From assembly GCF_001408515.1 (NCBI RefSeq), contig NZ_CYPR01000002.1, positions 1 through 52,185 on the forward strand: a stretch of DNA of 52,185 nucleotides. Reading direction: 5' to 3'. The notes beneath the pieces were generated by a model. It saw only the letters and a list, made by a program, of their open reading frames with translations, searched no databases and was not told the origin of the DNA. The number at the start of each line of letters is the position of its first letter. The first letter of the stretch is position 1. Shown here one piece after another: positions 1 to 52,185 of the stretch. The position numbers were made by a program, and so were the translations under genes. The DNA is from Jannaschia seosinensis (GTDB lineage: Bacteria > Pseudomonadota > Alphaproteobacteria > Rhodobacterales > Rhodobacteraceae).

Positions 1-581
1 TTAGTAAAAACAATATCCCCTTTGCTATCCGCGTAAGGGGAAATCTTCGCATTACGACCGAGGACGGTCACGACCTTACCTTGCGCGCAAGGCTGCGCCT
101 GGCCCGCCGTGGCCGGGCTTTTCGCGCCCGCCTCGGCACACGCGAGGACGCAGCCGCCAGCAATACGCCGCTCCTGAACGTCGCGGCCAAGCCGCTCAAG
201 GGAGAGTGGTTGATCGTGGTTACCAACGTCGCGCCGCGCACCGCGCTCGAAACCTACCGCAAACGTTGGGCGATCGAATGTCTGTTCGGCGATGCCAAGA
301 CTCGTGGCCTCAACCTCGAGGACACACGTCTCACCGATCCACGCAAACTCGCTCTGCTCATGTCCCTTGTCGCGCTTGCCCTTGCCTGGGCCGGTCGCGC
401 CGCCGCAGACCTTCTCGGCAAGCGCGCGCCGCCGCGCAAAAGCCACGGCCACTACGCCAGATCCTGGTTTCGAACCGGCTTCGACCACATCCGAAGCCGC
501 CTCAGATCCGATCCCCTCGACGCCATCGAGTCGTGGCAGAGGATCAACCCAGAAGCACGAAAGCCCTGCGGAGTCGTGTAG
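1..581 (+). CDS. IS4-family DDE transposase, C-terminal part (5' end outside window)
   Basis: The reading frame is open from the window edge (first full codon at 3) to TAG at 579-581, about 192 residues. It starts with IPFAIRVRGNLRIT and a TTEDG segment, typical of IS4-family transposases. It carries the family signature Y-x2-R-x3-E-x6-K in YRKRWAIECLFGDAK (about 253-297), which holds the catalytic glutamate of the DDE triad. A hydrophobic helix (LALLMSLVALALAWAG) and a basic tail follow, as usual for the group. The two aspartates of the triad would lie upstream of the window. The visible part has no frameshift, so the copy may be intact. Confidence 0.85.
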   Translation, partial: SKNNIPFAIRVRGNLRITTEDGHDLTLRARLRLARRGRAFRARLGTREDAAASNTPLLNVAAKPLKGEWLIVVTNVAPRTALETYRKRWAIECLFGDAKTRGLNLEDTRLTDPRKLALLMSLVALALAWAGRAAADLLGKRAPPRKSHGHYARSWFRTGFDHIRSRLRSDPLDAIESWQRINPEARKPCGVV

Positions 582-599
582 TGTGATCCTTCGTATCAC
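1..599 (+). mobile_element. IS4-family insertion sequence, right part (cut by window edge)
   Basis: The segment carries the end of an IS4-type transposase gene and then a short non-coding tail. Just after the transposase stop there is an inverted repeat, GTGAT (583-587) and ATCAC (595-599), that overlaps the stop codon of msrA (596-598). The exact outer boundary cannot be set because the other end of the element lies outside the window, so no terminal repeat pair or target duplication can be compared. The element abuts msrA almost without a spacer, so it probably inserted at, or was truncated against, the 3' end of that gene. Confidence 0.6.
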
Positions 600-1246
600 G
601 CCTCGAGCCCAATCGGGCAGGTCACGCCGGTTCCGCCGATGCCGCAATACCCGCCGGGGTTCTTCGAGAGGTATTGCTGATGATAATCCTCGGCGTGGTA
701 AAAGGCGGGGGCGTCCACGATCTCGGTCGTGATCGTGCCGTAGCCGGCCTCCTTCAGGCGCTCTTGAAAGGCGTCGCGCGTGATTTCGGCCGCACGCTTC
801 TGCGCTTCGGAATAGGTGTAGATGCCGGAGCGGTACTGCGTGCCGATATCGTTGCCCTGACGCATGCCCTGAGTGGGATCGTGTCCTTCCCAGAAGGTGC
901 GCAGAAGGTCCTCGTAGGTGATCTTCTCGGGGTCGTAGATCACGCGGACCACCTCGTTATGGCCGGTGCGGCCGGAGCAGACCTCGTCATAGGTCGGGTT
1001 CGGCGTCGCACCTCCCGCATAGCCCACGAGGGTCATGTGCACGCCCGGCAACTTCCAGAACATCCGTTCCACGCCCCAGAAGCAGCCCATGCCGAACATG
1101 GCCTCTTCCATTCCGTCGGGCACGTCGTTCGAAAGCGGACGGTTGAACACGTGGTGCATCTTCGCTGTCGAAATCGGGTGGTCGCGGCCAGGCAGGGCGT
1201 CCTCGGGGCGCACCATCTCGGCTTTCTTGCGTTGGAACAACATCAT
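596..1246 (-). CDS. msrA: peptide-methionine (S)-S-oxide reductase MsrA
   Basis: This is a 216-residue cytosolic enzyme that reduces the S-epimer of methionine sulfoxide in proteins and as free amino acid. The catalytic cysteine is Cys55 in GMGCFWGVE. The family's central segments follow ([45 protein letters not shown], with the last one split here as EGHDPTQGM and [10 protein letters not shown]). Further cysteines near the C-terminus (GYCGIGG and VTCPIG) can serve as recycling residues. ATG at 1246 is chosen because AGGAGG lies 8 nt upstream; a second ATG follows directly. It is the last gene of the run hss-FUSC-MFS-msrA, 34 bp after the MFS gene. Its stop codon lies inside a small inverted repeat at the edge of an IS4-type element, so its last few residues could derive from the insertion. 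Confidence 0.95.
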
Positions 1247-1280
1247 GGTCGGATCCTCCTTTCCGCGTGATGTAGGGACG

Positions 1281-2507
1281 CTATTCGGCCACGACGAGGG
1301 GCGCGGCGAGCACCGTTTCGTGACCGGGGCCCGGATGGCGCGGGACGAGCGTCGACAATGCCAGCGAGGTGAGCGCCATGCCCGCCGCCGCGGCAAAGAC
1401 GGCCATCGGCGATTGCAGCCAGACATAGCCGAGGAGTGCCGGAAGAAAGACGGCGGCGATGTGGTTGATCGTGAAGGCGACGGCCGCCGTGGGGGCGATG
1501 TCGCCGGAATCGGCGATCTTCTGGAAGTAGGTCTTGATTGCCAGCGCCAGCGAGAAGAACAGGTGGTTGACCACGTAGAGCCCGCCCGCCATCCACACGC
1601 CCCCGTCGAAGGCGTAGAGCGCGGCATAGAGCGTGAAGATCGTCGCGAGCCCCCCGTATTCGAGTATCAGGGCCATTCGTTCCCCGAAATGCCCGACGGC
1701 CCGGCCGACAAGCGAGGCCGTTGCCATGTTCAGCGCCAGCGTGCCCATGAAGAGGGCCGTGATCTGGTGCACGTCGAGGCCATAACGCTCCACCAGCATG
1801 AAGCCCGCGAAGACGACGAAGATCTGCCGTCGCGCGCCTGACATGAATTGCAGCGCGTAATAGAGCCAGTAACGCCGCCGCAGCACCATCCGCTTGACCT
1901 GCGGGTGCGGGCTCTCGAATTGGGGGAAAAGGAAAAACGCGGCCAGCGCGCCGAATGCCGTGAACCCGCCCGAGATCCAATAGACGAGATCGAAGGAAAG
2001 ATCGAAGGCCCGCCACGTCAGAACGATCAGCGCGAAGGCCAGAAAGGTCGCGCCCGAACCTATGGCCAGAAGCGTTCCAAGCATTCGCGGCGCGCGGTCC
2101 TTGGGAAGCCATTGCAGCTGCAGCGACTGGTTGACCGTCTCGTAGTAATGGAAGCCGATCGAACTCAGCAGCGTGATCGTCAGCAGCCCGCCCAGCGACG
2201 GGAAAGCGGCCGTCAGCGCCGTCGCCACCCCGAGCAGCATCAGCGAAACGAGCGCGAGGACCTGTTCGCGCACGAAGATGATGATCGCGATGACGCCCAC
2301 GGCGAGGAAGCCCGGCACCTCGCGCACCGTGTGGAGCCAGCCGATATCGGATCCGTCGAACCCGGCCACCTCGACCACGAAGTTGTTGAGAAGTGCCGAC
2401 CACGTCGCGAACGCCACCGGCATCAGGAACGCCATCAGCATCAGCAGCGCTTCGGGGCGCTGCCAGCGGGGCAGGGTTCGGGCATCCGACAGGGGCAAGG
2501 CACGCAT
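1281..2507 (-). CDS. MFS transporter
   Basis: A 408-residue integral inner-membrane protein with about 10-12 hydrophobic segments spread over its whole length, in two halves as in the major facilitator superfamily. A hydrophilic loop with basic residues ([18 protein letters not shown]) separates the halves near residue 205-225. The substrate cannot be read from the sequence. It lies 44 bp downstream of the FUSC-type membrane protein and 34 bp upstream of msrA on the same strand, so the three are probably cotranscribed. The ATG at 2507 has no clear Shine-Dalgarno sequence, so a slightly different start or translational coupling is possible. Confidence 0.85.
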
Positions 2508-2551
2508 GAAGAAGGAGTATGCCCGTCCGGGTGGGCGGTCCAGTGCCCGCG

Positions 2552-3553
2552 TCAGCGCCAGGCCGTCCGGCAGGCGGCCAATGCGCGGTCCACCTCGTCC
2601 ATCGCGAAGGCGAGAACGGTGGCGGTCCGGGCAACGGCGACGCCGCCATTCTCGATTCGCTCCGTCACGGCCCGCTGCGCATCGGTGACGGGGCCGCCGT
2701 CGGAAAGGGGGCCGCCGGTTTCGGGGAGGGTGCGGAGCGCGTCGGACAGCGCATCGCGGAAGCGGCAGAGCGCGTCGTCCAGCCCGGTATCCTCCCCCAG
2801 ATCGACCGGCGCGGCGGTGGCGCGGTGGAGAAACTGGATCGCGCGCATCATCTCCTCCGCCGCCCTCAGGCGGGCATTGGGCGCGTCGCTGTCGTCGAAG
2901 GCCATGACGTCCGCCGCCTCCCGCGCAAGACGAAGGTGATGGCGCAGGCGATCGATGCTTGGCAGTTTGCCGTCCGGGTCATCTTGGTCCGCCTTTCGCG
3001 CCACCTCGGCGGCGAGATCCGCCAGCGATTGGCGGACGCGCTCGATATGCTTGTCGAAGCGCGGCCGCGCCCGGTCGGGCCAGAGCACCAGCGCGATGAG
3101 GATGCCGATGACCGCACCGATACCGATGGAGATCGTCCGGTCGAGGGCCGCGAGCCAGACGGCTTCGCCCGAACTCGTGGCGAGGGAGACCGCGGCGACG
3201 ATGCCGTAGGTCCAGTCGGGGCGGAAATGCGCGGCCGCCGACAACACCGCGATCGACAGGGCGAGGCCGACGAAGCCGCCCCATCCCGGCGGAAGAAATG
3301 CAAGGCAGACCACGCCCACCACACAGCCCACCACCGTCGCCATGAGCCGCGTCCGCGCCGCATGCAGGGTGCCGTCGGCGGATGGGTTGAGGATGAGCAC
3401 GGCGGCGAGGATGCCGACGAAATATTCGTCCGTCGGCAGCGGGATCAGGACCGCCCAAGCCAGCACCGCCCCAAGCGCCGCCTGCGTCGCGCGCCGTGCC
3501 GCATCGCGCAGCGCGGGCCGGTCCGGCAGATCGAAGGGCAGCGCGGCGCGCAT
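2552..3553 (-). CDS. FUSC-family (aromatic acid exporter-like) membrane protein
   Basis: This 333-residue protein has an N-terminal half of about six hydrophobic helices (residues 25-160) and a soluble, charged, helical C-terminal half (about 165-333). This is half of the usual two-part FUSC exporter layout. The membrane part resembles FUSC/ArAE proteins (PTDEYFVGILAAVLIL, then RLMATVVGCVVGVV). Family members move aromatic acids or other organic anions across the inner membrane, but the substrate here is unknown. The gene starts 15 bp after hss, with no clear ribosome binding site, so it is probably cotranscribed and may be coupled to it. The link to polyamine synthesis is an inference from position only. 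Confidence 0.75.
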   Translation of the reverse strand: MRAALPFDLPDRPALRDAARRATQAALGAVLAWAVLIPLPTDEYFVGILAAVLILNPSADGTLHAARTRLMATVVGCVVGVVCLAFLPPGWGGFVGLALSIAVLSAAAHFRPDWTYGIVAAVSLATSSGEAVWLAALDRTISIGIGAVIGILIALVLWPDRARPRFDKHIERVRQSLADLAAEVARKADQDDPDGKLPSIDRLRHHLRLAREAADVMAFDDSDAPNARLRAAEEMMRAIQFLHRATAAPVDLGEDTGLDDALCRFRDALSDALRTLPETGGPLSDGGPVTDAQRAVTERIENGGVAVARTATVLAFAMDEVDRALAACRTAWR

Positions 3554-3568
3554 CGAGGCCGAGGTGGA

Positions 3569-5002
3569 TCAGGTGGCCAGAACGTTCCGGAACTGCCAGG
3601 GGTCGCTTTCGTCGATATCCTCGGGGAAGTGCTGCCACCGATCCTGAAGCGGGGTCCAGTCGGTGTAATGCGCCTCGACCGGCCCGAGATACGGTGCCTG
3701 GATCTCGAGGCACCGCGCATGGTCCAGTTCGTCGGTCTCGACGATCCCCGCGCCGGGATTTTCCAGCGCCCAGACCATGCCGGCCAAAACGGCGGATGTC
3801 ACCTGCAGGCCGGTCGCGTTCTGGTCTGGGGCAAGTTGCAGCGCCTCCTCGTTGGACAGGCGCGACCCGTACCAGAGCGCGTTCTTCTCGTGGCCGAACA
3901 GCAGGACGCCCAGCTCGTCGATGCCCTCGACGATCTCGTCCTCGCCCAGGATGTGATGCACCTCCTGCTGGCGGCCGGAGCCGAACATCTCGTGCAGGCT
4001 CAGCACCGCGTCGTCACAGGGATGGTAGGCGTAATGGCAGGTGGGCCGGTATTCCGGCGCGGCGCCCGTCCCGGCCGTGTAGTAGTCGGCGATGGAAATC
4101 GCCTCGTTGTGGGTAACGAGGAAGCCGAATTGCGGTCCCGGCGTCGGGCACCAGGAATGGACGCGGGTGATCGCGCCCGGCCGTTCGAGCCAGATCCCGG
4201 ACTGGCACCCGGTCTCGTGGCGGTGGCCATTCTCGGGGAACCACGTCTCGTGCGTGCCCCAGCCGAGTTCAGCGGGCTGGAACCCTTCGGCGATGAAGCC
4301 CTCGACCGACCATGTGTTGACGAACACGTTGCGGGGGCGGGGCGTGCGGCGGGCCTGCGTGTCGCGCTCGGCGATGTGGATGCCCTTGACGCCGAGCGAT
4401 TGCATCAGGGCGGCCCAGCCGTCACGTGTCGTCGGGGTGGCGGCATCCGCGCCCGTATCCTCGGCCAGCCGGAGCAGCGCGGCCTTGACGAACCACGACA
4501 CCATGCCGGGATTGGCGCCGCAGCAGGACACGGCCGTCGTCCCGCCGGGATTGGCGGCCTTTTCGTCGCGAACCGCCTGTCGCAGAGCGTAGTTGGTGCG
4601 CGCGGCGTTGTCGTCGGTGTCGAAGTAGAAGCCGGCCCAAGGCTCCACGACGGTATCGATATACGGCACGCCGATCTCGCGGCAGTAGCGCATCAGGTCG
4701 AGCGACGAGGTGTCGATCGACAGGTTCACGCAAAAGCCCGCCCCGGGGGTCAGCACCTTGCCCAGAACCTCGCGGTAATTCTCGGGCGTCAGGGCGACCT
4801 GAAGGTGGGGAATGCCCCGCGCGCGCAATTCCTCGCAGCCTTTGTCGGCGGGGTCGATGACCAGGAACTTCTCCCGGTCGTAGTCGAAATGACGCTCAAT
4901 CAGCGGCAGCGTGCCGCGTCCGATGGAGCCGAAGCCGATCATCACGACGGCGCCGTCGATCTTTGCGTGAACGGGTCCGTCGGGGCGGGGGCGGTCGATC
5001 AT
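3569..5002 (-). CDS. hss: homospermidine synthase
   Basis: A 477-residue cytosolic enzyme of the bacterial homospermidine synthase family. It makes homospermidine from two putrescines (or putrescine plus spermidine), using NAD+ as a transient redox cofactor. The dinucleotide-binding motif GFGSIG is at residues 23-28. Typical family segments follow: EPWAGFYFDTDDN, CCGANPGMVSWFVK, NTWSVEGF, WGTHETWFPENGH and FGHEKNALWYGSRL. ATG at 5002 fits the usual N-terminus and has GGAG about 8-10 nt upstream; the longer frame upstream is unlikely to be translated. It is the first gene of the minus-strand run ending with msrA and is divergent from the membrane protein at 5133. The intergenic region has a direct repeat CTGAGG-CGC-CTGAGG (5027-5041) that could be an operator. 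Confidence 0.93.
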   Translation of the reverse strand: MIDRPRPDGPVHAKIDGAVVMIGFGSIGRGTLPLIERHFDYDREKFLVIDPADKGCEELRARGIPHLQVALTPENYREVLGKVLTPGAGFCVNLSIDTSSLDLMRYCREIGVPYIDTVVEPWAGFYFDTDDNAARTNYALRQAVRDEKAANPGGTTAVSCCGANPGMVSWFVKAALLRLAEDTGADAATPTTRDGWAALMQSLGVKGIHIAERDTQARRTPRPRNVFVNTWSVEGFIAEGFQPAELGWGTHETWFPENGHRHETGCQSGIWLERPGAITRVHSWCPTPGPQFGFLVTHNEAISIADYYTAGTGAAPEYRPTCHYAYHPCDDAVLSLHEMFGSGRQQEVHHILGEDEIVEGIDELGVLLFGHEKNALWYGSRLSNEEALQLAPDQNATGLQVTSAVLAGMVWALENPGAGIVETDELDHARCLEIQAPYLGPVEAHYTDWTPLQDRWQHFPEDIDESDPWQFRNVLAT

Positions 5003-5132
5003 TTGCGGACTCCGAAGGTGGGCAATCTGAGGCGCCTGAGGTTTGTCATGCGGTCGCGCGGGGGTCAAACGGATCAAGCGCGGGGACTCGGCTGCGCTTG
5101 CCCGTAAAGGCGGGGATGTGCATGTTGCGTCG

Positions 5133-5960
5133 ATGGAAACGCTGTATCTTGTCGTCGGGCTTGTGATCCTTCTGCTCACGGCCTGGGATCTGCTGACCTC
5201 CACGATCGGGGGCAGCTATCGGCTATCGGTGTCCGACAACTGGGGGCGCGTGGTGTTTCGCGGGCTTCGCGCGCTGTCGCGCCTCGGCGGCGGATCGGTG
5301 CTGACCGAGATTTCCGGCGTGGTGGTGATGACCGCGTTGGCGACGGCGTGGATTATGGGCTTCTGGACTGGGTGGACGCTCATCCTCGCCTCGGCGGACT
5401 CTGTGGACCTGACGCGCACCGGGCAGGAGATCGAGCCGCTGCACGTGCCCGGCCATGTGGGGCACCTGCTGAGCACGCTCGGCGGTGCCACGACGCAGCC
5501 GACGGGGGTCGGCTGGAACCTCGTGAATGCCGTGATCGGTCTGAACGGGATGCTGGCGCTGACGCTGTCGGTCAGCTTCCTTTTCAATACGCGCACGACG
5601 CTGCAATCGGCGCAGGCCTTCGCGGCGCTGTCATCGACGGGAACGGCTGAGCCCGACGCGCTGCAGGGCCGGTTGGCGGATGTGGTGGCGGGGCTGCACA
5701 TGTCGCCCTTCGCGCTGTGGTACGGGCATCATCGGACCGACCGGCAGGTGCCGCTGGCGCTTCTGAACCATGCGCGGAAGGCCTGCGCCGCCGGGGGGGC
5801 GCTGCGGGTGCGTACCGAGGCGCTCATGCGCGATCTGCCGCACTGGAGCGACTACGACGATGGCGGCGATTTTCTTGAGGTAATGGCGCGCTGGACGGAG
5901 GGTCACCGGCTTCACGGCGGGCCGGAGCTGGAGGCGACACGCAGCGACGCGCGCGGCTAA
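5133..5960 (+). CDS. channel-like inner-membrane protein (ion-channel family relative)
   Basis: A 275-residue protein with an N-terminal helix (LYLVVGLVILLLTAWDLLTS), a second helix about residues 60-85, and a pair of segments resembling the pore helix plus second transmembrane helix of two-TM potassium-channel-like proteins (HVGHLLSTLGGATTQPTG, then NAVIGLNGMLALTLSVSFLF). A soluble, charged C-terminal part of about 100 residues follows. The selectivity signature TxGYGD is not present; STLGGATTQP stands in its place, so potassium conduction is doubtful. The start is set at ATG 5133; an in-frame GTG at 5118 lies closer to the GGCGGGG stretch and is an alternative. The assignment rests on topology and partial similarity, and the function is not established. 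Confidence 0.55.
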   Translation: METLYLVVGLVILLLTAWDLLTSTIGGSYRLSVSDNWGRVVFRGLRALSRLGGGSVLTEISGVVVMTALATAWIMGFWTGWTLILASADSVDLTRTGQEIEPLHVPGHVGHLLSTLGGATTQPTGVGWNLVNAVIGLNGMLALTLSVSFLFNTRTTLQSAQAFAALSSTGTAEPDALQGRLADVVAGLHMSPFALWYGHHRTDRQVPLALLNHARKACAAGGALRVRTEALMRDLPHWSDYDDGGDFLEVMARWTEGHRLHGGPELEATRSDARG

Positions 5961-5966
5961 ACGAAA

Positions 5967-5992
5967 CGGGGCCGCCCCGAAGGACGGCCCCG
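5967..5992. terminator. bidirectional terminator between channel-like gene and rpsD
   Basis: CGGGGCCG (5967-5974) and CGGCCCCG (5985-5992) form a perfect 8-bp stem with a 10-nt loop. It lies between the convergent ends of the channel-like gene (stop at 5958-5960) and rpsD (stop at 6012). On the minus strand it is followed by GTTTCGTTTAG, a weak U-rich tail, so it fits best as the rpsD terminator. Confidence 0.65.
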
Positions 5993-6011
5993 CAATGCGC
6001 CGGCGTGCAGA

Positions 6012-6632
6012 TCAGTTCTGCGCGTAGTATTCGATGACGAGGTTCGGTTCCATCATCACCGCGTAGGGTACGTCGGACAGGCCGGGCGTGCGCACAAAGG
6101 TCGCGGTCATCTTGGAGTGATCCGCCTCGATGTAATCAGGCACGTCACGCTCGGCCAGCTGAGTGGCTTCGAGCACGGAGGCGAGCTGCCGGGACTTCTC
6201 GCGCACCGCGATCACGTCGCCGTCCTTCACGCGGTAGGACGCGATGTTCACGCGCTTGCCGTTCACCTCGACATGGCCGTGGTTCACGAACTGACGCGCG
6301 GCGAAGATCGTGGCGACGAACTTGGCGCGGTAGACGACGGCGTCGAGGCGGCGCTCCAGCAGGCCGATCAGCTGCTCACCGGTATCGCCGCGCAAGCGCT
6401 CGGCCTCGGCGAAAATGCGGCGGAACTGCTTTTCGGTCAGATCGCCGTAATAGCCCTTCAGCTTCTGCTTGGCGCGCAGCTGGAGGCCGAAATCGGACAT
6501 CTTGCCCTTGCGGCGCTGTCCGTGCTGGCCGGGGCCGTATTCGCGGCGGTTCACGGGGCTCTTGGCGCGGCCCCAGATGTTCTCGCCCATGCGGCGGTCG
6601 ATCTTGTACTTGGCAGAGGTGCGTTTGGTCAC
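6012..6632 (-). CDS. rpsD: 30S ribosomal protein S4
   Basis: A 206-residue primary 16S rRNA-binding protein of the small subunit and early assembly factor. The length matches the family. The N-terminal domain ([20 protein letters not shown], here given as TKRTSAKYK plus MGENIWG) and the S4 RNA-binding domain are complete (about residues 95-155; [13 protein letters not shown], then [16 protein letters not shown]). The start is GTG at 6632, supported by AAGGAG 8 nt upstream. The longer frame reaching upstream is not used. The gene is transcribed alone, 119 bp downstream of the Hint-domain gene, and ends in a GC-rich hairpin. Confidence 0.97.
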
Positions 6633-6721
6633 CGTCTGATCTCCTTCAATTTCGAAGGGCGTTGTCCTCTCCCCGAAGGGCGACAGGCATCCCCTCGCGG
6701 GGACCACCAACACCAATGGAA

Positions 6722-6740
6722 GCCGCCCTCTAGAGGCGGC
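6722..6740 (-). terminator. hairpin between Hint gene and rpsD
   Basis: GCCGCC (6722-6727) pairs with GGCGGC (6735-6740). It sits 12 bp past the stop of the Hint-domain gene and before rpsD on the same strand. There is no strong U-tract, so it may be a weak terminator or part of the rpsD leader. Confidence 0.4.
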
Positions 6741-6751
6741 CCCGGGTGGTG

Positions 6752-7822
6752 TCAACCGGCCCGCAGGGGGGCCAGGTGGCGCGGCGCACCCTCGTGGCGC
6801 AGGATGGCGAGTTCGGCCGCCGACAGGACCCGGCGCGCCGGCGCACCATAGGCCGCGGGATCGACGTCGATATCCGGAACCGCGTCCAGAAGGCAGACCC
6901 GATCCCGCGGCGAAAGCGTGGCGATGTCCACGTCGCCCGGGTGAAAGCTGTCGGCCCAGACACCGTTCGCACGCAGAACCTGATGATGGCGGGTCAGCAG
7001 GTGCACATAGGTCACGTCTCCCGCCGCCGGTGCGGGCACGATGCCATAATCGTCCACGAGATCGCGCGCGCGCACCAGAACCTCAGGCGCGCCCCACAGG
7101 GCCTTCGCGGCCGGATGGCTCACCAGGATCAGGTGCCCAGGCGACACGTCCAGTTCGTTCGCATTGCCGAGGGCACCGGCGAGGATGCGGACCGGACGCA
7201 GGTTCGGCTCGGTCTGCAGGCGCGGGGCGGTGAGGCGGCGCGAGCCGGTCCAGATCACGTCCTGCGGGCCGGCGTCGCGCGTCGCGACCCTGTCGCCGCG
7301 GCGGATGTCCTCGACGGCACGCGGTCCGTCGGGCGTGTCGATCACCGTGCCCGCGGTGAAGCAGATCGTTTCGCGCGTCGCGCGCCGCGGCCGGGATGCG
7401 GGCGATTGCGCGATCCGCAGGCCGACGCCCGCAGGCGGCAATCCCTCGGAGAAGACCAGGAGATGTTCGCCGCCTTCGATCTCGACCATCCGGGCGGACC
7501 AATTCGATGCGCCGTCGGTGACGATCAGGTCACCGAGCGTCTCGGCGATGTCCGGGTCGCGGCTTTGCGAGACTGGCGCCATGGCCGCGCCGCGGCCGCG
7601 ACCGAGCTTCGCGACGGTGCGCATCGTGCGCGCGCGCAATTCGGCCATGCCTTCGGCCATTTCGAGCAGGAGGGCAGTGCGCGCACCGTCGAGGCGCACG
7701 GGCGCACCCGACCAGCGGAAGGTTGAGCCGACAGGAAAAGGGTGACGGGTAGATGGGAATTCACCATCTACCCGTGCCTGAACAGAAGAGATGACCTGCG
7801 CCCCCGCACATGCCCCCACCAT
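6752..7822 (-). CDS. Hint (Hedgehog/intein) domain-containing protein
   Basis: A 356-residue protein. Residues about 150-300 form a Hint domain that begins [19 protein letters not shown], with the nucleophile-position Cys154. It continues through [25 protein letters not shown] and [19 protein letters not shown]. Such proteins are common in Rhodobacteraceae, often secreted or linked to RTX-like or glycan proteins, but their role is unclear. The N-terminal about 145 residues have no recognisable catalytic domain. No signal peptide is obvious. The ATG at 7822 is chosen because AAGGGG lies just upstream; an in-frame TTG at 7876 would add 18 residues. It is followed by a hairpin and then rpsD. Confidence 0.75.
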
Positions 7823-7969
7823 GCCCGCCCCTTTCGGTACCGTATTGTTTTTATTGTTATTCCGGTCACTGCTCAACCGAATGACGGAGTTCTAACCTGC
7901 CGGAGAATCGGGGGTCAACAACCGATTCGTTTTTGCCTCAACTTTGCCATTCGCACTGCCATGCGGCAC

Positions 7970-8473
7970 TCAACCGGCGGGCGAAAAGACCAGATCGGAG
8001 GCATTGAAACCATTGAAGTCGAGCACTTCCAACACCGCTTTCCGCCGGTCCGCCGGAAGGATGAGCTCCCGGTCGAGGACCCGTCCGGCCGTACCGTCCG
8101 GGGCCACCTGAACCACGGTGCGATAGCCGGTATCGGCCCAAAGAACCCAACTTTCGTGCGTTTCCTGGCCGAGCGTGACGCTTTGTCGTCCCGGACCGCT
8201 CGGGCTGACCGATCCGGTGCGGGTGGTGCCGCCGCAGGTCTCCTGAACGACTAGGGTGTCGCCGGGGCTTGGCGCATAGAGCACCCGCCCACCGGCGCAG
8301 GCGCCATCGGGAAACCGCGCGACCTCGTGCCAGAGTCCGGCCATGCGCATCGGGTCGAAATCCGCCTTCGAGGCGAGGATGGCCGATGGGTTGTCGCGAA
8401 ACGTGTAGGTGGGATCTTCCGCGCCACCGCATCCGGCGAGCAGGGCGAGGAGCAGGAACGCGGACCGTCTCAC
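7970..8473 (-). CDS. lipocalin-like lipoprotein (Blc/ApoD type)
   Basis: A 167-residue lipoprotein with signal peptide MRRSAFLLLALLAGC. The lipobox LAGC places the lipidated cysteine at residue 15. The segment MAGLWHEVARFP matches the lipocalin G-x-W motif near the start of the barrel, as in bacterial Blc. A ligand such as a fatty acid or lysophospholipid is likely from the family but cannot be told here. The start is GTG at 8473, overlapping the TGA of pdeM as GTGA, which indicates translational coupling to a gene of unrelated function. It is the last gene of the Lhr-PdeM-lipocalin run. Confidence 0.75.
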   Translation of the reverse strand: MRRSAFLLLALLAGCGGAEDPTYTFRDNPSAILASKADFDPMRMAGLWHEVARFPDGACAGGRVLYAPSPGDTLVVQETCGGTTRTGSVSPSGPGRQSVTLGQETHESWVLWADTGYRTVVQVAPDGTAGRVLDRELILPADRRKAVLEVLDFNGFNASDLVFSPAG

Positions 8474-9135
8474 CGCGGCATCGGGATTTCGACCATGGGA
8501 AGGCCGGCAAGAATTGCGCGCGCGCCGGTGCCCATCAGGTCGGCGAGCGCGCGGTCACGCGTCCGCAACCCGCCCGTATAGGTGCCGTAGGCCGGCATGA
8601 TCAGCCGCCGCGCATCCCGCAGGAAACAGGGGCGCGAGATGGCGCGGCCCCGGATGTTGAGTCGCGCCTTCGGATGGTAATGGCCCGAGACCTCGTAATC
8701 CGCCCCGTCTCCGGCGATGTGGCGAAACGCGATCGGGCCGCAGGTCAAGCCATCGGCCGCATGGCCGCCGAGGCCCGTCGGCGCGGGATCGTGATTGCCC
8801 GTGATCCAGGTCCAGTCGCGGCCCGTAGTCAGGCGGCCAAGCTGGTCGCGTGTCGCTGGCGGCAGGGCGGCGGCGGCCTCCATGTCGTCGAACGTGTCGC
8901 CTAGACAGATTACCGCCCCCGGATCGGTCGCGGCGATGTCGTCCTCCAGCCGCGCGAGCGTGTCCGCAACCTCGTAGGGTGGCAGAAGCGCACCGCCGCG
9001 CCGCGCGATCCGTTCGGACTTCCCCAGATGCAGGTCGCTGACCACCAACAGCCCGGCCGCCGGCCAGTGCAGCGCGCCGGACGGGCGCGCGACCAGATGC
9101 TCTCCGGCAAAGGTGAAGGCGAGGCTGTTCCGCAT
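8470..9135 (-). CDS. pdeM: ligase-associated DNA damage response endonuclease PdeM
   Basis: A 221-residue calcineurin-like metallophosphoesterase. The metal-binding motifs are SDLHLGK (33-39), GDTFDD (79-84), GNHD (113-116) and GHYHPKA (151-157). These, and its position 48 bp behind a ligase-associated DEXH helicase, identify it as PdeM. The enzyme is placed in a DNA repair system together with an ATP-dependent DNA ligase, the Lhr-type helicase and an MBL-fold exonuclease. The ligase and the exonuclease are not in this window. The stop codon overlaps the GTG start of the next gene. Confidence 0.9.
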   Translation of the reverse strand: MRNSLAFTFAGEHLVARPSGALHWPAAGLLVVSDLHLGKSERIARRGGALLPPYEVADTLARLEDDIAATDPGAVICLGDTFDDMEAAAALPPATRDQLGRLTTGRDWTWITGNHDPAPTGLGGHAADGLTCGPIAFRHIAGDGADYEVSGHYHPKARLNIRGRAISRPCFLRDARRLIMPAYGTYTGGLRTRDRALADLMGTGARAILAGLPMVEIPMPR

Positions 9136-9183
9136 GTGTTCGGTGGATCACGACCGCGCGGGCGGCGCAAGCGTGGCGTGCCG

Positions 9184-11595
9184 TCACTCGAGGCTCAGGC
9201 CCGCTTCAGCCATCAGCCGCGTCGCCTCTTCCTGGATCAGCCGACCTTCGGCACGGCCCTTGATCGGCACGCGGCCCTGCTCGAGGAAGAGCGGCGCGGC
9301 GAGGGGCGACACCCGGTCGAGGTCGATCTGGTCGATCCGGTCGCCGACCTCCTGCAGCAGCAATTCGACGCGGCCGAAATCGATATGGCCGCGCATCGCC
9401 TCCTCCTCCGTGATCCGCAACATCAGGTGATCGGGATCGTAGCGGTGCAGCGTGTCGTAAAGGATGTCGCTGCTGAACGTGGCTTGCCGACCGCTCGTGC
9501 GCTTGCCGGGATAGTTGCGATCGATGAGACCGGCGATGATGGCCGATGCGCGAAAGGTGCGCTTCATGACGGCGTTGCCCTGAAGCCAACTTTCGAGCGC
9601 TGCATGGATCCCCTCATGCTGCAGGAAGGGGGCGACGTCGCGCACCGGCTTCAGGCCCCAGATCAGCGTGGCATAATCGGTGGCGACGAAGCCGAGTGGG
9701 TCGAGATCCGCCTCCTCCATCCCTTTGGTGATCAGCAGCGCGAGCGTCTGGTGCGCGTTGCGTCCGGCGAACCCGTAGAGACAGACGTGGTGGCGCCCGT
9801 CGCGCGGGAACGTCTCGATCAGCAGGCGGCCGGGCTCAGGCATCCGGCTGACCTCGTCCTGCAGCTCCAGCCAGTAGCGGGTATGGCTGGGCAGGCCGCC
9901 GAAGTCGCGGGTGTGCAGCATCGACTGAATGCGCGCCGCAAGTTGCACCGACGTCGTCCACTTGTAGCCGATATAGGTCGCGATCCGGGGCTCCTTGCTG
10001 GGGTTGGGGGACACCTCGACCGTCATCTCGCGCATGTTCTCGTAGCGCACGACCTGACCGCCCATCAAAAACGTGTCGCCTTTCGTCAGGGTCGCGGCAA
10101 AGCCTTCCTCGATCTCGCCCAAGGGTATGCCGCCGCGGCCCTTGAGGCGGACCTTGAGCGTGTCGGTGTCGATGATCGTGCCGAGGTTCATGCGGATCTG
10201 GCGGGCCGATCGCGGATCGCGCAGGCCCCAGATCCCCGGCTCCCGCTCCTTGAGGCGCTGGTAGCGGTCGTAGGCGCGCAGCGCATAGCCGCCGGTGGCG
10301 ACGAAGTTCAGGCATTCGTCGAAATCGCTGCGCGGAAGCTGCGAATACGGCCCGACGCTCGTCACTTCGCGATAAAGCGCATCGGCGTTGAAATCGCCTG
10401 CGCAGGCGATGCAGGCGATATGCTGGCACAGCACATCGCGCGGCCCGTCGCGCCGCAGATCGCCGTCGAGTTCGCCGTCGCGAACGGCGGCCAGCGCGGC
10501 GTGGCATTCGAGCACCTCGAACCGGTTCGCCGGCACGAGCCGCGCCTTGGACGGGGCGTTGTAGCGATGGTTGGCGCGGCCGATCCGCTGCACGAGCTGC
10601 TTGACCTTCTTCGGCGCCCCGACCTGGATCACGAGATCGACATTGCCCCAGTCGATCCCGAGGTCGAGCGAGCCGGTTGCGACGATCGCCTTGAGCTGCC
10701 CCTCAACCATCGCACGCTCGACCCGCTGACGCGCCTCCTTGGACAAGGCGCCGTGATGAATTCCGATCGGCAGGTCGTCCGTGTTGGCGAGCCAGAGATT
10801 GTGGAAGAAAATCTCGGCCTGCGCGCGGGTATTGTGGAAGATCAGCGTCGTGTTGTGACGCCGCACCTGTTCCAGCACCGCCGGGATGGCATAGCGCCCG
10901 CCCGCGCCGGCCCATGGCGGCGCGTCCTGTGTCTCGAGGATGGCGATATCCGGCGGCGGCCCGGGATCGGCCAGCACGATGGGGCAGGGGTCGGGATGGC
11001 GCGCGAGGTAATGCGCGATGACTGCCGGTTCGTCCACCGTGGCGGACAGCCCGACGCGGCGCATCCCGGGGGCGAGCGTCTGAAGCCGGCTGAGCGCGAG
11101 CATGAGTTGATCGCCACGCTTGTTTTCGGCCAGCGCATGGATCTCGTCGACGACCACCCGACGCAGCCCGGCAAACGTGCGCGCCGCGTCGGGATAGGAG
11201 ATCATCAGCGCGAGGCTCTCCGGCGTGGTCAGCAGGATCTGCGGCGGGTCCGCCCGCTGCCGCTTGCGCTGTGTCTGGCTGGTGTCGCCGGTGCGATCCT
11301 CGACGCGGATCGGCAGGCCCGCCTCCTCGATCGGGACCGCCAGATTGCGCCGTATGTCGTTGGCCAGCGCCTTGAGCGGCGAAATATAGAGCGTGTGCAG
11401 GCCTTCGTGCCCGTCTGCGCATTCCACGAGCGTCGGCAGGAACCCGGCCAGAGTCTTGCCCCCGCCCGTTGGCGCGATCAGCAGCAAGGAAGGCTCATCC
11501 CGGCGGGCGAGCAGCTCCTGCTGATGGGGGTGCAGTGTCCAATCGCGCGCAGCGAAGAAGTCCGCAAGCGCGGGCGGCAGGTCCTCAGCATTCAT
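9184..11595 (-). CDS. ligase-associated DNA damage response DEXH-box helicase (Lhr-like)
   Basis: An 803-residue superfamily 2 DNA helicase of the Lhr type. Visible motifs are motif I APTGGGKT (41-48), motif Ia ISPLKALA (71-78), TTPES, motif II DEIH (150-153), GLSAT (motif III), HHGALS, and motif VI QRIGRANHR in the second RecA domain. The C-terminal winged-helix/Lhr core region is complete in length. Family members are found beside ATP-dependent DNA ligase, PdeM and an exonuclease and are assigned to DNA damage repair. Here only PdeM follows directly. It is the first gene of a three-gene minus-strand run. Confidence 0.92.
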   Translation of the reverse strand: MNAEDLPPALADFFAARDWTLHPHQQELLARRDEPSLLLIAPTGGGKTLAGFLPTLVECADGHEGLHTLYISPLKALANDIRRNLAVPIEEAGLPIRVEDRTGDTSQTQRKRQRADPPQILLTTPESLALMISYPDAARTFAGLRRVVVDEIHALAENKRGDQLMLALSRLQTLAPGMRRVGLSATVDEPAVIAHYLARHPDPCPIVLADPGPPPDIAILETQDAPPWAGAGGRYAIPAVLEQVRRHNTTLIFHNTRAQAEIFFHNLWLANTDDLPIGIHHGALSKEARQRVERAMVEGQLKAIVATGSLDLGIDWGNVDLVIQVGAPKKVKQLVQRIGRANHRYNAPSKARLVPANRFEVLECHAALAAVRDGELDGDLRRDGPRDVLCQHIACIACAGDFNADALYREVTSVGPYSQLPRSDFDECLNFVATGGYALRAYDRYQRLKEREPGIWGLRDPRSARQIRMNLGTIIDTDTLKVRLKGRGGIPLGEIEEGFAATLTKGDTFLMGGQVVRYENMREMTVEVSPNPSKEPRIATYIGYKWTTSVQLAARIQSMLHTRDFGGLPSHTRYWLELQDEVSRMPEPGRLLIETFPRDGRHHVCLYGFAGRNAHQTLALLITKGMEEADLDPLGFVATDYATLIWGLKPVRDVAPFLQHEGIHAALESWLQGNAVMKRTFRASAIIAGLIDRNYPGKRTSGRQATFSSDILYDTLHRYDPDHLMLRITEEEAMRGHIDFGRVELLLQEVGDRIDQIDLDRVSPLAAPLFLEQGRVPIKGRAEGRLIQEEATRLMAEAGLSLE

Positions 11596-11650
11596 GTAAG
11601 GCAGGATAGGTTGTCCGCCGCGTCAGGGAAGGGCCTGCAGTGCTGGGCGA

Positions 11651-12106
11651 TCAGCGCAACCGAAGCTCGGCGCGGTAGAGATCGGCGATGCGGGCGGCGG
11701 CTTCGGCATGCGCGACCGCGGTACGATAAGCATCGCTGGCCGGCGCGGCGGCGTCCTGCATGGCCGCGCTTTCTTCAAGGATCAGAAGCTGACCTTCGAT
11801 GCCCGCGCGCAATTCCTCGGCGCTCATCGCGGCTGCGGAGGCCGTGATCATCGGATGGAGTGTGCCGGCGTCGCAGCCAGTCGCATTGCAGGACTTTCGC
11901 AGGGAGATGCCGAGATTTGCGCTTGTCATGGCGACGAACTCGACCGCTTCGACCGTACCGGGATCGAGTGGGACGTAGCGGGTCGCGGACCGTCCCGAAC
12001 CGCTCATTGCAAACGCCGTCATGGCCACGGTCAGGCTCAAAAGAGTGGTGGATAGAAATATGCGCCGCGTGCCGCGTGCGCGCGTGCCGTCGATCTTGTT
12101 GCCCAT
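11651..12106 (-). CDS. small membrane-anchored hypothetical protein
   Basis: A 151-residue protein of unknown function. It has a basic N-terminus and a hydrophobic stretch at about residues 16-34 (FLSTTLLSLTVAMTAFAM) that could be a membrane anchor or an uncleaved signal. The rest is predicted helical and rich in alanine. It has two cysteines close together (SCNATGCD) that could form a disulfide outside the membrane. The ATG at 12106 has a GAGGCAG stretch upstream. It lies 118 bp downstream of the AAA ATPase on the same strand and 55 bp before the Lhr helicase gene. Coding is supported by its clean frame and position; no family is recognised. Confidence 0.55.
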   Translation of the reverse strand: MGNKIDGTRARGTRRIFLSTTLLSLTVAMTAFAMSGSGRSATRYVPLDPGTVEAVEFVAMTSANLGISLRKSCNATGCDAGTLHPMITASAAAMSAEELRAGIEGQLLILEESAAMQDAAAPASDAYRTAVAHAEAAARIADLYRAELRLR

Positions 12107-12224
12107 TCACTGCCTCGTGCCGTCAGTGCCGCGCGTTGTTCGCGCGTGCGTCCTGACGTCCCGGATAGGGCGGAATTGCGGCGGAAATCGGGCGCTTGCA
12201 GTAAAGTCGCCCGGTAATTTCGCA

Positions 12225-13544
12225 TCAGTGGACGATATCCACCTCGTCGACAAAGAGATTGGCCCATGCCCGGTCCACCAATTCCGGCGTCATCTTGTAG
12301 GGAAGGCCCTCGAAATCGCAGGCGGCGATCATCTGGTCGATCAGGAAGACACCGTGGAAGTTGGCGTATACGTTGTCGATCTGGGGGTACTTCTTCTTGA
12401 GCAGGTGCAGCAGGGAAGCCTCGTCAAGCTCGAACCGCTTCTTCTTGGCGACCATCGCGAAGATCTTGAGAAATTCCGCTTGGGTCGGTCCGTCGATCAG
12501 GACCTTGAAGAAAATCCGTCGCAAGGCCGCTTTGTCGAAGATCTTGTTGGGGTGGAAATTTGTCGAAAAGACCACGAGCGTGTCGAAGGGAACCTCGAAT
12601 TTCTCGCCCGATTGCAATGTGAGGATATCGTAGCCCATTTCCATCGGTACGATCCAGCGATTGACGATCTTCTGCGGCGGCTCCGCCTGCCGGCCGAGGT
12701 CGTCGACGATGAAGACGCCGCCGGAGGATTTCAGCTGCAGCGACGCCTGATAGGTCCGCGAGACCGCGTTGTACTTGAGGTCGAGCATGTCGAGCGACAA
12801 CTCACCACCGGTCATCACTGTCGGACGCTGGCAAAGCAGGTAGCGCCGGTCGATGCGGGAATTGGCCTTCCGCAGACCGTTGTCCTCCTCCGAAAAATCG
12901 ACCTTGGTATGCACGATCGGATCGAAAAGAGTGATGACCGTTCCCGCATATTCGATGGCGTGCGGGATCCAGATGTTGTCCCCGAGAACGGCCCGGATCC
13001 CCTCTGCAATCGAGGATTTACCGTTGCCCGGCGGGCCATAGAGCAGAACCGATCGACCCGACCCGACCGCAGGCCCAAGCTGGTCGAGGAGGTTCTCGGG
13101 GAGGATCAGATGTCCCATTGATGCCATCAGGCGCCGGCGGGTGATCCGGACGTTGCGGACCGACTGCGCGCTGGTCTGTGCCTTGTACATCTCAAGCGGG
13201 ACCGGCATCGGACCGTAATATTCCGACTGCGCGAGGGCATCGATAGCGCGCGCCTTGCCTTGATCGGTCAGCTGGTACCCCAACTCACCGGAGGCGCCGG
13301 CATGCATCGTGCCGGTGGCCTGCATCAGACCCGCGTTGCGCAGCTGGTCGATGAGTTCTTGAGTGAGCCCGGTCGTGAGACAAACTGCCTCCGAGATCTC
13401 GCGCGTCGTTTCAATCGATTTGCGGAAGACGGTCTTCAGCATGATCTCCCGCAGAACGACTTGCGTCAGACCCGTCTCGGCCAGGCTGCGAGGAGACGGC
13501 GGGGCGGGAACAGCCAGCAGGCTAGGATCGGGGCGCATGTTCAT
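12225..13544 (-). CDS. AAA-type ATPase at the end of the tad locus
   Basis: A 439-residue ATPase with Walker A GPPGNGKSS (170-178) and a Walker B-like GGVFIVDDLG. An N-terminal region (about 1-130) resembles a winged-helix or regulatory domain. Two further features suit an AAA+ fold: a polar sensor-1-like segment VVFSTNFHPN and an arginine-rich segment AALRRIFFKV. It has no secretion-ATPase signature and is distinct from CpaF. The ATG at 13544 has GAGGA about 8 nt upstream. It follows cpaA at 62 bp on the same strand, so a role with the pilus is inferred from position only. The exact function is unknown. Confidence 0.75.
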   Translation of the reverse strand: MNMRPDPSLLAVPAPPSPRSLAETGLTQVVLREIMLKTVFRKSIETTREISEAVCLTTGLTQELIDQLRNAGLMQATGTMHAGASGELGYQLTDQGKARAIDALAQSEYYGPMPVPLEMYKAQTSAQSVRNVRITRRRLMASMGHLILPENLLDQLGPAVGSGRSVLLYGPPGNGKSSIAEGIRAVLGDNIWIPHAIEYAGTVITLFDPIVHTKVDFSEEDNGLRKANSRIDRRYLLCQRPTVMTGGELSLDMLDLKYNAVSRTYQASLQLKSSGGVFIVDDLGRQAEPPQKIVNRWIVPMEMGYDILTLQSGEKFEVPFDTLVVFSTNFHPNKIFDKAALRRIFFKVLIDGPTQAEFLKIFAMVAKKKRFELDEASLLHLLKKKYPQIDNVYANFHGVFLIDQMIAACDFEGLPYKMTPELVDRAWANLFVDEVDIVH

Positions 13545-13606
13545 CGAAAAATCCTCAGCCTGTCGGCTCAATATTGCCGTTGGTCGTTGGCGGAATTACG
13601 GCAGCT

Positions 13607-14131
13607 TCAGCCAGCTAATGCGGCCGCGAAGAAGTAGCTGCTAAGGGTCGGGGCCAGCCCGACACCGAGCGGGACGTGGCGGCGAAGGTCCTCTTGGAAC
13701 CAGATCCAATCCGGAGCCGCGACGCGCAGCGCATTCTGTCGACGAACGATTGCCATGCCGGCGATGAGGAGCACCGACCAAGCCACGTAGAGATATGCGA
13801 CCTGCACAACGTCGGCGAGCGGCACGAAGGGGGCCATCGCCGCGGCGAACTTCGCGTCGCCGGCACCCAAGCCCATCGTGCCGCTTAAAACAAATCCGAT
13901 CACCAGAACGACGGCGAATCCGGCAAAGCCCCAGAGCCAGTCCGCGAATGGGAACAGAACGATACCGGCGACGACATAGACCACAACCAGAGCGAGAACC
14001 ACGTTGTTGCGAATTTTCATCTCCTTGATATCGGTCCAAGCCGCCCACAGACAGATTGGCAGGGTCAACAAACCGAAGACCAGCCCCTGATAGGCCGTGA
14101 GCGCGAAGTCCATCGTTGCCATCGGTTCCAT
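13607..14131 (-). CDS. cpaA: type IV prepilin peptidase CpaA/TadV
   Basis: A 174-residue inner-membrane aspartic protease of the A24 family that cuts the leader of Flp prepilins. The two catalytic aspartates are visible: Asp34 in WTDIKEMKIRN and Asp92 in GAGDAKF. Several hydrophobic helices make up the rest. The N-terminal methylase domain of large prepilin peptidases is absent, as expected for TadV/CpaA. ATG at 14131 is preceded by GGGAGGG; it starts 3 bp after the TPR lipoprotein stop, so they are cotranscribed. Its substrates are probably the Flp pilins at 23973 and 24426. Confidence 0.92.
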   Translation of the reverse strand: MEPMATMDFALTAYQGLVFGLLTLPICLWAAWTDIKEMKIRNNVVLALVVVYVVAGIVLFPFADWLWGFAGFAVVLVIGFVLSGTMGLGAGDAKFAAAMAPFVPLADVVQVAYLYVAWSVLLIAGMAIVRRQNALRVAAPDWIWFQEDLRRHVPLGVGLAPTLSSYFFAAALAG

Positions 14132-14134
14132 CGT

Positions 14135-14971
14135 TCACCCTCCCAAGGATTCGAGCGCGCGCGTCGCGGCCTCGAAGTGGCGTGGATGAGTGGCTATTGC
14201 TTCCTCTAGCAAGCTGCGGCCTAAATCCGCATCACCCTGCTTGATTGCGACGACGCCGGCGGTATGCAGTAATTGTGCCCGCTCCTCCTGCGTCATGGGT
14301 ACGGAAGGCAATGCGTAATTGCCCCGCGCCGTGCGCGCCAGAACTAGATTATTTTTGGCGGTGTAGAGCCCGGAATCGTGTGTGATCGCTTCCACGAAAA
14401 GCTGCTCCGCGGCTGCATTGTCGCCACGCGTCAGTTTCGAATAGCCCCAGTTGTTAAGAACTCCGGCCGGTCTCGTCGTCAGGCCCACGGCGGTCTCGTA
14501 GAAGCTGTCGGCGCGATCCCACTTCTGTTCGCTGTCCGCGACCATCGCTTCGAGGCGGTACCGTGAGAAGGTCTCGTGCGTCGGAGGGATGGTGTTCAGC
14601 ACGACTTTTGCGGCCGTCCATTCCGAGGTGCGGATCAGCGCGTCTGCCAAGGCGACCATATCTGCCGGACCGCTGTCATCATGAGCGACGACTTTTCGCC
14701 AAGCAAGAACGGCTTCTTCATTTCTTCCGCCTCGCTTGAGGCTATTGGCGAGTCCGCGATAATGTTCGATCTCGTCGGGCTCGATCTCAATCTGTCGGCT
14801 AAAAAATGCGATAGCGTCGCGCGGTTCGGCAACCGTCATCATGATCTCGCGGATACTGTCGGCTTCCGCCTCGGCGGCATCTCTGACGGCGCGCGAAACA
14901 TCGGGTTGACCGCAAGCCGACAAAAAAATTGAGCCTCCGAGAAGGAGCGCAATGAAGAAGGGGTGGCGCAT
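14135..14971 (-). CDS. TPR-repeat lipoprotein of the tad locus
   Basis: A 278-residue lipoprotein with signal peptide and lipobox LSAC (Cys20). The rest is helical with tetratricopeptide-type repeats (for example HYRGLANSLKRGGRNEEAVLA and NWGYSKLTRGDNAAAEQLF, given in part). It belongs to the TadD-like group of periplasmic or outer-membrane-anchored assembly factors. A second TPR lipoprotein lies directly upstream (15006-15578), so the locus has a pair. It is 34 bp from that gene and 3 bp from cpaA, so all three are cotranscribed. Confidence 0.85.
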   Translation of the reverse strand: MRHPFFIALLLGGSIFLSACGQPDVSRAVRDAAEAEADSIREIMMTVAEPRDAIAFFSRQIEIEPDEIEHYRGLANSLKRGGRNEEAVLAWRKVVAHDDSGPADMVALADALIRTSEWTAAKVVLNTIPPTHETFSRYRLEAMVADSEQKWDRADSFYETAVGLTTRPAGVLNNWGYSKLTRGDNAAAEQLFVEAITHDSGLYTAKNNLVLARTARGNYALPSVPMTQEERAQLLHTAGVVAIKQGDADLGRSLLEEAIATHPRHFEAATRALESLGG

Positions 14972-15005
14972 ATCGCGTCCTTTTCTGCTCGATACCTTCT
15001 TGTTC

Positions 15006-15578
15006 TTATGACGGCTGTTTGGGGCGGACGAGGCCGATGGCTCCGTTGGCGCGACGCGTCAGCGTGAAGGTCGTATCTGTTTCGTCATCGTAGTCGATGA
15101 CCTCCAACTTTGCATAAGAAAGGCGAAGGTTCTCGCGGATCTCTGGTGAGGGTTGCAGCGCGAACGCAGTCCGAAAAGTGACATTTGCTTCGCCCAGTTC
15201 GCCCCGCTCCAGAAGTACGACACCAAGATTGTTCCAAGCGACCGCGTTACGAGGCTCGGCTTTTATAATGTCGCGTAGCAGGCGTTCGGCCTGTCGGATC
15301 CGCCCAAGCGATATATTGGCCTCGGCCATAGACATCTTGAGGTCACGCGTCATCCCATCCGGACCTGCCGCCGCCCGAGTATACGCGCCTAGCGCGAGTT
15401 CTCCCTCACCCGCCGCTAACAGGCGATCGCCGACGACGAGCGGCGAGACCAAGGCGTCGCCCCGTGCCACACCGGGAGCGAAAAGTTTGCCATCCGCGGC
15501 GGGGCCGCGGCTTTCGGTACAGCCCGCCGCGATAACGGCGATCGCCAGCAACGATAACAGAAGATTTGCCCGTGCCAT
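15006..15578 (-). CDS. tadD: TadD-like TPR lipoprotein
   Basis: A 190-residue lipoprotein. Its signal peptide MARANLLLSLLAIAVIAAGC ends in a lipobox with Cys20. It has TPR-like helical pairs (for example EPRNAVAWNNLGVVLLERG), the mark of TadD, a pilotin-like outer-membrane component of the Flp pilus system. The start at 15578 is chosen because the ATG overlaps the tadC stop by one base (TGATG), giving translational coupling. A longer frame upstream has no support. Confidence 0.85.
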   Translation of the reverse strand: MARANLLLSLLAIAVIAAGCTESRGPAADGKLFAPGVARGDALVSPLVVGDRLLAAGEGELALGAYTRAAAGPDGMTRDLKMSMAEANISLGRIRQAERLLRDIIKAEPRNAVAWNNLGVVLLERGELGEANVTFRTAFALQPSPEIRENLRLSYAKLEVIDYDDETDTTFTLTRRANGAIGLVRPKQPS

Positions 15579-16567
15579 CAGAAGCCCGCATTCCCGCTCA
15601 GCGACTCGGCGATCCCGTGCAGCGAAGGCCCGATCAGGATGATCAGCAGCGGCGGAACGCAAAACATCATCGTTCCAACGGTGAGTTTTGTCGGCAGGAC
15701 GTTCGCCTTCTCCTCGGCCCGCATAACCCGCTTGTCACGCATTTCTGCGGCATAAACTCGAAGTGCTTCGGCAATCGACGTTCCGAAATTGGCGGACTGG
15801 ATCAGCACGGTCACGAAACTCGTGATGTCTTTAATGTCACAACGGTCCGCCATCGAACGAAGGACGTCCGGCTTGTCTTTTCCGGCTTTAACCTCCTGAG
15901 CGACCGTAAAAAACTCGCCTGAGAGAGCCGGGTAGGAAGGCTCGATCTCGCTGGCGACACGAATGATCGACTGATCCAGAGACTGGCCGGCCTCGACACA
16001 TACGAGCAGTAGGTCGAGCGCATCGGGAAAACCGTCCTGAATTTCGCTCTGACGCTTGGCGACCCGCTTCTGAAGCCAGTACCGCGGAGCATAATAGCCG
16101 ACACAGCCCGGCAGTATCGCCATTAGAACCTTCTGGAAAGCTGGCGTGTTTTCTCCGGTAACGAAAAGGGCATAGACTGTACCTGCAGCAAGCAGGCCCA
16201 GCCCAAGGAGAAATTGCGCTGCCGTCAATTTGCGCACAGCGTCCTTGTGGGGGTACCCTGCGCGCATGAGCATCGTGCGCGTTCGAGACATCTCCTCTTC
16301 GTTCTGCGGGTCGAGATATTGCGCGTACTTTGCCAGGTGTTCGTTTCGCTGACCGTGTCGCGACAGACTTGTGTCGGCAGCTTCCAGAGCAGGCCTTTCG
16401 CCTTTGCGTTCGCGCTTGATGCGATCCATCGGCTCCGCGCGTTTGTGCGTGACAAATGGCAAGGCAATGACCACGAGCAGCACGCCGGCAAGGCCCGCCG
16501 CATAGATCATCCCGTCCGGCCCGGTCAGGGCGGCAATCGTGGAAATCAGGAAATCCGGCGTTAACAT
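15578..16567 (-). CDS. tadC: Tad pilus inner-membrane platform protein TadC
   Basis: A 329-residue protein of the type II secretion F (GspF/TadC) family. It has hydrophobic helices at the N-terminus, in the middle and at the C-terminus, and a cytoplasmic T2SSF domain (VCVEAGQSLDQSIIRVA, given in part, and AEALRVYAAEMRDKR). With TadB it forms the membrane platform above the CpaF ATPase. The start is ATG 16567, with GAGGTG 6 nt upstream. An in-frame GTG at 16576 has no binding site. It starts 10 bp after tadB ends and its stop overlaps the tadD start. Confidence 0.93.
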   Translation of the reverse strand: MLTPDFLISTIAALTGPDGMIYAAGLAGVLLVVIALPFVTHKRAEPMDRIKRERKGERPALEAADTSLSRHGQRNEHLAKYAQYLDPQNEEEMSRTRTMLMRAGYPHKDAVRKLTAAQFLLGLGLLAAGTVYALFVTGENTPAFQKVLMAILPGCVGYYAPRYWLQKRVAKRQSEIQDGFPDALDLLLVCVEAGQSLDQSIIRVASEIEPSYPALSGEFFTVAQEVKAGKDKPDVLRSMADRCDIKDITSFVTVLIQSANFGTSIAEALRVYAAEMRDKRVMRAEEKANVLPTKLTVGTMMFCVPPLLIILIGPSLHGIAESLSGNAGF

Positions 16568-16577
16568 TGCAGTCACC

Positions 16578-17546
16578 TCAGACCTTGATGTTGACCATCA
16601 TGCGCATGAAGATCACGTTAATGACCAGAAAAACGAACACCACGGTTGCTGCGGGGATGAAGTAGGCCGTGTCGCGGACCTCGGCGTAGTAATCCGGCTG
16701 CATCACATTGATGCCGATTGCGGCAAGTACCGGAAAGGCCGATAGGAAGACGCCGGACCAGCGCGCCTCTGCCGTAATTGCTTTGACCTTGCGGAAGAGC
16801 TTGAAACGTGCGCGCACGACCTTGGACAGCCCCTCAAGGATTTCTGCCAGATTGCCGCCAGACTTTTGCTGAATGGCAACGGCCACGGCGAGAAATCGGA
16901 GATCCTGGAGGTCGACCCGCTCGGCCAGCGCACGAAGCGCATCGGGCACATCCCGGCCGTAAGCTGCCTCATCGGCAATGAATCCCATTTCGGATCCGAG
17001 CGGATCGGCAATTTCCTTCGCCACAATCCCAATCGCGGAATTCAACGGGTGACCGACCCGCAACGAGCGGACGATCAGTTCAATGGCGTCCGGAAGCTGC
17101 TCCTCCATCAGTGAAAGGCGTTCCTTGGCCTTTTTGTTGACCCAAAAATAAACCCCTCCCACGCCAAGCGTTAACGAAAGCAGAATCCTGACCGGTCCGC
17201 TTGCGCTGGTAAACAGCGTCGTCAACACGAATGCCACCACGCATACGAGCACCATGACTCCGATCAGCATCATTGGTGAAAAAGCCAGGTTGGCCTTCTG
17301 AGCCTTTTCGGCAAGCAGGGAATAGAGCGGTATCTGCTTGGCGCTGTCGTGCTGCGACATCTCCTTGCGTAGCTGCGCCATGACCTCATCGCGGCTCTGG
17401 CCCTTGTCAAGAAGGTCCAGACGACGATTGACCCGGTTGTTCAGCTTGATCAATTTGCCGAAAACCAGAAAATACACGCCACCGATGATCAAATAGACGG
17501 CGCCAAAAATCGCCAGATAGATGAGCGGTTCGATCGAGATTTGCAT
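16578..17546 (-). CDS. tadB: Tad pilus inner-membrane platform protein TadB
   Basis: A 322-residue GspF/TadB-type protein with an N-terminal helix (LIYLAIFGAVYLIIGGVYFL), central helices and the conserved T2SSF domain (RSLRVGHPLNSAIGIVAKE, given in part, and QQKSGGNLAEILEGLS). It partners TadC. ATG at 17546 is chosen because GGGAG lies 8 nt upstream and the gene begins 1 bp after the cpaF stop. The upstream extension of the frame is a shadow of cpaF. Confidence 0.93.
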   Translation of the reverse strand: MQISIEPLIYLAIFGAVYLIIGGVYFLVFGKLIKLNNRVNRRLDLLDKGQSRDEVMAQLRKEMSQHDSAKQIPLYSLLAEKAQKANLAFSPMMLIGVMVLVCVVAFVLTTLFTSASGPVRILLSLTLGVGGVYFWVNKKAKERLSLMEEQLPDAIELIVRSLRVGHPLNSAIGIVAKEIADPLGSEMGFIADEAAYGRDVPDALRALAERVDLQDLRFLAVAVAIQQKSGGNLAEILEGLSKVVRARFKLFRKVKAITAEARWSGVFLSAFPVLAAIGINVMQPDYYAEVRDTAYFIPAATVVFVFLVINVIFMRMMVNIKV

Positions 17547-17547
17547 G

Positions 17548-19005
17548 TCAGCGGCTCCCGGCCGGTTCGTAGATTGAGGGCGGGAGGTCATAACCCCAAG
17601 CCTTGAAGCGGTCGGAGTAATGGCTGCGGATACCCGTTGCGGTGAAGCGGCCGCTGATCTTCCCATCAGCCTCAAGGCCGAGACGCTCGTAGCGGAACAC
17701 GTCCTGTAGGGTGATTACCTCGCCCTCCATCCCCGTCACTTCCGTAATGGAGACCATGCGCCGCGAGCCGTCCTGCAGGCGAGTGGCTTGTACGATCAGG
17801 TTGACGGCGGAGGCAATTTGCGCGCGAACCGCCTTGATCGGCATTTCGATGCCGGCCATGGCGATCATGTTCTCCAACCGGCTGATGGCGTCGCGAGAAT
17901 TGTTCGCATGGATGGTCGTCATCGATCCGTCGTGGCCCGTGTTCATGGCTTGAAGCATGTCGATGACCTCCTCGCCGCGTGTCTCGCCGACGATGATGCG
18001 ATCGGGGCGCATCCGCAGGGCGTTGCGAAGACAGTCGCGCTGCGTCACCGCGCCCTTGCCTTCGACGTTGGGCGGTCGGCTTTCCATCCGCCCGACATGA
18101 TCCTGCTGGAGTTGAAGTTCTGCCGTATCCTCGATTGTCAGAACGCGTTCGGCCCGCCCGATGAAGGACGACAGCGCGTTGAGCGTCGTCGTCTTGCCCG
18201 AACCCGTGCCGCCCGACACGATCACGTTGAGCCGGCAAGCAACCGCAGCCTGAAGATAAGCGGCCATCTCCTCGGTAAAGGCACCGAATTCTACCAGATC
18301 GTCGATCTGGAGCTTTTCCTTCTTGAACTTGCGGATCGACACGAGCGAGCCATCGACGGCCACCGGCGGAACCATGGCGTTGAATCGGGACCCGTCCTTC
18401 AGGCGAGCATCGACATAAGGATTGGATTCGTCGACGCGGCGGCCAACGGCGGACACGATCTTGTCGATGATCCGCATCAGGTGGCGCTCGTCCTTGAAGC
18501 GGATCTCGGACTTCTGAAGCTTGCCGGCACGTTCGATGTAGATGTTGTGCGGACCGTTCACGAGGATGTCGTTGATCGTCTCGTCCTTGAGGAGCGGCTC
18601 CAGCGGCCCGAGACCCATCACCTCGTCGAACAGCTCCGAATTCAGCACGTCTCGGTCATCGCGCCCCAGAACGACACCCATCTCGGAGAGTTCTTCGGTC
18701 GTGATCGAGACGATCTCCGCGCGCAGGGCGGACTGATCCGCCTTGTCGAGCGCCGAAAGATTCAGGTTGTCGAGCAACCTGTGATGCATCTCGGTCTTGA
18801 GTTCCTCAATCCGCTCCCGGCGCTTCAACTCCTTGTCGTATCCGCCGCCCGGCACAGCCGACTTGGGCTTCGCAATCTCCGGCTCGAACGCAGGTTGCGG
18901 CTTCGGAGCAACTTTGGGGCTGGCGTCGGCTACGGGCGCGGCCTGCGGCTGGGGCGCAACTGGTTTGGCCCCTTCAATCTGCGGTTTCTTGTAGCGCGAG
19001 AACAT
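17548..19005 (-). CDS. cpaF: secretion ATPase CpaF/TadA
   Basis: A 485-residue hexameric ATPase that powers Flp pilus assembly. The Walker A is GGTGSGKTT (265-273). Nearby are the family boxes ([19 protein letters not shown], then [14 protein letters not shown]) and a Walker B-like region with [14 protein letters not shown]. The N-terminal about 50 residues are proline- and alanine-rich and probably disordered, as usual for CpaF. It sits between cpaE (17 bp) and tadB (1 bp). A conserved histidine box [12 protein letters not shown] is present. It should act at the inner membrane with CpaE as a localisation factor. Confidence 0.96.
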
Positions 19006-19022
19006 TGTGACTTACCTCCGCA

Positions 19023-20366
19023 TCAGCCGAACTTCAGGCCTAAGAAGCTCTTTTTCCCGCGTTTCCCCGATATGTCGGCGCCGCCGGAAATCGCCTGCCG
19101 CGCTTGAAAGAGTTCGGCAGCCATCTTCTGCAGCTCCTTCGCCATCGCATTTCGCGGCGCCAGGATGTTCAGGGGCGCAGCCTGATCGTTGACTTCGGTG
19201 ATCTGTTTCCCACCGTCCGGCAGGACCGCATAAAACTTGATGTCGAGGCTGTCGGCCATCTTTTCGACTCGGCGGCGACCACCCAAATCCATTTTGCCGG
19301 GCGCCCGATTCATGACAAAGGCCAGCTTCTCGGTCGGCAGACCTTCGGCCTTGAGCAGTTTCTGGAAGCGCAGCGCATTCTGGGCCGACCGCACCTCCAG
19401 GCCGCAGACCACAAAATAGAGATCGGCTTGGCTGAAGACCGCATCCGTCCAAGCGGTCACGGTCGCCGGCATATCGACGATCACGATGTCGAAACAGGTC
19501 CGCGCTAGGCTGAGAAGGCCGTTGACGTCGTCCGGCCCAATCAGGTCAAGCGGCAGGATGTCGGCCGGTGCCGTGAACACCGAAAGACGGTCCTTGTAGA
19601 CGCCGAGCGCTTGGCGGAACGCCTGCTCGTCCATTGAGGAGACGTCTGAAAGCACCTCGTAGATCATGGGTTTACGCGGAAGGTCGAAATAGGTCGCGAC
19701 CGAACCGAATTGCAGGCCCAGATCGATCACGCAGACGCTCGGGGAATCTCTCTTCGAAACATTTGCCAAATTCCAGGCAAGGTTCACCGCGATCGTGGTC
19801 GCACCGTCTCCGCCCGCCGCCGACTGAACCGCGAAAACGGCGCCGTCGCTTCCGCTGCCTTCACCCGTTCGCGCAGGGAGCGTGGGGGTTGTGCCCGATT
19901 TCGGATCAATGACATCGCCGCCCGCATGCCGCATCGTGTCCAAACTATCCGCCGGACCGGGCATGCGGAGACGCGCCAATGCCTCGGAAAATGCGTTCTC
20001 CGGAAGCGGGTAGGGCGCAAAATCGTTCGCACCCGCGCGCATCAGTTCATGCAGCGCCATGGGGCCGAGGCCGTCCGCGACAAGGATCACCTTGAGGCCG
20101 ATGCGCTTTGCCGCCCGGATAACATCCGCGATCCGGAGGAGGTGGCCTTCGTCCTCTTGATCGACGGCCAGCACCACAAATTCCAGTTCCTGTGCTTCAT
20201 CCTGTTTGAGGAACGCCAGCGCCTCCGCAAAATCGAGGTCGCCCCAAGCCTCTCCCAGCTCCGCTTCCATGTCCTCAATGAGAAGATCGAATTCCTGCAC
20301 GTCGCGTGACACACTGACGGCGCGCAGCGGCGCAGGCTCGGGAAGAAGGGCCAGGGTGCTGGACAT
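19023..20366 (-). CDS. cpaE: CpaE/TadZ family ParA-like ATPase
   Basis: A 447-residue protein with an N-terminal receiver-like domain (about 1-130) and a ParA/MinD-type ATPase domain. Its deviant Walker A is SAAGGDGATTIAVN, and later motifs include VIDLGLQFG and IVIVDMPATV. The family places the pilus machinery at a cell pole. The start is ATG 20366; an in-frame GTG at 20378 has no better binding site. A region of 268 bp with nested inverted repeats separates it from the OmpA-like gene, so it may have its own transcript start. Confidence 0.88.
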   Translation of the reverse strand: MSSTLALLPEPAPLRAVSVSRDVQEFDLLIEDMEAELGEAWGDLDFAEALAFLKQDEAQELEFVVLAVDQEDEGHLLRIADVIRAAKRIGLKVILVADGLGPMALHELMRAGANDFAPYPLPENAFSEALARLRMPGPADSLDTMRHAGGDVIDPKSGTTPTLPARTGEGSGSDGAVFAVQSAAGGDGATTIAVNLAWNLANVSKRDSPSVCVIDLGLQFGSVATYFDLPRKPMIYEVLSDVSSMDEQAFRQALGVYKDRLSVFTAPADILPLDLIGPDDVNGLLSLARTCFDIVIVDMPATVTAWTDAVFSQADLYFVVCGLEVRSAQNALRFQKLLKAEGLPTEKLAFVMNRAPGKMDLGGRRRVEKMADSLDIKFYAVLPDGGKQITEVNDQAAPLNILAPRNAMAKELQKMAAELFQARQAISGGADISGKRGKKSFLGLKFG

Positions 20367-20587
20367 GCGGTTTACCACTCGTCATTCGGCGCCCCTTCGG
20401 GGCAGATCGTCGATCGGCGACGGCCGATATCCGTCGGTGCCGTTCGGAGGCCTGTTGCCCCTGTCCCCATGATCTTGCGGGGCGATTCCGGCGAGATTTA
20501 GACCGAAAAAATGAATCTATTGGAAAGATCCGGGGTTGTTTCTTGCGCTCCGTTGATGCCGACGCAAAACCCGGATCGAATAAAGCT

Positions 20588-20600
20588 CCCCGCGCCGGGG
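20588..20600 (-). terminator. short terminator-like hairpin after the OmpA-like gene
   Basis: CCCCG (20588-20592) and CGGGG (20596-20600) pair with a 3-nt loop. On the minus strand the hairpin is followed by AGCTTTATTCG. The tail is U-rich but short, and the stem is only 5 bp. It could end transcription from the OmpA-like gene before cpaE. Confidence 0.35.
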
Positions 20601-20634
20601 CACGGAGGCTTCAGGTTGTCGGGTGATGCAGACG

Positions 20635-21300
20635 CTATTCTCCTGCGGACGGCAGAGAAGCCTGCCCCTGAAGGACTTGACTGGCGGGCTGCGAAAACCG
20701 CGTCACGTAGCGGCGATAGACGAGTTCCGCGTATTTGCCGTTGAGCACCATCGGATGGTCGGCTACAAAACCCGAGACTTCGGTCACCGTCCGGCGATTG
20801 GCCAATTCCGGCGTCGGGGTCGGAATGAGGGGCCTGTTCTCCCCGAAGCTGACGAGCGCCTCCAGCCGATCGGTCGAGATGCCGCGCTGGCTAAGGTAGT
20901 TCACAGCGGCTTGCGCGCGCCGGCGGCCGAGGGCTTTGTTGTAGGCATCGGGCCCGACGAGATCGGTGTGCCCATAGACACTGAAGCGCACTTCGGGAAA
21001 TTGCCGCATGAAGTTCGCTTGCTGGTCAAGCGCTGCTCGCGCCTCTGCCGTCAGCTGTGCGCTATCGAACGGGAAGTTGATCGTGCTCGGGACTTCGGCG
21101 GCAAAACGTGCGCCCAGATGGGTGAGCGCAGGCGCTTCCCCCGCCATGACGAGCATGTTCTGCATGGTCGGTCCGCCGAAGCCTCCTTCGTCGAGCCCCG
21201 CGCCTGCGACCGAGTTGAAGCCGGTGCCCGTACAGGCGGAGAGGGTGGCGAGGCCGATTGCTCCGAAAAGGGTGCGGCGCGTAAAAGCGTTCTTTTTCAT
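20635..21300 (-). CDS. OmpA-family lipoprotein of the tad locus (CpaD-like)
   Basis: A 221-residue lipoprotein with a basic N-region FTRRTLFG, a hydrophobic stretch and a lipobox LSAC (Cys23). The RR pair resembles a Tat signal, which would be unusual for this role. The C-terminal part (about 90-185) is an OmpA-like peptidoglycan-binding domain: INFPFDSAQLTAEAR, SVYGHTDLVGPDAYNKALGRRRA (given in part) and LSQRGISTDR. It probably anchors the secretin or pilus complex to the cell wall. ATG at 21300 is chosen because the protein starts MKKNAF with a signal; the frame extends upstream but is unsupported. It starts 4 bp after cpaC ends. Confidence 0.8.
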   Translation of the reverse strand: MKKNAFTRRTLFGAIGLATLSACTGTGFNSVAGAGLDEGGFGGPTMQNMLVMAGEAPALTHLGARFAAEVPSTINFPFDSAQLTAEARAALDQQANFMRQFPEVRFSVYGHTDLVGPDAYNKALGRRRAQAAVNYLSQRGISTDRLEALVSFGENRPLIPTPTPELANRRTVTEVSGFVADHPMVLNGKYAELVYRRYVTRFSQPASQVLQGQASLPSAGE

Positions 21301-21304
21301 TATC

Positions 21305-22681
21305 TCAATCCAGAACGTAGCCATAATTGCCCGAAATACCTTGATCGCCGTTCCGACCGCGCGATGACGGCGTGATTCTGGATGCCGGGGCGGAGACGCG
21401 GCCGTAAAGGAACAGCTCGTTTTCGGTCGGGGGACGAATACGCTCGGTCGGGACCACGAGAGCCTCGCCCGACAGGGGCTGCACAAGGTTTGCCGTCACG
21501 ATGATGACCAGTTCGGTCTGCCGGCGCTGGTATCCTGCGGACCGAAACAAGGCGCCGATAATCGGAAGATCGCCAAGCAGGGGGACTTGGCTGGCATTGT
21601 CGCGAAAATCGTCTTCGAGGATACCGGCGATGGCAAAGCTCTGCCCGTCGCGCAGTTCCACCGTGGTGGAGGCACGTCGCACGCTCAGGGCCGGTATCTG
21701 CCCGCCATTGGCAAGAATCTGCACCGAATTCGACGTATCGAGCGCCGACACCTGGCTTTCGAGCGTCAGGTTGATGATGTCGCCATCGACCACGGTTGGG
21801 GTGAAGACGAGGCCCACGCCAAACGGCTTGAACTCGACGCCGACATTGCCCTCGTCGTCGACGACAGGGATCGGGATTTCACCCCCTGCGAGGAAGCTGG
21901 CCGCTTGGCCGCTCAGCGCCGTAAGGTTCGGCTCGGACAGCGTCCGCACCACGCCGCGTTCCTCGAGCGCCTGCAGCAGGAGATTGAGGCTCAGCGAATC
22001 GGTCCCGATATTCACCTGCAGCTGACCTGCTGCGTTGCCGACGGTTCCGGTCGTGCCGATGAAGCTGCCGCCGTCGAGGTCGGTCCCGTCGATTCCGATC
22101 TGTGCGCCGATCTGCTTGGACACGTTGCGGGACATCTCGGCAAACCGCACCTTGAGCTGCACCTGGTTGGTGCCACCCACGACCATGTGGTTCAGGACGC
22201 CTTCCGGGGCATAGAGTTTTGCAAGGTCGAGCGCCCGGTCGAGCTTGGCAATCGAAGAGACCGTGCCGGACAGCACGATACCGCTATTGGCGGTGCGGAC
22301 CTCGATGTGTTCACCGGGAAGTAGCTGACTCAGCCGCTCCTTGAACTCGGCGATGTCAGGCGTAACCTGCACCTCCACATTGGTAATGAGCCTGCCATCC
22401 GGGCCCAGCAGAGTAAGCGTCGTGCGGCCCGGCTGCTTGCCCAGCACATAGACCGTACGCTCTGACAGCGTGGCGATATCCGCAATCAGCGGGTTCGCGA
22501 CCGACAATTCGGCGAACGGCACATCACTTTCGAGGACGACGGCACGATTTAGCGGGACGCGCAGCGCGCGCTGGGAAACGCCTTCACTGACGCGAAGGGT
22601 TTGTGCCTGAGCGGATGTGAGGGGCATGGCCGCGACCATGACCCCGAGCATCGCGGCTCTCAGCGTTGTTTTCAGTGTCAT
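21305..22681 (-). CDS. cpaC: Flp pilus outer-membrane secretin CpaC/RcpA
   Basis: A 458-residue secretin. It has a signal peptide ending TSAQAQ, an N-terminal pilus-assembly domain, a BON-like segment, and a C-terminal secretin domain (for example NLTALSGQAASFLAGGEIPI given in part, and SFAIAGILEDDFRDN). The protein forms the outer-membrane channel for the pilus. ATG at 22681 has GCAGGT upstream and overlaps the stop of the small gene in front as ATGA. That overlap suggests coupling. It is 4 bp from the OmpA-like gene. Confidence 0.93.
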   Translation of the reverse strand: MTLKTTLRAAMLGVMVAAMPLTSAQAQTLRVSEGVSQRALRVPLNRAVVLESDVPFAELSVANPLIADIATLSERTVYVLGKQPGRTTLTLLGPDGRLITNVEVQVTPDIAEFKERLSQLLPGEHIEVRTANSGIVLSGTVSSIAKLDRALDLAKLYAPEGVLNHMVVGGTNQVQLKVRFAEMSRNVSKQIGAQIGIDGTDLDGGSFIGTTGTVGNAAGQLQVNIGTDSLSLNLLLQALEERGVVRTLSEPNLTALSGQAASFLAGGEIPIPVVDDEGNVGVEFKPFGVGLVFTPTVVDGDIINLTLESQVSALDTSNSVQILANGGQIPALSVRRASTTVELRDGQSFAIAGILEDDFRDNASQVPLLGDLPIIGALFRSAGYQRRQTELVIIVTANLVQPLSGEALVVPTERIRPPTENELFLYGRVSAPASRITPSSRGRNGDQGISGNYGYVLD

Positions 22682-22857
22682 GTGACCTGCCTTTGAGTAA
22701 TCACTGCTCCGGAGGTTGCGAGTTCTGCGCCCGCATCGGTTTCCACCATGGCCGACGGAAGCATTATCGCAAGCGGCGCGCTGGAATGGCGCGCAATACC
22801 GGGCCTTGCGGTAACACTCCGCCCACTTTGCGCCTCATAGGTAAACGGTTTGTTCAT
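22678..22857 (-). CDS. possible small gene coupled to cpaC
   Basis: A 59-residue frame (start ATG 22857) whose TGA overlaps the cpaC ATG in an ATGA arrangement, the usual sign of translational coupling. It has no recognised domain, signal peptide or helix; the sequence begins MNKPFTYEAQSG. No clear Shine-Dalgarno lies before 22857. An earlier ATG at 22905 lies in the stem of a terminator hairpin and is less likely to be used. It may instead be a chance frame in the cpaC leader. Confidence 0.35.
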   Translation of the reverse strand: MNKPFTYEAQSGRSVTARPGIARHSSAPLAIMLPSAMVETDAGAELATSGAVITQRQVT

Positions 22858-22877
22858 AAGCAGCGGCAGATACGAAA

Positions 22878-22905
22878 ATGGCCGCACTTGGAGCGGTGCG
22901 GCCAT
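22878..22905 (-). terminator. intrinsic terminator or attenuator after cpaB
   Basis: ATGGCCGCAC (22878-22887) and GTGCGGCCAT (22896-22905) form a perfect 10-bp stem with an 8-nt loop. On the minus strand it is followed directly by TTTTCG. It lies 33 bp after the cpaB stop and before cpaC. Some read-through would give graded expression of the downstream tad genes. Confidence 0.75.
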
Positions 22906-22938
22906 CCTGCGGAGTCGTTGGGTCTCGGAGAGTTGACC

Positions 22939-23766
22939 TCAACCAGAATTCGCGCAGGGAATCTCGACTTGGCTCGCCTCCTGTGCGCCGGCCCGTCGTA
23001 CCTTCGCGTAACACACCTCCCGGCGCTGAACCGGCTCGCGGACACCGAGGAACGTGCTGACATCAGCCTCGACCACTTCCGCCTCCGTGTCATCCTTCAC
23101 ACCGACTAAAGCCATCGTCAGGCGACCGGTCGCCTGGGCCTGCGCAAGCTTTGCGATTACGGACGGCGGCGCTTCCACCGTGACATTGCGTGCGATCGTG
23201 GGGCTGTTGCGCTCCTCATCGGTCTGCTGGTCGACGGCAATCAAAGGGAGGCTCGTATGGATCAGCCGGGTAATACCACCATGGTCGCCATTGCCGGTCC
23301 AATAGACGTCCACCCGGTCACCCGGACGCAGGAAGCCGGATACCCCGGAATTGACGTCGACTTGCAGGGTGAAGGCGCGCATCCCGGGCGTCAGCGTCGC
23401 GGCCAGACCGGCCTCCTCACCGGGAGCGGTCACCTTGACGGCAAGGATCGGCTCGTAACGCTCCATCACGCGCAGGACCGTCCGCGGGCCCTTGGCCGTT
23501 TCAGGAAAGACGTCCTCGTATGTCTCGAAGGATCCCGGCGGCAGGGCGACGACTGGCCACGGCACGGCTGTGACATCGTCGGGCGTGAGTTCATCGCCAT
23601 ACGACATCTGCTTGTTGACGACATACACCTCCCGAACGTCGATGATCTGGCTCTTGCTTTCGTTCAGGGCCGAATCGTAAGCTTCGAAGCGTCCCTTCGC
23701 CGTGTTGATGGCGAAGCCCGCGAGGCCTAGGCCGACCAGCAGCAATAATCCGAAGATGAGACGCAT
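22939..23766 (-). CDS. cpaB: Flp pilus assembly protein CpaB/RcpC
   Basis: A 275-residue protein with an N-terminal membrane helix (IFGLLLLVGLGLAGFAI) and a periplasmic SAF-type domain (about 40-110; VYVVNKQMSYGDELTPDD in part), then an RcpC-like domain with GFLRPGDRVDVYWTG. It is a periplasmic part of the Tad secretion channel. ATG at 23766 has GAGGAG 8 nt upstream. It lies between two terminator-like hairpins, with flp upstream and cpaC downstream. Confidence 0.9.
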   Translation of the reverse strand: MRLIFGLLLLVGLGLAGFAINTAKGRFEAYDSALNESKSQIIDVREVYVVNKQMSYGDELTPDDVTAVPWPVVALPPGSFETYEDVFPETAKGPRTVLRVMERYEPILAVKVTAPGEEAGLAATLTPGMRAFTLQVDVNSGVSGFLRPGDRVDVYWTGNGDHGGITRLIHTSLPLIAVDQQTDEERNSPTIARNVTVEAPPSVIAKLAQAQATGRLTMALVGVKDDTEAEVVEADVSTFLGVREPVQRREVCYAKVRRAGAQEASQVEIPCANSG

Positions 23767-23900
23767 CCAAACGCTCCTCGTGAACAGGGACGCGGAACCG
23801 ATGCCGCGTATCCACCTGAGAAAGCCATGCCAATGCGGCGTCCTCGTGGAGGGTCCGGGACTAGCGCGTGGCGCGTTAAGGTTCCGTAAAAGACGAAAAG

Positions 23901-23925
23901 GCCCCGGACAGGGCTGTCGCGGGGC
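23901..23925 (-). terminator. intrinsic terminator after the flp genes
   Basis: GCCCCG and CGGGGC (23901-23906, 23920-23925) enclose GACAG/CTGTC (23907-23911, 23914-23918) with one bulged base. On the minus strand it is followed by CTTTTCGTCTTTTAC. It lies 47 bp after the first Flp stop codon and upstream of cpaB, so it should keep most transcripts to the pilin genes. Confidence 0.85.
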
Positions 23926-23972
23926 ATTCTTGTTTCACCGACCGCACATGGGGCGTCGGTTGATCGTACGGA

Positions 23973-24215
23973 TCAGGTGGGATCGGTGACGGTGACGGGG
24001 GCGGTGGCCGTGATGCCGTCGGCGTTGAACGGCGCCTCGTGGGGGTCGATTTCGGTCAGGGACGTCGACATCTCACCGGACAGGGTCTCGACGCCGCCCG
24101 ACATGACCGACAGCACGGCGAGGCCAAGGCCCACGAGGGCGGCGGTCAGCACGACCCAATCGACGGTGACGGCACCGGCCTCGTCGTTCCTGAAGGTTTT
24201 GATAGCGCGCAGCAT
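23973..24215 (-). CDS. flp: Flp-family type IVb pilin (copy 1)
   Basis: An 80-residue prepilin with a short charged leader, then EAGAVTVDWVVLTAALVGLGL, a hydrophobic helix (quoted in part), and an acidic, polar C-terminal tail. The expected processing site is after the glycine of AGAVTV. The Flp consensus has Glu-Tyr at +5/+6; here it is Asp-Trp. ATG at 24215 is chosen for the AGGGGA-like sequence upstream and the normal leader length; upstream extension of the frame is not used. It is next to a second similar pilin and is the likely major pilin or a partner of it. Confidence 0.9.
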   Translation of the reverse strand: MLRAIKTFRNDEAGAVTVDWVVLTAALVGLGLAVLSVMSGGVETLSGEMSTSLTEIDPHEAPFNADGITATAPVTVTDPT

Positions 24216-24370
24216 GTGATTTTCCCCTGATTTGGCGGGTCTGTTCCCGATGTCGGGTAAGCGGACCGTCCGCTCGATCGATGGCCTCCCTCTGCGGGAC
24301 AATCGCGGCGGGAATGCGACGAGTTTAGGAGAATTTGCTGAAATTGGCGGGCAATTACGCAACACGAAGG

Positions 24371-24390
24371 CGCCCCGACCGTGAGGGGCG
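24371..24390 (-). terminator. hairpin between the two flp genes
   Basis: CGCCCC (24371-24376) and GGGGCG (24385-24390) form a 6-bp stem with an 8-nt loop. On the minus strand it is followed by CCTTCGTGTTG, only weakly U-rich. It may attenuate transcription after the flp gene at 24426. Confidence 0.45.
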
Positions 24391-24425
24391 GGGCGTAGGT
24401 TCGCGGTGTGAGCAAGTTGGAGGAG

Positions 24426-24677
24426 TTAGCCGTCGTTGCCGCCGCCGCCGTCATTTCCGTTGCCGCCACCTTGTTTAGTGTCGTCAAACCAAGTCTTTTC
24501 GGTCGGCTTCGTGTTTTCCAAGGACGTGCTTATATCACCTGAGAGTTTTTCGATCCCACCCGACACGACGCCCATGACGGCGAGGCCGAGACCCACAAGG
24601 GCGGCGGTCAGCACGACCCAGTCGACGGTGACGGCGCCATCTTCGGCGGCAGCAAAATTTCTGATGTTGTTCAGCAT
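24426..24677 (-). CDS. flp: Flp-family type IVb pilin (copy 2)
   Basis: An 83-residue prepilin with the core DGAVTVDWVVLTAALVGLGLA (given in part), identical over most of the helix to copy 1. Its C-terminal part differs: a lysine-rich segment, then a glycine- and asparagine-rich tail (QGGGNGNDGGGGNDG). The start is ATG 24677 with AGGGAA upstream. It is the first gene of the minus-strand tad locus, followed by a hairpin and copy 1. The two copies may be expressed differently or differ in surface properties. Confidence 0.9.
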   Translation of the reverse strand: MLNNIRNFAAAEDGAVTVDWVVLTAALVGLGLAVMGVVSGGIEKLSGDISTSLENTKPTEKTWFDDTKQGGGNGNDGGGGNDG

Positions 24678-25364
24678 ATGATATTCCCTGCGCTGGCTTC
24701 TGTTCGACCAAGGGCGGGTGCCCCGAGCTACGAAATCAGACTGACAACGGATTCGGGCGGGACCCGGCGCTCGAACTGGCCGGGATCGTGACCTAAAGGA
24801 CGACTTTTAGGGAATTTCTCGGGAAGCCGCTCAGGCCTCGGGCGCGGCGGCTTCCACTCCGCCACCGGATCAAGACCGGACGAAAGAGGGGGCCGTGCCT
24901 GCCCGCACGACCCCCCTGTCCCTCGGTACTTCCCACCGACGGAAAGCGTGACTTCGCCCTCTTTTCCCGTCCGCCTGCCAACGGCGGGTGGGGCACTGCT
25001 CGTTCGTCACGTTCCTTGCCCGAGTGCCTCGGTGCTGTTGTTGATCCGCCGCGGTCCCGGCTGCCACCGGGGATGCGTTGGATGGGAACACTTTGTTGGA
25101 AAATTGGGGCAAGATCGTGGCCAATTCCGACCAAATAAGGGACAAACTCGCATTTATCTGAAATTGAACGACATTCGGCACCATTGGCCGGCCCCGCCGC
25201 GCCCTCGAAAACGGATCGCAGACACCGTCGGCAGGATTTGTCACACTGCGCCGCCCATCAATCTCCGGGCCGTGACAGCGCCACAATCGGGATGCCATCC
25301 TGCGCGAAATCAAGAGCGCTCCGAAAAACGGAACGGGCTGCGGTCGGGACGAGAGCAGACGGTG
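24678..25364. other. 687-bp structured intergenic region
   Basis: No convincing gene was seen between flp and the transglycosylase, which are divergent. There are two strong inverted repeats. GGAAGCCGC (24822-24830) pairs with GCGGCTTCC (24847-24855), a 9-bp stem. GGGGG-x2-GTGC (24888-24898) pairs with GCAC-x2-CCCCC (24905-24915). The right half is relatively AT-rich (about 25090-25180). It probably holds promoters for both flanking genes, and it may hold a small RNA. The reading frames present are shadows. Confidence 0.4.
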
Positions 25365-26186
25365 ATGAGATACGCGATCGCGGCGGCCCTTCTGGGCCTT
25401 CTTGCATGGACGGCGCCCGTGCCCCCTGCCATGGCGGCGGATTTCACGTTCAAGAAACTCCGCCCGCCGGCCGCCGGCACGTCCCGCCGCATCAACATCC
25501 AGATCGAACCGCCGCCGCCCGCCGCCGCGCCCCAACCCTCCGACACCGCCGACGCCGCGCTCCCGCCAGCGCCGCAGGACAGGCGCAGCGAGGTGCAGGC
25601 CTGGTTCTGGTCGGCGATCTCCCCCTCGATCGAGCGGCAGCCGGGGCGTTTCCTTCAGGCCGCCCGCGTCGTGGCCCGCCCCCCAAGCGGCAGCGGCATC
25701 ACCGCACCGCCCCTGGCGCATCTGCAGGCGATCGCGCGGCTGCACGGAACGGACATTCTCGCCCGGTCGGTCGGTACCCGGGTTTCGCCCGCGCTCGTCT
25801 TGGCACTGATCGCCGTCGAATCGGCCGGGCGCGCCGATGCCGTCTCGCACAAGGGCGCCACCGGCTTGATGCAGCTTATCCCCGCCACCGCCGCAAGGTT
25901 CGGCGTGACCGATTCGCGCGACCCGTCGCAGAACATCCGCGGCGGCGTCGCCTATCTCGACTGGCTGATGGGGGAGTTCGGGGACGATCCGGTTCTGGCC
26001 CTCGCCGGTTACAACGCGGGCGAGGGCGCCGTGCGGCGGTATGGCGGCGTGCCACCCTATGCCGAGACGCGCGCCTACGTGCCCAAGGTCCTCGCCGCCT
26101 GGAACGTGGCGCGGCTGATGTGCCGGACCCCGCCGGAGCTTCCGGGGGATGGCTGCGTCTTCGAGGCCTCCCTGACGGAAAGCTGA
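25365..26186 (+). CDS. lytic transglycosylase (SLT-domain), secreted
   Basis: A 273-residue protein with a signal peptide (MRYAIAAALLGLLAWTAP, likely cut after AMA) and a proline-rich spacer (about 45-75). An SLT domain runs from about 130 to 255. The catalytic glutamate is Glu152 in ALIAVESAGRADAVS. The family motifs GATGLMQLIPATA, NIRGGVAYLDWLM and LALAGYNAGEGAVRR follow. It cleaves murein by a transglycosylation reaction in the periplasm. The start at 25365 fits the signal peptide; a GTG directly before it is an alternative. It is divergent from the tad locus; a role for it in that pilus is only an idea from position. Confidence 0.88.
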   Translation: MRYAIAAALLGLLAWTAPVPPAMAADFTFKKLRPPAAGTSRRINIQIEPPPPAAAPQPSDTADAALPPAPQDRRSEVQAWFWSAISPSIERQPGRFLQAARVVARPPSGSGITAPPLAHLQAIARLHGTDILARSVGTRVSPALVLALIAVESAGRADAVSHKGATGLMQLIPATAARFGVTDSRDPSQNIRGGVAYLDWLMGEFGDDPVLALAGYNAGEGAVRRYGGVPPYAETRAYVPKVLAAWNVARLMCRTPPELPGDGCVFEASLTES

Positions 26187-26193
26187 CCTCGCT

Positions 26194-26478
26194 TCACGCC
26201 ATCACGTCGGACCATTCCGGGTGCCGTTGCGCATGCGCCGCAACGAAGGAGCAGAGCGGGACAATCCGCATCCCCTCGGCACGCGCATCCTCCACCAGCC
26301 GCCGGGTCAGCGCGACGCCCGCGCCGGTGCCCCGCATCGCGACGGGTACGAAAGTATGATCGGCGATCCAGCGCCCGTCTCCGGGCGCCGAATAGGTCAG
26401 CTTTGCCTCCATCCCGTCGCGGTAAAGGACGTAACGCCCGCCATTCGGGCCGTTCTCGCGCGTGATCCTGTCATCCAT
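26194..26478 (-). CDS. GNAT-family N-acetyltransferase (small, YidJ/At1g77540 type)
   Basis: A 94-residue protein of the small single-domain GNAT group. It has RYVLYRDGMEAKLTYS and then the acetyl-CoA binding region VPVAMRGTGAGVALTRRLV and a FVAAHAQRHPEW tail. No substrate can be named. ATG at 26478 is chosen because GGGAG lies 7 nt upstream; an ATG at 26484 is closer to it. It lies 32 bp after scoB on the same strand and could be cotranscribed. Confidence 0.8.
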   Translation of the reverse strand: MDDRITRENGPNGGRYVLYRDGMEAKLTYSAPGDGRWIADHTFVPVAMRGTGAGVALTRRLVEDARAEGMRIVPLCSFVAAHAQRHPEWSDVMA

Positions 26479-26510
26479 GGCCATTCTCCCGCGTTCGGCT
26501 TCGCCTTGCG

Positions 26511-27136
<626 letters not shown>

Positions 27137-27137
<1 letters not shown>

Positions 27138-27841
27138 CAGGCCGTCTCCCTCTTGCGAACGGTGCGCTGTTCGATCCGCTTTTCGTGGTCACCCTGGATC
27201 AGGCGATGCACGTAAATCCCCGGCAGGTGAATGCCGTCGGGGTCAAGTTCGCCGCGGGGAACGATCTCCTCGACCTCGGCGACGCAGACCTTGCCGCACA
27301 TCGCGGCGGGCGGGTTGAAGTTGCGCGCGGTCTTGCGGAACACGAGGTTGCCGGTGTCGTCCGCCTTCCACGCCTTGACGATGGAGAGGTCGGCGACGAT
27401 CCCCCGCTCGAGGATGTAGGTCTCGCCGTCGAAATCCTTGTGCTCCTTGCCCTCGGCGATCTGCGTGCCGACGCCGGTCTTGGTGTAGAAGCCAGGAATG
27501 CCGCAGCCGCCGGCGCGCATCCGCTCCGCCAAGGTGCCTTGCGGGTTGAATTCCAGCTCCAGCTCACCCGACAGGTACTGGCGCATGAACTCCGCGTTTT
27601 CGCCGACATAGGAGGAGATCATCTTCTTCACCTGCCGCGTCTGCAGCAGGATGCCGATGCCGAACTCGTCGATGCCGGCGTTGTTGGATGCGAAGGTCAG
27701 GTCCTTCGTTCCGGCCTCCTTGATGGCGGCGAGCAGAAGCTCGGGGATGCCGCAGAGACCAAAGCCTCCGGCGGCAATGAACATGCCGTCATGCAGCAGC
27801 CCGTCCAGCGCCTCGGTGGCGTTATCGTAGACCTTCTTCAT
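27137..27841 (-). CDS. scoA: 3-oxoacid CoA-transferase subunit A
   Basis: A 234-residue alpha subunit of a family I CoA-transferase with GGFGLCGIPELL (about 22-33), SNNAGIDEFGIG and FYTKTGVGT. It pairs with ScoB to use succinyl-CoA as CoA donor. ATG at 27841 has GGGAGA upstream. It is the first gene of the run scoA-scoB-GNAT. The substrate cannot be separated between acetoacetate and other 3-oxoacids. Confidence 0.93.
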
Positions 27842-27909
27842 CGCGTTCTCCCGGTCGGCGTCGCGTGAGGATTAGCCTGCGCGACGAGGCGGTTCAATGG
27901 AGACCCCGA

Positions 27910-29001
27910 TCAGAATCCGCACGCCGCCGCCATGGCGTCGATACGTGCGGTGGCGAAGGCCTCGAAACCGGCCCCCGGCTGGCGCGCCCGGAACGCATCG
28001 GCGAAGGGGTCGTCCACCTGCGCCGCGCCGGCCATCTCGGCGATCACGGCATGGCCGCAGAAGGGGACGTAGACCTCGGAATAGCCGCCTTCATGCGCCA
28101 TCACGACTTGTCCGCCGCAGATATCCTCCGCCAGCGCCGTCACCTGCGCCGTCATTTCGCGGAAGGTCTCGGCGGTGGCGAGCATCCGGCCGAGCGGGTC
28201 GATCAGTGCGGCGTCGAACCCGCAGGCGACGATCACCGCATCGGGTGCATGTGCGCGCATCGCAGGCAGGGCGAGACGCTCCATCGCGGCAAGATAGGTC
28301 GCGTGCCCCGAACCGGGGGGCAGGGGGATGTTGAGGTTCGCCGTCGCATCCGTGTCGAAGCCGCCGGTGTCGAGCGGGTAATTGTTCTCCTGATGGATCG
28401 AGATGGTCAGCACGTCCGCATCCTCGGCAAAGATTGCCTCGGTGCCGTTCCCATGATGGACGTCCCAGTCGAGCACGACGACCCGGCCGAGCATGCCGGC
28501 CGCCTGAGCCCGGCGGATGGCGAGGGCGATGTTGGCCAGCAGGCAGAAACCGTTCGGCGTCTCGGGCAGGGCGTGATGTCCCGGCGGACGGCACAGGGCA
28601 TAGGCATTGTCCAGATCGCCCGACAGCACCGCGTCGAGCGCATCCCCCACCAGCCCCGCCGACAGCGCCGCGATCTCGAAGCCGCCCGGCCCGAACGGCG
28701 CGCGCATTCCAAGCTCCCCGCCCTTGTCTCCGGAGGCCGCGGCGAATGCGTCGAGGTAGGGGGCGGGATGTACGCGCAGCAGATCCTCGCGCGTCATCGG
28801 CGCCGCGCCGCGCGTGGCGACCGTGTCCATCAGGCCCGTGATCCGCATCAGGTTCACCAGCCGCCGCTTGGTCTCCGGATCCTCGGGAAGGCCGCCGCCG
28901 CCCGCGATCGGCTGTATCAGCCCGCCGACCGGCGCCATCTGCGCGTAGTTGCCGCCGCCGTGCCAGAAGCAGTACTCGTCGAAAAAGAAACCCGTCGTCA
29001 T
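27910..29001 (-). CDS. class II histone-deacetylase-like amidohydrolase
   Basis: A 363-residue zinc-dependent deacetylase family protein. The catalytic region is complete: RPPGHHALPETPNGFC with His142 and His143, DWDVHHGNG with metal ligands Asp180 and His182, and ACGFDAALIDPLGRM. In bacteria these enzymes remove acetyl groups from small amides such as acetylpolyamines or from proteins; the substrate here is not known. ATG at 29001 has a run of six Gs upstream. It lies about 85 bp downstream of a perfect 36-bp palindrome in the glyA-HDAC gap. Confidence 0.88.
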   Translation of the reverse strand: MTTGFFFDEYCFWHGGGNYAQMAPVGGLIQPIAGGGGLPEDPETKRRLVNLMRITGLMDTVATRGAAPMTREDLLRVHPAPYLDAFAAASGDKGGELGMRAPFGPGGFEIAALSAGLVGDALDAVLSGDLDNAYALCRPPGHHALPETPNGFCLLANIALAIRRAQAAGMLGRVVVLDWDVHHGNGTEAIFAEDADVLTISIHQENNYPLDTGGFDTDATANLNIPLPPGSGHATYLAAMERLALPAMRAHAPDAVIVACGFDAALIDPLGRMLATAETFREMTAQVTALAEDICGGQVVMAHEGGYSEVYVPFCGHAVIAEMAGAAQVDDPFADAFRARQPGAGFEAFATARIDAMAAACGF

Positions 29002-29086
29002 GTGCCCCCCTTTTGCGGCTAGGGAGACATAACGGACCCGCGATGGGAAGCCGCCCGGGTGGCGGTTTTTCAGGATGGATGCGTCC

Positions 29087-29122
29087 GGATCCGCCAATTA
29101 CCCATGGGTAATTGGCGGATCC
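29087..29122. repeat. perfect 36-bp palindrome
   Basis: The sequence from GGATCC (29087-29092) through the centre CCCATGGG (29101-29108) to GGATCC (29117-29122) is fully self-complementary with no spacer. It lies 22 bp after the glyA stop and about 85 bp before the deacetylase start. It could be a terminator of glyA, an operator for a dimeric regulator, or a cruciform-forming site. No U-tract follows on either strand. Confidence 0.9.
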
Positions 29123-29144
29123 TGTTGATAGAAAGAACTAATTT

Positions 29145-30440
29145 TCAGAGGTCCGGATAGATCGGGAACCGGTCGCACAAGGCCTTCACCTTGGTCCGGA
29201 CCGCTGCCTCGACCTCGGCGTTGCCGTCCGGGCCGTTCGCCGCAAGCCCGTCCACCACTTCCACGATCAGGCGCGCCACGTCGCGGAACTCCGCCTCGGC
29301 GAAGCCGCGCGTCGTGCCGGCCGGCGTGCCGAGACGGATACCGCTCGTCACCGTCGGCTTCTCGTCATCGAAAGGAATGCCGTTCTTGTTGCAGGTGATA
29401 TGCGCCCGGCCCAGCGCATTCTCGGTGGCGTTGCCCTTCACCCCCTTGGGGCGCAGGTCCACCAGCATCAGATGCGTGTCCGTGCCCCCGGTCACGATGT
29501 CGAGCCCGCCGGAAATCAGCTCCTCGGCCAGCGCCTTCGCATTGGCGACAACCTGCTTCTGATAATCCGTGAAGTCCGGGCGCAGCGCCTCGCCGAAGGC
29601 CACGGCCTTGGCGGCGATGACATGCATCAGCGGCCCGCCCTGGATCCCGGGGAAGATGGCGGAATTCACCTTCTTCGCGATTTCGGCATCGTCGGTCAGG
29701 ATCATGCCGCCGCGCGGGCCGCGCAGTGTCTTGTGCGTGGTCGTCGTCGCCACATGCGCATGCGGGAAGGGCGAGGGGTAGAGACCCGTCGCCACGAGCC
29801 CGGCGAAATGCGCCATGTCCACCAGAAGATACGCACCGACCGAATCGGCGATCTCGCGCATGCGGGCGAAATCGATGATGCGCGGGATGGCCGAGCCGCC
29901 GGCAATGATCATCTTCGGGCTGTGTTCAGTCGCGAGCGCCTGCACCTGATCGTAATCGAGCCGCAGGTCGTCCTGCCGCACGCCGTATTGCACCGCCTTG
30001 AACCATTTGCCCGACTGGTTCGGTTTCGCCCCGTGCGTCAGGTGCCCGCCCGCATCGAGCGACATGCCCAGGATCGTGTCGCCGGGCGTCAGCAGCGCGG
30101 TGAACACGCCCTGGTTGGCCTGCGATCCGGAATTGGGCTGCACGTTGGCATAGCCGCAGTTGAACAGCTCCTTGGCCCGGTCGCGCGCCAAATCTTCGGC
30201 GATGTCGACATATTGGCAGCCGCCGTAATACCGCCGGCCGGGATAGCCCTCGGCGTATTTGTTGGTCATTACGCCGCCCTGAGCCTCCATCACGGCGCGG
30301 CTGACGATGTTCTCGGAGGCGATCAGCTCGATCTCGTCGCGTTGACGGGTCAGCTCCTGGCGCGTGGCCTCGGCGATCTGCGGATCGGTGTCGGCGAGCG
30401 AGGCGGTAAAGAATCCGGGGGCACGGTGTGGGGCGTTCAT
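29145..30440 (-). CDS. glyA: serine hydroxymethyltransferase
   Basis: A 431-residue PLP enzyme that interconverts serine and glycine with tetrahydrofolate, supplying one-carbon units. The PLP lysine is Lys237 in [14 protein letters not shown]. Also seen are [24 protein letters not shown] and VDMAHFAGL. The length is as usual. ATG at 30440 has AGGAG 7 nt upstream. It is divergent from nadK, with a 159-bp gap. Confidence 0.97.
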
Positions 30441-30599
30441 CGAAGGCTCCTGCATAGGGTGAGGGCCTCATACGCGGACGGGGGCCGGGACGAAAGCGGC
30501 CAAAGCGGCGCATCGCGCACCGTCCGCGTCACCGATGCGTGGCTTGCGTTTCCGATGGGCGCACGACAACCCTGTCCGCGCCCAAACCCGAACGGATCC

Positions 30600-31367
30600 A
30601 TGCCCCGCGCCAAGAACGTCACGATCCTCGCCTCCGACACACAGGAGGCGCAGGCCGCCGCCGCCCGCCTGACCGAACGCTACGGCAATGTGCCGCTGGA
30701 GGAGGCGTCCGTGATCGTGGCGCTGGGCGGCGACGGCTTCATGCTGGAGACGCTGCACGGCACGATGCATGTCGATGCGCCGGTCTACGGGATGAATCGC
30801 GGCACGGTCGGATTCCTGATGAACGATTACCGTGAGACCGGGCTGACGGCGCGGCTTGCGCGGGCGGAGGAGGCGGTGATCCACCCGCTGCGCATGACCG
30901 CCACCCGCACGGATGGGGAGGTGGTCGACGCGCTGGCGATCAACGAGGTCTCGCTTCTGCGGGCGGGGCCGCAGGCGGCGCGGCTGCGGATCTCGGTGGA
31001 CGGTCGCGTGCGCATGGAGGAGCTGGTCTGCGACGGGGCGCTGGTTTCGACGCCGGCGGGATCGACGGCCTACAACTACTCGGCCCATGGACCCATCGTG
31101 CCGATCGGGTCGGGCGTTCTGGCGCTGACGGCGATGGCGGCGTTCCGGCCGCGGCGCTGGCGCGGGGCGCTGCTGCCGCAGGTGGCAAGCGTGCGCTTCG
31201 AGGTGATCGATCCGGTCAAGCGGCCGATGATGGCCGAGGCTGACGGCCACTCCGTCTCCGACGTGGCCGTCGTGGAGGTCGTGAGTGACAGTTCGGTCAG
31301 CCACCGGCTGCTGTTCGATCCCGGCCACGGGCTGGAGGAGCGGCTTCTGCGCGAGCAGTTCACCTAG
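30600..31367 (+). CDS. nadK: NAD kinase
   Basis: A 255-residue cytosolic kinase that makes NADP+ from NAD+ and ATP or polyphosphate. The signature GGDG is at 43-46 in [15 protein letters not shown]. It also has [19 protein letters not shown] and [22 protein letters not shown] at 30600 is the only start giving the normal N-terminus; the frame runs further upstream but as a shadow of glyA. The ribosome binding site is weak. The stop codon overlaps that of the convergent PAP2 gene by 3 bases. Confidence 0.95.
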
Positions 31368-32116
31368 ACGAGGCGGCTGTTCTCCGGCGCCGCGTCGGGC
31401 TCGTCCTCCGACCGCTCCGGCTCCACGTGCCCCCGCTGGCCCAGCCACCGCGCCACCAGAAGGCACAGCACCGCCCAGCCGGCCCCGGCCAGCCAGCCGG
31501 CCGCGACATCGGTGGGCCAATGGACGCCCATGAAGACCCGGCTGATCCCCACGAGGATGGTCAGCGCCACCGCCACCGAAAGCACGTATGTCTTGAGCCG
31601 CCGGCGTGTGAGCACGCGCGCGATCAGCACGCCGAGCGTGAGATACGCGACCGCCGCCATCATCGAATGGCCCGAGGGAAAGGAGGCCGTGTGCACGATC
31701 GAACCGTGCGGCACGAGGTCGGGGCGCGGGCGGCTGAACGCCTCCTTGGCGATGCCGGAGATCAGGATGCCCCCGCCGACGGCGACCCAGAGATAGAGCA
31801 TCGAACCCCATTGCCGCTGCAGCAGGAAGAAGCCGCCCACGAGAAGCGTCGCCAGCGTCAGCACGATCACCCCACCGAGCGCGGTCAGGTCGCGGCCCAT
31901 CTCCTCGAGCCAAGGGGGGCCAATGGGGTTGGAAAGGTCTCCCTCGGTCCGCAAGAGGAGGAGGAGATCGCGGTCTAGATCGCGGGTCGATCCCTCGATC
32001 ACCTCGTCGGCGAGTTCCGCGAAGCCCCACACGGCCAGCACGGCGAGCGCGAGGAAGATCAGCGTGGACAGTTCGACATTGCGGCGCAGAAAGGCGCGGG
32101 CGGAGGAATACGGCAT
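31364..32116 (-). CDS. PAP2-family phosphatase (membrane)
   Basis: A 250-residue integral membrane phosphatase with the three PAP2 motifs: KEAFSRPRP (K-x6-RP), PSGHS, and [13 protein letters not shown] (SR-x5-H-x3-D). About five or six hydrophobic helices surround them, and the C-terminal tail is acidic. The active site should face the periplasm and may act on lipid phosphates such as undecaprenyl pyrophosphate or phosphatidic acid. ATG at 32116 is chosen; a GTG-rich longer frame exists up to 32224 but has no support. No clear binding site is seen. Confidence 0.88.
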
Positions 32117-32211
32117 GGAGGCGAAACCGGTTCCGAAGCCCCCCGGTTCCCCCGGTGCTTGCGGCCCGTGCCCCGACCGGCCTAGAACCGCGCGGATCCA
32201 CGGAGACCGCA

Positions 32212-33930
32212 ATGCCCCGCACACTCATCACCTCGGCCATTCCCTATATCAACGGGATCAAGCATCTGGGTAATCTGGTGGGAAGCCAGCTTCCCGCCGA
32301 CCTGCATGCCCGCTACCTGCGCGCGCGGGGGCACGAGGTCATGTTCATCTGCGCCACCGACGAGCATGGCACCCCCGCCGAACTGGCCGCGAAGAAAGCG
32401 GGCAAGCCGGTTGCGGAGTATTGTGCCGAGATGTGGCAGGTACAAAAGGACCTCGCGGAGGGGTTCCGGCTGTCCTTCGACCATTTCGGCCGGTCCAGCA
32501 GCCCGCAGAACCACCGGCTGACGCAGCATTTCGCCGGGCGCCTCGACGCGGCGGGCCTGATCGAGGAGCGGTCGTCGCGGCAGGTCTATTCCAATGCCGA
32601 TGCCCGGTTCCTTCCCGACCGCTACGTCGAGGGAACCTGCCCGAATTGCGGCTACGACCGCGCGCGGGGGGACCAGTGCGAGAACTGCACCAAGCAACTC
32701 GACCCGACCGACCTGATCGAGCCGCGCTCGGCGATTTCGGGCTCAACGGATCTGGAGGTGCGCGAGACGAAGCACCTGTTCCTGCTGCAATCGAAGCTGC
32801 GTAACGCGCTCGACGAATGGATCGACGGGCAGACGGGCTGGCCGGTGCTGACCACGTCCATCGCGAAGAAATGGCTGCATGACGGCGAGGGGCTTCAGGA
32901 TCGGGGCATCACCCGCGACCTCGATTGGGGCATCCCCGTCCGCAAGGGGCCGGATCCCTGGCCGGGGATGGAGGGCAAGGTCTTCTATGTCTGGTTCGAT
33001 GCGCCCATCGAATACATCGCCGGCACCGCCGAATGGGCCGAGGCGAACGGCCATGACGATACCGCCTGGCGGCGCTGGTGGCGCGAGGACGAGGGGGCGG
33101 AGGACGTCCGCTATGTGCAGTTCATGGGCAAGGACAACGTGCCGTTCCACACGCTGAGCTTTCCGGCCACGCTGATCGGGTCGGGCGAGCCGTGGAAGAA
33201 GGTCGATTACCTCAAGTCCTTCAACTACCTGAACTATGATGGCGGCCAGTTCTCCACCTCGCAGGGGCGCGGCGTGTTCATGGACCAGGCGCTGTCGATC
33301 CTGCCGGCCGATTACTGGCGCTGGTGGCTCCTGAGCCATGTGCCCGAGAACGGCGACACGGAATTCACGTGGGAGGGGTTCCAGTCCGGCGTGAACAAGG
33401 ATCTCGCCGACGTGCTGGGCAACTTCGTGAGCCGGGTGACCAAGTTCTGCCGCTCCAAGTTCGGCGAGGCCGTCCCCGAGGGGGGCGCATGGGGCGACGC
33501 GGAGCAGGCGCTGGTGGCGCGGCTCTCGGCGGGGCTGACCGCCTATCAGCGTCACATGGACGCCATCGAGATCCGCAAGGCCGCGGGCGAGTTGCGCGGT
33601 CTGTGGGTCGCGGGCAACGAATACCTGCAGGAGGCCGCGCCGTGGGCGGCCTTCAAGACCGATCCGGATCGCGCGGCGATGCAGATCCGTCTCGCGCTCA
33701 ACCTGATCGGGTTCTACGCCGTGATCTCGCGGCCCTTTATCCCGGATGCCGCCGATGCGATGCTTTCGGCGATGCGGATGCAGGGCGATGGCTGGCCGCA
33801 GGATGTGGCGGCGGCATTGTCGATGCTGGAGCCGGGGCACGGCTTCGAGGTGCCGGACGTCCTGTTCGCCAAGATCACCGACGAGCAGCGCGACGGATGG
33901 GCCGCCCAATTTGCCGGAACGCGTGCGTGA
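32212..33930 (+). CDS. metG: methionyl-tRNA synthetase
   Basis: A 572-residue class I synthetase that charges initiator and elongator tRNA-Met. The HIGH-like motif is HLGN (18-21) in [11 protein letters not shown]. The zinc knuckle [17 protein letters not shown] is complete. The KMSKS-equivalent is [10 protein letters not shown], as in other Rhodobacteraceae. The C-terminal tRNA-binding helical domain ends at about 565, and no dimerisation extension is present. ATG at 32212 has CGGAGA about 8 nt upstream. It stands 96 bp from the divergent PAP2 gene. Confidence 0.97.
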
Positions 33931-34037
33931 TGCACGGCGGCATGTCCGCGGTCTGACGTGGAGGCGGTTCGGTCGCCCGGTGCGGAACCCGGGCGCGCAT
34001 GGAACGTTGTGCGAACATCCAGAAACGCGAGGATGAC

Positions 34038-34259
34038 ATGGCAGACGAGACCGACACCCCCAAGCAGGACGCTCCCGGCAATGCCGCCAAGGACCCCGAA
34101 AATTGGACGACGGGCGAGGAAGAGATGACCGGCGCGCAGGCGAGCTATCTCAAGACGCTTTGCGAAGAGGCCGGGGAGGAATTCGACCCGAGCCTGTCCA
34201 AGGCCGAGGCGTCCAAGCGCATTGACGCTCTGCAGTCCAAGACCGGCCGCGGCGCCTGA
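34038..34259 (+). CDS. DUF3072 domain-containing protein
   Basis: A 73-residue acidic protein of family DUF3072, with DPENWTTGEEEMTGAQASYLK (in part) and SKAEASKRIDALQ. The function is unknown; homologues are short alphaproteobacterial proteins of this length. ATG at 34038 has GAGGA 6-8 nt upstream. It follows metG by 107 bp and ends before a strong hairpin, so it may share the metG transcript. Confidence 0.85.
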   Translation: MADETDTPKQDAPGNAAKDPENWTTGEEEMTGAQASYLKTLCEEAGEEFDPSLSKAEASKRIDALQSKTGRGA

Positions 34260-34266
34260 CCGGCCG

Positions 34267-34294
34267 GCGGTGGCGCGGGGCCATGCGCCGCCGC
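34267..34294 (+). terminator. hairpin after the DUF3072 gene
   Basis: GCGGTGGCGC (34267-34276) and GCGCCGCCGC (34285-34294) make a 10-bp stem with one G-U pair and an 8-nt loop. It begins 7 bp after the DUF3072 stop. A run of five Ts comes only about 27 bp later, so termination may be Rho-dependent or weak. Confidence 0.5.
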
Positions 34295-34341
34295 GCACCG
34301 GCGGAAGACCGAAAGACATCCTTTTTGCCGTTGGCGCCCCT

Positions 34342-34370
34342 CTTGAACGGTGCCCGTGGCATTCCCAGAT
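34342..34370 (+). promoter_or_regulatory. sigma-32 (RpoH)-like promoter of hsp20
   Basis: CTTGAA (34342-34347), preceded by GCGCCCCT, resembles the -35 of RpoH promoters. A spacer of 16 bp leads to CCCAGAT (34364-34370), close to the CCCATaT -10. It would start transcription near 34377 and give a leader of about 90 nt to hsp20. Confidence 0.7.
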
Positions 34371-34376
34371 CCCGTG

Positions 34377-34466
34377 CGTCGGAGGCCGGTACCGGGTCCG
34401 ACGTCGACGCCCCGGTCCATGGATGGAGGGGGCGACACGCAGTATCGCTTTGAAAAGGATGCAAGC
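34377..34466 (+). promoter_or_regulatory. ROSE-like RNA thermometer in the hsp20 leader
   Basis: The last hairpin covers the Shine-Dalgarno region: GTATCGCTT (34442-34450) pairs with AAGGATGC (34455-34462), with a UGAA loop and one bulged G (34447). The strand facing AAGGA contains UCGCU, the U(U/C)GCU signature of ROSE elements with its typical extra G. Another stem, ACCGGG (34391-34396) with CCCGGT (34411-34416), lies upstream. Known ROSE elements control small heat-shock genes in alpha- and gammaproteobacteria by melting on heating. Confidence 0.75.
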
Positions 34467-34940
34467 ATGCGAACCTATGACTTTACGCCGCTTTACCGTG
34501 CCACCGTCGGATTCGACCGGATGGCCAATCTGGTCGACCGGGCGATGACCGCCGACACGGCAACGACCTATCCCCCTTACAACATCGAAAAGCTGGGCGA
34601 GAACGACTACCGCATCTCGATCGCCGTTGCGGGTTTCACCGCCGACGAATTGTCGATCGAGGCGCGCGAGAACCAGCTGATCGTGACCGCCCGCAAGGCC
34701 GAGACCGACGAGACGCGGACCTATCTGCATCGCGGCATCGCCACGCGCGCCTTCGAGAAGAGCTTTCAGCTGGCCGATCATGTCCACGTGACGGGCGCGA
34801 GCCACGCCGATGGAATGCTCCATATCGAGCTTGAGCGTCAGGTGCCCGAGGCTCTGAAGCCCCGCCGCATCGAGATCGCCAAGGGCAAAGGTGGCGAGGC
34901 GCCCGCGATCGAGGGCGAAAAGGAAACCGTCGAGGCCTGA
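34467..34940 (+). CDS. small heat-shock protein Hsp20 (IbpA-like)
   Basis: A 157-residue alpha-crystallin-type chaperone that holds unfolding proteins. The alpha-crystallin domain is at about 36-130 (YRISIAVAGFTADELSIEARE in part, TYLHRGIATRAFEKSFQLAD in part). The N-terminus MRTYDFTPLYRATVGFDRM is typical of the bacterial IbpA group. ATG at 34467 has AAGGA 7 nt upstream, within a thermometer hairpin. Expression should be heat-induced by both the sigma-32-like promoter and the leader. It ends with a strong intrinsic terminator. Confidence 0.92.
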   Translation: MRTYDFTPLYRATVGFDRMANLVDRAMTADTATTYPPYNIEKLGENDYRISIAVAGFTADELSIEARENQLIVTARKAETDETRTYLHRGIATRAFEKSFQLADHVHVTGASHADGMLHIELERQVPEALKPRRIEIAKGKGGEAPAIEGEKETVEA

Positions 34941-34969
34941 TTTCCACCGGCCTTACGGTTCAAGACGAT

Positions 34970-34996
34970 GCGCGTCCCGAAAGGGGCGCGCTTTTT
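34970..34996 (+). terminator. intrinsic terminator of hsp20
   Basis: GCGCGTCCC (34970-34978) pairs with GGGGCGCGC (34983-34991) over 9 bp with one G-U pair and a GAAA loop. Five Ts follow (34992-34996). It is 29 bp after the hsp20 stop. Confidence 0.92.
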
Positions 34997-35028
34997 CGTT
35001 CGGGGGCACGTCCATCATCCCTGCTTGT

Positions 35029-35883
35029 TCAGAACCATTGTCCCGGCTCCATCAGGCCCAGATCCATCAATTGCTGCGCCCGCCATTCGAACCGCACCGA
35101 GCCGTCCCACCGGAACGCGTCGATCGCCCAGCGTGAGCCGGGGTTGGTGGCCAGCGCCTTGGCCGCGCGAAACGACGCCGTGCAGGCGGTCAGGGAATGG
35201 TGCCATGGGCAGGCATAGGTGTTCATCTCCTCGTCGGTCATCCGGTGATCGGGCGTCAGGCGAAGATCCGGGCGGGCGCGGAACATCGCCACCCGGTCGA
35301 TCCGGCGGCGATCCTCGGGGACATGCTCCTCGAACCGCCAGCGCAGGCCGCCGAAGACGTCCAGCTGCCGGTCCTTCGCGCCGTCGGGGCCGGGCCGGGC
35401 CAGCGCATAATACCCGGCCTCGTCCATCCATGTCTCGGCAAGGTCGACGCCGTTGCCGTCCGGCGTGCCGGCGTAGAGGTCCACGGTGAAGGTCAGGATG
35501 GCGTCGCGCCGCTCCTCGACACAGAACGCCATCGCCTCGCCGATGCGGCGGGTCTCGGCGAAGGGATGGAACAGGTATTCGGCGTTGTGACACCACGCCG
35601 TCCACGCCCCGGATGGCCGCGCGGGGATCAGGGCGTTGACGCAGGTGGCGGCCATGTCGTCGGGCCGTTGCGGCAGGATCAGGTGGTGTACCCCCTCCGG
35701 CGCCGGCCCGGGGAGGGTCACGCCGGGCGGGGTGGCGAGGATCACGTCGGGGTAGCCGGCCGCGAGATGGTGTTCGAGGCTGGAGCGGATCTCCACCTCG
35801 TCCTCGCAGACGAGCATCAGGAGCGGCCCGGCCCCGAGCGCACTGGCGCGTGCCGTCATGTCGCCCAGCGAGGTGAACTCCAT
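35029..35883 (-). CDS. hypothetical protein, possibly glycosyltransferase family 2-like
   Basis: A 284-residue protein. Residues about 20-60 (LLMLVCEDEVEIRSSLEHHLAAGYPDVILA in part) resemble the start of family 2 glycosyltransferase-like proteins that use a VCEDE or VRNE motif; a YLFHPFAETRRIGEAM segment is also seen. The rest has many tryptophans and histidines but no clear catalytic motif. ATG at 35883 has AGGA about 8 nt upstream. It is divergent from miaB and its downstream side faces the hsp20 terminator. The family call is weak. Confidence 0.5.
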   Translation of the reverse strand: MEFTSLGDMTARASALGAGPLLMLVCEDEVEIRSSLEHHLAAGYPDVILATPPGVTLPGPAPEGVHHLILPQRPDDMAATCVNALIPARPSGAWTAWCHNAEYLFHPFAETRRIGEAMAFCVEERRDAILTFTVDLYAGTPDGNGVDLAETWMDEAGYYALARPGPDGAKDRQLDVFGGLRWRFEEHVPEDRRRIDRVAMFRARPDLRLTPDHRMTDEEMNTYACPWHHSLTACTASFRAAKALATNPGSRWAIDAFRWDGSVRFEWRAQQLMDLGLMEPGQWF

Positions 35884-36015
35884 TCCGCAATCCTGTCGAT
35901 CCTGCCCGGCCGCACAATTCCCGATCGCACCCGGCCCCGCAACCGGCCGCGGGCGCGTTGCGCGCGGACCTGTGGCGCGGTAATGCGCGGGATCACCTCG
36001 AGAGGATCGTGACCG

Positions 36016-37359
36016 ATGGGCGACGCGAAGAAGCTGCACATCAAGACCTATGGCTGTCAGATGAACGTCTATGACAGCGAGCGTATGGCCGAGGCGCTGA
36101 GCGTCGAAAGCCTCGGCGCCGAGGGCTACGAGGTTACGGACAGGCCTGAGGAGGCCGATCTGATCCTGCTCAATACCTGTCACATCCGGGAGAAGGCGGC
36201 CGAGAAGGTCTATTCCGACCTTGGCCGCCTAAAGCCCCTGCGCGATGCCAAGCCGGACCTGAAGGTGGGGGTCGCGGGTTGCGTGGCGCAGGCGGAGGGG
36301 GCCGAGATCATGGCGCGTCAGCCGCTCGTGGACCTCGTGGTCGGGCCCCAGACCTATCACCGCCTTCCCGCCATGCTGCGGCAGGTCGCCGCGGGCGGCA
36401 CGGCGCTCGACACCGAAATGCCGGAGGAGGACAAGTTCGTCCACCTGCCCAAGCTGCGCGCGCCCGCCACCCGGCCGACGGCGTTTCTGACGGTGCAGGA
36501 GGGCTGCGACAAGTTCTGCGCCTTCTGCGTCGTGCCCTATACCCGAGGCGCCGAGGTTTCGCGCCCGGCCGCACGGCTGATCTCGGAGGCGGAGGCGCTG
36601 ATCGAGCGGGGCGTGCGGGAGATCACGCTGCTTGGGCAGAACGTGAACGCATATCACGGCACGGGACCGGATGGCGCGACATGGTCGCTGGCCCGTCTGG
36701 TGCGGCGTCTGGCGGAGATCGAGGGGCTGGCGCGGATCCGCTACACCACCAGCCACCCTAACGACATGGATGACGACCTGATCGCCGCGCATGGCGATTG
36801 CGCCAAGCTGATGCCGTATTTGCATCTGCCGGTTCAGTCCGGCAGCGACCGGATCCTGAAGGCGATGAACCGCAAGCACGGGGCGGCTCAATATCTCGAC
36901 CTCGTGGAGCGCCTGCGCGCGGTGCGGCCGGATCTGGCGCTGTCGGGCGATTTCATCGTGGGTTTTCCCGGTGAGACGGACGCGGATTTCGAGGCGACGC
37001 TCTCGCTGGTGCGGCAGGCCCGTTATGCGGCGGCGTACACGTTCCGGTACTCCCCTCGGCCGGGAACGCCCGCGGCGGAGCGTCCCGAAGTGCCCGTCGA
37101 GGTGGCGACGGAGCGGCTGCACCGGCTTCAGGCGCTGATCGCGGAGCAGCAGCGCGCGGCGCAGGCGGCGATGGTCGGACGCGAGGTCGAGGTGCTGTTC
37201 GAGAAGCCGGGCCGGTTGCCGGGGCAGCTTGTCGGCAAGTCCGAGCACCTGATGGCCGTTCATTGCGACGCGCCGGACGAGATGCAGGGCCGGATTGCGC
37301 GCGTCCGCGTGACGGAGGCGAAGGCGAACTCGCTCGCGGCGGAGTTGGTGACGGTCTGA
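36016..37359 (+). CDS. miaB: tRNA-2-methylthio-N6-dimethylallyladenosine synthase MiaB
   Basis: A 447-residue radical-SAM methylthiotransferase that converts i6A37 to ms2i6A37 in tRNA. The N-terminal UPF0004 cluster cysteines are Cys14, Cys55 and Cys89. The radical-SAM motif CDKFCAFC has Cys164, Cys168 and Cys171. A C-terminal TRAM domain is at about 375-445. ATG at 36016 has a GAGAGGA stretch about 10 nt upstream. It is followed by a 272-bp gap before phoH. Confidence 0.97.
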
Positions 37360-37631
37360 GTCTCAGGGGAAACGAGGCGGGAACTGCCTGGCGCCCGAAG
37401 ACTTCGTTACGCGTTCGCTCGTCGGGGGCGGTGGCGCTTTCCCGAGGCGCCGCAACCGCAGTCCCGGCATCCGCCGGCATCCGCCTGTAAATCGGCGGCA
37501 GGCGGGAACGCTGCGGCTGTTTCGCGTCTTGTAGAATATGGGGTGAAACTTTTGTGACGCGGCCCCAAGTAACCTTGCGGGGACGCGCCGGTCGCGCGAC
37601 CATCGCCCGAACCGATGCAAAGGACACCTGC

Positions 37632-38651
37632 TTGGCCACACTTCTCGCTCCCGAAGACAAGATCGCCGTCCAGCTGGACTTTCCCGACAACCGCCTGATG
37701 ATCGACCTTGTGGGTTCGAACGGGGCGCATCTCGCTCAGATCGAACAATTGATGGGCGTGCAGATCGTGCATCGCGGCAACACGCTGATCGTCCATGGCG
37801 AGGCCGCGCCGGAGGCGGAGCGGGTGCTCAACGCCCTTTATGCGCGCCTCGAAGCGGGAAAGCAGGTCAGCATGGGCGTCATCGACGGCCTGATCCGCCT
37901 GCGGGCCGATGACGAGGAGAGCGGCCCCGGCGACCAGGAGGAGATGTTCCCCGGCCCGGCGCTGGAAATTCGCACGCGCAAGAAGACGATGGAGCCGCGC
38001 ACCGACGCGCAGAAGGCCTATACCCGCGCGCTTCTGGAGAACGAACTGACCTTCGGGATCGGTCCGGCGGGCACGGGCAAGACCTATATCGCCGTGGCCG
38101 TCGCTGTGTCAAAGTTCATCACCGGCGAGGTGGACCGCATCATCCTGACCCGCCCGGCCGTCGAGGCGGGCGAGAAGCTCGGCTTTCTGCCCGGCACGCA
38201 GGACGAGAAAGTCGATCCCTACATGCAGCCGCTCTATGATGCGCTCAACGACTTCCTGCCGGGCAAGCAGCTTGCCAAGTTGCGCGAGGAGCGGCGGGTG
38301 GAGATCGCCCCGCTGGCATTCATGCGGGGACGCACCCTGTCGAACGCCTTCGTCATTCTCGACGAGGCGCAGAACGCCACGACGATGCAGATGAAGATGT
38401 TCCTGACCCGTCTGGGGCAGGGGTCGCGCATGGCGATCACCGGCGACCGGAGCCAGGTCGATCTGCCGCGCGGGGTGCAATCGGGCCTGCGCGACGCGGA
38501 GCATATCCTGCGCGGCGTGAGCGGAATCAGCTTCAACTATTTCACCGCCACCGACGTGGTGCGGCATCCGCTGGTGGCGAAGATCATCACCGCCTATGAT
38601 GCCGAGGATACCCGCCGGGAGGCGGAGCGGGCGGAGAGGGAGAAGCGTTGA
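37632..38651 (+). CDS. phoH: PhoH family ATPase (PhoH-like protein YbeZ)
   Basis: A 339-residue protein with an N-terminal KH-like region and a PhoH ATPase core: Walker A GPAGTGKT (144-151), Walker B VILDEAQNAT (242-251, with DEAQ at 244-247) and GDRSQVDLP. It is linked in many bacteria to YbeY and ribosome or RNA work. The start is TTG 37632, with AAAGGAC upstream. A longer GTG start at 37554 is possible but less likely. It opens the run phoH-rraB-ybeY-corC-lnt-metK. Its TGA overlaps the next start as TTGA. Confidence 0.93.
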   Translation: MATLLAPEDKIAVQLDFPDNRLMIDLVGSNGAHLAQIEQLMGVQIVHRGNTLIVHGEAAPEAERVLNALYARLEAGKQVSMGVIDGLIRLRADDEESGPGDQEEMFPGPALEIRTRKKTMEPRTDAQKAYTRALLENELTFGIGPAGTGKTYIAVAVAVSKFITGEVDRIILTRPAVEAGEKLGFLPGTQDEKVDPYMQPLYDALNDFLPGKQLAKLREERRVEIAPLAFMRGRTLSNAFVILDEAQNATTMQMKMFLTRLGQGSRMAITGDRSQVDLPRGVQSGLRDAEHILRGVSGISFNYFTATDVVRHPLVAKIITAYDAEDTRREAERAEREKR

Positions 38652-38980
38652 GTTTCGACTATGCGGCACAGCGGGCGGAGACGGAGCGGCTCTGGGCAGA
38701 GATGTCGGCCGCGCATGACCTGCCCGAAACCGGTCTGCTCGATCTGCATTTCGAGGCGGGCGACGCGGCCGACGCGACGGAGTTCATCGGCTGGCTGGAG
38801 GATGCGGGCTTCGACGTGGAGCATTATCCCGCCGACGAAGACGAGCCCGAAGCCATCGAGGCGCAGAGTTCGGAGATGACCCTGTCGCCCGAGACGATCC
38901 ATGCGCAGGAGCGCCGCTGCACCGAAGTCGCGCTGCGCCACGGCTTCCGGCCGGTCGGGTGGGGGTTCATGCCGGCATGA
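38648..38980 (+). CDS. RraB-family ribonuclease E inhibitor-like protein
   Basis: A 110-residue acidic protein with the layout of the RraB family: alternating charged helix and LHFEAGDAADATEFIGWLEDAGF (in part), then a histidine-containing C-terminal helix and FRPVGWGFMPA. RraB proteins bind RNase E and limit its activity. Start TTG at 38648 overlaps the phoH stop (TTGA), and GGGAG lies upstream. Its stop overlaps the ybeY ATG. The three genes all concern RNA handling, which supports the assignment. The family call is moderate. Confidence 0.7.
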   Translation: MSFDYAAQRAETERLWAEMSAAHDLPETGLLDLHFEAGDAADATEFIGWLEDAGFDVEHYPADEDEPEAIEAQSSEMTLSPETIHAQERRCTEVALRHGFRPVGWGFMPA

Positions 38981-39441
38981 CACATGTCATCGACACCGTC
39001 ATCGAGGATGACCGTTGGTCCGACCTGGAGCGTCTGGCCGGGATCGCGGTTCCCGCCGCGCTGGAGGGGCTTTCGGGCTGCGAGGTCGTGGTCTTGGGGT
39101 GCGACGACGCCCGGATCGCCGAACTCAATGCCGATTTCCGCGGCAAGGCCCGGCCGACCAACGTGCTGTCCTGGCCCTCGGCGGAGCGGGAACCGGGCGG
39201 CCGGCCCGACGGCGAGGAGCTTGGCGACATCGCCATCGCCTACGAGACATGCGCGCGGGAAGCCGCCGAGCAGGGCAAGACCTTCGAGGCCCATGTGATC
39301 CACCTGCTGATCCACGCGACGCTGCACCTGCTGGGTCACGACCACGAGGAGCCGGAAGAGGCGGAACGTATGGAGGCAACAGAGGTTGAGCTTGTGAAGG
39401 CCTTGGGTTTTCCGGATCCCTATGCCTCTGATAATGTGTAA
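38977..39441 (+). CDS. ybeY: endoribonuclease YbeY
   Basis: A 154-residue metal-dependent RNase for 16S rRNA maturation and quality control. The zinc site is H-x3-H-x5-H: His113, His117 and His123 in HATLHLLGHDHEE. It also has ELNADFRGKARPTNVLSWP (quoted 19). ATG at 38977 overlaps the rraB-like stop as ATGA; a GTG further upstream is less likely. It lies 45 bp before corC. Confidence 0.95.
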   Translation: MTHVIDTVIEDDRWSDLERLAGIAVPAALEGLSGCEVVVLGCDDARIAELNADFRGKARPTNVLSWPSAEREPGGRPDGEELGDIAIAYETCAREAAEQGKTFEAHVIHLLIHATLHLLGHDHEEPEEAERMEATEVELVKALGFPDPYASDNV

Positions 39442-39486
39442 TCCGCCGGCTATTGACCGGCGCCAAAAGGAGGCCCCCCGGGTCCG

Positions 39487-40410
39487 ATGACCGACGACGG
39501 ATCGTCTCGCGCCGCGCATGGCGCGCAGGAAAACGGCGGCGACACGCCGCGCACCGGCCCGAGCGAGGCCGAAACCGACCAATCCGACACGACGCAGGAG
39601 GACAGTCTCGGCTCGCGGCCGGGATTCCTCAGCCGCGTATTCGGCGGATTGATCCCCGAGCAGCCGGAGGAGCCGGATTCGTTGCCCACCGGCAAGGCGA
39701 TGCCTGGGCTGTTGAACCTGCGGCTCAAGCGGCTCGATGACGTGCTGATCCCGCGCGCCGAGATCGTCGCCGTGCCGGTCGACATCTCGCTGCCCGACCT
39801 CGTGGCCAAGTTCCGCGAATCCGGGATGACCCGGATCCCGGTATTCGACGGCACGCTCGACGCGCCGCTGGGCATGATCCACCTCAAGGACCTCGCGCTC
39901 AACCACGGCTTCAACGGGGATCGCGCCAAGCCGTTCGAGATGCGGGATCTGATGCGCACGCTGATCTACGCGCCGCCGTCGATGCCGATCGGAGTGCTGC
40001 TGACGAAGATGCAGACGCAGCGGACCCACATGGCGCTGGTGATCGACGAATATGGCGGGGTGGACGGGCTCGTGACGCTCGAGGACCTGATCGAGCAGGT
40101 CATCGGCGAGATCGAGGACGAGCACGACCAGGAGGAGGGCAAGTTGTGGCGGCAGGAGAAGGCCGGCTGTTACCTTGCGCTGGCCCGCACGCCGATCGAC
40201 GACTTCCAGACCGAAATCGGCATCCGCCTCGTGGATGAGGAGGACGAGGAGGAGATCGACACGCTCGGCGGCCTTGTCTTCATGCTGGCCGGTCGTGTTC
40301 CCGAACGCGGTGAGGTCATCCCCCATCCCTCGGGCGCCGAGATCGAGGTGGTGGATGCCGATCCCCGCCGCATCAAGCGCCTGCGCCTGCGGATTCCGCA
40401 GGCGGCCTGA
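39487..40410 (+). CDS. CorC/HlyC-type CBS-pair transporter-associated protein
   Basis: A 307-residue cytosolic protein with a disordered acidic N-terminus (about 1-50), a pair of CBS domains (about 80-205, with RIPVFDGTLDAPLGMIH and HMALVIDEYGGVDGLVTLED in part) and a C-terminal CorC_HlyC domain (about 225-300). Relatives take part in magnesium and cobalt resistance or efflux. It has no membrane domain. ATG 39487 has AGGAGG, but 13 nt upstream, which is long. It lies between ybeY and lnt. Confidence 0.9.
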   Translation: MTDDGSSRAAHGAQENGGDTPRTGPSEAETDQSDTTQEDSLGSRPGFLSRVFGGLIPEQPEEPDSLPTGKAMPGLLNLRLKRLDDVLIPRAEIVAVPVDISLPDLVAKFRESGMTRIPVFDGTLDAPLGMIHLKDLALNHGFNGDRAKPFEMRDLMRTLIYAPPSMPIGVLLTKMQTQRTHMALVIDEYGGVDGLVTLEDLIEQVIGEIEDEHDQEEGKLWRQEKAGCYLALARTPIDDFQTEIGIRLVDEEDEEEIDTLGGLVFMLAGRVPERGEVIPHPSGAEIEVVDADPRRIKRLRLRIPQAA

Positions 40411-40414
40411 GCAT

Positions 40415-41920
40415 TTGCGGCATCTGCGCCTCCTGATCCCCGTTCTGGCGGGGCTTGCCGCCGCGCTTGGACAGGCGCCGTGGGGGCTTTGGTGGCTTGC
40501 GCTGCCGGCCTTCGCGGTAGGGGTTCGGGCATGCGCGCAGGCCCGGTTCCCGGCGCTCGCCGGTCTGGCATTCGGGGTCGGGTATTTCGGCCTGGCGCTC
40601 GTCTGGATCACGGAGCCGTTCCTTGTCGATCCGGAGGTGACGGCATGGCTCGCCCCCGTCGCGCTCATCGGTATCTGCCTGGGCTTCGGCCTGCTCTGGG
40701 CGCTGGCGGTGTCGCTCGGCGCGCGGTATCTGGGCGGTGCGCTTGGCGTGGCCGTGGCGATTGCGGGGGTGGAGCTGACGCGCTCCTACATTCTGACGGG
40801 CTTTCCTTGGGCCTTGCCGGGTCACGTGCTCATCGCGTCGCCCGCGCTGCCGTCGGCATCGGTGCTGGGGGCGCATGGTCTGGGCCTCGCGGTTCTGGTC
40901 GGGGCGGGGCTGGTCGCGATGTTGCGGCCGGTTCCGGTGGCGGCGGGGATCGTGCTCTGGGCCGCGCCGCTGGTGATGGGCGCGGCGCTTTCCCCCGCGC
41001 CGGAGGGCGGCGGCCCCGTCATCCGGTTGGTGCAGCCGAACGCGCCGCAGCACCTGAAATGGGATCCCGACTGGATCGGCACGTTCTGGCGCCGGGGCAT
41101 CGAGGAGACGGCGGCCGCCGACACGATCGGCCCGCCCGCCATGACGCTTTGGCCCGAAACCGCGCTTCCGGCCCTGCTGCGGCGTTCGCAAGACATTCGC
41201 CCGATCCTCGCTGCCGCTTCGGGCGGGCAGCCGGTGATGATCGGAGCGCAGCGGATCGACGATACGGGCGCGCCGCGCAACACGCTTGTCCTGCTGACCG
41301 GGCCGGAGGGAGAGATCGCCGCGCGCTACGACAAGCACCGGTTGGTCCCGTTCGGGGAATTCCTGCCGTTCCCCGATCTGTTCGCGGCGATGGGCTTCGG
41401 CCCGCTGGCCGCGCAGCTTGCGGGCACCTACCGGGCAGGCGTGGGGCCGGTCCTGATCAATGTGCCGGGTGTCGGACGGGTCCTGCCGATGATCTGCTAC
41501 GAGGCGATCTTCCCGCAGGACGTGCGCGCCGTCTCACGCGATGCGCCGCATCCGCGGGCCATCTTCCACCTGACCAACGATGCCTGGTTCGGAACCCGGA
41601 TCGGCCCTTGGCAGCATCTCGCCCTTGCCCGGCTGCGCGCGGCGGAAAGCGGGCTTCCGGTGATGCGCGCGGCCAATACCGGGATGTCGGCCGTCATCGA
41701 TGCGCGGGGAAAGGTGCTGGCGCGGCTGCCGCTGGGGGAGGCGGGGCATCTCGATGCCGCGCTGCCGCCCGCACTGCCGCCGACGCCCTATCTCGCCACC
41801 GGGGACTGGCCCGCGCTGGCGGTGATCGGGCTGCTTGCGGCGCTGCTTGGCGTGCGAAAGCGGTTGAAGCGCCCGGCAACCCGACGTAGCGAGAATTACG
41901 GCGTGCCAACGGCTTCCTGA
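40415..41920 (+). CDS. lnt: apolipoprotein N-acyltransferase
   Basis: A 501-residue membrane enzyme that adds the third acyl chain to lipoproteins. Six to eight hydrophobic helices (about 5-190) precede a carbon-nitrogen hydrolase domain (about 205-470). The catalytic residues are Glu248 in LWPETA, Lys307 in RYDKHRL and Cys361 in MICYEAIF. The start is TTG 40415, 4 bp after the corC stop; no ATG fits in the right frame. Its last codons and stop overlap the SAM/SAH riboswitch of metK. Confidence 0.93.
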   Translation: MRHLRLLIPVLAGLAAALGQAPWGLWWLALPAFAVGVRACAQARFPALAGLAFGVGYFGLALVWITEPFLVDPEVTAWLAPVALIGICLGFGLLWALAVSLGARYLGGALGVAVAIAGVELTRSYILTGFPWALPGHVLIASPALPSASVLGAHGLGLAVLVGAGLVAMLRPVPVAAGIVLWAAPLVMGAALSPAPEGGGPVIRLVQPNAPQHLKWDPDWIGTFWRRGIEETAAADTIGPPAMTLWPETALPALLRRSQDIRPILAAASGGQPVMIGAQRIDDTGAPRNTLVLLTGPEGEIAARYDKHRLVPFGEFLPFPDLFAAMGFGPLAAQLAGTYRAGVGPVLINVPGVGRVLPMICYEAIFPQDVRAVSRDAPHPRAIFHLTNDAWFGTRIGPWQHLALARLRAAESGLPVMRAANTGMSAVIDARGKVLARLPLGEAGHLDAALPPALPPTPYLATGDWPALAVIGLLAALLGVRKRLKRPATRRSENYGVPTAS

Positions 41921-41950
41921 CGGCGCGCGTCGCATGAACACATCGGAGCA
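41901..41950 (+). promoter_or_regulatory. SAM/SAH riboswitch in front of metK
   Basis: Stem P1 is GCGTGCC (41901-41907) with GGCGCGC (41922-41928), 7 bp. Its loop AACGGCTTCCTGAC (41908-41921) closely matches the published SAM/SAH loop with AACGGCUUCCUG. After a 12-nt linker, CATCGGAGCA (41941-41950) carries the GGAG Shine-Dalgarno of metK, which can pair with GCTTCC in the loop as a pseudoknot. When SAM or SAH binds, ribosome access to metK should fall. The first 20 bases are also the end of lnt. Confidence 0.9.
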
Positions 41951-41953
41951 TTC

Positions 41954-43138
41954 ATGAATACCCGCCGGTCCTATTCGTTCACCTCGGAATCCGTTTCCGA
42001 GGGCCACCCAGACAAGGTCTGCGACCGCATCTCCGATGCCGTGCTCGACGCGCTGCTGGCCGAGGAATCCGAGGCGCGCGTCGCGTGCGAGGCCTTCGCC
42101 ACCACGAACCGCGTCATCGTCGGCGGCGAGGTCGGTCTGGCCGACAAGGCGAAGCTGCGCGATTACATGGTGCGCATCGAAGACATCGCGCGCGAATGCA
42201 TCCGCGACATCGGCTACGAGCAGGACAAGTTCCACTGGCGCGATGTCGAGGTGACGAACCTGCTCCACGAGCAGTCGGCCCATATCGCGCAGGGCGTCGA
42301 TGCGTCGAGCGGGAAGGACGAGGGGGCGGGCGATCAGGGCATTATGTTCGGGTTCGCCTGCGACGAGACCGCAGAGTTGATGCCCGCGCCGATCCTTTAC
42401 GCGCATGCCATGCTGCGGCGGCTGGCGGAGGCGCGCAAATCCGGCGCGGAGCCGACCCTGCTGCCCGATGCGAAGTCGCAGTTGACCGTTCGCTACGAGA
42501 ACGGGCGTCCGGTGGCCGTGGATTCCGTCGTGCTGAGCACGCAGCATCGTGACGAGAACCAGAGCCGGGAGGACATCCGCGCCATCGTGGAGCCCTATAT
42601 CCGCGAGGTCCTGCCCGAAGGCTGGCTGCATGACGGCACCGAATGGTGGGTGAACCCGACGGGCAAATTCGTCATCGGCGGGCCGGACGGGGATGCGGGT
42701 CTGACGGGGCGCAAGATCATCGTGGATACCTATGGCGGCGCCGCGCCGCACGGAGGCGGGGCCTTTTCGGGCAAGGATCCGACCAAGGTGGACCGGTCTG
42801 CCGCCTATGCCGCGCGCTATCTGGCGAAGAATGTGGTGGCGGCGGGGCTGGCGACGCGCTGCACGCTGCAGCTGTCCTATGCGATCGGGGTGGCCAAGCC
42901 GTTGTCGGTCTATGTCGACACCCACGGCACCGGCGAGGTCGAGGCCGAAGCCATCGAGCGGGCGGTCAGGCGGGTGATGGATCTGACGCCGCGTGGTATC
43001 CGCACGCATCTGGGTCTCAACCGGCCGATCTACCAGCGCACGGCGGCGTACGGGCATTTCGGCCGCGCGCCGGATGCGGATGGCGGCTTCTCCTGGGAGC
43101 GGACCGACCTGGCCGATGCGCTGACCGCCGAACTGTAG
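41954..43138 (+). CDS. metK: S-adenosylmethionine synthase
   Basis: A 394-residue tetrameric enzyme that makes SAM from methionine and [11 protein letters not shown] is at about 17-24; [16 protein letters not shown] is the ATP signature; [18 protein letters not shown] is the second (both typical). ATG at 41954 follows the GGAGCA of the riboswitch at 3-7 nt. The enzyme's product is the riboswitch ligand, so there is a negative feedback loop. It is convergent with ribD, 27 bp apart. Confidence 0.97.
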
Positions 43139-43165
43139 AGCCAGCTCACCGCATGCGCGGGTGGT

Positions 43166-44230
43166 TCAGTGGGCCACCCAGCGGTGCAGGAGGTCGTCGC
43201 CAAGGCGGCGGGTCTCTTCGAGGCGCAGGCGCGGCGCGTCTGCGAGGCGCGCAAGCCCCAGAGGCGCGAGGGCAGGCCGTCCTTCCGCACCAATCGCAGC
43301 GCCCGCCGTGTACCAGTCGAGCCGATCCACAAGACCCGCACCCAGCAGCGCGGCGGCGAGCCTGCCGCCGCCTTCGCAGTAAACGCGCGTCAAACCGCGT
43401 GCGCCGAGGATCGAAAGCGCCGCCCGCGGATCGAGATGCCCCGTCGCATCGACCGGGCAGGGCAGGAGGGTCGCCCCGGGTTCCTTTATCGCCGCCCCCT
43501 CCTTGTGAAGGAGCCAGAGCGGTCCGCCGGGCCCACGCAGCCGCGCACCGGGCACAGGATTGCGGCCCATGACGATGCGGACCGGCTGCGGCACCTCGCC
43601 GAACCCCCGAACGTTCAGCGCCGGGTCATCCGCCCGCGCTGTTCCCGCGCCGACCATTACCGCGTCGTGGCATGCGCGCGTGGCATGGACATGCGCGCGG
43701 GCGGCGGGGCCGGTGATCCAGCGGCTTTCGCCCGATGCGGTCGCGATGCGCCCGTCCAGCGTCGCGGCGAGCTTGAGCGTCACGATCGGGCGGCCGTCGC
43801 TCTGCCGCATGACGAACCCGGCCTGAAGGCGTCGGGCCTCTGCCTCACGCACGTTTTCAATGACTTCGATGCCGGCGGCCCGCAGCTTGGCGATGCCGCG
43901 CCCGTCGACGCGGATGTCCGGGTCATGCATCGCGACCACCACGCGGGCGATCCCGGCGGCGGCGAGCGTATCGGCACAGGGCGGCGTGAAGCCATGATGG
44001 GAGCAGGGCTCCAGCGTGACATACGCCGTCGCGCCCTGCGCCGCCGCACCGGCCTGCGCCAGCGCGATTGCCTCGGCATGCGGGCGGCCGCCATCAGCGG
44101 TGCGGCCGCGGCCGAGAACCACGCCGTCCCGTTCGATGATGCAACCGACGGCGGGGTTGGGCCAGACACGACCCAGCCCCCGCGCGGCGAGCGCGAGTGC
44201 GGCGTCCATGAAGCGCGGGTCGGCAGTCAC
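43166..44230 (-). CDS. ribD: bifunctional riboflavin deaminase/reductase RibD
   Basis: A 354-residue enzyme of riboflavin synthesis. The N-terminal deaminase domain (about 5-145) holds HAE (51-53) and [11 protein letters not shown] with Cys76 and Cys85 as zinc ligands. The C-terminal part (about 150-350) is the NADPH-dependent reductase ([31 protein letters not shown]). The GTG start at 44230 overlaps the nrdR stop as GTGA. A longer run of the frame upstream is a shadow of nrdR. It is not followed by ribE in this window. Confidence 0.95.
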
Positions 44231-44691
44231 TGCTCGGAGGCCGGTGGTCGAAGCTCGTGCACGAAGCTCTCGAAATCGTCCGCCGCCTGGAAATTCTTGT
44301 AGACGCTGGCGAAGCGGACATAGGCGACCGTATCGATCCGCGCGAGGCTCTCCATCACGATCTCGCCGATCTTCTTGGATGGGACGTCGGTGTCGCCCAT
44401 GCTCTCGAGGCGCCGCACGATGCCGGAGATCATCTGGTCGATCCGCTCCGGCTCGATCGGGCGCTTCTGCATCGAGATACGGATCGAACGTTCGAGCTTG
44501 CCGCGGTCGAATTCCTCGCGCTTGCCGCTCGTCTTGATGACGACGAGATCGCGCAGCTGAACCCGCTCGTAGGTGGTGAAGCGGCCGCCACAGCCTGGGC
44601 AGAAGCGGCGGCGGCGGATGGCGGCGTGGTCCTCGGCGGGGCGGGAATCTTTGACCTGCGTGTCGACGTTTCCGCAGAAGGGGCAGCGCAT
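44227..44691 (-). CDS. nrdR: transcriptional regulator NrdR
   Basis: A 154-residue repressor of ribonucleotide reductase genes. The zinc ribbon is Cys3-x2-Cys6 and Cys31-x2-Cys34, followed by the ATP-cone domain at about 49-139. ATG at 44691 has GGAGAC 6 nt upstream. It overlaps ribD by 4 bases (GTGA). NrdR binding sites (NrdR boxes) were not recognised in the window. It is the usual partner of ribD in alphaproteobacteria. Confidence 0.96.
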
Positions 44692-44777
44692 GTATGTCTC
44701 CGTGGCGCGGCCCTGCGACATGTCGCGGCGGGGCCCAAGGGTCGGTGCGCCGCCACCTTGCCCCCCAAGTGGTTGTG

Positions 44778-45209
44778 TTACAAGCCCGGCTTCGCGTCTC
44801 GAAGAAGATGCGCCGCGACCTCGCGACGATGCGGCCGGTCGCGGTGTTCGACAACGTAGATACCCTGCCACGTGCCCAGCATCATCCGCCCGCCGGCGAC
44901 CGGGATCTGCAGCGAGGTCGGCAGCAGCATCGACTTGATATGGCCGGGCATGTCGTCGGGCCCCTCATAGGTGTGGGTGAGATAGGCCATCGAGGGATCG
45001 GTCGTCGGGGGAACGAGGCGGCGCAGAAAGGCGGCGAGGTCAGTCTGGACTTCGGGATCGGCGTTTTCCTGGATCAGCAGACTGGCCGATGTGTGGCGAA
45101 TGAAGAGGGTCAGGGGGCCATCGCCCTCGGGCAGCCAGGCGGCGACTTGCCGGGTGATCTCCGTCAGGCCGGGGCCGTCCGTCTGAATTGTGAAGGTCGT
45201 GTGGGTCAT
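44778..45209 (-). CDS. yjbQ: YjbQ family protein (UPF0047, thiamine-phosphate synthase-like)
   Basis: A 143-residue protein of UPF0047 with [20 protein letters not shown] (exactly 20), [19 protein letters not shown] and [14 protein letters not shown]. The conserved histidine segment GHIKS is complete. Family members have weak thiamine-phosphate synthase activity; the native role is unclear. ATG at 45209 has AAGG about 10 nt upstream. It lies 86 bp ahead of nrdR on the same strand and is divergent from the disordered protein gene at 45365. Confidence 0.9.
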
Positions 45210-45364
45210 GTTGTGTCTGCCTTCGGGACGTCGCGTGCGGCGCATCTGGCGGGCGAAGCGGGAGGTTAGCGCGGACAGATGGTGGCGTCGAGGCGGCGCA
45301 GGGCCGCGGGAACGCCCCCGCCGCCGAATTCGTTGAACATGTGAACCAACAGGAGGCCGACACC

Positions 45365-45688
45365 ATGAGCCGACAAGACGAGACGTCGAAAAACCCGAAC
45401 CCCCGCCACGAAACGCCCGGCGATCATACCCGACGTCATGACGTTCCGGGGCACGATCTCGGAGCCGAGGAGGCACGGAGCCCCGAGGACAACCGCCGGG
45501 AGGATACGCCGCGCAACCCCGAGGCCAAGCGGCCCGGCGCGACGACCAAATACGACACTCCGGCCGCCGATTCCATTGCGCCGGGGACAACGCACGACCC
45601 CAATTCGGTCACCACCGGTACCGATGTGGAGCCGACGCGCGGTGTCTATCCGCCCAAGGGCGAGGATAAGGACGAGCGGGACAAATAA
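45365..45688 (+). CDS. disordered, charged hypothetical protein
   Basis: A 107-residue protein rich in Asp, Glu, Lys, Pro, Thr and Arg, with almost no large hydrophobics. No domain, signal or helix is recognised and it is probably unstructured. A GGAGG lies 7 nt before the ATG at 45365, a strong sign that it is translated. It runs convergently with rmuC, 36 bp away. It may be a stress or hydrophilin-like protein, but that is an idea only. Confidence 0.75.
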   Translation: MSRQDETSKNPNPRHETPGDHTRRHDVPGHDLGAEEARSPEDNRREDTPRNPEAKRPGATTKYDTPAADSIAPGTTHDPNSVTTGTDVEPTRGVYPPKGEDKDERDK

Positions 45689-45724
45689 GTCCGATGCCCG
45701 CACGTAGGTAGCACCCGTCGCCGC

Positions 45725-47236
45725 CTATTCCGCCGCCGCGTCGGGCAGTGCAGGGGCATCGTCCGTATCAAAGGTGGTCCCCAGTTCCTTTGAGGTACGC
45801 GCCCCGAGGCGGCGCAGTTTGTCGAACTGCCCGAGGACATTTCCGTTGCCGCGGGTCAGGCGGTCGAGGGCGTTGCCATGCTCCGCCTGTGCGCGGGCAA
45901 GGTGATCGCCGACTTTGCCAAAGGCGTCGACCACGCCCGCCATCTTGTCGTGGAGGAGGCCCGCGCGCGCGGCGATTTCCTCGGCGTTGCGCTGTCGCTG
46001 TTCGACCGTCCAGATATGCTCGACCGTCCGCAACAGCGGCATAAGCGTCATCGGCGCGGCGATGGCGATGCCCCGCGACATGGCCCAACTCGTGAGCTCC
46101 GGCTGTTCCTGCAGTGCGGCGGCGAGGGCCCCTTCGATGGGCAGGAACATGACCACGTAATCGACCGAACCGTCCACATGGGCGGCATAGTCGCGCCCTT
46201 CGAGGTCGGTGACATGTTTGCGCAAGGCGGCGACATGGGCGCGGAGATTGGCCTCGCGCTCGGCCGGATCCTCCGCATTGACGGCGGCTTCGTAAGCGTT
46301 GAGCGAAACTTTCGCGTCGATCACTACGGCGCGGGAGCTGGGCAGGCGCACGATCACGTCGGGGCGGCCGCGCGTATCATCTTCGCGCCGGAACGTTGCT
46401 TGCACATCGTATTCGCGGCCTTCGGTCAGGCCGCAATCCTCCAGCAGCCGCTCCAGAACCATCTCGCCCCACGCGCCCTGCCGCTGCTTCTCGCCCTTGA
46501 GCGCCCGGGTCAGGGCGACGGCATCGCGACCGACCTCCTCGGAACGCCGGGACAGGGCCTCGATCTCCGTCTTGAGGCGTTCGCGATCCTTGGCGGCGCC
46601 TTGATGCGCGTCGCGCAGCTCCCGTTGGAAGTGATCCACCTGTTCGCGCATCGGCTTGAGCAGCGCGTCCACGCGTTCGCGGTTCAGCGCGCCGAAGCGC
46701 TCCCCCTGATCCTTCAACGTGTCGGCCGAGAGGGTGCGGAAGTGGTTCGTCATCTCGGTCCGCAGGTCGCGCAGCAGGCTGACATCGGCCTCGTGCTTCT
46801 CCGACGCGCCCTGCAGGCGGGCAGTCAGCCCCTCGTTCGTGGCGGTCAGGCGACGAATTTCCTCATGCGCGGCTTTGAGGTCCGTTGCGATGTCACGGCG
46901 TTCGGCAGCGGCTTCGTCCAGTCGCGCCTCCAGACCTTCGATCTGGGTCGACAGTCGGACGCCCTCCCGCCCGAGCGCCTGCAACTCCTCCCGGTCGGAT
47001 GTGGCTTGGCGGTCGGCCTCGGCAAGCTGGGTGTCGCGGTCGGAGAGGGCATCGGCCAGCGCGGCACAGCGTGCGCGGTCGGGAGCCGTGCGCCGCCAAA
47101 GTACCGCCAGGACCGGCACGAGGAGCGCGAGTACCGCAAGCGCAAGGATCGCCGCCTCAGGCGCGACGAGCAGACGACCCCGCATCCCCCCGAGGAACGG
47201 CGACGCGTCGAACAGGGCGGTGAGGGCATCGGACAT
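45725..47236 (-). CDS. rmuC: DNA recombination protein RmuC
   Basis: A 503-residue protein with an N-terminal membrane helix (about 27-47, AAILALAVLALLVPVLAVLW, 20 residues), a long coiled coil (about 65-210) and a C-terminal nuclease-like RmuC domain (about 230-430; QGAWGEMVLERLLEDCGL, then VIDAKVSLNAYEAA and MFLPIEGALAAAL). RmuC limits inversions in E. coli. ATG at 47236 is used. It is divergent from the dodecin gene. Confidence 0.93.
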   Translation of the reverse strand: MSDALTALFDASPFLGGMRGRLLVAPEAAILALAVLALLVPVLAVLWRRTAPDRARCAALADALSDRDTQLAEADRQATSDREELQALGREGVRLSTQIEGLEARLDEAAAERRDIATDLKAAHEEIRRLTATNEGLTARLQGASEKHEADVSLLRDLRTEMTNHFRTLSADTLKDQGERFGALNRERVDALLKPMREQVDHFQRELRDAHQGAAKDRERLKTEIEALSRRSEEVGRDAVALTRALKGEKQRQGAWGEMVLERLLEDCGLTEGREYDVQATFRREDDTRGRPDVIVRLPSSRAVVIDAKVSLNAYEAAVNAEDPAEREANLRAHVAALRKHVTDLEGRDYAAHVDGSVDYVVMFLPIEGALAAALQEQPELTSWAMSRGIAIAAPMTLMPLLRTVEHIWTVEQRQRNAEEIAARAGLLHDKMAGVVDAFGKVGDHLARAQAEHGNALDRLTRGNGNVLGQFDKLRRLGARTSKELGTTFDTDDAPALPDAAAE

Positions 47237-47357
47237 GGGCGGCTCCGTCGGTGTTCCGCCTGTGTTCCGCGCCTACGCCTGTCTGTCAATCGCCGCACTT
47301 GCCAAGCGGGATGCGCAGGCCAAGTTTCCCTTACGGCAAACGAAAAGGAGAAAGTTT

Positions 47358-47561
47358 ATGAGTATCGCTCGCGTGACCGAAATATCCGCCACGTCCGACA
47401 CCAGCTTTGACGATGCGGTCGCCATCGGCATCCGCCGCGCAAATGAGACGTTGCGCAACGTGGCCAGCGCTTGGGTGAAGGAGCAATATGTCCGCGTGAA
47501 GGACGGTGAGGTCGATCATTATCAGGTCAACATGATGGTGACCTTCGTGCTCGATGACTGA
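47358..47561 (+). CDS. dodecin family flavoprotein
   Basis: A 67-residue dodecin, which forms a dodecameric flavin store. It shows the standard DAVAIGIRRANETLRNV and SAWVKEQYVRVKDGEV, with the flavin-stacking Trp in AWVKEQ. ATG at 47358 has AGGAG upstream. It ends just before a run of 13 Gs and is convergent with rpoD. It stands 121 bp from the divergent rmuC. Confidence 0.9.
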   Translation: MSIARVTEISATSDTSFDDAVAIGIRRANETLRNVASAWVKEQYVRVKDGEVDHYQVNMMVTFVLDD

Positions 47562-47568
47562 GCAGGGC

Positions 47569-47596
47569 GGGGGGGGGGGGGCGTGGCGCGCGCCCC

Positions 47597-47597
<1 letters not shown>
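47569..47597. repeat. G13 tract and GC-rich hairpin
   Basis: There are 13 consecutive Gs at 47569-47581. GGGGGCG (47577-47583) can pair with CGCCCCC (47591-47597) to form a 7-bp stem between the convergent dodecin and rpoD stops. The stem overlaps the rpoD stop codon. It may serve as a two-way terminator; the homopolymer may also be a sequencing or assembly weak point. Confidence 0.8.
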
Positions 47598-49591
<1,994 letters not shown>

Positions 49592-49745
49592 CGTCGCGCT
49601 CCGTTCGGGGAGATTTTAACTGTCTTGTAGCGCCGGCAATCCGGTGCCGTGCTCGGGTCGTCGTCCGGATCCTCCCGCAGAGGCGGGTGCCGTGGCCCAA
49701 ATCGCGCGAATCACTAGCGCGAATCAAGGACGGCTGCGACCCGAA

Positions 49746-51710
49746 TCACTTCATCTTCTTCTTTTCCCAGACCTTCGTGTCGAGAAGGCCCTGCAGGTAT
49801 CCGGACAAAGCGTCCGAATCGTCGTCATTCGTCTCCGGCCGGGCGGTGCGCAGGGCGGCGTCGCGCTGCAGGGCCGCCTGAGCCAGCCGCCAGGTCAGGG
49901 CCTCGTCGGCTCCGTCCTCGGCAAAATCCTCCATCGCCTCCCGTCGCTCCCGGTCCGCGCCGCGGCGGGCGGCAAGTTTGGCAAACACGTCCCGGATGCA
50001 AGGCCGGGCAATTTCAGGCTCCGGGCGTTGCGCCGGTGATATGCGCACATGGTTTTGCGCGAACAACGTTTCAAGGGGCGCGGCCCCCAGCGCGTCTTCG
50101 AGTGGCGCGCGGGCCTCGGCCGCATCGGGCGGCAGCAGAAGAAGGCGCGCGGCGATGTCGCCGTGGATATCGCGGCTCCAGTGGGAATATTCCAGCTCTC
50201 CGGCGAAATCGGAGATCAGCGACGGATGGCGGATCAGACCCGCCAACGCCACCTGCTCCAGCAGCCCGTCGGGATCGAGCGCCCCGGAAGCCAGCGCCGA
50301 AGCCCGGCCTTCGGACGTGGATTGCGCGGGCGGTTGCCAGCGACCGGGGCCGGAGCCGGGACGCCAGTTGCGGTTCGGGACGAACGGACGGCTCGGGCGC
50401 GCAGGTTCCGGCGGCGCGGCGGCGGGCACGCCGAAAAGCTCCCCGCGCAGGCGGGCGATCTCGGTTCCGTAATGCCGGCGCAAGGCGGGATCCGCGATCC
50501 GCTTGAGCAGCGCACGCAAATCCCGGTCGACCATGGCGCGGCGCTCGGGGCTGTCGAACTTCTTGCCCTCCACCTCACGCGCCCAGAGAAGCGAGATCAT
50601 CGGCCGCGCATCGTCGAGCAGCGCCCGCATCGCGTCGCGCCCCTTCTCACGGATCAGGTCGTCGGGATCCTGACCCTCGGGCAGGACGACGAAGCGCAGG
50701 GCCTGACCCGCCTCCATCAGCGGCAGGGCAAGGTCCGCCACCCGCAGCCCGGCCCGTTGCCCCGCCGCATCGCCGTCGAGCGCCACAAGCGGTTCCGGCG
50801 CGATCCGCCAGAGTAGCCGCAATTGCCGCTCCGTCACCGCAGTGCCAAGCGGCGCGACAGCCGCCTCGAACCCCGCCTGAGCCAGCGCGATCACATCCAT
50901 GTAGCCCTCGGCCACGATCAGCGGCTGGCCATTGCCCGCCGCCGCGCGCGCCGCACGGATGTTGTAAAGGTTCGCGCCCTTGTCGAAGAGTTCGGTCTCC
51001 GGCGAGTTGAGGTATCTCGCCTTGGCGTTGGGGTTCATCGCGCGCCCGCCAAAGCCGATGCAGCGGCCCCGCCCGTCGCGGATCGGAAAGATGATGCGGT
51101 GGATGAACCGGTCGCGCGCCGATCGTCCCTCCTCCGCCGGCACGGCGAGGCCCGCCGCCTCCAGCTTGTCGAACGGCACGCCCTTGGCACCGAATTCGCG
51201 GATCAGCGCATCGGATGCATCGGGCGCAAAGCCGATCTCGAACCGCTCCAGCGTCTCCGCCTTCAGGCCGCGCCGTTGCAGATAGGCACGTGCCTCGGCG
51301 GCAGCCCCGGTCGAAAGCTGCAGGCGGAACCATCGCGCCGCCTGTTCCGTCACCTCGGCGAGCTGCTCGCGCCGGTCCGTCTTCTCCGCGGCCTTCGGGT
51401 CGCGGGCGGGCATCTCCATCCCGGCCTCGGCGGCGAGAATCTCCACCGCCTCCATGAAACCGACATTTTCCGTCTCCTGCACGAAGCCGAAGAGGTTGCC
51501 TTTCGCCTGACAGCCGAAGCAGTAATAGAAGCCCTTCCGGTCGTCGACGTGGAAGCTGGCGCTCTTTTCCTGATGGAAGGGGCAGGGCGCCCACCAGTCG
51601 CCCTTGGCCTGATTGGTCTTCTTCATGTCCCACGTGACCTTGCGGCCGACCACCTGGCTGAGACTCAGCCGGTTGCGGAGGTCGTCGAGGAAGCTGTCGG
51701 GCAGGCGCAT
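49746..51710 (-). CDS. dnaG: DNA primase
   Basis: A 654-residue primase for lagging-strand synthesis. The CHC2 zinc finger uses Cys43, His46, Cys64 and Cys67. The TOPRIM core has VAEGYMDVIALAQ and ALDGDAAGQRAG. A C-terminal helicase-binding domain ends the protein. ATG at 51710 gives the usual N-terminus MRLPDSFLDDLRNR and has GGGG just upstream; a longer frame upstream lies partly inside the IS1380-type end and is unlikely. An insertion element starts about 90 bp before it. Confidence 0.97.
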   Translation of the reverse strand: MRLPDSFLDDLRNRLSLSQVVGRKVTWDMKKTNQAKGDWWAPCPFHQEKSASFHVDDRKGFYYCFGCQAKGNLFGFVQETENVGFMEAVEILAAEAGMEMPARDPKAAEKTDRREQLAEVTEQAARWFRLQLSTGAAAEARAYLQRRGLKAETLERFEIGFAPDASDALIREFGAKGVPFDKLEAAGLAVPAEEGRSARDRFIHRIIFPIRDGRGRCIGFGGRAMNPNAKARYLNSPETELFDKGANLYNIRAARAAAGNGQPLIVAEGYMDVIALAQAGFEAAVAPLGTAVTERQLRLLWRIAPEPLVALDGDAAGQRAGLRVADLALPLMEAGQALRFVVLPEGQDPDDLIREKGRDAMRALLDDARPMISLLWAREVEGKKFDSPERRAMVDRDLRALLKRIADPALRRHYGTEIARLRGELFGVPAAAPPEPARPSRPFVPNRNWRPGSGPGRWQPPAQSTSEGRASALASGALDPDGLLEQVALAGLIRHPSLISDFAGELEYSHWSRDIHGDIAARLLLLPPDAAEARAPLEDALGAAPLETLFAQNHVRISPAQRPEPEIARPCIRDVFAKLAARRGADRERREAMEDFAEDGADEALTWRLAQAALQRDAALRTARPETNDDDSDALSGYLQGLLDTKVWEKKKMK

Positions 51711-51800
51711 GTCCCCAATATCGGCATGCCTGCCCCCGGAGTCGAGAATGCGCGTGAGCGAAAAATATTTTCTGTGGATCCGGCCGACCCGACAAGGGCA

Positions 51801-52185
51801 CCTAACCCGCATAATTCATGAAGCTGCGGACTTGTGCTCCGTGGGATGGTTTCCCCGGTCTCGGTTTTCTTGCGCGCACCCGGTGTTTGCGTCCGGTTGG
51901 CATGCCGGCCGGTGACTTGGGTCTTGGGCGATACGGGTTGATGTTTCGGGATTTGTCGGGGCGCTTGCGTCAGGCTGTTTTCGGTGGGGCGAGGGCGTCG
52001 AAGAGAAGGAGGAGAAGTCCCTTTCGGGGACACGATGCCGGCAGGGTCACGATGATCCGGGTCTTCTTTTCGACGATGGTGGCGGCCAGCTTGACGAGAT
52101 GCAGCCGCAGCGTGTCGAACTGGGCGCGGCGCCATGGTGAACGTTTTGGGCAAGCCGCGCGAAGCTTCCACCAGACCCAGTAGGC
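51801..52185 (-). mobile_element. IS1380-family insertion sequence, part (cut by window edge)
   Basis: It holds the end of an IS1380-type transposase and its 3' flank. The likely inner end is CCTAACCCGCATAATTC at 51801-51817, which fits the CC-starting terminal repeats of this family. The other repeat and the target duplication lie outside the window. The element stands about 90 bp in front of dnaG, so it may have separated that gene from its older upstream region. Confidence 0.65.
51970..52185 (-). CDS. IS1380-family transposase, C-terminal part
   Basis: The frame is open from the window edge to TGA at 51970-51972, 71 residues. It reads WKLRAACPKRSPWRRAQFD and then TLRLHLVKLAATIVEKKTR, matching the C-terminus of IS1380-family transposases (quoted in pieces). 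The catalytic residues lie outside the window. The visible part shows no frameshift. Only this frame fits the family; other frames over the stretch are shadows. Confidence 0.75.
   Translation of the reverse strand, partial: AYWVWWKLRAACPKRSPWRRAQFDTLRLHLVKLAATIVEKKTRIIVTLPASCPRKGLLLLLFDALAPPKTA

Follow-up and report, generated by a model that had tools for sequence, protein, structure and literature searches.

A predicted SAM/SAH riboswitch upstream of metK that overlaps the end of lnt in Jannaschia seosinensis

In the genome of Jannaschia seosinensis, lnt is followed on the same strand by metK, and the last codons of lnt run into an RNA element resembling a SAM/SAH riboswitch. Does such an arrangement make control of metK depend on translation of the preceding gene? 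A previous reading, made from the letters of the DNA (the sequence-only reading), had suggested that it could. It placed a SAM/SAH riboswitch at the end of lnt, assigned the left arm of its P1 helix and most of its loop to lnt codons, took RNA and protein to be under shared constraint, and proposed that ribosomes reaching the lnt stop would disrupt P1. We followed up these claims in the window (the whole 52,185-nucleotide stretch that was analyzed) and in related loci. The parts of the locus are:

40412..41920, + strand: lnt (apolipoprotein N-acyltransferase) open frame, read from 40412, start codon not assigned
41918..41920, + strand: TGA that ends lnt, within the aptamer loop
41898..41950, + strand: predicted SAM/SAH riboswitch aptamer (RF01727, below the gathering score)
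41901..41907, + strand: P1 left arm GCGTGCC, also lnt codons
41908..41921, + strand: conserved loop AACGGCTTCCTGAC, in which lnt codons and stop take up 41908-41920 (13 of 14 bases)
41922..41928, + strand: P1 right arm GGCGCGC
41929..41944, + strand: 16-nt linker between P1 and GGAGC, with an AUG at 41934
41945..41949, + strand: GGAGC, Shine-Dalgarno sequence and predicted pseudoknot strand (from the alignment; role as described in PMC7367207)
41954..43138, + strand: metK (SAM synthetase), 394 aa, with its ATG at 41954

The presence of a SAM/SAH riboswitch at the end of lnt was borne out, as were the coordinates assigned to it. A permissive Rfam search returned a single match, to the SAM-SAH family RF01727 (41898-41950, + strand; 35.3 bits against a gathering score of 40; E = 3e-6 for 401 bases), whereas a search of the whole window at the gathering level returned none. 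The covariance model search that the sequence-only reading had named as a check succeeds at permissive settings and fails at the family cut-off. Genome-wide, the window aptamer ranks first of six matches at E <= 10 (E = 6.9e-6, the next being 1.46). It lies directly 5' of metK in a Rhodobacterales host, where members of the class are expected. All seven P1 pairs form, the loop AACGGCTTCCTGAC agrees with the highly conserved class loop ACGGCUUCCUG, and the 3' GGAGC strand, which is also the Shine-Dalgarno sequence, can pair with the loop in a predicted pseudoknot. In host order, metK-adjoining position, P1, loop, and GGAGC, the element is thus like the Rhodobacterales SAM/SAH riboswitch as described in PMC2864571, PMC7367207, and PMC4239095. 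It is unlike typical RF01727 members in scoring below 40, in its 16-nt linker, in the lnt stop within the loop, and in the top of P1, where two compensated swaps give GCC/GGC instead of the consensus CAC/GUG. The low score fits these swaps together with the long linker. Folding energy compared with shuffled sequences does not single out the aptamer (z-scores 0.62 and -0.03) and was dropped as evidence; P1 was present in the predicted structure in both folding runs. Members of the class bind both SAM and SAH at micromolar affinity, and ligand binding by the window element is a prediction from its sequence. On these features, we identify it as a predicted new member of the known SAM/SAH class with a lineage-specific lnt overlap, so that one below-threshold aptamer finds its place in its class.

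The overlap with lnt is exact. The last lnt codons read TAC GGC GTG CCA ACG GCT TCC TGA, and the frame takes in the P1 left arm together with 13 of the 14 loop bases before ending at the loop UGA, as had been claimed. The claim of shared constraint proved weak. Among the related loci described below, one other (L025) also ends lnt at the loop UGA, and the two lnt ends have only P-T-A-S before the stop in common; earlier residues differ. Since these four residues are spelled by the conserved RNA core, constraint appears to run from RNA to protein, and we rejected a two-way constraint. The linker AUG at 41934 opens a frame of seven codons, the TGA of which overlaps the metK start (ATGA; 41934-41957). 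An ATG lies between P1 and GGAGC in 113 of 198 related loci, mostly in one place (consensus AAUGGAGC, read from offsets), and its interpretation as a special upstream open reading frame was set aside.

We compared the locus with its relatives in a set of 198 loci anchored at the loop core, 21 from the genus and 177 from the family. Species are related, so that locus counts do not represent independent events. The family search found RF01727 matches in 215 of 246 genomes and none in 31, under stricter filters that may have missed weak matches. The other genomes with a match number 214; of these, 179 supplied 180 stretches, and 35 lie outside the counts. Three stretches were dropped: L264, with its aptamer at a contig end; L270, with a variant core missed by the pattern; and L280, a weak second match lacking the core. 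We found lnt upstream in 194 of the 198 loci, the exceptions being L055, L230, L233, and L236; the last also lacks metK and seems mis-anchored. An order-level search covered 61 genomes, all of the same family, and found matches in 58, with loci outside the counts. The match was absent in G273, G290, and G296, again under stricter filters that may miss weak matches. Three of the genomes lacking a match share genus g21 with G039, in which a match is present.

Within Jannaschia, the element is present in all 20 genomes searched, including that of the window, and scores over the cut-off in 18. The two below it, the window's genome and G012, are also the two in which lnt ends at the loop UGA. P1 shows strong covariation over the 198 loci. 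Its seven pairs are complete in 148, and pair types change together (for example, pair 6 is A-U in 153 loci, C-G in 33, G-C in 7, and U-A in 2). The window loop AACGGCTTCCTGAC occurs in 70 of the 198 loci and its G variant AACGGCTTCCTGGC in 123. The linker is usually 11-13 nt long. Among the 196 loci with an identified GGAGC, three have a linker of at least 16 nt.

A second conserved feature lies upstream of the aptamer. About 50 nt before the aptamer core is a promoter-like pair of boxes, its position kept across related loci. In the window this predicted metK promoter falls inside lnt:

41864..41869, + strand: predicted -35 box TTGAAG, inside the lnt frame (position weight matrix [PWM] and family-wide motif)
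41887..41892, + strand: predicted -10 box TAGCGA after a 17-nt spacer, with no T at -7; its TAG is out of the lnt frame here
41898..41899, + strand: predicted metK transcription start, 2-3 nt before P1 (spacing as in PMC8407463)

Between 62 and 12 nt ahead of the core, 173 of 177 family loci and 17 of 21 genus loci contain the pattern TTG-N20..23-TA. In five control windows taken further upstream, it is present in 2, 3, 6, 27, and 11 of the 177 family loci and each time in 0 of the 21 genus loci. A stricter pattern, TTGAC followed by TA, precedes the core in 147 of 177 family loci, against 1, 0, 0, 0, and 0 in the five upstream control windows. When 149 loci are aligned on TTGAC, about 95% have T and A at 23 and 24 nt 3' of this anchor, which corresponds to a 17-nt spacer. 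A T at -7 is absent in all 194 loci. The window pair TTGAAG-N17-TAGCGA ranks second among 104306 positions on both strands, scored with a PWM built from 159 sites in other genera (the genus itself excluded) that is biased toward TTGA and TA because its training set was picked for them. The window's top PWM site is at about 27897 on the - strand (16.04, against 13.95 at the metK site). Within the genus the -35 box is looser, with TTGAC in one of 21 loci, and L007, L022, and L026 have a PWM score of -0.09, no better than noise.

Alphaproteobacterial sigma-70 promoters, as described in PMC8407463, have a TTG triad, a 17-nt spacer, a weak -10 box lacking the T at -7, and a start six bases on. The window pair resembles them in the triad, the spacing, and the missing T. 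It is unlike them in being predicted from the DNA letters and in that its boxes also supply stop codons to the gene upstream. With +1 placed 7 nt past the end of the -10 box, within the 6-7 nt typical of such promoters, the predicted start lies a median of 5 nt before P1 over the loci and 2 nt before it in the window. Since this start is 5' of P1, a metK mRNA beginning there would carry no lnt frame. The sharing of stop codons and promoter predicts a start site that could be tested with existing 5'-end data.

Where, then, does lnt stop in the other loci? No fixed end relative to the aptamer was seen: across the 194 loci with lnt, the stop lies anywhere from -299 to +9 of the loop core. The -35 box holds it in 97 loci and the -10 box in 53. 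In 29 loci it precedes the -35 box, and in 10 it lies within the spacer; two loci have it between the -10 box and P1, and three inside the aptamer. The lnt stop codon is therefore made of promoter letters in 150 of 194 loci, as the TGA of the -35 box (97) or the TAA or TAG of the -10 box (53). This is a small, clear case of one DNA stretch serving as protein end, promoter, and RNA sensor. A second set of 80 loci, which overlaps the main set, yielded the core in 70, where the lnt stops were placed as follows (29 in the -35 box, 21 in the -10 box, 10 upstream, 9 in the spacer, and 1 after the -10 box); in some of the other 10, the script probably misplaced the lnt stop. TTG and TA at exactly 17 nt are found in 94 of 97, 50 of 53, 25 of 29, and 10 of 10 loci of the four main stop groups in the order given above, and in four of the remaining five, compared with 20 of 776 controls. 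Because the pattern is kept irrespective of where lnt stops (ahead of it, within it, or beyond it), lnt codons do not account for it.

The three stops inside the aptamer are those of the window and L025 at the loop UGA, and a third in the left arm of P1. The third belongs to L208, from outside the genus, in which the lnt stop TAG overlaps the arm. In the genus, the outcome follows from the codon register of the -35 box: 18 of the 21 loci have register 1, two have register 2, and the window alone has register 0. Register 2 ends lnt at the TGA of the -35 box, register 1 at the TAG of the -10 box (which ends lnt in 17 of 21 genus loci), and register 0 at the loop UGA. The window's lnt tail has a 10-nt gap relative to 11 congeners, and its other register reads a congener-like tail. 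L025 reached the loop differently: it keeps register 1, and its -10 box is replaced by CAGACG, with loss of the TAG. In a tree built without L026 (cut lnt) and five outside loci with cut metK, the window and L025 fall in different clades, the 13-row clade of the window having support of 98/97. Different clades and different routes are most simply read as two separate overlap events.

We consider it likely that metK in the window has its own promoter and a message headed by a SAM/SAH riboswitch, the whole unit lying within the last codons of lnt, with the overlap as a by-product. The metK message would start after lnt, with the aptamer at its very 5' end. In the class mechanism described in PMC2864571 and PMC7367207, ligand stabilizes the pseudoknot that hides GGAGC, and metK translation goes down. 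Because loop, P1, and GGAGC are kept, the mechanism can be carried over to the window: with SAM or SAH bound, the loop would pair with GGAGC, hiding the ribosome-binding site and lowering MetK translation. Past its last helix, the Lnt tail would be free to drift, ending at a stop offered by fixed regulatory DNA, namely the TGA in TTGAC of the -35 box or the TAA or TAG of the -10 box; a frame missing both would end at the loop UGA. The overlap thus looks like species-level drift of the lnt stop codon. A message with its predicted start at P1 should be unaffected by lnt translation. What looked like coupling of a riboswitch to translation is more readily understood as a promoter-aptamer unit lying in the end of the preceding gene. 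A literature search in an open-access library gave no paper describing the lnt overlap or a metK promoter within lnt.

One observation leans toward a small effect of lnt. Of 594 cases in which a frame was entered at random immediately 5' of the -35 box, 179 would extend into or beyond the aptamer, compared with three of 194 for lnt. Inherited frames may account for this rarity; avoidance of translating the aptamer, if doing so carries some cost, is also a possible cause. If ribosomes crossing the aptamer would harm metK control, the control region could act as a stop trap for lnt: promoter boxes and loop would hold stops in different registers, ending lnt before it crosses, and the loop UGA would be a last guard that adds an lnt-dependent input on read-through transcripts. 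We regard this elaboration as unlikely.

Full coupling, in which metK is expressed mainly from an lnt-containing transcript and ribosomes ending at the loop UGA melt P1 and keep GGAGC free, is improbable in our view. In this model, translation of lnt would adjust the riboswitch or supply ribosomes to metK, 34 nt further on. The rarity of lnt in the aptamer could be taken to mean that such crossing matters, and the lnt stop does lie in the loop; the footprint of a terminating ribosome, about 30 nt, suffices for both P1 arms. Precedent exists in the Mycobacterium tuberculosis B12 riboswitches of metE and ppe2, which likewise have a coding frame in or beside the leader, and in which translation of an upstream open reading frame modulates the riboswitch target, as described in PMC11260477. 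There, however, the frame is part of the leader and has a measured effect, whereas the frame in the window is the closing part of a complete gene upstream, and the metK message is predicted to begin after that frame. Against coupling, the arrangement occurs in three of 194 loci (two at the loop UGA, one in the P1 left arm) and arose by two routes in the genus, a conserved promoter-like pair stands between the lnt body and the aptamer, and lnt ends at varying distances from the aptamer. The proposal that metK control depends on lnt translation thus found no support: the stop position varies, the promoter-like pair is kept, and the predicted mRNA is free of lnt. Coupling with a small lnt effect is possible on transcripts reading through from lnt, in which P1 would be covered by a ribosome that terminates at the loop UGA.

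The overlap could also be in part a sequencing or assembly error, the true lnt end being the -10 TAG, at which the gene stops in 17 of 21 genus loci. The other register reads ...AKAVEAPGNPT up to that TAG, much like NAVERTGERT in L020 and NGVEPVRKAT in L023, and the genus search of 20 genomes found no second sequence from the same species. However, the gap against the 11 congeners is 10 nt and not one base (although 9 + 1 is possible), the adjoining corC-like, ybeY-like, phoH-like, and metK frames are intact, and L025 has its own overlap in another assembly; we hold such an error to be improbable. That the aptamer is degenerate or dead, with ligand control lost, is very improbable: the score below the gathering cut-off and the long linker would fit, but seven of seven P1 pairs with compensated changes, the common loop, and GGAGC are all kept.

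The comparison also revealed a duplicated arrangement within the genus, with G017 holding two lnt-aptamer-metK junctions (L022 and L026) on different contigs.
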